Source of the DNA: Chitinophagaceae bacterium
Lineage (GTDB): Bacteria > Bacteroidota > Bacteroidia > Chitinophagales > Chitinophagaceae
DNA length: 35,935 nt
Direction: 5' to 3'
Assembly (NCBI GenBank): GCA_947447265.1
Contig: CANFKC010000046.1
Location: forward strand, 1-35,935
Part shown: positions 1-35,935 of the stretch, piece by piece
Layout of the letters: each line of letters opens with the position of its first letter
Numbering within the stretch: position 1 is the first letter of the stretch
Translations under genes and position numbers: made by a program
The notes under the pieces: model-generated
Seen by the model: only the letters and a program-made list of their open reading frames with translations
What the model was told of the DNA's origin: nothing
The model's database searches: none

Positions 1-933
1 CCCCAATACATAGGGACTATCCTTCTTTCCAACTTTATCAAGTAATACCTGAAGCCTAGGAATGATAGGAATTCTTATAGGACGTGGATTAGCTCTTGAT
101 GTGAGTTTGGTTTTTTCTCGAGTAATAACGAAACAATTATCAATCCTATCATCCCAACGAAGTAAAATAAGATCCTTCCAGTTGATGCCATTGCAATAAA
201 ATAGAATCAACCAAAGATCCCTTGCTGTTTCTTCTGCTCTACTTTTGAATTCAGTGAGATTGGCTATGGTCTCAATCTCGTTTCTTTGTAACGCTCGTTT
301 AACTCTGCGTTTTATTGGTATTGTAAATAGATGCTTTGAAAAAGGGTACTGGTAATCCTTCGGTACTTGTCCAGTTTGTATAGCATAGTTGATAATAGTT
401 CTCAGACATCTTAAGTAAAAACCAAGAGTACCAGTAAGTTCACCGCCATTTCTTTTCAACATCCATTGTTCATAATCGTTTAAAAATTCAGGAGTAATAT
501 CAGTTAGCATTATTGGCTTACTGAATGCTAAGAAACTATGCAGTGCCACCTTATAAGAGTCAGAGGTACTTATTCGTCCAATAGCTTTCTTTTTTGCAAT
601 GTATTCATTAAACATATCCTCTACGAATAAGGTCTTTTGTCTTTTTTCTACCTCATCTCGCTTCAAAAGTTCTTTAAACCGGTTATAGTCAAATGGATAC
701 AACAATTCATTTACCATTAACGCTTTTGTAAGTATCTCATTTGCCTTATTCCGTATTTCCATAAGCTTGCCAGTAGGAGTTTGATTGAAAATCAAATCAA
801 ACTCCCTTTGGCTGTAGTCAGCTTTTAGATACATAAATCGAACACTCTTATCAAAAGTGGTTCGTAGGCTCAATGGATATTTACCATTTTTCTTGGCTAC
901 CCTTGTATCTAAACAAATTATGAACTTCGGCAT
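1..933 (-). CDS. Tyrosine recombinase (integrase), C-terminus cut by window edge
   Basis: The minus strand is open from an ATG at 933 to the window edge, giving 311 residues with no stop. Residues about 1-95 form an arm-like N-terminal region, about 103-190 look like a SAM-like core-binding domain, and about 215 onward is the start of the catalytic domain. The box-I region reads FYCNGINWKDLILLRW (245-260), where the classical GLR arginine position holds Asn251. A TREKTK segment (271-276) fits the beta-hairpin carrying the catalytic lysine. The later H-x-x-R and tyrosine motifs lie outside the window. The excisionase-like gene ends 3 bases upstream, so the two are probably one transcript. By family it would catalyse site-specific integration and excision of the element ending at the tRNA fragment at 4133. 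Confidence 0.88.
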   Translation of the reverse strand, partial: MPKFIICLDTRVAKKNGKYPLSLRTTFDKSVRFMYLKADYSQREFDLIFNQTPTGKLMEIRNKANEILTKALMVNELLYPFDYNRFKELLKRDEVEKRQKTLFVEDMFNEYIAKKKAIGRISTSDSYKVALHSFLAFSKPIMLTDITPEFLNDYEQWMLKRNGGELTGTLGFYLRCLRTIINYAIQTGQVPKDYQYPFSKHLFTIPIKRRVKRALQRNEIETIANLTEFKSRAEETARDLWLILFYCNGINWKDLILLRWDDRIDNCFVITREKTKLTSRANPRPIRIPIIPRLQVLLDKVGKKDSPYVLG

Positions 934-936
934 GTA

Positions 937-1158
937 CTATCTGATAGTTGGAAGGGTTAGAAAATCAAACTCATTTATGTTCTGTGGTATAACAGTATTG
1001 CCACAAACAAATTGAGCTAGTTCTTCTTTATTGAAGATGGTTTTATTTCCGATCTTATAGAAGGGGATCTCTCTCTTCATAACCATCTTGTATAGTGTTG
1101 ATTTGGCTACACGTAGGAAGCTCGCAGCTTCATTCATTTCAAGGAATACAATATTCAT
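937..1158 (-). CDS. Excisionase-like helix-turn-helix DNA-binding protein
   Basis: This 73-residue protein has the HTH_17 (MerR/excisionase-like) pattern. EAASFLRVAKSTLYKMV (residues about 10-26) forms the helix-turn-helix, and REIPFYKIGNKTIFNKEEL follows as the wing. Such proteins bind DNA near recombination sites or act as small transcription factors. It lies 3 bases upstream of the integrase start on the same strand, which is the usual xis-int arrangement and supports a role as recombination directionality factor. The acidic/hydrophobic tail after residue 50 is unassigned. The family call is good. The excisionase role is inferred from position only. Confidence 0.8.
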   Translation of the reverse strand: MNIVFLEMNEAASFLRVAKSTLYKMVMKREIPFYKIGNKTIFNKEELAQFVCGNTVIPQNINEFDFLTLPTIR

Positions 1159-1264
1159 TGTAAATAATTTTAAGATTGTTACGGCTAATGTCGAGCCTTT
1201 TAAATGATTTGCCGCATTGCTATTTGCTATAGAAGTTGCGGATAATGAAATGATTTATAACTCC

Positions 1265-1642
1265 CTAGAGAAAGAGGTCAATTTTCTTATCTCGAATTAT
1301 TTGCTCCAAATTGGGAAGGTCATCAAGCAACCTATCAAAATCCCCATTAGAGTTCAAGAAGTCATTTGCACAGTTGTAATCGCAATCAAAATGGAGTCTT
1401 AATAAATCATCTTGGTCAATATCAACAATGCCATACTCTCTTAATAATTCCAGTGTAATCAGCTCTTCAGGATAATTTGAATCATCCGCCATATATGATA
1501 TGGCTTTCTTTATTACAGTTAAATAATCTTCATTGGTCCAAACATAAAATACCTGATAGTATTTTGCTAATTCATTTACGAATGAATCTCGGTCCTCTTG
1601 GCTGAGATTTGAAATGAGATTTGAAATTGCTTCTTGTGTCAT
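1265..1642 (-). CDS. Hypothetical acidic protein in integrative element
   Basis: This 125-residue protein starts with an ATG at 1642 and has no signal peptide or membrane segment. It is rich in Asp, Glu and Leu and looks mostly helical: an N-terminal helix pair (SNLISNLSQEDRDSFVNEL) is followed by a YYQVFYVWTNEDYL segment and an acidic C-terminal half with a CDYNC pair. I do not recognise the family. It begins 28 bases after the Rmf-like gene on the same strand and is 106 bases ahead of the excisionase-like gene, so it probably belongs to the same leftward transcript. Its reading frame is clean and its base composition matches the rest of the element. Confidence 0.6.
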   Translation of the reverse strand: MTQEAISNLISNLSQEDRDSFVNELAKYYQVFYVWTNEDYLTVIKKAISYMADDSNYPEELITLELLREYGIVDIDQDDLLRLHFDCDYNCANDFLNSNGDFDRLLDDLPNLEQIIRDKKIDLFL

Positions 1643-1670
1643 GTTCTTAGTTTTGTTTAATCTTAAATTC

Positions 1671-1865
1671 CTACCACATTTCGTATGAGGTAGCTAAGGC
1701 ATTACTATACCCTTCATCCCAATCGATGGATTCGCTAGTTCCTATAGGGAATGGGTTGTCTATTATGTCTAATCCTTCTAAAAAAGCTAATTCTCCTTGA
1801 TCGTAAGCGGTCATAACTTTTACGTTTAGTCGTTTTAAAAAAGATTCAATGTTAGATAAGGTCAA
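1671..1865 (-). CDS. Small Rmf/CrpP-like protein (TTG start)
   Basis: The protein has 64 residues. No ATG is available: the frame opens at TTG (1863-1865) and is closed upstream by a stop at 1896-1898. The core reads AYDQGELAFLEGL, then DNPFPIGT, then WDEGY. This matches the spacing of ribosome modulation factor and phage/CrpP-type relatives (A-x-x-x-G-x-x-A-F-x-x-G, N/C-P-[FY]-P, W-x-x-G-[WY]). Rmf binds 70S ribosomes and drives dimerisation; the mobile-element relatives are mostly uncharacterised. The similarity is motif-level only. It follows a structured inverted-repeat region at 1871-1938, which may act as its leader. The alternative is a non-functional remnant lacking its original start. 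Confidence 0.5.
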   Translation of the reverse strand: MTLSNIESFLKRLNVKVMTAYDQGELAFLEGLDIIDNPFPIGTSESIDWDEGYSNALATSYEMW

Positions 1866-1940
1866 TAAAAAGCCAGTGCAGGGCTGAAACCTGCATTACT
1901 ACCTGTGTGGGAGTAGTCTTTTTTTAAACGAACTGGCTGA
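1864..1940. other. Three-way-junction inverted-repeat structure (possible structured RNA or terminator)
   Basis: Three nested stems can be read directly. The outer stem AGCCAGT/ACTGGCT pairs 1871-1877 with 1932-1938. It encloses hairpin GCAGG/CCTGC (1878-1882 with 1890-1894, 7-base loop) and hairpin ACTAC/GTAGT (1898-1902 with 1913-1917, 10-base loop). On the minus strand the outer stem is followed by a short T run, so it could terminate the methyltransferase transcript or act as a leader for the Rmf-like gene. The minus strand also recalls a tRNA T-arm joined directly to a 7-bp acceptor stem, but no D-arm exists. No known riboswitch signature was recognised. Confidence 0.4.
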
Positions 1941-1945
1941 TATTA

Positions 1946-2182
1946 TTAGGCTGCTTCGGCTATTTCATCTCCATCCATCTCTAGGAGAGTTGTGTTTAAG
2001 TCAGCAATGCTCAGACGAGCAAATTCTGGATTGATCTCATAACCAATGTACTTTCTGCCGAAAAGTAAGGCTACTTTACCTACGGTCCCTGAACCAGAGA
2101 AAGGATCTAAAACAGTATCACCTTCTTTCGATGCACTAAGAATCGGAAGAACAGGTAAATACTCTGTCATAAGTGCCGGATG
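1946..2182 (-). pseudogene. DNA methyltransferase, C-terminal remnant
   Basis: The readable protein carries HPALMTEYLPVLPI followed by DTVLDPFSGSGTVGKVALLFGRKYIGYEI. These are the C-terminal region and SAM-binding motif I (DPFSGSGT) of a beta-type N6-adenine/N4-cytosine DNA methyltransferase. In that class the catalytic DPPY motif precedes motif I. Here the frame stays open upstream only to a stop at 2315-2317 and contains no DPPY motif and no convincing start; the first ATG (2170) lies inside the conserved part. The N-terminal two thirds are therefore missing, and the fragment cannot be catalytically complete. It abuts another truncated gene on the opposite strand, which suggests a rearrangement joint. 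A short expressed protein from 2170 remains possible. Confidence 0.72.
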
Positions 2183-2336
2183 GTCAATTTCGGGTTTCAG
2201 GCCCTGAAGACTCTTTTGCCTTGTTGATGCATTTGGCCCTTTAATTACATACGCATATACTTTTGAAATAGTTTTTTTTATAGGAGATGGAATTGAGGAT
2301 ATTAAATTTTCAAATTACTCCATCACACTTAAAGCT

Positions 2337-3362
2337 GTGGGAGAAAATGATACGAAAGCCTATATTTCAGCAATAAAAAATATAAATGTTTCTGACCCCA
2401 AATATGTTGCATTTATTAATGAAGCAAAAGGTAAGATAATTGAATATTATAATAATAAATGCAATAAAAAAATAGAAGATGCTCGAAATTTAAAGAGTAG
2501 AAATCTTTTTGACGAAGGAATTTATTCATTAGTTGATGTTCCACAAGTATGTGATAATTGTTACCTAAAGTGCAATGATATGATTTTGGAAATTTATAAG
2601 GCAAAAATGGACCATAATTGTCAGGAGGTTATACAAAATTCTACTGTTCTTCTAAGCCAAAATAAATATGAAGAAGCATCTTCTGCGCTAATTGGTATTA
2701 CACCAGATCTTCAATGTTATAGTGATGCTAAGGGTTTACTTAGAAGTATTGGTAATAAACGTTGTCAGGAGAATTTACAAAATGCAAAAACGTTGATTAG
2801 TCAAGATAAATACGATGAAGCGGCTAATTATTTATCAAATATCACACCTGATTTACAATGTTATAATGATGCATCGAAAGTTCTGAAGAGTATTACTGAT
2901 CATAAATGCTCAGTTGCATTAGCCCAAGCAAAAGCTTCCTGGGCAAATAAAGATCTAACAACTACAACAAATAATTTGTCTCAAATACCTGCAGATGCAA
3001 CTTGTTATCCGGAAGCACAATTATTGGTCTCTCAAATTACCATTTATATAAAAGAAAAAGAAAATAGAGAATGGAATTTCAAGTTACAACAACATAAGGA
3101 TGCGACAGAGTTAGCAAAGCAAAATATAGAACTGGAAAAACAACGATCTAAAGAGTCATCAGAACTAGCCAAGCAACAACAAGCCGATGCTACAGCATTA
3201 GCTAAGCAGCAACAAGCTGAAGCATCCTCATTTGCTAAGCAACAACAAAAAGACAATACTGAGCTTCAAAAATTAAGTGTTCAAGCGGCAAGAGAAGTAG
3301 GTGTTGCATACGCCAAAAATCAGCCCCAGATAGTTTATAATACAAATGTGAACAAGTGGTAA
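2337..3362 (+). CDS. Repeat and coiled-coil protein, probably 5'-truncated
   Basis: The nominal start is GTG at 2337, giving 341 residues. The same frame is open back to 2208 without any ATG, and the stretch FEIVFFIGDGIEDIKFSNYS just upstream looks like real coding, so the 5' end has probably been lost at a rearrangement. From about residue 90 there are three degenerate repeats of about 42 residues sharing Y-x-E-A...I-T-P-D-x-x-C-Y-x-D-A, resembling TPR-like helical hairpins with recurring cysteines. From about residue 240 the protein becomes a Gln/Ala/Lys coiled coil with tandem ELAKQQQADA units. No signal peptide is visible in what remains. Function unknown. A possible secreted protein gene follows 37 bases downstream. 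Confidence 0.6.
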   Translation: MGENDTKAYISAIKNINVSDPKYVAFINEAKGKIIEYYNNKCNKKIEDARNLKSRNLFDEGIYSLVDVPQVCDNCYLKCNDMILEIYKAKMDHNCQEVIQNSTVLLSQNKYEEASSALIGITPDLQCYSDAKGLLRSIGNKRCQENLQNAKTLISQDKYDEAANYLSNITPDLQCYNDASKVLKSITDHKCSVALAQAKASWANKDLTTTTNNLSQIPADATCYPEAQLLVSQITIYIKEKENREWNFKLQQHKDATELAKQNIELEKQRSKESSELAKQQQADATALAKQQQAEASSFAKQQQKDNTELQKLSVQAAREVGVAYAKNQPQIVYNTNVNKW

Positions 3363-3399
3363 GTTTAGAAAATTTTCAACTCAATTTTAAAATACTAAC

Positions 3400-3846
3400 A
3401 TGACAAATCAAATCAAAATCAAAAACCAATGGCTTACAGCTGTTCGTTATTTCAAATATTTTGTTACCATTCTATGTTTTATATTGGCATTTAGTAGCAA
3501 TTCATTTGCCCAAGATAATTTCAGTTTGGTTGAATTAAAGGGTACATACAGACTTACAATACCTTTGACTGGAAAGCAAGGAGACAAATTCACAGTAAAA
3601 TATGACATCAAGACGAAAGTTGCCACTGCGTTCATATCTGATAAAGTTCTCTTCACTATTAAAAAAGAAACATGGGGGCCAAGCTCTGACGATCCCAAAT
3701 ATAATACACTAAGATTTACATCATTAGGAGACTCTTACAAGGTATTCGATGGTGAGTCACTTGCGGTTAGGAAAACAGGAAGCGGGTATGAACTTTATTC
3801 TCCCGATGAATCTAAAACATATTACATTATGGAAAGTGTAAAATGA
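3400..3846 (+). CDS. Small secreted protein of unknown function
   Basis: The protein has 148 residues. Residues about 1-38 form a long signal peptide with a hydrophobic core (YFVTILCFILAFSS) and a likely cleavage after NSFAQ. The mature part is about 110 residues of alternating polar and hydrophobic segments (LKGTYRLTIPLTG, KFTVKYDIKTK, RFTSLGDSYKV, YELYSPDESKTYYIM), which suggests a small beta-sandwich or lipocalin-like fold. I recognise no family. It follows the repeat protein by 37 bases on the same strand and may be co-transcribed. It is the last gene before the attachment site at 4133, so it is element cargo. Confidence 0.62.
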   Translation: MTNQIKIKNQWLTAVRYFKYFVTILCFILAFSSNSFAQDNFSLVELKGTYRLTIPLTGKQGDKFTVKYDIKTKVATAFISDKVLFTIKKETWGPSSDDPKYNTLRFTSLGDSYKVFDGESLAVRKTGSGYELYSPDESKTYYIMESVK

Positions 3847-4132
3847 TAAATCATATTTTGGGAAGCAAGGTTGGTAAAAAAATAGAATTAAATAAAACGC
3901 CATATTATATCATAGTTATAATAAGTCAGTTATATTCATTCCTATCCGTGTTTATAAAGAAACTAAACTATTCGAGTTCCAACATTTAATTTCGTATTTG
4001 CAAAAAAACTGCAAGAATAATCAGCAAAAGCAGGAAAAAAGGCGACGAAATAAGAAAGCCAGCTATCTATTTATCTATTGATAATCAATAAATAAGAACA
4101 AAAAGGAAAAGCAGAATAACTTAAAAAAACTA
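3847..4132. other. AT-rich non-coding stretch inside the element end
   Basis: About 286 bases of A/T-rich sequence separate the secreted-protein gene from the tRNA fragment. I see no open frame of note, no convincing promoter and no strong hairpin. As the element end next to the attachment core it would be the natural place for integrase arm-binding sites, but no clear direct repeats were found by eye. Confidence 0.5.
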
Positions 4133-4176
4133 CTCATAATCAGGTGGTCCTAGGTTCAAGTCCTAGTGGGACCACA
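4133..4176 (+). other. tRNA 3'-end fragment (CAT anticodon), probable attR of the integrative element
   Basis: The sequence reads as anticodon loop CTCATAA (4133-4139), anticodon-stem 3' strand TCAGG (4140-4144), five-base variable loop TGGTC, T-arm CTAGG-TTCAAGT-CCTAG (4150-4166), acceptor 3' strand TGGGACC (4167-4173) and discriminator A4174. The 5' half is missing. Just upstream the bases read aacta, where CCTGA would be needed to close the anticodon stem, and no D-arm or acceptor 5' strand is present. This is how an attachment site looks when an element integrates with crossover in the anticodon loop. The orientation places the element to the left and native chromosome, with the tRNA terminator, to the right. 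The gene would be a CAT-anticodon tRNA (Met, or Ile2 if the C is modified). Confidence 0.82.
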
Positions 4177-4177
4177 T

Positions 4178-4213
4178 AAAAAAAGCAGTTACCATATGGT
4201 AGCTGCTTTTTTA
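4178..4213 (+). terminator. Intrinsic terminator downstream of the tRNA 3' end
   Basis: A long inverted repeat has arms AAAAAGCAG and CTGCTTTTT around TACCATATGGTA, with one G-U pair, and ends in a T run. It starts three bases after the tRNA discriminator. It is therefore likely the native terminator of the tRNA gene, retained on the chromosomal side of the junction. It is A-flanked on the left, so it may also serve the leftward SGNH gene ending at 4231. Confidence 0.75.
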
Positions 4214-4230
4214 TTTTCCACTAATGCGAA

Positions 4231-5103
4231 TTAATTAGTGGGAGTATTCTCGGATGCTGGTTTTACGTTGATAATGGTTGGCGAGTTATCAAATTTGAGG
4301 TGGGTCACTATTTCCGTGGTTAGTTGCTGGGCACCTCTTGCATTAAAGTGGGTCAGGTCGTAAAATATATTCCCTTGTGCTTTAATGATGATACTGTCTT
4401 TGTTTTTAAACAGACCGCCTATGTGTGCGTCAAACGCCAGCAGATCGTTGTAAAAGGGCGATTTTTGTTCAATTTCGTTCAGTAAGGGATACTTCGGAAA
4501 CGTAAGCGCTATGATCTTACATTTCTTCTTTAGCAACATATTAATGCCCTCCAGGTAAAGGTTTTCCTTGTCGCTAAAGTAAGAAGGCCTTTCTGCATAA
4601 ACGGTCTGAAAAAGTGACAAAGGTTGCGCAAGGCAAATAGTATCGGCAACCGGGAAAAGATTGTTTTTGCTATCGAATATTTTATGCGGCACTACATTAT
4701 TTTTCATGACCTCCACTAACTCTGTAATGGAGTAATTATTTTTCTTTAGCTGTGCCAATGCATCAAAATTGACGGCTGAATAGTTTCTGTCCACCGTCTT
4801 TCGCCTCAGCACAACTGTGTGCGAAATTTGAATTACTACGTTTGAATTTTCCGGCACAAGGCGGGAGAAAACAACAAAATCGTATATGCCTGCGCCCGAA
4901 AGTGCTGCTGACCTGAATTGATGTGGCGAATTTTTATTCAGGTATTGTAGATCCAGGTCCTGATACATTTGAGAATCGCCCCAAACGTAAACAGTATTTT
5001 TCTCGCGGGGTAGCGTAAAATGAATATACAACCAGTAGAAACTTGCCAAAGTCACTGCTACCAGGAAGCAAAAAGCCGCAATATTGATGAGGAAACGCTT
5101 CAT
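4231..5103 (-). CDS. SGNH/AlgX-like partner of MBOAT acyltransferase (module 1)
   Basis: The protein has 290 residues with one N-terminal membrane anchor (about 7-28), then a periplasmic domain. WGDSQMYQDLD (41-51) provides the GDS nucleophile motif (Ser44), and YDLTHFNARGAQQL near the end (Asp249, His252) provides the D-x-x-H of SGNH hydrolase/acetyltransferase folds such as AlgX, AlgJ and DltD. These proteins work next to MBOAT proteins and move acyl groups onto extracytoplasmic polysaccharide. The gene starts 6 bases after the stop of the MBOAT gene at 5110, so the two are one operon. The substrate cannot be read from sequence. The fold assignment rests on the two catalytic blocks and the neighbour, since the middle of the protein is unfamiliar. 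Confidence 0.72.
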   Translation of the reverse strand: MKRFLINIAAFCFLVAVTLASFYWLYIHFTLPREKNTVYVWGDSQMYQDLDLQYLNKNSPHQFRSAALSGAGIYDFVVFSRLVPENSNVVIQISHTVVLRRKTVDRNYSAVNFDALAQLKKNNYSITELVEVMKNNVVPHKIFDSKNNLFPVADTICLAQPLSLFQTVYAERPSYFSDKENLYLEGINMLLKKKCKIIALTFPKYPLLNEIEQKSPFYNDLLAFDAHIGGLFKNKDSIIIKAQGNIFYDLTHFNARGAQQLTTEIVTHLKFDNSPTIINVKPASENTPTN

Positions 5104-5109
5104 TGCTCG

Positions 5110-6546
5110 TTAAAATTGAAAGTATATAAATTGTTGACTGGAACCCGACCAGAAATAAATGCAAAAGACCAATGCAAGCCGAAAGCCCCACCTTACGGGC
5201 CTTGGCCAATTATTCCCGAAACTGGCAAGAGCATAATTTTCTTCCCTGCCCATCCACTCTATGATTATAAAACCCACCAGGAACAACAACAGCCTGTTAG
5301 GTAATATTTGTGGCATGCTGAACAGTGTCCGTGAAAAAAGAATCTTGATATAACTAAATGCACTGGCAACACTTTCTGACCTGAAAAATATCCATGCAAA
5401 GGCAGTAAGGCAAAAAGTGGTCAACATATTCATCAATTCAGGTAGCGTGGGCAACACCCGGCCCTGGGCAACCACATCGAGATTCGTACGGTTTCTGTCC
5501 AGTAACAGTAGCGGTAAAAAATACAACGCATTCAGTGCGCCCCATATAAGAAAGGTCCAGTTGGCGCCATGCCAGAAGCCACTGACAATAAATATGATAA
5601 AGAGGTTCCTTATGTTTTTAGCCCTGCCGCCCCTGCTGCCGCCAAGTGGAATGTATAAATAGTCACGGAACCAGCTCGAAAGTGAAATGTGCCAACGGCG
5701 CCAGAACTCTGCAATATCTCTCGAAAAATACGGGTAAGAAAAGTTTTTCAGCAACTCGAAGCCAAGTATCCTTGCTATGCCGAGTGCAATATCAGAATAA
5801 CCTGAAAAGTCGCAATAGATCTGGAAAGTGAAGAACAATACCCCCATCAGGTGTGTGCTGCCGGAATAGCTAGCCGAATCATTAAAAATTATGTTGGCAT
5901 ACGCAGCGCAATTATCCGCGATAACCATTTTCTTAAACAAACCCCATAACACTTGTTTCAGCCCGTCTACAGCCTTGTTATATTCAAAAACCCTGGGCTT
6001 TTGTATCTGCGGAAGCAGATGTGTAGCGCGCTCAATTGGCCCTGCAACCAACAATGGAAAGAAGCTTACGAATACTGAATATTCTATAAAATTGGTAACT
6101 GGTTTTATTCGGTCTTTGTAAATATCGATAACATACGAGAGCCCATGGAAAGTGTAGAATGATATGCCTACCGGTAAAATTATTTTCAGGGTATAAAAAT
6201 CTGTGTGTATACCAGCCTGCGCCAGAGCATCCGCAAGACTTTTTTCGAAGAAATTGTAATACTTAAAAACACCCAGGAACCCGAGGTTAATACCAACACT
6301 TAACCAGAACCAGAACTTTTTACTATTCTTATTTTCGGCCCTATACATTTTTAACCCCGTGAAATAGTCCAACAGGGTTGAAAATATAAGCAAAAATAAG
6401 AAGCGGTAATCCCAGCATGCGTAAAAAAAGTAACTGGCAACCAACAGGAGAAAATTTTGCGTGGCCAGTTTTCTATTGGTCAGAAACCAATAAAGAACAA
6501 AAACTACGGGGAAGAATAACGCAAAACTGTACGAATTAAAAAACAT
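5110..6546 (-). CDS. MBOAT family O-acyltransferase (AlgI-like, module 1)
   Basis: The protein has 478 residues with about ten hydrophobic segments. Family blocks appear in order: SYFFYACWDYRFL (about 38-50), FKYYNFF, LPVGISFYTFHGLSYVIDIYK (about 124-144), AGPIER, QIYCDFSGYSDIALGIARILGF (about 242-263), FWRRWHISLSSWFRDYLYIPLGG (281-303, His286) and SGFWHGANWTFLIWGAL (His326, the presumed catalytic histidine). Length and motif order match AlgI/PatA-type membrane-bound O-acyltransferases, which transfer acetyl groups across the inner membrane. The gene heads a two-gene operon with the SGNH partner at 4231. No promoter box was found in front of it. Confidence 0.93.
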   Translation of the reverse strand: MFFNSYSFALFFPVVFVLYWFLTNRKLATQNFLLLVASYFFYACWDYRFLFLLIFSTLLDYFTGLKMYRAENKNSKKFWFWLSVGINLGFLGVFKYYNFFEKSLADALAQAGIHTDFYTLKIILPVGISFYTFHGLSYVIDIYKDRIKPVTNFIEYSVFVSFFPLLVAGPIERATHLLPQIQKPRVFEYNKAVDGLKQVLWGLFKKMVIADNCAAYANIIFNDSASYSGSTHLMGVLFFTFQIYCDFSGYSDIALGIARILGFELLKNFSYPYFSRDIAEFWRRWHISLSSWFRDYLYIPLGGSRGGRAKNIRNLFIIFIVSGFWHGANWTFLIWGALNALYFLPLLLLDRNRTNLDVVAQGRVLPTLPELMNMLTTFCLTAFAWIFFRSESVASAFSYIKILFSRTLFSMPQILPNRLLLFLVGFIIIEWMGREENYALASFGNNWPRPVRWGFRLALVFCIYFWSGSSQQFIYFQF

Positions 6547-6902
6547 AGCTAATTCAATTAATGCACCAATTTCTTAAACAGTCAACTCCAATCTACTGTG
6601 CAACCTCAATAATCAAATATTTAGGGAATAGGGTTTTCTATTTGAGCGAATCTTCTTTTGTTAAGCACAAACTTGCATGCTGTAAACTGTTCAACAAAAA
6701 TATTGTTGAGAACTAACATCAAATAAGGCCCGAAAGATAGGAATTTATTCCGAAGCCATTGACATCAGGCGCTTTCAAGTTTACGTAGCAGTCAAAATGT
6801 AAAATGCGACATCTATTGCATATTAAGGCAATGCAGCTTAAGAAACCAGCCAGTCCAAATCTTTGATTTTTTTGCTATATTTGGTATATAAGCATCAGCA
6901 GA
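6547..6902. other. Divergent intergenic region with a -7 box for the rightward gene
   Basis: This 356-base gap lies between the leftward MBOAT gene and the rightward DUF3592-like gene. It holds a weak hairpin (TCAACAA/TTGTTGA, 6691-6709). A Bacteroidota-type -7 box TATATTTG lies at 6876-6883, 19 bases before the start at 6903, but no good -33 element is seen at the usual distance. No small gene is apparent. Confidence 0.45.
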
Positions 6903-7322
6903 ATGGGGCAATTTCTTGGGTATCTGATAGGGAACGGATTGCTTTTTTCCTTAGCCGTTCACGCAATCCGGTTGATGCTGCTATCAAGGGCTATGGAGGT
7001 TGCAGGTACAAAAACTGTGGGAGTTATTATTAAAAGAACGCCCGCTTTTACGAACGGGCGCAGCTACAAGATAAAAATTAGTTTTCTAACGGCCTCCGGC
7101 GAAGCAATGAGTGGGTACCCTAAGAATTTTATTCCACGAGACATATCTTTTTCTAACGGAAACAATGTGGGCAAGACAGCTCACATCATTTATGACCCAC
7201 GTGACCCAAAATCATTTATTATAGACAACATGTATGAAAAATATGTGTCTCCCTTGTTTATGTTAATACCGGCTCTGGCTTTCATTGGCATAACTACCTA
7301 CTTTATGTTATTTAAAAGGTAA
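6903..7322 (+). CDS. DUF3592-like small membrane protein
   Basis: The protein has 139 residues. An N-terminal membrane segment (about 5-27) and a C-terminal one (about 116-136) flank an extracytoplasmic beta-rich domain. That domain contains the GVIIKRTPAF strand and the AHIIYDPRDPKSFIID ending typical of DUF3592 proteins (family pattern: V-x-Y-[DN]-P-x-[DN]-P). The function of the family is unknown. The gene sits alone on the plus strand between two leftward acyltransferase modules, and its stop (7322) lies 8 bases from the convergent SGNH gene. It may or may not be connected to the acylation genes. Confidence 0.65.
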   Translation: MGQFLGYLIGNGLLFSLAVHAIRLMLLSRAMEVAGTKTVGVIIKRTPAFTNGRSYKIKISFLTASGEAMSGYPKNFIPRDISFSNGNNVGKTAHIIYDPRDPKSFIIDNMYEKYVSPLFMLIPALAFIGITTYFMLFKR

Positions 7323-7329
7323 TGCTATT

Positions 7330-8361
7330 TTATCGGCCAGTTTCCATCTCCTTTTTACCGTAAATACTATCTATTATATAATCCGCTACCGACAAACGGT
7401 AGTGCGATTTTTCATAGTAATTGTGCACATCATCGGTCAGTTTGTTCTTTCCTGAAAAATTATAGACTTTGCCATGACCAAACAGCGAATCGAGGAATGC
7501 CATATCTTGTGTATTTAACCGCTTCTGATCGAAAAGTGGGCTAATAACGACCTTATAATTTGTGTTGTCCTCGTTCAGCACTTTCTTAATACCGAATAGT
7601 AACTTTTTTTGTTCGGCCAGTATTACCGACACTTCCATTCTCTCAATTGTATCTCTTTTTGCTGACAGGTCTTTCTGACCGGCATAGTATTTTTCAGGAT
7701 CAGCGTTAATCATATTTTCAATTAACGTAAAATCCTCTTCATTTGTCTGGACATTATGTATCACTGTCGCGGTATCCATAATTCCATTTGCTATTGATTC
7801 ATTACTGATTTTCCCTGTCGCCAAAAATTTAAGATAAGCGGAGAGGAATGTAACATCAAGGAAATCTTTGAAATTTATGATCTGAAAGTCAGAGATACTC
7901 TCCCCCGATGTAAGCGGGTGCTTTCTATAAATATGGCCCTTTGGATTTTCTAATGATTTGAATAAGTCTATGTCAAAAACAAGCAACGCATTTTTAATGT
8001 GCATTCCTTTAGCATGAATAAAATTGACTTTTTGCGCTACCCCTGATAAGCCTTCCAGATAAGCGTCAAAATGATAAAAGGATTTTCCGTCAATATACTT
8101 TTTCAATTTATCTACCCGGTAGTACCTGCATCTTGAACTGCCAAAAACATACGAATCGTAGGCATATTTCTCCTTATTCGAAATATACATTTCGGTCCCG
8201 GTATAATCCTTATTCAGCGTGACATAATTTTTCCCATCCTTGCCTACAAATGAATTATAGTGATAAATAACTTTAAAAGGGTCGTTGATGATATAGATAC
8301 TCACTATAACAAGAGCGGGTAATGCGGCAATAAGTAGTTTAAGATAAAGCTTGCTTTTCAT
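7330..8361 (-). CDS. SGNH-like membrane-anchored protein, MBOAT partner (module 2)
   Basis: I take ATG 8361 as the start, giving 343 residues. It lies 1 base beyond the MBOAT stop and opens directly into a membrane anchor (MKSKLYLKLLIAALPALVIV), whereas the upstream ATG at 8421 would overlap the MBOAT gene by 59 bases. YVFGSSRCRYYRV (71-83) fits an SGNH nucleophile block with GSS (Ser75/Ser76) instead of GDS. DDVHNYYEKSHYRLSVADYI near the C-terminus (His320) fits the final His block of DltD/AlgX-like proteins in MBOAT clusters. The N-terminal IINDPF block is typical of this partner group. It presumably transfers or removes acyl groups outside the inner membrane together with the MBOAT at 8363. 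It is clearly diverged from module 1. Confidence 0.7.
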   Translation of the reverse strand: MKSKLYLKLLIAALPALVIVSIYIINDPFKVIYHYNSFVGKDGKNYVTLNKDYTGTEMYISNKEKYAYDSYVFGSSRCRYYRVDKLKKYIDGKSFYHFDAYLEGLSGVAQKVNFIHAKGMHIKNALLVFDIDLFKSLENPKGHIYRKHPLTSGESISDFQIINFKDFLDVTFLSAYLKFLATGKISNESIANGIMDTATVIHNVQTNEEDFTLIENMINADPEKYYAGQKDLSAKRDTIERMEVSVILAEQKKLLFGIKKVLNEDNTNYKVVISPLFDQKRLNTQDMAFLDSLFGHGKVYNFSGKNKLTDDVHNYYEKSHYRLSVADYIIDSIYGKKEMETGR

Positions 8362-8362
8362 A

Positions 8363-9829
8363 TCAGAATTGGAAATAAATAAACTGTTTTTTCTCATACA
8401 CACCCAGGTAAACCAATGCAATCAACGCGGTGTAGTACACTGCCCATCGCAAAAGCAATGGGAGTTTACCGAACGTATGTTCCAGTTTATATTTTACCTG
8501 CACAATATGCGCTAATTCAAGGAAGAGGATCAATGCAAAACCGGGGATGATCAGGTTCATTAAACCAGGCAATTTGAGCGATGCCATTTTCCCGGTATGT
8601 AATACCTGCAGCAGCTCGCGGGGCACAGCAGCTATCTTCTTTACAATATGAAATGCATCCTTAATATTGTTGGCCCTGAAAAATATCCAGGCAAAAGCAG
8701 CCAGGCAGAAAGTGATAAGCACATTAGTCGTATTATCTAACCAGTTTACTTTGCTAAGGCCCATTTTATGGGTAAGCTTGCTGCGCGCATCTTTGGTAAA
8801 CAGGGCAAAAATGAGGTAGAAACCATGTAATGCTCCCCATAAAATAAATGTCCAGTTAGCGCCATGCCAGAAACCGCTCACCAGGAATACAAAAAATAAA
8901 TTAAAGTATACCCTTGGTAACGAAACCCTGTTGCCACCTAAGGATATATATAAATAGTCTTTGAACCACGTTGACAGCGAGATATGCCACCTCTTCCAAA
9001 ACTCAGATATACTGCGGGAATGATATGGCATATTGAAATTTGTCATCAACCTGAAACCCATTACCCGGGCTGCGCCAATGGCGATATCAGAGTACCCCGA
9101 AAAATCACAGAATATCTGGAATGAAAAGAAAATAGCCGCAATAGCAAGCCCTACACCAGAAGCATCATGAGGATGATCGAATACAGGATCAGTAAGTAAG
9201 GCCAACCTATCGGCTATAATCACTTTTTTCACAAATCCCCAAAGCATTTGCCTGATGCCGCGCGCTATATTATCATATTCTACCGTATGCTTTTCATAAA
9301 ACTGGTGCAGTATATTCTGCGGCCTTTCTATAGGGCCTGCTACCAACTGAGGATAAAACATCACATATAAGGAGTAAATGCCAAAATGCCTTTCTGCCTT
9401 TTGGTTTCCCCTATACACCTCAATGGTATAACTCATCGCCTGAAAAGTGTGGAAAGACAGACCGATGGGCAATAAAATACTTAATAAAGGTAAGTGTCCG
9501 GCTGTATTGGTAAGGTGAAGCAGGTCATTTATATTGCTGATGAAGAAATTATAGTATTTAAACACGGCCAACACTCCAATATTACTAACCAGGCTAATGA
9601 TAAGCAACCGCTTTCGTTTCTTACCCTCCGCATTCTCAATAAGTATACCAGCTATATAATCGATAATAATTGTAAAGAATAGTATTAATATGTATACCGG
9701 TATAAAATACATGTAGAACAAACAGCTAGATACCAACAAATGGAACCACCTGAACTTGTGCGGAAGAAGAAAATATATTATTGTAACGAGTGGAAAAAAA
9801 AATAAAAAGTCTATGGAATTAAATAGCAT
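8363..9829 (-). CDS. MBOAT family O-acyltransferase (AlgI-like, module 2)
   Basis: The protein has 488 residues and many membrane spans. The same block order as the other copy is visible: FKYYNFFISNINDL, LPIGLSFHTFQAMSYTIEVYRG (about 120-141), LVAGPIERPQNIL, FQIFCDFSGYSDIAIGAARVMGF, EFWKRWHISLSTWFKDYLYISLGG (His282) and SGFWHGANWTFILWGAL (His322, presumed catalytic). Overall identity to the copy at 5110 is high in the core blocks and low elsewhere, so this looks like an old duplication or independent acquisition rather than a recent one. The protein ends KKQFIYFQF, like the first copy (QQFIYFQF). It is followed at once by its SGNH partner. Confidence 0.93.
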   Translation of the reverse strand: MLFNSIDFLFFFPLVTIIYFLLPHKFRWFHLLVSSCLFYMYFIPVYILILFFTIIIDYIAGILIENAEGKKRKRLLIISLVSNIGVLAVFKYYNFFISNINDLLHLTNTAGHLPLLSILLPIGLSFHTFQAMSYTIEVYRGNQKAERHFGIYSLYVMFYPQLVAGPIERPQNILHQFYEKHTVEYDNIARGIRQMLWGFVKKVIIADRLALLTDPVFDHPHDASGVGLAIAAIFFSFQIFCDFSGYSDIAIGAARVMGFRLMTNFNMPYHSRSISEFWKRWHISLSTWFKDYLYISLGGNRVSLPRVYFNLFFVFLVSGFWHGANWTFILWGALHGFYLIFALFTKDARSKLTHKMGLSKVNWLDNTTNVLITFCLAAFAWIFFRANNIKDAFHIVKKIAAVPRELLQVLHTGKMASLKLPGLMNLIIPGFALILFLELAHIVQVKYKLEHTFGKLPLLLRWAVYYTALIALVYLGVYEKKQFIYFQF

Positions 9830-10049
9830 AAAGGCATATTGAAATAATAATGGTGATTCGTGAAGTAGCCGGATAATCTAGCCGAATACACTATATGTTA
9901 AGTTCGTGCAATATTAGGTAATTTTCATTAGATGACATAAGCCATGCTCCTGTTGTTAAACAATGGTTACCATATGATAACGCTATCATCCAGTCACGTG
10001 ATTTACAGCTCATATAAGTCTCTCCAAGTTCTCAAGGTTAATCCGCTTA

Positions 10050-10637
10050 TCACCAATCAGGCTTAAACCATTGCGGATACATATTTGTTTTCAGGAAAGT
10101 ATGTGTAGAGCCCTTCAGCTGTTTACACCATTTATATTTTAATAAACGGCCGGCATGGTAACCCTTACCTATATGCGAAACGAAAAAACGAATGCCGGTT
10201 CCGTCAATAATGCCGTAGCTGTTATCTATCTGTCCGCGCCCGCTGCCATCGCTTTTAAAACCGGGATATCCAAAGAGTATTTCCAGCCGCACTATACTAT
10301 CTTCTACGTGGTAATAACCAACGTTGCCGCTTTTGGAGTTTGCGAAACTATCAATGCTGAATGGTATGGTCTGGTTATAGAAAGAATAGCACATTACCTG
10401 GCCGGTGGCAAAGAACCGATAGCAATTAAAATACTCCGGGCTGTCTGCCGGGTAAGCATAGCAATACACCACCGATGTATCAATAATATTTCCAGTCAAC
10501 CTAAAACCTTTCTTTTTGTAGGAAAAGGTGTTGGCCTTTCCCGGTCTCGGGTAGCCAGCGGTTGTTGTAGTGTGCTTAACCCCTCCGCATGCGCACAGTA
10601 AAAGTGTTGTAAAAATAATGAGGATCAAACAGCGCAT
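10050..10637 (-). CDS. Lipoprotein of unknown function
   Basis: The protein has 195 residues. The N-terminus MRCLILIIFTTLLLCAC is a lipoprotein signal with Cys17 as the likely acylated residue, followed by a Gly/Thr-rich linker. The mature part is beta-rich with aromatic residues (VVYCYAYPADSPEYFNCYRFF, GNVGYYHVEDSIVRLEI) and several cysteines. I recognise no family. It stands alone on the minus strand, 43 bases from the methyltransferase gene upstream (10681), which may lie in the same transcript. A 220-base gap with no visible feature separates it from the MBOAT start at 9829. Confidence 0.65.
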   Translation of the reverse strand: MRCLILIIFTTLLLCACGGVKHTTTTAGYPRPGKANTFSYKKKGFRLTGNIIDTSVVYCYAYPADSPEYFNCYRFFATGQVMCYSFYNQTIPFSIDSFANSKSGNVGYYHVEDSIVRLEILFGYPGFKSDGSGRGQIDNSYGIIDGTGIRFFVSHIGKGYHAGRLLKYKWCKQLKGSTHTFLKTNMYPQWFKPDW

Positions 10638-10680
10638 GTTATAAGCTTAAATAAAAAATTAAAATTAGGTATAAGATTCA

Positions 10681-11619
10681 TTATTCGCTGGGAAAGTTGC
10701 TCCTGAATTCACATAATGTATCCGCAGAAGTAGCATGATTATTTACACAAAGTAACCATGGTTGTGCCTCCACTACCGGCGTGCATGGTCCATAACTAAA
10801 AATACGCATTGCCCTTTCATGCATTCTTTTGTAAAGCTTATCCAGCATTTGCTGCAGCATCTGGCCCATAAAAGGTGTGTACATAAAAACTGCCGTAACG
10901 CGCGAATAATCTGCATCCAGCGCATCTCCATTAATGAAGGTTACATTTGGCAAGCCCAGTTGGTCTGCGCAACTTGTGGCATACTTGCAATAAGTTGGTT
11001 CATACTCTACGCCTATTGTAGCTGCGCCCGAAAGCAGATTTACCAACAAGGCCAACTGTCCCAAACCCGACCCGATATCAGCCAATACATCGTCTCCCCC
11101 CAGCGCAGCAGCTAACTCAAATATGACTTTTGCGGGTGTTTTCTGATAAAAAACCATTCCGGGCTTTGGTTCCATTATTGGTTCCGGAGCCGGATACTCA
11201 TGCAACAATGCACTTACAAAAATATCCAGGTTGGTATAGCCTCTACCTTGTTGAACACTTGTTTCAAAACAAGATTGGACATAATGGCGAACCATCTCGC
11301 GAAACGCACCTCCGCTGTAAACCCGATTTTTAATGTTTTCCCGAAGCGTACTAAACAACGTAGTATCAACATTTAACAGCATGCCTTTAAGCAATTCGGC
11401 ACGTATCACTAATTCGGCTGCCGGGGCTGAGGTTTCCAGGCTGCTTAACCGGTCAATTATCTGAAACTCTATAAAATCAATAGCATCGACCCTCTTTTCA
11501 AAATTGATCTCATCAAGCAGGCTGGCATCATCTTCCAATAACTTCATATCAGTTTCAATTGCTGCATATATAGCCATGTGAAGTTGCCCCATCCGGGCAA
11601 AGGTATTAAACCCGCCCAT
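10681..11619 (-). CDS. Class I SAM-dependent methyltransferase, orphan
   Basis: The protein has 312 residues. The first 150 or so are helical and unfamiliar. A Rossmann methyltransferase domain follows: DDVLADIGSGLGQLALLV (about 176-193, motif I), TIGVEYEPTYCKYA (motif II acidic Glu), and NVTFINGDALDADY (motif III), then AVFMYTPFMGQML. The order, and GSGLGQ in place of the common GCGTG, recall DOT1-like and related methyltransferases, but the resemblance is too weak to name a substrate. No signal peptide is present, so it is cytoplasmic. The lipoprotein gene at 10050 lies 43 bases downstream on the same strand. Confidence 0.72.
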   Translation of the reverse strand: MGGFNTFARMGQLHMAIYAAIETDMKLLEDDASLLDEINFEKRVDAIDFIEFQIIDRLSSLETSAPAAELVIRAELLKGMLLNVDTTLFSTLRENIKNRVYSGGAFREMVRHYVQSCFETSVQQGRGYTNLDIFVSALLHEYPAPEPIMEPKPGMVFYQKTPAKVIFELAAALGGDDVLADIGSGLGQLALLVNLLSGAATIGVEYEPTYCKYATSCADQLGLPNVTFINGDALDADYSRVTAVFMYTPFMGQMLQQMLDKLYKRMHERAMRIFSYGPCTPVVEAQPWLLCVNNHATSADTLCEFRSNFPSE

Positions 11620-11733
11620 TGCACCGCCGTCGAATCAACTTTAAGTTTTATGAAAACCGGAATATCCGGCAAAACAACTGCCCGCAGCCTACTCCATTAA
11701 GTGCCCTGCCGCATTATGTTTACTTTTGCCTGC

Positions 11734-12867
11734 ATGAAGCGATCAATTATCTTATTGCTGCTCGTATTGGGTTACGGCATTGCTAAAGCAGGGGAGTTGC
11801 TATTAGAAGGCACCATTGGTACTTACCCGATAGTTATCAACCTGAATATTGATAATAGCAGCACTTGGGGCAGTTATTTTTATAAGTCAACGTGTTCGGA
11901 TATTGTACTTGAGGGGCAAAATAGCGGCGATAACGTCACCCTTAAGGTATCGCGCACCAATAACAAAACGAAGGAGACAGAGGTAGCCGAAACTTTCAGG
12001 CTTAAACAGGGTGCCAATAAGAGCTGGACAGGCACCTGGACCGATAAAAAGGGGAAACAGCTAAAAGTATCACTTTCGCCTGTCAACATCAACACCATAA
12101 AAAACCCGTTTGGCTATTTACCCGAGGTAGCGGATTTAAAAATGAAAATGCCGTATGAGTATATGCGCACTGCATGTATAAAAATCGTGTACGATGGAGC
12201 TACGGTGAAAAACGGCAAATACACGCTGAAATATTACCACCTGAAAAATACAAAAGTAAAATTGTTTGAGGTAGTGAATGGGCTGGAAAAAAATGTGGCG
12301 GATAAGGTAAAATCAGTATTATTGAGCAAGTTCATGAGTATGGCCAGCTCTTATTATTCCTGCGCAACGGCCAACGGCATCGGCTCAGGCTATGATATGG
12401 GCATTGGAGAAATTTTCATGACTGACAATATACTCAGCCTACAACTCAACTTTGATGTGTATTGCGCGGGTAATGCGCATCCGGAAGCCGGGCTCGATAT
12501 ACTGAATATTGACATGAGAACCGGCCGGCAGCTTACCCTGCAAGATGTTTTGTTTCTTGTACCGGGGCCTGTACCCGACCGTGAAAGCGATGCCTGGCTC
12601 AACTACAACAGCGAAAAATATGCACCCAAACTCACTGCCTTACTTAAAAAACTGCACCCTGAAGAAATGGTTGCCGGCGGCGACTGCGATTACGCGGAAG
12701 TAAGCGCATGGCAATATCCTGATTGGTATGTAAGCGCAAAGGGACTGCATATTTTACCTGGCTTCGCGCACGCAATGGCTCCGTGCCGGGAAACAGACTG
12801 GGCTTTCATTCCGTTTAGTGTTTTGAAGCTATACCGTAATCCGAAGGTAAATATTGTTTTGCCATAA
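11734..12867 (+). CDS. Secreted DUF3298/RsiV-like protein
   Basis: I choose ATG 11734 (377 residues), because it opens directly into the signal peptide MKRSIILLLLVLGYGIAKA; a GTG at 11701 would add 11 unlikely residues. The first 110 mature residues form beta-strands typical of small Bacteroidota secreted domains (LEGTIGTYPIVINLNID, WTGTWTDKKGKQLKVSL). The C-terminal half carries LSLQLNFDVYCAGNAHPEAGLDILNIDMRTGRQLTLQDVLF, which fits DUF3298 as found in RsiV and PdaC-type proteins (G-x-A/H-P...N-x-D-x-x-T-G-x-x-L-x-L-x-D). Function unknown; the protein is periplasmic or surface-exposed. A -7-like box TACTTTTG at 11721-11728 lies only five bases before the start. Confidence 0.7.
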   Translation: MKRSIILLLLVLGYGIAKAGELLLEGTIGTYPIVINLNIDNSSTWGSYFYKSTCSDIVLEGQNSGDNVTLKVSRTNNKTKETEVAETFRLKQGANKSWTGTWTDKKGKQLKVSLSPVNINTIKNPFGYLPEVADLKMKMPYEYMRTACIKIVYDGATVKNGKYTLKYYHLKNTKVKLFEVVNGLEKNVADKVKSVLLSKFMSMASSYYSCATANGIGSGYDMGIGEIFMTDNILSLQLNFDVYCAGNAHPEAGLDILNIDMRTGRQLTLQDVLFLVPGPVPDRESDAWLNYNSEKYAPKLTALLKKLHPEEMVAGGDCDYAEVSAWQYPDWYVSAKGLHILPGFAHAMAPCRETDWAFIPFSVLKLYRNPKVNIVLP

Positions 12868-12955
12868 TAAGTTCGCACTATAAGTTTTAGTTAAGCTTCC
12901 GGGCACGGGGATTTTGCTGGGCGTTAATGATTAAATTTGCGCCATCACGGACGAA

Positions 12956-13525
12956 ATGAGTATAAGAGAAAGACAAAGGAAAATAATGGAAAACGGGGCA
13001 TCGAATGTCACCAAGTGGGTGGGGTCTACCTCATCTGTATTACTGCATACCATTCTTTTCGTGGTTTCGTTCCTGCTGCCTATTCTTGGTGTAGTCAGTT
13101 TTGAACGCATGCTACTGGTACTTACCACCATGGTATCGCTGGAAGCTATTTACCTGTCTATATTCATACAGATATCGCTTAACCTGAATAACCAGAACAT
13201 TGAAATTATACAGGATGACATTGAAGAGCTGGGTGAGGAAATTGAAGAATTAGGTGATGACATTGAAGAACTCGGCGAAGACATTGAGGAACTGGGTGAA
13301 GACATTGAAGAACTAGGAGAAGACCTGGAAGAGCTGGGGGAAGACCTTGACGAAATACAAAAGGATGTAGACGAGATACAGGTAGAGGTAGATGAAATAA
13401 ACGAGGAAGCCGAAGAAGACGAACATGCCGAAAAGAAAGACATGGAGATACTGCTATCCATACAAGCCACTTTGCTGCATTTACAAAGAGAAATAGAGCA
13501 ACTCAAAGCAGCCGGGAAAAACTAA
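12956..13525 (+). CDS. Membrane protein with acidic heptad-repeat coiled coil
   Basis: The protein has 189 residues. Residues 1-22 are basic and cytoplasmic, and two membrane segments follow (about 28-46 and 52-73), spaced like DUF1003 or low-affinity iron-permease-like two-helix proteins. From residue 87 nine consecutive heptads follow: six near-identical DIEELGE units and then DLDEIQK, DVDEIQV and EVDEINE. Ile and Leu at the a and d positions predict a long, strongly acidic coiled coil. The C-terminal 30 residues form a more ordinary amphipathic helix. The coil probably mediates oligomerisation or cation binding at the membrane surface, but nothing proves either. A -7-like box TAAATTTG (12932-12939) precedes it. 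Its stop codon overlaps the stop of the convergent gene. Confidence 0.72.
   Translation: MSIRERQRKIMENGASNVTKWVGSTSSVLLHTILFVVSFLLPILGVVSFERMLLVLTTMVSLEAIYLSIFIQISLNLNNQNIEIIQDDIEELGEEIEELGDDIEELGEDIEELGEDIEELGEDLEELGEDLDEIQKDVDEIQVEVDEINEEAEEDEHAEKKDMEILLSIQATLLHLQREIEQLKAAGKN
13217..13405 (+). repeat. In-frame 21-base tandem repeat encoding acidic heptads
   Basis: Nine tandem 21-base units encode the heptads of the membrane protein at 12956. The first six (13217-13342) are nearly identical at protein level (DIEELGE) and differ mostly by synonymous changes (gaagaactg, gaggaactg, gaagaacta), so the array is not freshly expanded. The last three are diverged. Confidence 0.8.
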
Positions 13526-14019
13526 TTGCTTTTCTCTTGCTGCTGTAGCCTTTCCAGTTGCTTTATCCAGTTCTTTACCACGAGCAGCGGTATTAGCCCG
13601 AAAATACCAAAACTGCAATCAATAAGTATATGGAACCAGGGTATGTCGCGTATAGGCCCTGCAATAATTGCCAGCGGAAACACACCAAAGCAGGCCAGCA
13701 TAGCCCAGTCAATTATCCATTTATTACGCACCGGCTCGCGGTAAGGGCCTATAAATGCCGTACCAATTACCAGGTGCGCAAATGCCATCCAGTCATAACC
13801 ATAGAAGAGAAAAGCGTGTTTGTCATTCATTTCCTGCACGCCCAGCCATACTCTATACAACCACGCACCCATTGCTGTATCCGGACTAAACAGCTGCAAC
13901 GACATCAGCCATTTCATTTCGGTATACACCGGGAAAGCAGTTATGCCACTCAGCATAAGCAACACCACAAATAAAACAATCATAAAACGGATGCGGAACA
14001 ATAATTCGGCTTGTGTCAT
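13522..14019 (-). CDS. Four-helix membrane protein of unknown function
   Basis: The protein has 165 residues with four predicted membrane segments (about 10-30, 73-92, 106-122, 130-148). Conserved-looking loops include YGYDWMAFAHLVIGTAFIGPYREPVRNKW and GPIRDIPWFHILIDCSFG. The many aromatic and charged residues between helices resemble a widespread but uncharacterised Bacteroidota membrane family, which I cannot name. The tail is basic and glutamine-rich (KQLERLQQQEKSN). The gene converges on the heptad protein and the two stop codons share bases at 13523-13524. It has its own promoter-like sequence at 14062-14094. Confidence 0.7.
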   Translation of the reverse strand: MTQAELLFRIRFMIVLFVVLLMLSGITAFPVYTEMKWLMSLQLFSPDTAMGAWLYRVWLGVQEMNDKHAFLFYGYDWMAFAHLVIGTAFIGPYREPVRNKWIIDWAMLACFGVFPLAIIAGPIRDIPWFHILIDCSFGIFGLIPLLVVKNWIKQLERLQQQEKSN

Positions 14020-14061
14020 AAAACGGTGTATTAATAGCTGGTATCGTTAACGCTTGCCGGG

Positions 14062-14094
14062 CAAAGGTACTCTACCTCAACTAAAATTACCCAA
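14062..14094 (-). promoter_or_regulatory. Bacteroidota-type promoter for the gene at 13522-14019
   Basis: Read on the minus strand, TTG (14092-14094) and TACCTTTG (14062-14069) are separated by 22 bases, matching the -33 TTG / -7 TAnnTTTG layout. The gene starts about 42 bases downstream, at 14019. Confidence 0.55.
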
Positions 14095-14184
14095 TCGCTA
14101 ACGTTGTTTAACCTTGCTCCTTCCCGCATTAACATTGAAAAACCATACTTTTAACTGAAAAAGGAAAAATAGTATTCTTACAAA

Positions 14185-14760
14185 ATGACCGACACCTATA
14201 TCGAATCGCAACTATTTGAGAGCATTGACTTTGCTGTTACTCCCCTTCCCTTCGGCGAATACGATGATTGTACTTTTATCAATTGCAATTTCGGCAATGC
14301 CAATCTCAATGGCTTTAAGCTCATAGCCTGCACTTTTACTGACTGTAATCTGAGTATGGCGCAAACCACTAAAGCTACCCTGCGCGATGTAAAATTCATA
14401 GGGTGTAAAATAATGGGCCTACACTTTGAAAGCTGCGATCAATTCATATTCTCGGTTTCGTTTAATAATTGCATCCTGAATCTGTCTTCCTTTTACAAAA
14501 TGAAGATGAAGAAAATGATATTCCATAACTGCACTATGCACGAGGTCGATTTTACGGAAACTGACCTATCCGCGGGCGCATTTGAAAACTGCGACCTATC
14601 CGGCGTAAAATTTGAGCGCACCAACCTTGAAAAAACTGATTTCCGCACAGCCATCAACTATTCCTTCGATCCGGAATTGAACAAAATAAAAAAGGCCAGA
14701 TTTTCTGTAATGGGTATTTCAGGTTTACTGGCTAAGTATGGAATTGAAATAGCGTATTAA
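14185..14760 (+). CDS. Pentapeptide repeat protein (Qnr-like fold)
   Basis: The protein has 191 residues with repeating [ACDSTV]-x-[LF]-x-x units over nearly its whole length, for example CTFINCNFGNANLNGFKLIA and DFTETDLSAGAFENCDLSGV. Such units build a right-handed quadrilateral beta-helix. Near the C-terminus DFRTAINYSFDP is followed by a helical cap ending GLLAKYGIEIAY, which resembles the dimerisation tail of Qnr-type proteins. Qnr and MfpA mimic DNA and protect gyrase from quinolones; chromosomal relatives like this one mostly have no tested role, and resistance should not be assumed. It is intact, has its own intergenic region, and converges on the GIN-like gene 21 bases away. Confidence 0.88.
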   Translation: MTDTYIESQLFESIDFAVTPLPFGEYDDCTFINCNFGNANLNGFKLIACTFTDCNLSMAQTTKATLRDVKFIGCKIMGLHFESCDQFIFSVSFNNCILNLSSFYKMKMKKMIFHNCTMHEVDFTETDLSAGAFENCDLSGVKFERTNLEKTDFRTAINYSFDPELNKIKKARFSVMGISGLLAKYGIEIAY

Positions 14761-14781
14761 GGCACATTTAAACCTCAGCCC

Positions 14782-15162
14782 TTATATTTCTGAAAGTATC
14801 TCGCTGGCCAGGTTATGTATTCTAAGGGACCTTGCACAATTAACTCCAAGGCTGCTGAGTTCCGGTGCCGTTACAAATATGGCTATCCGGCTGTGTTGCC
14901 TTACATTTTTGTACTTATCAAACTGAATGCGCAGCCGCCCACTTATTACACGTGCCTCTAGAACTGCGTGTATATTTTGCTGAGCCAGTATATCAACTGC
15001 ATAGTACTTAGCCTGCTTATAGTATATATCTGCATCCAGGCAGGTATCCAGCACTGTAAAATTCGTAAGGTTGTAGCTCTTTGAAATTACCGGCCCTTCG
15101 CCAATAATTTTGTTGATATACTTAGATATCAGCGCGACAATAAAAAGAATAGCGACAGACAT
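14782..15162 (-). CDS. GIN-like (DUF2807) domain protein, short form
   Basis: The protein has 126 residues. The N-terminal membrane or signal segment (MSVAILFIVALISKYI) leads into EGPVISKSYNLTNFTVLDTCLDADIYYKQ, then ILAQQNIHAVLEARVISGRLRIQF and RIAIFVTAPELSSLGVNCARSLRI. This is the pattern of the GIN / head domain of Bacteroidota putative adhesins (G-x-G-x-[VI]...[FV]-x-x-[IL]-x-V, then N-x-x...V-x-[ND]-G-x-L-x-I). The usual domain continues for another 60-80 residues of beta-helix. Here it stops after the first layer, with only 21 bases before the convergent gene, so the C-terminus may be lost. The assignment is moderate. Confidence 0.55.
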   Translation of the reverse strand: MSVAILFIVALISKYINKIIGEGPVISKSYNLTNFTVLDTCLDADIYYKQAKYYAVDILAQQNIHAVLEARVISGRLRIQFDKYKNVRQHSRIAIFVTAPELSSLGVNCARSLRIHNLASEILSEI

Positions 15163-15320
15163 AACGGCAGTGTTGTATAGTAAACAGACAACACAAATAC
15201 CTGATACCCCTATGCTGGTAGAAAATATTCTAACGTTCTGTTTTTATCTTACACTAACCACCGATTTGAGTTAACAAAATATACCATGTAAGCTATTTTA
15301 GTAAAGGGGGCTCAGCTAAT

Positions 15321-15352
15321 TTTCAACAATTCCCTCAATTAAATTAGTTTTG
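15321..15352 (+). promoter_or_regulatory. Probable promoter for alaS
   Basis: A -7 box TAGTTTTG lies at 15345-15352, with TTTC at 15321-15324 in the -33 position (20-base spacer). The alaS start follows 22 bases after the box. The -33 half is weak. Confidence 0.4.
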
Positions 15353-15374
15353 CAGCCAATTTCAAAGAAGAATT

Positions 15375-18086
15375 ATGCTTACTGCAAACGAAATACGCCG
15401 TCAATACCTGGAATTTTTTCGCTCAAAAGGCCATGAAATAGTACCTTCTGCGCCTATAGTTATAAAAAACGACCCTACATTATTGTTTACCAATGCTGGC
15501 ATGAACCAGTTCAAGGATTTTTTCCTGGGCAATGGTGAACCTTCTAATACCCGTATAGCCGATACTCAAAAGTGCCTGCGTGTTAGCGGTAAGCATAACG
15601 ACCTTGAAGAAGTGGGCGTAGATACTTACCACCATACCATGTTCGAAATGCTGGGTAACTGGAGCTTTGGCGACTACTTTAAAAAAGAAGCCATACAGTG
15701 GAGCTGGGAACTGCTGACAGAAGTTTATGGTATACCGAAAGATAAACTATATGTAACCGTTTTTCAGGGCGATGCTGCTGAAAACCTGGAAAAAGATCAG
15801 GAAGCCTACGATTATTGGAAACAATATATAGCTGAAGACCGCATTTTGATGGGCAATAAGAAGGATAACTTCTGGGAAATGGGCGATACCGGCCCATGTG
15901 GCCCTTGTTCTGAAATACATGTGGACTGCCGCACTGATGAGGAAAAAAGAATGGTTGACGGTGCAACCCTTGTAAATGCCGACCACCCGCAGGTAATAGA
16001 AATATGGAACAATGTGTTCATGCAATATAACCGCGTATGGGATAACAAAGAGGGTTTAACCCAATGGGAACGGGAATATACAGGGGATGACCTGAAGCGC
16101 GACAGGGCAAAAAAAGTAATAGAATTCACAAAGTTAGATCCTTTACCTGCAAAGCATGTGGATACCGGTATGGGCCTGGAGCGCCTGGTACGTGTATTAC
16201 AGGGCAAGCAAAGCAATTACGATACTGATTTATTCACCGGTACCATTGCTGCTATTGAAAAAATAACCGGCAAAACCTATGGCTGCACTGATAGCAAGCC
16301 AGATGTTGCTTTCCGTGTGCTTTCTGACCATATCCGTGCTATCGGCTTTACTATTGCTGACGGGCAGTTGCCATCTAATACCGGTGCCGGCTATGTTATA
16401 CGCCGTATTCTTCGCCGTGCTGTAAGGTATTATTATTCTTACCTCGACTATAAGCAACCATTGCTGCATAGATTAATGCCGGTGCTCGCTAAGCAATTTG
16501 AAAGTGTTTTCTCTGAGCTGCAGCAGCAGATTGACCTGGTGAGCCGCGTAGTGAAAGAAGAAGAAGATGCTTTTTTACGTACGCTGGACAAGGGCCTGAA
16601 GAAAATTGACGACATTATTAATGAAACAAAAAGCCAGAACACCCAAACCATTAATGGTAAAGCGGCTTTTGAGTTATACGATACTTATGGCTTCCCTATA
16701 GATCTTACCCGCCTTATCGGCAGCGAAAATGGCTTGCACGTTGATGAGGTAGCCTTCGCCAGCGAAATGCAGCAGCAAAAGTCGCGCAGCCGCGCAGCTA
16801 CTGCGTTAGATACTGATGACTGGGTAGTATTAAAGGAAACTACCCCTACCAATTTTGTAGGCTACGAACATACTGAAGCAGAAGCTACTATACTAAAATA
16901 CCGCAGGGTATCGTCAAAAGGCAAAGAGCTGTTCCAGTTTGTTTTAGATACTACTCCTTTCTATGCTGAAAGCGGCGGACAGGTGGGCGATACCGGCGAA
17001 TTCATTTTCCCGAATGATACCATACAGATTGTTGATACAAAGAAAGAAGACGGCCTTACTATCCACTTTGCCGAAATGCTGCCGGAAAATGTAAGTGCGC
17101 CTGTATTGGCTAAAATAGACGTTGTGAAACGTGCATTTACCACAGTGCACCATAGTGCTACGCACTTATTGCATGCAGCGCTTAGAGACGTATTAGGTAC
17201 ACACGTTGCACAAAAAGGTTCTTTGGTAAATGAAGAGCACCTCCGTTTCGACTTTTCGCACTTTGCAAAAGTGACAGACGAAGAAGTTGCCCGCATTGAA
17301 ACCATAGTTAACCAGAAGATTCGCGAGAATTTTCCGGTGGTAATAAAGACAATGGCTAAAGATGAGGCTATTGCTTTAGGTGCAATGGCTTTATTCGGTG
17401 AAAAATATGGCAATATGGTTCGCGTAGTGGTTATGGACCCTGCTTACTCTATAGAGCTTTGCGGTGGCACACATGTGGGCTATACAGGTCAGCTGGGCTA
17501 TTTTAAAATTACCAGCGAAGGCGCGGTAGCAGCAGGCGTTCGCCGTATGGAAGCTGTAAGCGGCCATGCAGCAGAGCAGTTTATAAACGAGAAATTACAG
17601 CTGATCAGCAACATAGCAACGCAACTTAAAAATGCTAAAGACCCTGTAAAGGCAATTGAGAAGTTACAGGAAGAAAAGAGCTTGCTGGAAAAGCATGTAG
17701 AAACCCTGGAGGCCCGCCAGTTAGTGGGTGTACGCAATGAACTGCTTACCAAGGATGAAATAATAAACCAGATTTCTTTCATCGGGCAGATGGTTTCAGT
17801 TAGTTCGGCCGATAATTTGAAGAAGCTGACGCTCGACCTGAAAAGCCATCTCAACGACCACGTTATTGTACTGTGCGCCAACATTGATGGCAAGCCTTTC
17901 GTAGCTGTAGGCGTTGATGAAAAGGTAAACGCGGCACGCGGACTAGATGCAGGCAAAATAATTAAAGAACACGTAGCCCCACTAATAAAAGGCGGCGGCG
18001 GCGGCCAAAAAACTCTCGCCACTGCCGGCGGCCAGGACAATAGCGGCCTGCAGGCCGTTATCGATAAGGTTAGGGGATTGTTATAG
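15375..18086 (+). CDS. alaS: Alanine--tRNA ligase
   Basis: The full-length protein has 903 residues. The class II catalytic domain opens with RRQYLEFFRSKGHEIVPSAP and contains DPTLLFTNAGMNQFKD, HHTMFEMLGNWSFGDYFKKE and DTGMGLERL (about 260-268). A linker (RRILRRAVRYYY) leads to the editing domain, with metal-ligand motifs HHSATH (592-597) and CGGTH (696-700). A coiled coil and the C-Ala domain follow, ending with the GGGGGQKTLATAGG glycine-rich segment. It charges tRNA-Ala and clears mischarged Ser and Gly. All key residues are in place. The gene is monocistronic: its own -7 box lies upstream and a strong terminator follows at 18109. Confidence 0.98.
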   Translation: MLTANEIRRQYLEFFRSKGHEIVPSAPIVIKNDPTLLFTNAGMNQFKDFFLGNGEPSNTRIADTQKCLRVSGKHNDLEEVGVDTYHHTMFEMLGNWSFGDYFKKEAIQWSWELLTEVYGIPKDKLYVTVFQGDAAENLEKDQEAYDYWKQYIAEDRILMGNKKDNFWEMGDTGPCGPCSEIHVDCRTDEEKRMVDGATLVNADHPQVIEIWNNVFMQYNRVWDNKEGLTQWEREYTGDDLKRDRAKKVIEFTKLDPLPAKHVDTGMGLERLVRVLQGKQSNYDTDLFTGTIAAIEKITGKTYGCTDSKPDVAFRVLSDHIRAIGFTIADGQLPSNTGAGYVIRRILRRAVRYYYSYLDYKQPLLHRLMPVLAKQFESVFSELQQQIDLVSRVVKEEEDAFLRTLDKGLKKIDDIINETKSQNTQTINGKAAFELYDTYGFPIDLTRLIGSENGLHVDEVAFASEMQQQKSRSRAATALDTDDWVVLKETTPTNFVGYEHTEAEATILKYRRVSSKGKELFQFVLDTTPFYAESGGQVGDTGEFIFPNDTIQIVDTKKEDGLTIHFAEMLPENVSAPVLAKIDVVKRAFTTVHHSATHLLHAALRDVLGTHVAQKGSLVNEEHLRFDFSHFAKVTDEEVARIETIVNQKIRENFPVVIKTMAKDEAIALGAMALFGEKYGNMVRVVVMDPAYSIELCGGTHVGYTGQLGYFKITSEGAVAAGVRRMEAVSGHAAEQFINEKLQLISNIATQLKNAKDPVKAIEKLQEEKSLLEKHVETLEARQLVGVRNELLTKDEIINQISFIGQMVSVSSADNLKKLTLDLKSHLNDHVIVLCANIDGKPFVAVGVDEKVNAARGLDAGKIIKEHVAPLIKGGGGGQKTLATAGGQDNSGLQAVIDKVRGLL

Positions 18087-18108
18087 AATTTATCTAATCA
18101 CATTTTTT

Positions 18109-18141
18109 TAGAGCCGCAATATTTTGCGGCTCTATTTTTTT
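18109..18141 (+). terminator. Intrinsic terminator of alaS
   Basis: A perfect 11-bp stem TAGAGCCGCAA/TTGCGGCTCTA with a four-base loop (18109-18134) is followed by seven T residues, 23 bases after the alaS stop. It also stands between alaS and the convergent DtxR-family gene. Confidence 0.9.
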
Positions 18142-18179
18142 GTACAATAGTCTGTGCAAATGCGAAACAATTATTTCAC

Positions 18180-18848
18180 TTACCCCACCACCAATATATT
18201 CTCACTGAATTTCTTTGAAACAGTAGTATTTCCCTCGGTGCCGATTTTAATGATGAGTGAACCATCGTAAGCAATCTTTTCTATAATGCTGATTTTAGTA
18301 CCTATGCCAACATTGAGTTGCTTGAGGTATTGCAGAAAGGGTGTCGAGGTATCTTTAACGCCTACTACCTGGCATTTTTTGCCGGGCTCTATTTCTTCCA
18401 ATGTTGTGTTGCTGGTTACAGGTATTTCCCCATTCGATTTGGGTATCGGGTCTCCATGGGGGTCAAATTGCGGAAAGCCGAGAAATTTATCTAAACGATC
18501 GGCAAGGTCGGGATGGTGAATGTGTTCCAGCTGCTCGGCAATATCATGTATCTCTTCCCAACTGTAAGCCAGTTTTTCCAGCAGAAAAACCTCCCAAAGC
18601 CTGTGCTTGCGCACAATGAGTAAGGCTGCCTTTTTTCCTTTGTCGGTAAACTTTACGCCCTTGGTTTTTTCGTAGCTTATCAGCTTCTTATCCACCAGTT
18701 TCTTTATCATGTCCACAACCGAGGCGGGGTTGTTATTCAGTTCCTCGGCAATAGCCGTTGGGCTTATCTTTTCCGTAAAATTGGGTTTGCCAATTTTATA
18801 TATCGCCTTAAGATAATTCTCCTCCGAAAGTGTTTGCATACCTGACAT
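18180..18848 (-). CDS. DtxR/MntR-family metal-dependent transcriptional regulator
   Basis: The protein has 222 residues. The N-terminal winged helix-turn-helix (SPTAIAEELNNNPASVVDMIKKLVDKKLI, about 27-55) is followed by the dimerisation/metal domain KHRLWEVFLLEKLAYSWEEIHDIAEQLEHIHHPDLADRLDKFLG (about 80-124), then DPHGDPIP, and a C-terminal FeoA/SH3-like domain (about 150-222). His, Glu and Asp ligands typical of the family are present. It would sense Mn2+ or Fe2+ and repress uptake genes; none is adjacent, so its targets are elsewhere. The start could be 18848 or the ATG at 18839. A CAAAGGTA (TACCTTTG on this strand, 18853-18860) sits only four bases upstream of 18848. Confidence 0.92.
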   Translation of the reverse strand: MSGMQTLSEENYLKAIYKIGKPNFTEKISPTAIAEELNNNPASVVDMIKKLVDKKLISYEKTKGVKFTDKGKKAALLIVRKHRLWEVFLLEKLAYSWEEIHDIAEQLEHIHHPDLADRLDKFLGFPQFDPHGDPIPKSNGEIPVTSNTTLEEIEPGKKCQVVGVKDTSTPFLQYLKQLNVGIGTKISIIEKIAYDGSLIIKIGTEGNTTVSKKFSENILVVG

Positions 18849-18925
18849 CAGTCAAAGGTAAAAAAATGTTTAGCAATCGGGGTAGCTGTTATCGCAGAAA
18901 GGAAAATGAACAAGGCATGCGCTGC

Positions 18926-19798
18926 TTATTTCTTCTTTATCTGCACCAGCGATTGCGAACCCTTCGGATTGTAGGCAAGCAGGTTGTAGTGCTTGTCGCC
19001 ATCGGTTATGGTAAGGCTGGCTGTATTGGGGGGATCGGAGCCTTCTTCATCGGCTATAATAGCCAGATAATGTAATCCTTTAGCCTTGATTGGTATAGTT
19101 ATCTTCTTCTTAGGTTTTTGTATGGTGTATCGTTTCAGCACAACTTCATCATCAAAAGTTATACTTACCTTATCACCGTCAAAAGTGCCACCATCCCAAA
19201 TCTCTACCACAACACTATCGCTATACCAGTCATATGCCTTTTCAGTACCTGCTGTTATTTTGTCCAGCCTGGCGGGCTGCACCTCGGCAACAGGCGCCGG
19301 GGCCGGCGCTTCGGCATCTTTAGCTGGCTTATTACCCATACTCACTTCCATGTCATACTTATCATGGCTGCTGAAAAGGTCGGTAATTTCGCTGTTGGTG
19401 GTAAATTTTATCACGCCTTCCGTGCAGGCAGTATTGTCCAGTTCCTTGCTTGTTGCAGGCCCGGTCAAAATGTTGTTCTTCAGTTCCAGTTTGGCGTGCA
19501 CCAGGCACATGAAGGCTTTGGTCTTTACGTCGTGCGAAGAAAGTATCTCTACTTCTTTGAACGACAATTTGTGTTGCTGCTTATTAATAGTCCCTTCAAT
19601 GGCAGCCCGCGTTTCATCAGGTTCAGCATAGGTATAGGCGGAACCCTTCAGCACACCATTGGTTTCCGTACCCACAATTTTATAGGGGAATGTTTCGCCC
19701 GTGGCCATGGTAATAGTACCGGTAAGCAAAACTTTATTAGCCTGGCCAAATGTTGCCCCGCAAACCAATAACGCCACAAAAAGACAATAGTATTTCAC
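18926..19798 (-). CDS. Secreted two-domain protein of unknown function
   Basis: The protein has 290 residues. A signal peptide (MKYYCLFVALLVCGATFGQ) precedes a first domain of about 130 residues (VLLTGTITMATGETFPYKIV, LSFKEVEILSS, LVHAKLELKNNILTG) that contains three cysteines. A proline/alanine linker (EAPAPAPVAEVQP) leads to a C-terminal beta-domain (VVVEIWDGGTFDGDKVSITFDDEVVL, KGLHYLAIIADEEGSDPPNTASLTI), which reads like a small immunoglobulin-like module that may bind a ligand or cation. I recognise no named family. It stands alone between the DtxR-family gene and a divergent small gene. It is exported to the periplasm or surface. Confidence 0.65.
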   Translation of the reverse strand: MKYYCLFVALLVCGATFGQANKVLLTGTITMATGETFPYKIVGTETNGVLKGSAYTYAEPDETRAAIEGTINKQQHKLSFKEVEILSSHDVKTKAFMCLVHAKLELKNNILTGPATSKELDNTACTEGVIKFTTNSEITDLFSSHDKYDMEVSMGNKPAKDAEAPAPAPVAEVQPARLDKITAGTEKAYDWYSDSVVVEIWDGGTFDGDKVSITFDDEVVLKRYTIQKPKKKITIPIKAKGLHYLAIIADEEGSDPPNTASLTITDGDKHYNLLAYNPKGSQSLVQIKKK

Positions 19799-19845
19799 AG
19801 GGCAATATTAGGATATTATACCCTTAAACCTCTAATTTTGCCGCT

Positions 19846-20085
19846 ATGGCCCGTAGTTTTTCGCACCACATTGCATTTAATAAGCAGACCGTACTGGCTG
19901 TTGTTGTCCCGCAGTTAAGGAAGGATGGCATGTATTATGAGGTAAATATTAACGGTCATCCCCGCTTTTACATGGCCTGGTCGCCTTTGGGCCGGTATGA
20001 TATTACTGATGAAGAAACAAATGTACCCTATGAATTGGTACTGTCGGTTGCCGACCTGCTGGAAAAAGAAACCAGAAAGCGATAA
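19846..20085 (+). CDS. Small conserved-looking hypothetical protein
   Basis: The protein has 79 residues with no signal peptide or membrane segment. The sequence VPQLRKDGMYYEVNINGHPRFYMAWSPLGRYDI suggests a short beta-sheet, and a C-terminal helix (VLSVADLLEKETRKR) follows. I do not recognise a family. Start choice is supported by a TAATTTTG box at 19833-19840, five bases before the ATG, which would make the transcript leaderless or nearly so. It is divergent from the secreted protein at 18926. Confidence 0.55.
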   Translation: MARSFSHHIAFNKQTVLAVVVPQLRKDGMYYEVNINGHPRFYMAWSPLGRYDITDEETNVPYELVLSVADLLEKETRKR

Positions 20086-20211
20086 AACAGTACTTAAAAG
20101 CTTACGGCATGCTTAAAACAAGGCTATTTGCCTTCGTTTCACCGGTTTTTTAATTGTCTTTCTCAGAAAATTTGTGCCTATTAAAGAAATAGCGCACAAA
20201 AAAGAGAAATT

Positions 20212-20244
20212 TTTGCCCGTAAAAACAAAAAATGCTTATCTTCG
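20212..20244 (+). promoter_or_regulatory. Promoter of tRNA-His
   Basis: TTTG (20212-20215) and TATCTTCG (20237-20244) are separated by 21 bases, close to the Bacteroidota -33/-7 consensus. The mature tRNA starts about 19 bases downstream. Confidence 0.6.
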
Positions 20245-20262
20245 CACTCCCTTAAATGACAC

Positions 20263-20340
20263 GGAGGCTGTAGCTCAGTTGGTTAGAGCATCAGATTGTG
20301 GTTCTGAGGGTCGAGGGTTCGAGACCCTTCAGCCTCCCCA
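20263..20340 (+). tRNA. tRNA-His (GTG)
   Basis: The acceptor stem is GAGGCTG (20264-20270) paired with CAGCCTC (20330-20336). The anticodon arm is TCAGA-TTGTGGT-TCTGA with anticodon GTG, and the T-arm is GAGGG-TTCGAGA-CCCTT. The histidine-specific extra G(-1) at 20263 pairs with C73 at 20337, and CCA is encoded at 20338-20340. All cloverleaf arms are present. Confidence 0.97.
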
Positions 20341-20344
20341 GAGA

Positions 20345-20377
20345 ATTAAAAAAGTGCCGTTGAGGCACTTTTTTAAT
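20345..20377 (+). terminator. Intrinsic terminator after tRNA-His
   Basis: A perfect 14-bp stem ATTAAAAAAGTGCC/GGCACTTTTTTAAT with a five-base loop begins five bases after the CCA end. Its T-rich arm is long enough for termination in either direction. Confidence 0.9.
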
Positions 20378-20438
20378 TACATATACCCTTACATTTGTAT
20401 TATAACCATTTTTTGTCTTTTTATAAAAATTAATTAAC

Positions 20439-20870
20439 ATGAGTTTAGAAGTAACCGGAAAGCTGCTCTTGAAGTATGATACAATACAAGTAAGTGAAAA
20501 GTTTAAAAAACGTGAATTTGTTCTTGAACTTGCTGAAGAAATAAATGGTAACACCTATACCAACTATGCCAAAATGCAATTAGTACAAACCAAATGCGAT
20601 ATCATTGACCGCTATGGCGAAGGTGATATGGTTAAGGTTTCTTTCAATATTAAGGGTACACGCTACGAAAAAGACGGTAAAGTAAACTATTTCAGTAATC
20701 TGGACGCATGGAGGGTAGAACCTGCCGGCGCTGCACAACCTGCCAATACTGCTAACAATAATAATTACAGCCAGCCTGCACCGGCTTACAACAATGCACC
20801 GGCTAATAACTACAGCCAACCCGGTAATTCAAATTCATCGGCAGAAGCAGTTGATGATTTACCATTCTAA
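20439..20870 (+). CDS. DUF3127 protein with SSB-like acidic tail
   Basis: The protein has 143 residues. Residues 1-95 form the DUF3127 domain (MSLEVTGKLLLKYDTIQVSEKF, REFVLELAEEINGNTYTNYAKMQL, GDMVKVSFNIKGTRYEKDGKVNYFSNLDAWRVE), an OB-fold-like Bacteroidota family with unknown function. A 40-residue low-complexity Asn/Ala/Pro/Gln linker follows, and the protein ends EAVDDLPF. That end matches the acidic DD[IL]PF tip by which single-stranded DNA-binding proteins recruit partners. It is plausibly a nucleic-acid-binding protein in replication or repair, by inference from fold and tail. A TACATTTG box lies at 20390-20397. The DUF4836 gene follows 26 bases later. Confidence 0.85.
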   Translation: MSLEVTGKLLLKYDTIQVSEKFKKREFVLELAEEINGNTYTNYAKMQLVQTKCDIIDRYGEGDMVKVSFNIKGTRYEKDGKVNYFSNLDAWRVEPAGAAQPANTANNNNYSQPAPAYNNAPANNYSQPGNSNSSAEAVDDLPF

Positions 20871-20896
20871 TTATCATTCATAACCATAATTTTTTC

Positions 20897-22585
20897 ATGC
20901 TTCGCCATTCCCGTTACGTTATTCTATGCTGTGTTGCAGTAACCCTATTATTTGCCTGCAATAAAGTACCTGACCACAGGCGCTATATACCAAAAGATGC
21001 TGCACTGGTAGCGGGAATAGACCTGAAGTCACTAGGCAAAACAATAGCCTGGAATATGATAACGGGGAGCAAGCTCTTCAAAGAAATGGAGAAAAAGGTG
21101 CCGCAGAAAAATGGCACCGATATAATGAGCGGACTAGGTAATGCGGGAATTGACGCATTAAATACCTTTTACGTTTACCTCAAGACAGATAAAAGATTCA
21201 ATAGTGGCATCAAGGTTACAGCCTTGGTGCCACTTAGCAATTCAGGCGACTGGGAAACTTATATTAAGAAGAACTTCTCCCAGGCTGCAATTAAGAAGCA
21301 TAACGACATACAGACCGCCTCTTTAGGTAAGGATATGTTCGTAGGCTGGAACAATCACCTCCTTATTATTATTAATGCTACAAGTGCGTCATCAGACGAA
21401 GCAACCAGCCAACCTGCTACAGCACCTGTAGATATGGAAATGGAGCTGGACGCAGCATTCAGCATCACTAATGATAACTCCATCATCTCAGATAAGAATT
21501 TTACCAAGCTGGAAAACAGTGGCCACGATATCACGTTGTGGATCAACTACGAAGAAATAATGAGCCAATACGGTAATGAAGGCATGGCATCCCGTATGGG
21601 TGGCGTTTCATTGGCGCCTGCTATCTGGAAAGGCACTGCCTTTGCCTGTGGGTTCGATTTCAAGAAGGGGAAAATAACCGGCGACCTTACTTACTATTCA
21701 TCAAAAGAGATGAGCGAAGTATATAAGGAGTTCGGTGCCACCAATGCCAGCAAAGAAATGGTGGAAAGGTTGCCCGCAAAAGACCTGGATATGTTGCTGG
21801 CTATGCACCTTTCACCAAAAGGCATTAAAGACATGTTAACTAAAACCGATATGCTAGGGCTGGCCAATGCGGGCCTGGCTTCGGTTGACGATATGGACAT
21901 AGATAAGCTGCTCGATGCTTTTACCGGCGATATCGCTTTTACTATGAACAGCCTGAGTGTTGAAAGAGCTTCAGGTAATTACATGGAAGAGGGCATGCCG
22001 GAACAAACAACCAGGGCAGGTGTTTGCTACGTAATGAAAATTAACAAGCAGGAAAATTTCCAGAAGATAATGGACATTGCTGCTAAAACAGGTATGATGT
22101 TGCCTGATACCCGCAATGCTGCTACCAAGGGTTTCGTTGTTCCGATTAACGCACGCGATTCATTCTATATACTTATACAATACCCGTACGTTACCGTATC
22201 TAATAAATATCCGCAGGCTAAGGCAGTTATTGAAGGTGGGGATAAGAACGATAAATTGCCGGCAAACGTTCTGGCGCAGGTTACAGGCCACCCTATAGGT
22301 TTGTATTTTGATATTCAGCAATCCATACAAAAATTCAATGTGGGCAACCCAACGAGCGAGGCAGATTCTATTTTATATGCCGAAAGCCGCAAACTGCTCA
22401 CCGACTTCGCTTTGAATGGCGGCGAATTTAAGGATGGCGCCATGCAAACGCACATGGAAGTGAATTTCACCAATAAAGATGAAAGCAGCATAATTGTTCT
22501 GCTGAATTATGGCATGAAGATCACGGAAGCACTTGAAAAAGCTAAAGAAAAGGAGATGGAAGCACCCCAGGCCCAACCGTATTAG
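20897..22585 (+). CDS. DUF4836 family lipoprotein
   Basis: The protein has 562 residues. The lipoprotein signal places the acylated cysteine at Cys21 (VAVTLLFAC). It is followed by the family opening HRRYIPKDAALVAGIDLKSL, where the DUF4836 pattern is Y-I-P-x-[DN]-x-x-x-V-x-x-[IF]-[DN]. The rest contains repeated AFTGDIAFTMNSL and DLTYYSSKEM-like strands as in other long members. The family is common in Bacteroidota outer-membrane or periplasmic lipoproteins and has no assigned activity. The gene begins 26 bases after the DUF3127 gene and may be co-transcribed with it. Confidence 0.85.
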   Translation: MLRHSRYVILCCVAVTLLFACNKVPDHRRYIPKDAALVAGIDLKSLGKTIAWNMITGSKLFKEMEKKVPQKNGTDIMSGLGNAGIDALNTFYVYLKTDKRFNSGIKVTALVPLSNSGDWETYIKKNFSQAAIKKHNDIQTASLGKDMFVGWNNHLLIIINATSASSDEATSQPATAPVDMEMELDAAFSITNDNSIISDKNFTKLENSGHDITLWINYEEIMSQYGNEGMASRMGGVSLAPAIWKGTAFACGFDFKKGKITGDLTYYSSKEMSEVYKEFGATNASKEMVERLPAKDLDMLLAMHLSPKGIKDMLTKTDMLGLANAGLASVDDMDIDKLLDAFTGDIAFTMNSLSVERASGNYMEEGMPEQTTRAGVCYVMKINKQENFQKIMDIAAKTGMMLPDTRNAATKGFVVPINARDSFYILIQYPYVTVSNKYPQAKAVIEGGDKNDKLPANVLAQVTGHPIGLYFDIQQSIQKFNVGNPTSEADSILYAESRKLLTDFALNGGEFKDGAMQTHMEVNFTNKDESSIIVLLNYGMKITEALEKAKEKEMEAPQAQPY

Positions 22586-22679
22586 TGGTTTTGGTTGTCT
22601 TTTTACCAATTACCTTTTCTTATTATTTTTATTTACCTTTGGAACACCTTGAATTAATCAATCCTCAAAAATCCGATAA

Positions 22680-23810
22680 ATGAAGAAATTATTCCGTTAC
22701 GCTGCCCTATTAGCAGTTGCAGGTACTACCCTGTTTAGCTGCTCTAAAAAAAGTGACACCATTAATAACAGCCAGGTTATTGAAACGCCATTCAGCCTGT
22801 ATTTTACCGATTCATCGGGCGTTTTATACAATTCTAACGATGGTAAATCTTCAAAAATTGTATTTAGTTCTGATGGCCGCCCTTCACGTGCTTTAATAAC
22901 AATGGGTGAAAACCTTTTGTGGATCAAGGGTCAGGATGTTGCTTTGCCTGGGCCTACCATGTATTACAGCATTAACGAAGGTAAGAATTTCAACCACGAT
23001 TTCGATTCTATTACCTCCATCCCGATGGTTACCAATACAGGCAAAATTACCAACCTGAACCAATCAATGATTATTTACGTACCAAAGTGGGATGCCGCTT
23101 ATTGCGTAACAAATAACCCTGATGGCCAGAACATTTTCGGTCTTGCCGGCAACCCGCTTAAAGGTTTACCTGGCTACTGGACACGCGAAAACTATTACGA
23201 TACCGACCAGATTACTTACCCACATGATATTACAACCACGTCGCTCGCTTTAACTAAAGAAAGTGTATTGTGTGCATACGATGCTGTGCATAACCGTAGT
23301 TTTTTCCGTACTGAATTGCTGAATCGCTGGAAGGAAGCTTTTGCAGGAGCAACGCCTTTACCCGCTGCTTCAACAACAACATTCTTCTCTATTGGCCATT
23401 ACAACAACAGGCTTATTGCTATCGATAATCTTGGTGGTAGTGCTGCTTCCCCTAACAGCAACGTTTATTATAGCGATGACCATGGTTCAAACTGGAGCCC
23501 TTATACCGGTATACCAGTGGGAGTGCCATTGCAATGTATTTGCTCTCCTTTTGAGCAGGTTTGCCTTATTGGCACCGATGGCAAAGGCATTTATATGCTG
23601 AATGCTAATACGGGTGTATTTGAAGCGAGAAGCAATGGATTACCAGGCAATGCATCAGTGCGCGGTATTACCTTCAAAGAAAATATTTACAAGAACGGTA
23701 CACATACCCAGTATGTATTTGCTACTACCAATATGGGCCTATATCAGAGCTCAGATATGGGTGCAAGCTGGGTTAAAACTATACCGGGCAATTTGGTAAG
23801 CATCTATTAA
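22680..23810 (+). CDS. Asp-box (sialidase-like beta-propeller) lipoprotein
   Basis: The protein has 376 residues with a lipobox LFSC giving the acylated Cys21. At least two Asp-box-like motifs are visible: YYSDDHGSNWSPY (about 262-274) and YQSSDMGASWVKT near the C-terminus, with looser repeats between (YYSINEGKNF, about 99). Asp-boxes (S-x-D-x-G-x-x-W) mark beta-propeller blades in sialidases, BNR proteins and photosystem-assembly-like factors. No sialidase arginine triad or FRIP motif was recognised, so this is probably a binding or structural propeller. Surface lipoprotein; function unknown. A -7-like box TACCTTTG lies at 22634-22641. Confidence 0.72.
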   Translation: MKKLFRYAALLAVAGTTLFSCSKKSDTINNSQVIETPFSLYFTDSSGVLYNSNDGKSSKIVFSSDGRPSRALITMGENLLWIKGQDVALPGPTMYYSINEGKNFNHDFDSITSIPMVTNTGKITNLNQSMIIYVPKWDAAYCVTNNPDGQNIFGLAGNPLKGLPGYWTRENYYDTDQITYPHDITTTSLALTKESVLCAYDAVHNRSFFRTELLNRWKEAFAGATPLPAASTTTFFSIGHYNNRLIAIDNLGGSAASPNSNVYYSDDHGSNWSPYTGIPVGVPLQCICSPFEQVCLIGTDGKGIYMLNANTGVFEARSNGLPGNASVRGITFKENIYKNGTHTQYVFATTNMGLYQSSDMGASWVKTIPGNLVSIY

Positions 23811-23841
23811 GGTTGCCTTATTGCAGCCAGTTAACTACCGG

Positions 23842-24231
23842 CTACTCATCTTTATCATCAAAATAATCTCCCAGGTCGCGCCGCTGTTTCTTAGTGGGGC
23901 GACCTGTTTTACTTAGGCGCTTTCCGGTATAAAAACCCGATTCCAATACTTTGGTTACGACTTTATCTTCTTCCGAAGTGAGGTCAACATACTTGGTGAC
24001 CGCCTCTTCAAAGCCTACTCTGTTTTCAATAATGCCGGTTACTTCTATTGTCCATTTTCTGGCCGGGGTTTTAATATCGTAGCGTTCCCCTACCGCCACG
24101 GGCTTCGCTGGTTTTATGTTGTTGCCATTCCACTTTACTTTACCATCATCAATAGCTGTTGTGGCCAGGGTCCTTGTTTTAAAAATCCTTATCGCCCACA
24201 AGTATTTATCCAGCCGTACCTTATTTTCCAT
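23842..24231 (-). CDS. hslR: S4-domain RNA-binding protein HslR (Hsp15-like)
   Basis: The protein has 129 residues. The S4 domain occupies residues about 5-65 (RLDKYLWAIRIFKTRTLATTAIDDGKVKWNGNNIKPAKPVAVGERYDI). The C-terminus is basic, with the GRPTKKQRRDL signature of Hsp15 proteins. In Escherichia coli Hsp15 binds stalled 50S subunits that carry nascent chain-tRNA and recycles them. Length and order match. It is convergent with the Asp-box lipoprotein. A TAAATTTG box (24236-24243 on the minus strand) lies four bases before the start codon, again implying a very short leader. Confidence 0.9.
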   Translation of the reverse strand: MENKVRLDKYLWAIRIFKTRTLATTAIDDGKVKWNGNNIKPAKPVAVGERYDIKTPARKWTIEVTGIIENRVGFEEAVTKYVDLTSEEDKVVTKVLESGFYTGKRLSKTGRPTKKQRRDLGDYFDDKDE

Positions 24232-24357
24232 TCTCCAAATTTAATTCATGCGCATGCAATAAAAAAGAGAAAATTATCGTCTCTATTACCGGCAGGTCAA
24301 TAACAGCAAAACTGCCTGTCCGTAATTATTGCCGCTAAAGTATATCTTTGTTACACT

Positions 24358-25455
24358 ATGAATGATAAACCAAATCCGGCTCCCGCCGAACACCTGGGCT
24401 ACCTGGATTCAGCAAGGGGTATTGCAGCCGTAATGGTAATGATATTTCATTTCATAAGCTGGAAATACGAAAACACTACCAAGGGTGCACTTGCATCCAT
24501 CATTTTTAATGGAAGCGATGCGGTTTCGTTCTTCTTTGTGCTGAGCGGGTTTGTACTCTCTTACAAGTACCTGGTGCTGGGGCAGCAGCTGGATATCCGC
24601 AAGTATTACATCAACCGCATCTTCAGGCTTTGGCCGGCATTCTTTGTCGCAGTAGTGGTGCATGCTATTAATGCGTTGCGGCTGGATATGAGCGCGGCTA
24701 AGTTTGCAGATATGTTTCTACTCAATAAATCGCAGTTTTGGGAAGAAGCCATATTGCTAAGAAGCCGCAGTGTGCTTTGCGGCCCCGGCTGGACTTTAGT
24801 TGTGGAGCTCTGGTTGTCGCTCTTTATTCCATTCTTTATATTAGTAGTTAAGCGAGACTGGCGTTTGGTGTTTTGGCTGTTGATGGCATATATGCTGGTA
24901 CGCGAAATATTTTATATCCACTTTATACTGGGTATCCTGCTCAGCCTTATTTACACAAAGGTTAAAGATGTATCATTTAAACAAACAAAATGGTATCGGT
25001 ATCGCTACCTAATTCTCGCGGCTGCATTTGTGTTGTTTTCGATAAGGCACATCAACAGGCTTTCACCGCTGGGCCCTACCTATACCTACCTGGCTGATTA
25101 CATTGGCCTACCCTTCTTCTACTATACAGCCTTCGCCTCATTCGTATTTATAGTCGCCATAATACAGAGCAAAAACGCGCAGCGCATACTGGAACATAAA
25201 ATACTGCGCTTTATCGGTAAAATATCTTTCGGTATTTACCTTATGCACTGGTTCATAGTAGGCGACATCTACTTTTACTGGGCCGATCTGCTTCGGTATT
25301 TTGGCAGCGAAAAACTCACGTTTGCCGTTATGCTGGCATTTTGCACAGTAGCCACGTTTACGCTGGCTACCATGCTTCATTATTGGGTAGAATTACCTTT
25401 TATACGCTACAGCAGGCGCCTTACCGGCCGCATGAAGCCATCCATACAAATATAG
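24358..25455 (+). CDS. Acyltransferase family 3 (OafA-like) membrane protein
   Basis: The protein has 365 residues with about ten membrane helices. The N-terminal signature YLDSARGIAAVMVMIFHFISW (15-35) carries the conserved R and H of acyltransferase-3 proteins. NGSDAVSFFFVLSGFVLSYKY and RIFRLWPAFFVAVVVHA are the next family blocks. CGPGWTLVVELWLSLFIPF fits the W-[ST]-L-x-x-E motif. It would transfer acyl groups to sugars, lipids or antibiotics at the inner membrane; the substrate is unknown. A TATCTTTG box at 24343-24350 lies seven bases before the start. The stop is one base away from the stop of the convergent FGE-like gene. Confidence 0.92.
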   Translation: MNDKPNPAPAEHLGYLDSARGIAAVMVMIFHFISWKYENTTKGALASIIFNGSDAVSFFFVLSGFVLSYKYLVLGQQLDIRKYYINRIFRLWPAFFVAVVVHAINALRLDMSAAKFADMFLLNKSQFWEEAILLRSRSVLCGPGWTLVVELWLSLFIPFFILVVKRDWRLVFWLLMAYMLVREIFYIHFILGILLSLIYTKVKDVSFKQTKWYRYRYLILAAAFVLFSIRHINRLSPLGPTYTYLADYIGLPFFYYTAFASFVFIVAIIQSKNAQRILEHKILRFIGKISFGIYLMHWFIVGDIYFYWADLLRYFGSEKLTFAVMLAFCTVATFTLATMLHYWVELPFIRYSRRLTGRMKPSIQI

Positions 25456-25456
25456 A

Positions 25457-26263
25457 TCAGCGCGAAGTTGGCTGTGCGGCAAATGTTGATTGTGGTGCAT
25501 CTGCATCAAATTCTTCAACCGGGCGGAAGCCCACGAAGCCGAAATGATCTTTAGGATTGTTGCTTTCGCGAACTGATACGCCGCAATAGCTGCCTTGAGA
25601 ATACCAACTACCGCCTCTGTATACTCTCAATGAGCCTGTTGCTGCACCCTTAGGGTTCATAGCCACTTTGCCGGAATAGTTGCCATACCTGTCGGCACAC
25701 CATTCGTAAACATTCCCGCTCATATCGTATAATCCCAGTTCATTAGCCCTTTTGGTGGCAACAGCATGTGGTTTGCCGCCGCTGTTCTCGCTTGTCCAGC
25801 CCACCATGTCAGCACCCTTGCCGCCGCTAAACGGATAGCCCTTGGTTCCGCTGCCGCCTCGTGCCGCAAATTCCCATTCTGCTTCTGTTGGCAGGCGGTA
25901 CTTCTGCCGCTTCTCTCTACTCAACCATTCGCAGTACTCCACTGCATCTTCCCAACTTATATTTACCATTGGGTTCTCATCTACCCAACCATAAACCGGC
26001 ACTTCAGTCGGCATAGGGTTAGCGGTTGCTTCGCAATAGTGTTTCCATTGCTTTACCGTAATTTCTGTTTTAGCAATTCTGAAGGTTCCCAAAATTACCT
26101 TGTGCGGAGTATGATCTTCCCCGTTATTCTGAGATGGGTCGGTACCCATTCTGAACGTGTCTCCGACAACATTAACCATTTCAGGATAAAGCTGTGCGCT
26201 TGCCGATTTTGAACTTAATGCAATGGCTGCTATGCATGCCGTTTTGAGTAGAAGGGACTTCAT
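25457..26263 (-). CDS. Secreted formylglycine-generating-enzyme-like (SUMF1) protein, probably not a classical FGE
   Basis: I choose ATG 26263 (268 residues), which opens on the signal peptide MKSLLLKTACIAAIALSSKSASA; an ATG 57 bases upstream would spoil it. The FGE-sulfatase domain is complete: GDTFRMGTDPSQ, FRIAKTEITVKQWKHYCEA, PMVNISWEDAVEYCEWLS, YRLPTEAEWEFAARGG, GLYDMSGNVYEWCAD and VYRGGSWYSQGSYCGVSVRESNNP. Classical FGE has two catalytic cysteines five residues apart. Here Cys227 is kept but the second position is Arg232, so copper-dependent formylglycine formation is unlikely. Export by a signal peptide and the lack of a sulfatase neighbour agree with a binding or structural role, as for GldJ/GldK-type relatives. 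Confidence 0.85.
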   Translation of the reverse strand: MKSLLLKTACIAAIALSSKSASAQLYPEMVNVVGDTFRMGTDPSQNNGEDHTPHKVILGTFRIAKTEITVKQWKHYCEATANPMPTEVPVYGWVDENPMVNISWEDAVEYCEWLSREKRQKYRLPTEAEWEFAARGGSGTKGYPFSGGKGADMVGWTSENSGGKPHAVATKRANELGLYDMSGNVYEWCADRYGNYSGKVAMNPKGAATGSLRVYRGGSWYSQGSYCGVSVRESNNPKDHFGFVGFRPVEEFDADAPQSTFAAQPTSR

Positions 26264-26634
26264 AAATAATGCTTTTTTGAGGTTACGTAATTTGATTGCG
26301 ATTAACGGTACCAGATACATTTAGCACAAAAAACATTCACTACGATAGGAGGAACGAGCAATTCGAATGTGTATTTTTTAAAAGCAATAATCAAAGTTAA
26401 CAACTCATTAACCAAAAACCAAATTAATTTTTGAATAACTAATAGAATTAGCTCATTAACAAATTTATGTAAAATAGAGAGCAAACATTAACTACTGATT
26501 AATAATACTTTACCGCTTTAGCAATGGGAAAACTATTTTACCGTTAATACTACCAACTGGAATAGTATTTAAGCTGTAATTGACAAAAAATGCATCGGTT
26601 ATTGCCGAAACATAAAGAGGGTGTTATGTAATTT
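26264..26634. other. AT-rich non-coding region upstream of the FGE-like gene
   Basis: These 370 bases are strongly A/T-rich, with recurrent CATTAAC words (about 26409, 26454, 26485) but no regular array. A 60-codon hydrophobic frame exists on the minus strand at 26302-26484, but its composition follows from A/T richness. No convincing promoter with both boxes was found. Confidence 0.4.
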
Positions 26635-26864
26635 CCGCTAAAGCCGTCCTTACTATACCACGGCTTAAAAGCCGTGGCAATTGGTACCTTCTCGCTATAA
26701 GTATAACTTGTAAAAGCAGAACTAAAAGCAACACATAACCTAAGTTAATGAACTTGCCTTGGTACGATAACAATAACCACTGCTTTTAAGCCTTGGAGCA
26801 GATTGAACTGCACTGGCTTTAGCCGAAGCATAAAACATGTATTGCGGAATTTTCAGCTAAAGCC
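26635..26864. repeat. Decayed palindromic repeat cluster (GGCTnAAGCC family)
   Basis: The clearest copy is CCACGGCTTAAAAGCCGTGG (26658-26677; 9-bp arms). An inverted, two-mismatch copy CCACTGCTTTTAAGCCTTGG lies at 26777-26796. Short core copies are CCGCTAAAGCCG (26635-26646), GGCTTTAGCC (26815-26824) and AGCTAAAGCC (26855-26864). Alternating orientation and degeneracy resemble an old REP/BIME cluster, unrelated in sequence to the array at 28404. Confidence 0.6.
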
Positions 26865-26962
26865 ACCGTTGCGCTACTGTATCGAAAACCGGCTCGAAGT
26901 TGGATTGCACATACCCTGCTTTCAAGGGCAAGCGACTCTTAAATGCATATAATAATGCAGAC

Positions 26963-28291
26963 TTACTTATTGCTTTGTTGCAACAATGCAATAACGCCTT
27001 CTTTCTGTAAGATGCGATAACCAATCCTGTCGTTTGATATGCCTTGCTTCAGCTCATAAGTAAAATGGTAATTGCCATCAGCAGCCATATCCGTCACAAA
27101 GTACGCAAACAGAATTTCGTTGGTCTTGCTGAACTGGTGCGCCACCTCATACAGGTGGGTAGATAATAACATGAGATGGCTACGGTGGTTAAGTAGCCCT
27201 TCCATAACCCCCTTGGTACATTCGCAGGCATCGTGTACGTTGGTGCCTTTAAAAAGTTCATCCATCAGTACCAGGTGAGGCTTATCATGCAGCAGCTTTT
27301 CGGCTGTCTGTTTCATTCGCTGCACCTCGGCAAAAAAGTAGCTTTCGCCCTTCAATATGTTGTCTTCCACATGCATATTGGTAATAATGCCCTGCATAAA
27401 GCTTATAGTTAGCGACTTTGCAGGCACACCCATTCCCAAATGCGCCAGCAGCGCACTAACACCAAGGGCACGCATAAAAGTTGTCTTGCCCGACATATTT
27501 GCACCCGTTAGCACCAGGAAGTTCCTGTTATTATCGAACGTAATATTGTATGGTACAGGTGTTGGCAGCAACGGGTGGTAAAGCTGCACCGCATCAAGGC
27601 GAATGGGCAATTCAGGTTGCAGTTCAGGGAACACCCATTTGTGTTCCACGGTTGCTTTAGCCATGGACTGCCATGCGTCAAGCCGCGCATAGCTGGCCAT
27701 AAGGCGGTATACCATGCTTTTCATTTCGCGGCGCGCCAGGTAGTTAAGCTCGGAGAGCTCCGCGAATTTTGCATCCTTGGGTATGTTCACTACCCTTTCG
27801 GTGAGGCGATGTTTTAATTCATCGTTTATCGAATCCATTTCCCTTTGCAGCATTGCAGGCAGTTGCTGCTGTGCTGCAATGGCAGTGAGTTGCATACAAC
27901 CCTTCAAAAAATCGGAAAGGTGCGAAATAGAAAACTTAGTAAAAAAGTATTGGTTCCGATTAAAAATCTTCTGGAAAAACGCGCTCATCACCAACGTTAT
28001 TCCGGTCGGCGGGCTGCTAACATGGTCGGCAGATTCAAAGAATTTATCCAGCATTACCAGCGTACCGTTCGATATTACCGATGGCCACAGCTGTTGATTT
28101 ACCGCCCAGAATTTCACAGCATCCTGGGTGGCAGCAAGTTGCCCCGGCGTATCGGGCGGGTTATGAATATGCTTACGCAAAACATCGCGCCCGTATTGGG
28201 TAGTGGTACGGTCCAGCAGATCAAAGACCCCACCGCTGCCATCAGAGGTAAAAATAGAAAGATCTTTGAGCGTTATTCTGTCGTTTTGCAT
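26963..28291 (-). CDS. MutS-related ATPase without mismatch-recognition domain
   Basis: The protein has 442 residues. Residues about 1-230 correspond to helical core/clamp-like domains (lever region). The C-terminal ATPase has Walker A GANMSGKT (263-270), the segment FMQGIITNMHVEDNILKGESYFFAEVQRM (signature region), Walker B LVLMDELFKGTN (Asp344, Glu345) and the STHLYEVAH switch histidine. The N-terminal mismatch-binding domain with the Phe-x-Glu wedge is absent, and there is no Smr endonuclease domain, so it is neither MutS1 nor MutS2 in the strict sense. Such short MutS-like proteins are common in Bacteroidota with no settled role. It lies just downstream of the hairpin array at 28404-28820. 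Confidence 0.85.
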   Translation of the reverse strand: MQNDRITLKDLSIFTSDGSGGVFDLLDRTTTQYGRDVLRKHIHNPPDTPGQLAATQDAVKFWAVNQQLWPSVISNGTLVMLDKFFESADHVSSPPTGITLVMSAFFQKIFNRNQYFFTKFSISHLSDFLKGCMQLTAIAAQQQLPAMLQREMDSINDELKHRLTERVVNIPKDAKFAELSELNYLARREMKSMVYRLMASYARLDAWQSMAKATVEHKWVFPELQPELPIRLDAVQLYHPLLPTPVPYNITFDNNRNFLVLTGANMSGKTTFMRALGVSALLAHLGMGVPAKSLTISFMQGIITNMHVEDNILKGESYFFAEVQRMKQTAEKLLHDKPHLVLMDELFKGTNVHDACECTKGVMEGLLNHRSHLMLLSTHLYEVAHQFSKTNEILFAYFVTDMAADGNYHFTYELKQGISNDRIGYRILQKEGVIALLQQSNK

Positions 28292-28403
28292 ATTGGTGAA
28301 ACAGTGTTTATTTTAAGGCCGAATGAATAGGGTTAGTAACTTACATTCTTCAAAACAAGTTCATTTCTTGCTCATTATCAGTCAATAGTTTTAGACTACT
28401 CTA

Positions 28404-28820
28404 TGTCACCCCTTCGGGGTTTTGTTTTTATTTAGCTACATTTCTACAATAATACCACCCCTTCGGGGTTTCCATGTTTTACATAATTATTATTCTGAGG
28501 GTTACCCCTTCAGGGTTTTGTTTTTATTTAGCTACATTTCTACATTAATACCACCCCTTCGGGGTTTCCATGTTTTACATCTTGTTATTCAGAGGTAATG
28601 TTACCCCTTTGGGGGTTTTGTTTTTATTTAGCTACATTTCTACAATAATACCACCCTTTCGGGGGTTCCATGTTTTACATTCTTGTTATTCAGAGATAAT
28701 GTTACCCCTTCGGGGTTTTGTTTTTTATTTAGCTACATTTCTACATTAATACCACCCCTTCGGGATTTCCATGCTTGCCTCCTTGTCGTCGCAGCGTAGT
28801 ATCACCCTTTCCGGGCTTTC
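28404..28820 (+). repeat. Tandem array of about 100-bp units with paired ACCCCTTCGGGGT hairpins
   Basis: Four clear units plus a decayed fifth start at about 28404, 28500, 28600, 28700 and 28800. Each contains two hairpins 49-50 bases apart: at 28408 and 28457, 28504 and 28553, 28603 and 28653, 28704 and 28754, then a degenerate one at 28804. The first hairpin is followed by TTTGTTTTTATTTAGCTACA, the second by TTCCATG. Changes often keep the stem (CCCC/GGGG becoming CCC/GGGGG). A further degraded stretch reaches about 28870. The array shares its unit with the copies flanking the transposase. Confidence 0.9.
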
Positions 28821-28960
28821 TGTAGACTTGACTATTCTTCTACCATCATACCATAAATTCGGGATTTTCATGCCCTATGTTTAATTGCTACCTAATAATA
28901 ATATTAGATACTGAATTTCAATTTTTTATTTCGCTAAAAAAGATACTATTACTCTTTTGT

Positions 28961-29030
28961 AAAACCCCGAAGGGGTGATATTATTGTAGAAAATCTCTGT
29001 TACGTCACGCAAAACCCCGAAGGGGTGACA
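28961..29030 (-). repeat. Inverted hairpin unit flanking the transposase 3' end
   Basis: ACCCCGAAGGGGT occurs at 28964-28976 and 29014-29026, 50 bases apart. Read on the minus strand this segment is one array unit, including the TTTCTACAATAATA linker shared with the array at 28441. It ends three bases before the transposase stop. Confidence 0.85.
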
Positions 29031-29033
29031 TAG

Positions 29034-29495
29034 CTACATAATCCAGTCAAATAAATATTTTTCGTCAAATTCAATTTCAAATTTCTTTAGCAAACCAATA
29101 TATTCATCCCGGAAAGTTTGCCTTTTATGATGCTCTTCCTGATTTAAGATGTAATTGTATACCTTTTCAATGTGCGACTGACTATAGGAGAACGCACCAT
29201 AACCTTCCTGCCAAGAAAATTTGCCGTGAACAAACTTCTGCTCATTGATAAAGTTGCTGGAGTTATTTTTTAAATCCCTAACTAATTCGGAGATAGACAT
29301 TGAAGGTCGTAATCCCAGAAAGGCGTGAATATGGTCTCCCACACCGTTGACAATAATTGGTTTTTGTTCTTTCGCTTTAATAATGCCGGCAATATATTTA
29401 TGTAATTCGTCTCTCCATGTTTTATTAATGAGATTCTCTCTGCCCTTTACTGCAAAAACTACCTGTATATAAACCTGCGAAAACGTACCTGGCAT
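29034..29495 (-). CDS. IS200-like/RAYT HUH transposase (Y1)
   Basis: The protein has 153 residues. The core shows TFSQVYIQVVFAVKGRENLI (strand 1), the HUH metal motif GDHIHAFLGL (His55, His57), and a C-terminal helix with KVYNYILNQEEHHKRQTF, in which Tyr115 (or Tyr113) is the expected nucleophile. Length and motifs fit single-domain Y1 transposases of the IS200/IS605 group, which cut and join single-stranded DNA at hairpins. The nearest comparison is the REP-associated (RAYT) branch, because palindromes of one family stand on both sides in opposite orientation. The frame is intact, so the enzyme may be active. No accessory tnpB-like gene is present. Confidence 0.88.
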   Translation of the reverse strand: MPGTFSQVYIQVVFAVKGRENLINKTWRDELHKYIAGIIKAKEQKPIIVNGVGDHIHAFLGLRPSMSISELVRDLKNNSSNFINEQKFVHGKFSWQEGYGAFSYSQSHIEKVYNYILNQEEHHKRQTFRDEYIGLLKKFEIEFDEKYLFDWIM

Positions 29496-29510
29496 AGCGT
29501 TGTTTTTGTG

Positions 29511-29610
29511 TCACCCCTTCGGGGTTTTGCTTGTAATTTAACTGTGCTCCTACAATCATGCCACCCCTTCGGGGTTTCCATGTTTTGCCCGCTTGTTATT
29601 CTGGGTAATG
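29511..29610 (+). repeat. Forward hairpin unit flanking the transposase 5' end
   Basis: ACCCCTTCGGGGT occurs at 29513-29525 and 29563-29575, 50 bases apart, with the same downstream words (TTTTG after the first, TTCCATGTTTT after the second) as the array units. The unit stands just upstream of the transposase start and may contain its promoter. Confidence 0.85.
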
Positions 29611-29637
29611 TCGTTCCTATCAACGCTCAAAACCTTC

Positions 29638-30969
29638 CTACCTGTCAAACATCATCCTCTGTCCCCTATAAAGATCCAAAACTGCGCCGTTTTCATAAAC
29701 GATATTTCCGTTAACTAATGTATACTCCACTTTAGCCGGAAAGGTATGTCCTTCAAAGGGCGACCAGCCGCATTTATACAATATATTTTCTTTGGTTACC
29801 GCATAGCCCGTATTCATATTTACCAGTACCAGGTCAGCATGGTAGCCTTCCCTTATGTAGCCACGTTTCGCTATCTGGAAACATTGTGCAGGTGCATGGC
29901 TCATTTTCTCTACCACTTTTTCAATGCTTATTTTACCCTGCTTAACATATTGCAGCATCAGTAATAACGAGTGTTGCACCAACGGTACACCTGAAGGTGC
30001 CTGCTGGTAGGGCTGCTGCTTTTCTTCCCAGGTATGCGGCGCATGGTCGGTAGCAATAATATCCAGGCGATCATCCAGCAAGGCTTCCCATAAGGCTTCT
30101 TTATTTTCAGCTACTTTAATTGCAGGATTGCATTTTATCTGGTTACCATATTGGGCATAGTCATCGGCTGTAAAATGCAGGTGGTGCACACATACTTCCG
30201 ATGTAATACGCTTATCCGGTATCGGGAACATATTCGTAAACAGTTGCAACTCTCTTTTGGTAGAGATATGCAAAATATGCAGCCTGGTATTGTGCTGTTT
30301 AGCCAGTTGCACTGCCGTAAATGAGCTTTCAAAACACGCTTCTACATCGCGTATCAGCGGGTGGAATGACGCATCATCGGCATCAGGATACTTAGCTTTG
30401 TTTTCTTTAATAACGTTTTCATTCTCGCAATGGGTGGCTATCAGCAATTCTGATTCTGAAAATAATTTGCCCAGCGTGAGGTAATTATCCACCAGCATAT
30501 CGCCGGTACTTGACCCCATAAAAATTTTTATACCACAAACGCTGTTCTTCTTTTCGTTGGTGCGCAGCGCTTCTTCTGCATTGGTATTCGATACCCCCAT
30601 GAAGAACGAATAATTGGCAACCGAAGAATTGGCGGCAATGGTGTATTTGTCCTCCAGCAACTGTTGGGTTACTGCAGGCGGATTGGTGTTCGGCATCTCC
30701 ATGAAAGAAGTAGTACCACCCGCAACGGCTGCCCGTGCCTCACTGGCTATATTTGCTTTATGGGTAAGGCCTGGTTCACGGAAATGCACCTGGTCGTCAA
30801 TAACACCCGGCAGCAAGTGAAGTCCTTCTCCATTTATTTCGCGGTAATTACCCTGAGGGCTAAGTGATGGACCTATCTTATCAATTAAGCCATCCTTTAT
30901 CCATACATCGGCTATAATGCTAGCGCCTTCGTTAACTATCGTAACATTCTTTATTAATACTGGTGTCAT
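29638..30969 (-). CDS. pyrC: Dihydroorotase, Bacteroidota type
   Basis: The protein has 443 residues of the amidohydrolase superfamily, catalysing cyclisation of carbamoyl-aspartate to dihydroorotate in pyrimidine synthesis. The metal motif usually written D-x-H-x-H-x-R-E-P reads DDQVHFREPG here (58-67), so the first His position is Gln60. Other ligand positions are present: a candidate carbamylated Lys148 (GIKIFMGSST), THCENEN (His180), HILHIS (His231/His234), and the catalytic Asp308 in IATDHAPH. The QVH form occurs in my recollection across Bacteroidota dihydroorotases, so it is probably a lineage trait rather than damage. The other possibility is a related cyclic amidohydrolase such as a hydantoinase or allantoinase. 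Confidence 0.88.
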   Translation of the reverse strand: MTPVLIKNVTIVNEGASIIADVWIKDGLIDKIGPSLSPQGNYREINGEGLHLLPGVIDDQVHFREPGLTHKANIASEARAAVAGGTTSFMEMPNTNPPAVTQQLLEDKYTIAANSSVANYSFFMGVSNTNAEEALRTNEKKNSVCGIKIFMGSSTGDMLVDNYLTLGKLFSESELLIATHCENENVIKENKAKYPDADDASFHPLIRDVEACFESSFTAVQLAKQHNTRLHILHISTKRELQLFTNMFPIPDKRITSEVCVHHLHFTADDYAQYGNQIKCNPAIKVAENKEALWEALLDDRLDIIATDHAPHTWEEKQQPYQQAPSGVPLVQHSLLLMLQYVKQGKISIEKVVEKMSHAPAQCFQIAKRGYIREGYHADLVLVNMNTGYAVTKENILYKCGWSPFEGHTFPAKVEYTLVNGNIVYENGAVLDLYRGQRMMFDR

Positions 30970-31075
30970 ATTTTAGCTACATTAGTGTGGAATAATTGCG
31001 AAACGTACGCTTAAACCAATAAGGCGTATTTTTGCAGTGCAAATCTACTATTTACGTAACTGGTAAAACGCCTTT

Positions 31076-32839
31076 ATGCAGAAAAAAGCATACTTACTTT
31101 TGTTATTTGTTCTTTCCGCCAGCTATGGTATTTCGCAGACCACTTACCTGCCAATGGGTTCTGACGATTATTTATTACTTGATCGCCTGGAAACAAAATC
31201 GGGTCGGTTGTGTGATAGCCTCAGGCTAAGTGACAAAGCGGAATCGAGGAAAAATGCCGTCAACTTCGTGGAAATGCTCAACAGAAACATGGCTGATAGT
31301 GCAGATAGCTCCAGGTACAGTAGGATTGACCATTACAATATGCGCCAGCTGCTTTCAGAGAACGGGGAATGGACGCATGACGAGGATGGTTTTATAAAGT
31401 CCAAACACCCTTGGTTCAATACACTTTATAAGTACCAGTACGATTTTGTGCACATCAAAACCAAAGACTTCTTCCTGGTAATGAACCCAGTGCTCAATGG
31501 CATGAGCACCATAGAGCGTAATAGCCCGACTGTTGCCGGAACATCGGAACGCCTGTTGTGCAATAACCACGACCTTGAAGTAAGGGGCTGGGTAGGGAAG
31601 AAAATTGGCTTTTATACCTGCTTTACCGATAATCAGGAAAAAGTGCCTGCCTATATTTATAACTATACCATTAAAAGCAACGGAAGGGTTGGCCTGCCAG
31701 GCGCAGACTATGTACTTTTACCCCGCAACCGTAGCGGTTATTTTGATTACCTGAACGCAAGCGGCTATATCGATTTTGCTGCAATAAAAGACAGGGTGAA
31801 CATAACGTTCGGATCGGGCAAACACTTTATAGGCGATGGTGTAAGCAGTCTTTTCCTTACTGACTTTTCTGCTAACACACCTTTTCTGCGCTTGCGCACA
31901 AGAATATGGAAGCTGAATTATGAAACCATGTACCTAGAGCTCACCGGCCAGTTCAAAAAGGAAAAAGACACCAACTACCCGCACAAGTTTGCCACCATGC
32001 ATTCTATATCGGTAAACGCAACAAAATGGCTGAATATCGGCTTCTTTGAAGCAGTAGTTTTCAACAGGCCGAATGTGTATGAAATTGCTTACCTGAACCC
32101 TGTTGTCTTTACCTTATCGCTAAATAGCTTTAATGGCGGCGGCGACAAATCGCTACTCGGGTTTTCGGCTAAAATTATTGCAGCAAAGCATATTCAATTA
32201 TACGGCCAGGTTATGCTGAACGAATTTAAATCGTCCGAGTTCTTTAGCGGAAAGGGTTGGTATGGCAACAAATGGGGCCTGCTTGCCGGAGCTAAATACT
32301 TCGATGCTTTTGGCATGAAGAACCTTGACCTGCAGGGCGAACTAAATGCCGTGCGCCCTTATACTTATACCGCACAAGATACCCTTGCTAACTACACCAA
32401 CTACAACCAACCACTCGCTGACCCATTAGGCGCTGGTTTCGTAAAAGCGGTAGGTATTATCAGGTACCAGCCCATACGCAATGTTACCCTTACTGTAAAA
32501 GGCATGTACTATGTACAGGGTTCTGATACCGGGCATACCAATAGCGGCAACAATATTTTCAACAACTATGCCAGCGCACCTAAGGGCTCCAACACCTATG
32601 GTGTTAAACTGATAAACGGACCAAAAAATACCTGCTCACTTATTAATATAAACCTCTCTTACCAGGTGCGCAGAAACATGTTTATCGATGCTGGTATCAT
32701 CTCCCGCAAATTTGAAAATACATCGAACGTTTACCCTAATTATTCTACGGCTGGTGACGTTTACGGTCCGTTAAACACCAACCTTACTTACCTGGGTTTA
32801 AGAATAAATGCTGCAAGAAGGGACTACAGTTTCTATTAG
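31076..32839 (+). CDS. Wzi/RemB-like outer-membrane beta-barrel protein
   Basis: The protein has 587 residues. A signal peptide (MQKKAYLLLLFVLSASYGISQ) is followed by about 120 residues rich in charged helices, then a long run of amphipathic beta-strands (LEVRGWVGKKIGFYTCFTDN, VNITFGSGKHFIGDGVSSLFLTDFSANTPFLRLRTRIW, KWLNIGFFEAVVF) and a terminal aromatic residue (RRDYSFY). The GxGxxxxGDGxxSLxLTD block resembles capsule-assembly Wzi and flavobacterial RemB-type proteins, which sit in the outer membrane in polysaccharide anchoring or gliding-related loci. The match is by pattern only. Nearest neighbours are pyrC (divergent) and a glycosyltransferase-like gene, which agrees with a surface-polysaccharide role without proving it. 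Confidence 0.68.
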   Translation: MQKKAYLLLLFVLSASYGISQTTYLPMGSDDYLLLDRLETKSGRLCDSLRLSDKAESRKNAVNFVEMLNRNMADSADSSRYSRIDHYNMRQLLSENGEWTHDEDGFIKSKHPWFNTLYKYQYDFVHIKTKDFFLVMNPVLNGMSTIERNSPTVAGTSERLLCNNHDLEVRGWVGKKIGFYTCFTDNQEKVPAYIYNYTIKSNGRVGLPGADYVLLPRNRSGYFDYLNASGYIDFAAIKDRVNITFGSGKHFIGDGVSSLFLTDFSANTPFLRLRTRIWKLNYETMYLELTGQFKKEKDTNYPHKFATMHSISVNATKWLNIGFFEAVVFNRPNVYEIAYLNPVVFTLSLNSFNGGGDKSLLGFSAKIIAAKHIQLYGQVMLNEFKSSEFFSGKGWYGNKWGLLAGAKYFDAFGMKNLDLQGELNAVRPYTYTAQDTLANYTNYNQPLADPLGAGFVKAVGIIRYQPIRNVTLTVKGMYYVQGSDTGHTNSGNNIFNNYASAPKGSNTYGVKLINGPKNTCSLININLSYQVRRNMFIDAGIISRKFENTSNVYPNYSTAGDVYGPLNTNLTYLGLRINAARRDYSFY

Positions 32840-33034
32840 TGGTTATTAGTAAAGTTGATTATAGATACCACAGGCAAAAAGATTTGAGAACTTTTCAGAA
32901 AGTTGTCAAATCGAAGCTCCAAAATTGCGCCTGACTGCGATAGCAGACTTGAACGAACCACAAAGCGACAAGTAAAACATCAACACATAATCCGTTACTT
33001 TGTGCTGGCAGGCGTTTCAACTCTAAGCGTAATT

Positions 33035-33943
33035 ATGAACCAACCATCTTATTTAGTATTCCCATGCTTTGGAGAAGAAGGTTTCTATTATGAATGCGCT
33101 TTCGCATTGCTGTCACTATCCCGATTATACGATATTGGCAATCTGCCATTCCATGAAATATGGATATACACAGACAATGCGGGATGGTTTACCCGGTTTA
33201 AAGATTGTCCCCTGCCGCTTAGGTTCAGGAATGTAACAACCGCTGAAATCAACGAATGGAAGGGCGCTATCAACTATCTGTACCGCAGCAAAATAGAGAT
33301 GCTCAAAGACTTTACGGAAACGCACCAGGGCAATGTACTCTTTTGCGATACGGATATCGTATTCACATCTCCACTAGCGCCATTATTGCAAGGCATAGAA
33401 GCAGGACAGGTTTATATGCAGAACCGGGAAGGTATTGTTAACACCCGCAGTTCGCCCATGCTTAAAAGGCTGGACGACTACCTGCGTAGAACTCCACACA
33501 CACCAGTTAACGGGAAAAACCTGTTTGACTTACCGATGTGGAATTCCGGCATTATTGGGTTTAACACAAGCATACCGGATGTTGCAGCTGATGCACTGGC
33601 ATTCACGGATGAATATTACCCGCGTAACCATTCCATTAGGGTTATAGAGCAATTTGCATTTTCGGTTGTATTTCTCAGGTCGGGTGCTATTCATGCCGCT
33701 GCACCCTATACCCTTCATTACTGGAATTTGCGGGAAGCCAGACAAATATTCCAATCGTTTTTTACCCATTTAAAAGGCAGCAGCTGGCAGCAACTTACCC
33801 AACTCAGTGGCATGATACAGCTTTTCGAAACAATGATGGAAAAGGTGAGGTTTGAAAATAGCCAGAATTTTTTGGGTAAAATTATACAGGTAAAATGGCG
33901 ACCACCTGCAACTAACTGGGATGAATTGAAAAGACAATTATGA
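33035..33943 (+). CDS. Glycosyltransferase-like protein with DxD motif
   Basis: I choose ATG 33035 (302 residues); an in-frame TTG at 32903 would add 44 residues with no conserved look. The start MNQPSYLVFPCFGEEGFYYECAFALLSL and the later VLFCDTDIVFTSPLAPLLQG (101-120) show a GT-A fold with Asp105-Thr-Asp107, the metal/nucleotide-sugar motif. WNSGIIGFN and the histidine/tryptophan segment YTLHYWNLREAR fit the acceptor side of GT8-like enzymes. No membrane segment is present, so it is cytoplasmic. Donor and acceptor are unknown. It overlaps by 6 bases at its stop with the convergent membrane gene. Confidence 0.75.
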   Translation: MNQPSYLVFPCFGEEGFYYECAFALLSLSRLYDIGNLPFHEIWIYTDNAGWFTRFKDCPLPLRFRNVTTAEINEWKGAINYLYRSKIEMLKDFTETHQGNVLFCDTDIVFTSPLAPLLQGIEAGQVYMQNREGIVNTRSSPMLKRLDDYLRRTPHTPVNGKNLFDLPMWNSGIIGFNTSIPDVAADALAFTDEYYPRNHSIRVIEQFAFSVVFLRSGAIHAAAPYTLHYWNLREARQIFQSFFTHLKGSSWQQLTQLSGMIQLFETMMEKVRFENSQNFLGKIIQVKWRPPATNWDELKRQL

Positions 33944-34351
33944 CTGGACTTTGCCAGCGACATTCATGCTTTGGACAAGCCGCGATAATAACCAGAAAAC
34001 CAGGAACGGCAGGGGACCAATAAAGGTGCTCCGCACTTCTGCAATAGTAATGATTATTTTATGAGTGCCAGCGGTATGCGGCAAAAAAAACATAATTGCG
34101 GTAGCCGCAATAACACCGGCAAACGCCACCACATAACTGGCTATCCATAATAAATACAGCCACTTTTCCTTATTCTTCCAGTTAAAATAGCCGATACAAC
34201 CCGTTGTAGCAAATAGCATATAATGGGCAACCTGCCGTAAAATTGTTGGTAAATGATACGGCTTACTAAAAGCGAAAAAGCGGTTATCGGCCAGGCTGAT
34301 GAGCACGAGCACCACCAGCGATATGATGAAAGTGAGTTTAACCGGCTTCAT
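33938..34351 (-). CDS. Small membrane protein coupled to exosortase
   Basis: The protein has 137 residues and four membrane segments (about 7-21, 41-58, 66-92, 112-127). The loop VAHYMLFATTGCIGYFNWKNKEKWLYLLW and the ITIAEVRSTFIGPLPFLVFWLLS end are the most specific parts. The start codon (34351) lies 14 bases inside the end of the exosortase gene, so the two are translationally coupled. Bacteroidota exosortases of the XrtX and XrtF groups usually have a membrane partner of this size next to them, and I take this as that partner. No motif proves a function. Confidence 0.65.
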   Translation of the reverse strand: MKPVKLTFIISLVVLVLISLADNRFFAFSKPYHLPTILRQVAHYMLFATTGCIGYFNWKNKEKWLYLLWIASYVVAFAGVIAATAIMFFLPHTAGTHKIIITIAEVRSTFIGPLPFLVFWLLSRLVQSMNVAGKVQS

Positions 34352-34889
34352 TGGCTATTCCTTTTTTAGTGTAGTGTACCCAAACATAGAAAACCAGCAG
34401 GTATAGCGCCGTTGTAAAAATGTAATGATGGCTTATTTCCACCCAACCCCGGTAGTGTATGTTCATCCAGGCAATAATGGCACACCTTATTACATTCAAC
34501 ACAAAAATATAGGCGATACCAAAAACTATAAATTTGGTCCGTCGCTTCCAGTCAGCCGGGAAACAGAACAAGAACGAAAGATACAACACGTAAATATCCA
34601 GCGCATTGCAGGGGTCTGCCACGCTGATTATTTTATGTCCGTCAATAAGGATGGTAGCGGCTTTGCGGTCAACCCTGTGCGGATATAGTGTACTTACGTT
34701 ATTGTAAAAAAGAGATAATAACTTTTCGGTACTGTATGCGGTAACATTCGTGAGCACACCATCAGGAAACCGCCTTGGCTCCAATACCAGGCGATAAGCG
34801 AATTGCCAAACAACAAATATCACCAGCGCCCGTAATAAAAATGATTTTATTAGCTTAGGTATTTTATCGTAGTAAGTTCTTAAACGCAC
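34338..34889 (-). CDS. Exosortase family protein (XrtX-like)
   Basis: The protein has 183 residues with about five membrane segments. The three catalytic positions of the exosortase/archaeosortase family are present in order: Cys94 in ADPCNALDIYVLYLSF, Arg135 in LNVIRCAIIAW, and His154/His155 in EISHHYIFTTALYLLVF. These enzymes cleave a C-terminal sorting signal and may attach proteins to surface polysaccharide. The short length and C-N-A in place of C-S-G fit the compact Bacteroidota types, with XrtX the closest in my recollection. A coupled membrane protein follows, and a glycosyltransferase-like gene lies next to it. No protein with an obvious PEP-CTERM-like tail is encoded in this window. 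Confidence 0.82.
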   Translation of the reverse strand: MRLRTYYDKIPKLIKSFLLRALVIFVVWQFAYRLVLEPRRFPDGVLTNVTAYSTEKLLSLFYNNVSTLYPHRVDRKAATILIDGHKIISVADPCNALDIYVLYLSFLFCFPADWKRRTKFIVFGIAYIFVLNVIRCAIIAWMNIHYRGWVEISHHYIFTTALYLLVFYVWVHYTKKGIANEAG

Positions 34890-34942
34890 AGGCCCCTTAA
34901 TTATTTGCAGAAAATATCTTGTAATATATAATTACTACTGCA

Positions 34943-34976
34943 CAAAGGTACTTCTTTCGTTTAAAAATTTTGTCAA
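34943..34976 (-). promoter_or_regulatory. Promoter of the exosortase operon
   Basis: On the minus strand TTG (34974-34976) and TACCTTTG (34943-34950) are 23 bases apart. This is a good -7 box with a slightly long spacer, leaving a leader of about 50 bases to the start at 34889. Confidence 0.5.
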
Positions 34977-35005
34977 TAAACCGTTATGATTCAAAATGGG
35001 ATGGC

Positions 35006-35038
35006 TTTGGTTCATTAACTTAGTAGTACGTAGCTTTG
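35006..35038 (+). promoter_or_regulatory. Promoter of the Nudix gene
   Basis: TTTG (35006-35009) and TAGCTTTG (35031-35038) are separated by 21 bases. Both boxes match the Bacteroidota consensus exactly. The GTG start follows 32 bases later. Confidence 0.65.
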
Positions 35039-35070
35039 TAGTATTGTGCAGGCAGCATAAATAAGCAATA

Positions 35071-35700
35071 GTGACCAACGAACAACTAACCCCGCTTAAG
35101 GAACGATTGAAGCAGCCACTACCCGGCAGGCAGGCGCAAGAGCGCATGGTGGGCAGGGTGCGTTTAATGCCGCTTACTTTGCCTGAAAATGCCAGGCCCA
35201 GTGCTGTGTTGTGTTTGCTGTTCCCTGTGGGTAACGATCTGCACATCCTGCTCATGAAACGCAAGGAAGACCGCACCGCCCATAGCGGCCAGGTGAGTTT
35301 TCCGGGCGGCAGGTACGAAAAAGAAGATGCTGACTATAAAGCTACTGCCCTGCGGGAAGCAAATGAGGAGGTCGGCATTCTTTCGGCTGATGTTGATGTA
35401 CTTTCACCACTCACCTCCCTGTACATCCCGGTGAGCAATTTTAACGTGTATCCATTTTTAGGCTATACTGCACAGCAACCCGAATACAATCTAAGCCGTA
35501 ACGAAGTATCGTATATCCTGGAAGTGCCGGTCGCCAAATTGTTCCACCCAGAACGCAAGATCGTTACCGACGTCACCTCGCCCGTATCTCCTGAACCTAT
35601 AAAAAACGTGAACGCTTACCAGCTGGAAGATGGCACCATTATCTGGGGCGCAACTGCCATGATACTTTCTGAAATAGAAGCGATAGTAAACTCATTGTAA
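35071..35700 (+). CDS. Nudix hydrolase, CoA-pyrophosphatase type
   Basis: The protein has 209 residues from a GTG start at 35071; an in-frame stop just upstream and the promoter at 35006 support it. The Nudix box GGRYEKEDADYKATALREANEEVGI (about 84-108) has the full G-x5-E-x7-REUxEExGU pattern. Just before it, LLMKRKEDRTAHSGQVSFPGG matches the extra motif of the CoA pyrophosphatase subgroup (NUDT7/8, CoaSE-like), R-x(5)-H-x-G-Q-[VI]-x-F-P-G-G. These enzymes split CoA into phosphopantetheine and 3',5'-ADP. All Nudix glutamates are intact. Cytoplasmic. Confidence 0.9.
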   Translation: MTNEQLTPLKERLKQPLPGRQAQERMVGRVRLMPLTLPENARPSAVLCLLFPVGNDLHILLMKRKEDRTAHSGQVSFPGGRYEKEDADYKATALREANEEVGILSADVDVLSPLTSLYIPVSNFNVYPFLGYTAQQPEYNLSRNEVSYILEVPVAKLFHPERKIVTDVTSPVSPEPIKNVNAYQLEDGTIIWGATAMILSEIEAIVNSL

Positions 35701-35854
35701 TTGCAATGAATAGTGGCGATTACAAACTTCGGTGTAGCTATCTTGGAGAGCCGAACTGTGACGGACAATGTCAATAAGGCAAGAATTGTTATAATAAACC
35801 GCCATCAAAATTATTAAAATAATAATTTACTATCTTTGGTTCAAATAGGGAGCT

Positions 35855-35935
35855 ATGCGAACCTTACAGTTGGTAAATCATCTTACAGATGTTCAATTAA
35901 AAGAAAGGCTTGCCTCAACAACCGGCAAGCCGGAG
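35855..35935 (+). CDS. Start of an unidentified gene, cut by window edge
   Basis: From ATG 35855 the frame stays open for 27 codons to the window end (MRTLQLVNHLTDVQLKERL at the N-terminus). A TATCTTTG box at 35831-35838 supports a real start. The opening helix recalls the beginning of helix-turn-helix transposase or resolvase-type proteins (IS630-like), but 27 residues are not enough to decide. The 154-base gap before it shows no other feature. Confidence 0.45.
   Translation, partial: MRTLQLVNHLTDVQLKERLASTTGKPE

Follow-up and report, generated by a model that had tools for sequence, protein, structure and literature searches.

The window, 35,935 bases long, comprised the entire contig C46 of a 5.06 Mb Chitinophagaceae genome in 98 contigs, and its position 1 is therefore an assembly break. 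Near its left end stood the 3' half of a CAT tRNA, preceded by an integrase gene, an excisionase gene and a short stretch of cargo (Table 1). Because the contig begins within the integrase gene, both junctions of the element described below adjoin assembly breaks. G+C was 0.34 over positions 1-4131 and 0.425 in the rest of the window.

Table 1. Features of the left part of the window and of the cassettes bounded by half-tRNAs in related genomes.
Feature	Position in the window, or length	Strand	Basis or content
Tyrosine integrase, first 311 aa, truncated at the contig start	1..933	-	Arm-DNA-bind_5, Phage_int_SAM_5; phrog_1 integrase
Excisionase-like HTH protein	937..1158	-	HTH_17; TIGR01764 44.3 bits (cut-off 28.8)
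125-aa ORF, no family match	1265..1642	-	Pfam (E 0.01), PADLOC, PHROGs, NCBIfam (E 0.001)
64-aa ORF, no family match	1671..1865	-	Same profile searches (Pfam, PADLOC, PHROGs, NCBIfam)
N6/N4 DNA methyltransferase C-terminal fragment, probably a remnant	1946..2170	-	PF01555 profile positions 174-219 of 221
Cargo ORF with repeats, apparently lacking its 5' end	2280..3362	+	ARM_TT21 7e-7
148-aa cargo protein, signal-peptide-like start (by eye), no family match	3400..3846	+	Pfam, PADLOC, PHROGs, NCBIfam
Conserved right end, non-coding, presumed integrase/excisionase binding region	3999..4131	+	Recurrence in G005 and G137
Near-palindrome TTATCTATTGATAATCAATAAATAA within the right end	4071..4095	.	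Inverted-repeat search against shuffles
Displaced 3' part of CAT tRNA, attR, 45 nt (very probable reading)	4132..4176	+	Identical to C62:150-106; ARAGORN intact copy
CTCATAA anticodon loop, presumed 7-bp crossover (overlap) region	4133..4139	+	Identity starts one base before
Terminator-like hairpin 3' of the displaced half, probably the former terminator of the tRNA	4179..4212	+	Fold -20.5 kcal/mol, z -7.4
G004 cassette 1	1,863 bp core to core		DarT (2.9e-48) and macro-domain DarG (PADLOC 3.2e-117)
G004 cassette 2	2.75 kb		DUF6714-like protein (below cut-off), beta-flower protein, further ORFs
G005 cassette 1	about 2.96 kb		Histidine kinase and PAS protein
G005 cassette 2	about 2.03 kb		Glycosyltransferase 2 and unknown protein
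G010 cassette	1.45 kb		DUF6714-like and beta-flower pair, as in G004

The half-tRNA and the genes beside it

The intact counterpart of the half-tRNA was found on another contig of the same genome (G000). ARAGORN called an intact CAT tRNA at C62:107-181(-), 106 bases from the contig end, and no tRNA at the window 4132 site; the sole tRNA that it called in the window was a tRNA-His at 20264-20340. Window positions 4132-4176 and C62:150-106 were identical at 45/45 nt, while identity outside this block fell to 21% over 100 nt on the 5' side (ungapped) and 38% over 60 nt on the 3' side. The BLAST E value of the second copy in the 98 contigs of the genome was 7.8e-20, which excludes a chance match, and no further copy beyond C62 was found at E <= 0.001 in this assembly, rated 98.8% complete. 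The earlier note, made from the letters of the window, had the tRNA homology begin at 4133 with unrelated sequence before it, and had predicted an intact CAT tRNA with the same 3' bases. The start was right within one base (identity begins at 4132, and CTCATAA is the anticodon loop), the low identity of the 5' flank agreed with the second statement, and the tRNA on C62 was the one that had been foreseen. The C62 tRNA has the pairs C4-G69 and C5-G68, which we take to be marks of a lysidine-containing tRNA-Ile, and it may accordingly be a tRNA-Ile instead of a tRNA-Met.

Profile matches also identified the int and xis genes that had been placed to the left of the half-tRNA. The integrase reads leftwards and was open across all 311 visible codons. 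Six related integrases had open frames of 378-436 codons, and alignment to the best two relatives indicated that about 110 C-terminal residues are missing, which would probably hold most of the catalytic residues. A PF00589 search of the genome's own assembly did not find this C-terminus: of the seven matches, six belonged to open frames with 304-433 codons, and the seventh, at C52:674-814, was short (84 codons) and was set aside as a fragment in unrelated surroundings. The window integrase matched 15 phage and 14 plasmid records, every one at less than 60% identity; viral contigs contained no relatives of it. The first 149 bases of the window were identical to those of contig G005:C44 (L061), which begins at the same base and continues into an IS21-type element (IstB 2e-65). 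From this it seems that the assembly is shared and that the population also contains a copy of this integrase interrupted by an IS.

The open frame of the repeat-containing cargo ORF ran on upstream of its listed start at 2337. The methyltransferase fragment meets this apparently truncated ORF at 2207-2280, perhaps at an old deletion or recombination joint inside the element. Two truncated genes thus meet there, and the visible part of the element, 4 kb, may be a composite.

Conserved right end and terminator-like hairpins

The block of 95-130 bp adjoining the half-tRNA recurred in other genomes. In G005:C49 it stood beside both displaced tRNA halves, at 85% identity over 120 bp and 80% over 96 bp, despite cargo that differed from that of the window element. 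It also occurred in G137, which belongs to another genus of the family (76% over 110 bp, E 9.2e-17). There the block came after a HigB/HTH pair and ended 24 bp short of the expected core; beyond it lay other DNA with an ORF resembling a transposase (by eye), and the 3.1 kb read contained no tRNA half.

The G137 copy was the only clear match in the DNA search of 195 genomes. Altogether 66 of these had a match at E <= 0.01, and nearly all were treated as chance because they were short and AT-rich. A match in G189 (4.1e-6, 43 nt) was inspected and set aside, and others included G197 (5e-5) and G121 (1e-4). A model of the right end, R1, matched four of 148 genomes at E <= 0.001. It was built from the known copies, so that G000 and G005 matched by construction, and the matches at G010:C105 and G036:C27 were weak; no strong new genome appeared among the 148. 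The right-end pattern had no matches in viral contigs.

Within the block, the near-palindrome at 4071-4095 was equalled in 0 of 40 base-composition shuffles at length 14, in 1 of 40 at length 18 and in 7 of 40 at length 11, and it was partly kept in four aligned copies. Direct repeats that might serve as arm sites did not exceed the shuffles in the right end (11, 34 and 17 of 40 as good). The block is probably the region bound by int and xis. Through this block, the int-bearing element of the window has one end in common with two G005 cassettes that lack an integrase, and an end shared in this way would suggest mobilisation in trans.

Two hairpins were folded, the one at window 4179-4212 and one on C62, where the 106 bases beyond the tRNA start with a different terminator-like hairpin (-20.7 kcal/mol, z -5.6). 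The C62 hairpin region was 77% identical over 53 bp to sequence 3' of a half-tRNA in G004:C4, and in G004:C4 an integrase gene begins just inside that left end. Owing to this likeness to an integrase-bearing left end, the C62 side looks element-borne. In G004, G005 and G010 the outermost half was likewise followed by the window hairpin type (GCAGTTAC...GTAGCTGC), a position that points to the older chromosomal side. The same type was also present after the half in G010:C123 and, in G004 and G005, directly after the first intact tRNA, and is therefore not by itself a marker of the native side; a similar hairpin was seen by eye at three of 24 tRNA loci of other genomes. The native terminator of the earlier note is thus plausible at 4179-4212 but not unique to that position.

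In total, 15 left ends formed four groups: the GCAGTTAC type (seven), the GAGTTGTAC type (four), the GGGTTTCAG type (two) and the C62 type (two). Both GGGTTTCAG-type ends were in G005 and were 87% identical over 98 bp. The tRNA 3' half and its terminator appear to be carried by elements as one unit.

The intact tRNA lies near the end of C62 and int at the start of C46, in compatible orientations. Neither a sequence joining C62 to C46 nor a contig spanning the element was found. C62 and the window are likely the two ends of one element, a conclusion less sure than the identification of the half-tRNA as an attachment site.

Half-tRNA arrays at the CAT tRNA in related genomes

Three genomes of the genus had more than one tRNA copy at this locus. 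G004:C15 and G005:C49 contained an intact CAT tRNA followed by two more 3' halves in the same orientation, and G010:C310 an intact CAT tRNA followed by one further half, with spacings of 1.4-3.0 kb across the three. A lolD-like ABC gene stood 5' of the tRNA in G000 (on C62), G004, G005, G006 and G010. The cassettes beside this shared gene differed among G004, G005 and G010 (Table 1). Of ten half-tRNA copies in the relatives, four matched from CTCATAA or one base before it, and four matched from 4-7 bases before it, all of these at or beyond the second site described below. Two of the ten were degenerate in the core; copy c of G005:C49 and copy c of G004:C15 were among the degenerate halves.

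None of the five bounded cassettes had a PF00589 match, in a search that found 21 places across G004, G005, G010 and G137 (the G010 assembly being 74% complete). Bounded segments in tandem that lacked an integrase were thus present in G004, G005 and G010. At the second site, in G004:C4, three halves bounded two segments of about 7.9 and 9.1 kb, the first with an integrase and the second with no PF00589 match. Overall, six of seven bounded segments had no such match.

The second place with a half CAT tRNA was seen in G005:C66 (L055, 4721-4983), G010:C123 (L051, 4348-4605) and G004:C4 (L049, 177-365). The half was located about 150 bp 3' of a tRNA-Glu, of which G004 has the 3' end only, with CACCTG before it, and resembles an old site of secondary integration. 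G006:C175 contained part of the same flank and then unrelated DNA. In the window's own genome, a tRNA 3'-like stretch (GGTTCGAACCC...CGCTACA) occurred about 80-110 bases 3' of a tRNA-Glu (G000:C71, L117). A tighter array was observed in G054 (C19:36579-36882), where two tRNA-like 3' pieces with 126-bp spacing followed an intact CAT tRNA.

The cassette encoding DarT and DarG provided a filled and an empty site. When the 1,863-bp DarTG segment was left out, the G004 leader joined to the second tRNA copy aligned with the tRNA and first cassette of G010 at 253/290 identical positions and with no gap. The boundaries of the segment were the two CTCATAA cores, and the core itself supplies the end of darG (L047 7626-8675), its final codon and its stop (TCA TAA). 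This shows an exact presence/absence of an integrase-less cassette, leaving aside the direction of the change and any former integrase.

For the window element, no empty site was found in the genus genomes. The right-flank protein (4231-5103) matched one of 11 genus genomes, namely the window's own, and its named relatives were six loci at 27-46% identity. In G004 the alaS gene (window 15375-18086) and the tRNA were on separate contigs; in G016 they lay about 236 kb apart. Synteny of the window's right flank with the tRNA locus of the relatives was not demonstrable from either gene.

Two accounts of the integrase-less cassettes were weighed. In the first, which we judge the somewhat more probable one, they are decayed islands (CIMEs) that entered with their own integrase and later lost it by deletion, with no mobilisation in trans. 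Such a history is the published scenario for tandem islands as given in the available part of one account (PMC5704250), and it agrees with the degenerate halves and with the integrase retained by one of the two G004:C4 segments. The five cassettes at the intact tRNA speak against it in that the PF00589 search detected no remnant in them, as do cargo genes that look whole in the matched families and the exact boundary between G004 and G010.

The second account, offered tentatively as an unlikely one, is that the CAT tRNA of the genus is a cassette-collecting site. Integrase-less cassettes of 1.4-3.0 kb would be inserted and removed in trans by the integrase of an int and xis element, and each would supply its own tRNA 3' half with a terminator, keeping the tRNA functional. 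Its cargo would include DarTG, a histidine kinase with a PAS protein, and a glycosyltransferase, and two of the cassettes share their end with the int and xis element. Integrase loss after entry is the more ordinary account.

Reading of the locus and known systems

We consider it very probable that window 4132-4176 is the attR of a small integrative element in a CAT tRNA, formed when a tyrosine integrase recombined the element into the anticodon loop. The reading is based on the displaced half, its intact partner, the int and xis families, the low G+C, the recurring right end, the element-like C62 side and the hairpin type at the outermost halves. The displaced half, the intact partner and int with xis equally bear out the right attachment site proposed in the earlier note. 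The earlier note described one element; in the relatives, several small elements have accreted at the same locus.

The following course of events is proposed, with the chemistry of the crossover and the function of the conserved end as its inferred parts. The integrase would recombine attP with the anticodon loop of the CAT tRNA. With a tRNA 3' half and a terminator supplied by the element, the host tRNA would be rebuilt at attL (C62) from the host 5' half and the element's 3' half, and the old 3' half would be displaced to the far, right end. In the integrated element int and xis would lie toward attL and cargo toward attR. Later elements would enter at the intact tRNA, pushing earlier ones outward.

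Alternatively, the window half may be the outermost boundary of an array, with further cassettes between C62 and the window and with the attL on C62 belonging to another element. The two or three tRNA copies arrayed at this locus in G004, G005 and G010 favour such an arrangement, as do the truncated genes that meet near 2207-2280. The genome's 98 contigs (98.8% complete) contained no third half-tRNA copy, though assemblies of this kind lose repeats. We regard this alternative as possible but doubtful. That the half-tRNA is a tRNA pseudogene from a duplication or insertion unrelated to the nearby int is highly improbable: degenerate tRNA copies do occur in the order (G054:C19), but this one begins at the anticodon loop, is identical over all 45 nt, has int and xis alongside, and is preceded by a block that adjoins half-tRNAs in another species.

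As an attR, the right end of the window element is ordinary in itself. The wider interest may lie in the locus, where a tRNA anticodon loop gathers small cassettes that include a phage-defence pair. Island finders that require an integrase in each interval would miss such cassettes. If it is true that a common end lets one integrase move foreign cassettes, the locus offers a directly testable route for the spread of defence genes.

An intact tDNA, a displaced 3' fragment and a tyrosine integrase inside, its gene cut at residue 311, were all present here. These features, with the anticodon-loop crossover, are those of the tDNA islands in Islander as the available text describes them. That text reports an anticodon-centred site in 2083 of 3919 islands and states that candidates without an integrase or shorter than 2 kb are discarded (PMC4383910); by this filter, the relatives' cassettes would be left out. 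We noticed no literature on such half-tRNA arrays in this bacterial group.

The arrays of the relatives resemble accretion and CIMEs (ICESt1-type in Streptococcus, and ssrA islands in Dehalococcoides), which are tandem att-bounded segments, some integrase-less, at one RNA gene. The Dehalococcoides ssrA islands are there said to have the integration module in 16 cases and to lack it in 15 (PMC3146451). They are described with a serine recombinase at the tmRNA, whereas the present locus has a CAT tRNA as target, a tyrosine integrase and cassettes 1.4-3.0 kb long. The window element has int and is therefore not itself a CIME.

Additive flexible genomic islands, described in excerpt for Alteromonas and Methylophilaceae, likewise have a tRNA target that collects variable cassettes (PMC4119200), and flexible islands are reported to contain recurring copies of the last 20 bases of a tRNA (PMC10872708, in the portion available). 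Unlike the present case, these excerpts mention no end block common to integrase-bearing and integrase-less cassettes. Tycheposons, according to the same portion of the latter source, are tRNA-bounded elements of 4-200 kb with a tyrosine recombinase, found beside tRNA-Met(CAT) in Methylophilaceae (PMC10872708); the window element is likened to them by this description. Overall, the window's right end and its locus fit known kinds, namely anticodon-loop tDNA islands, accretion with CIMEs, and additive islands.
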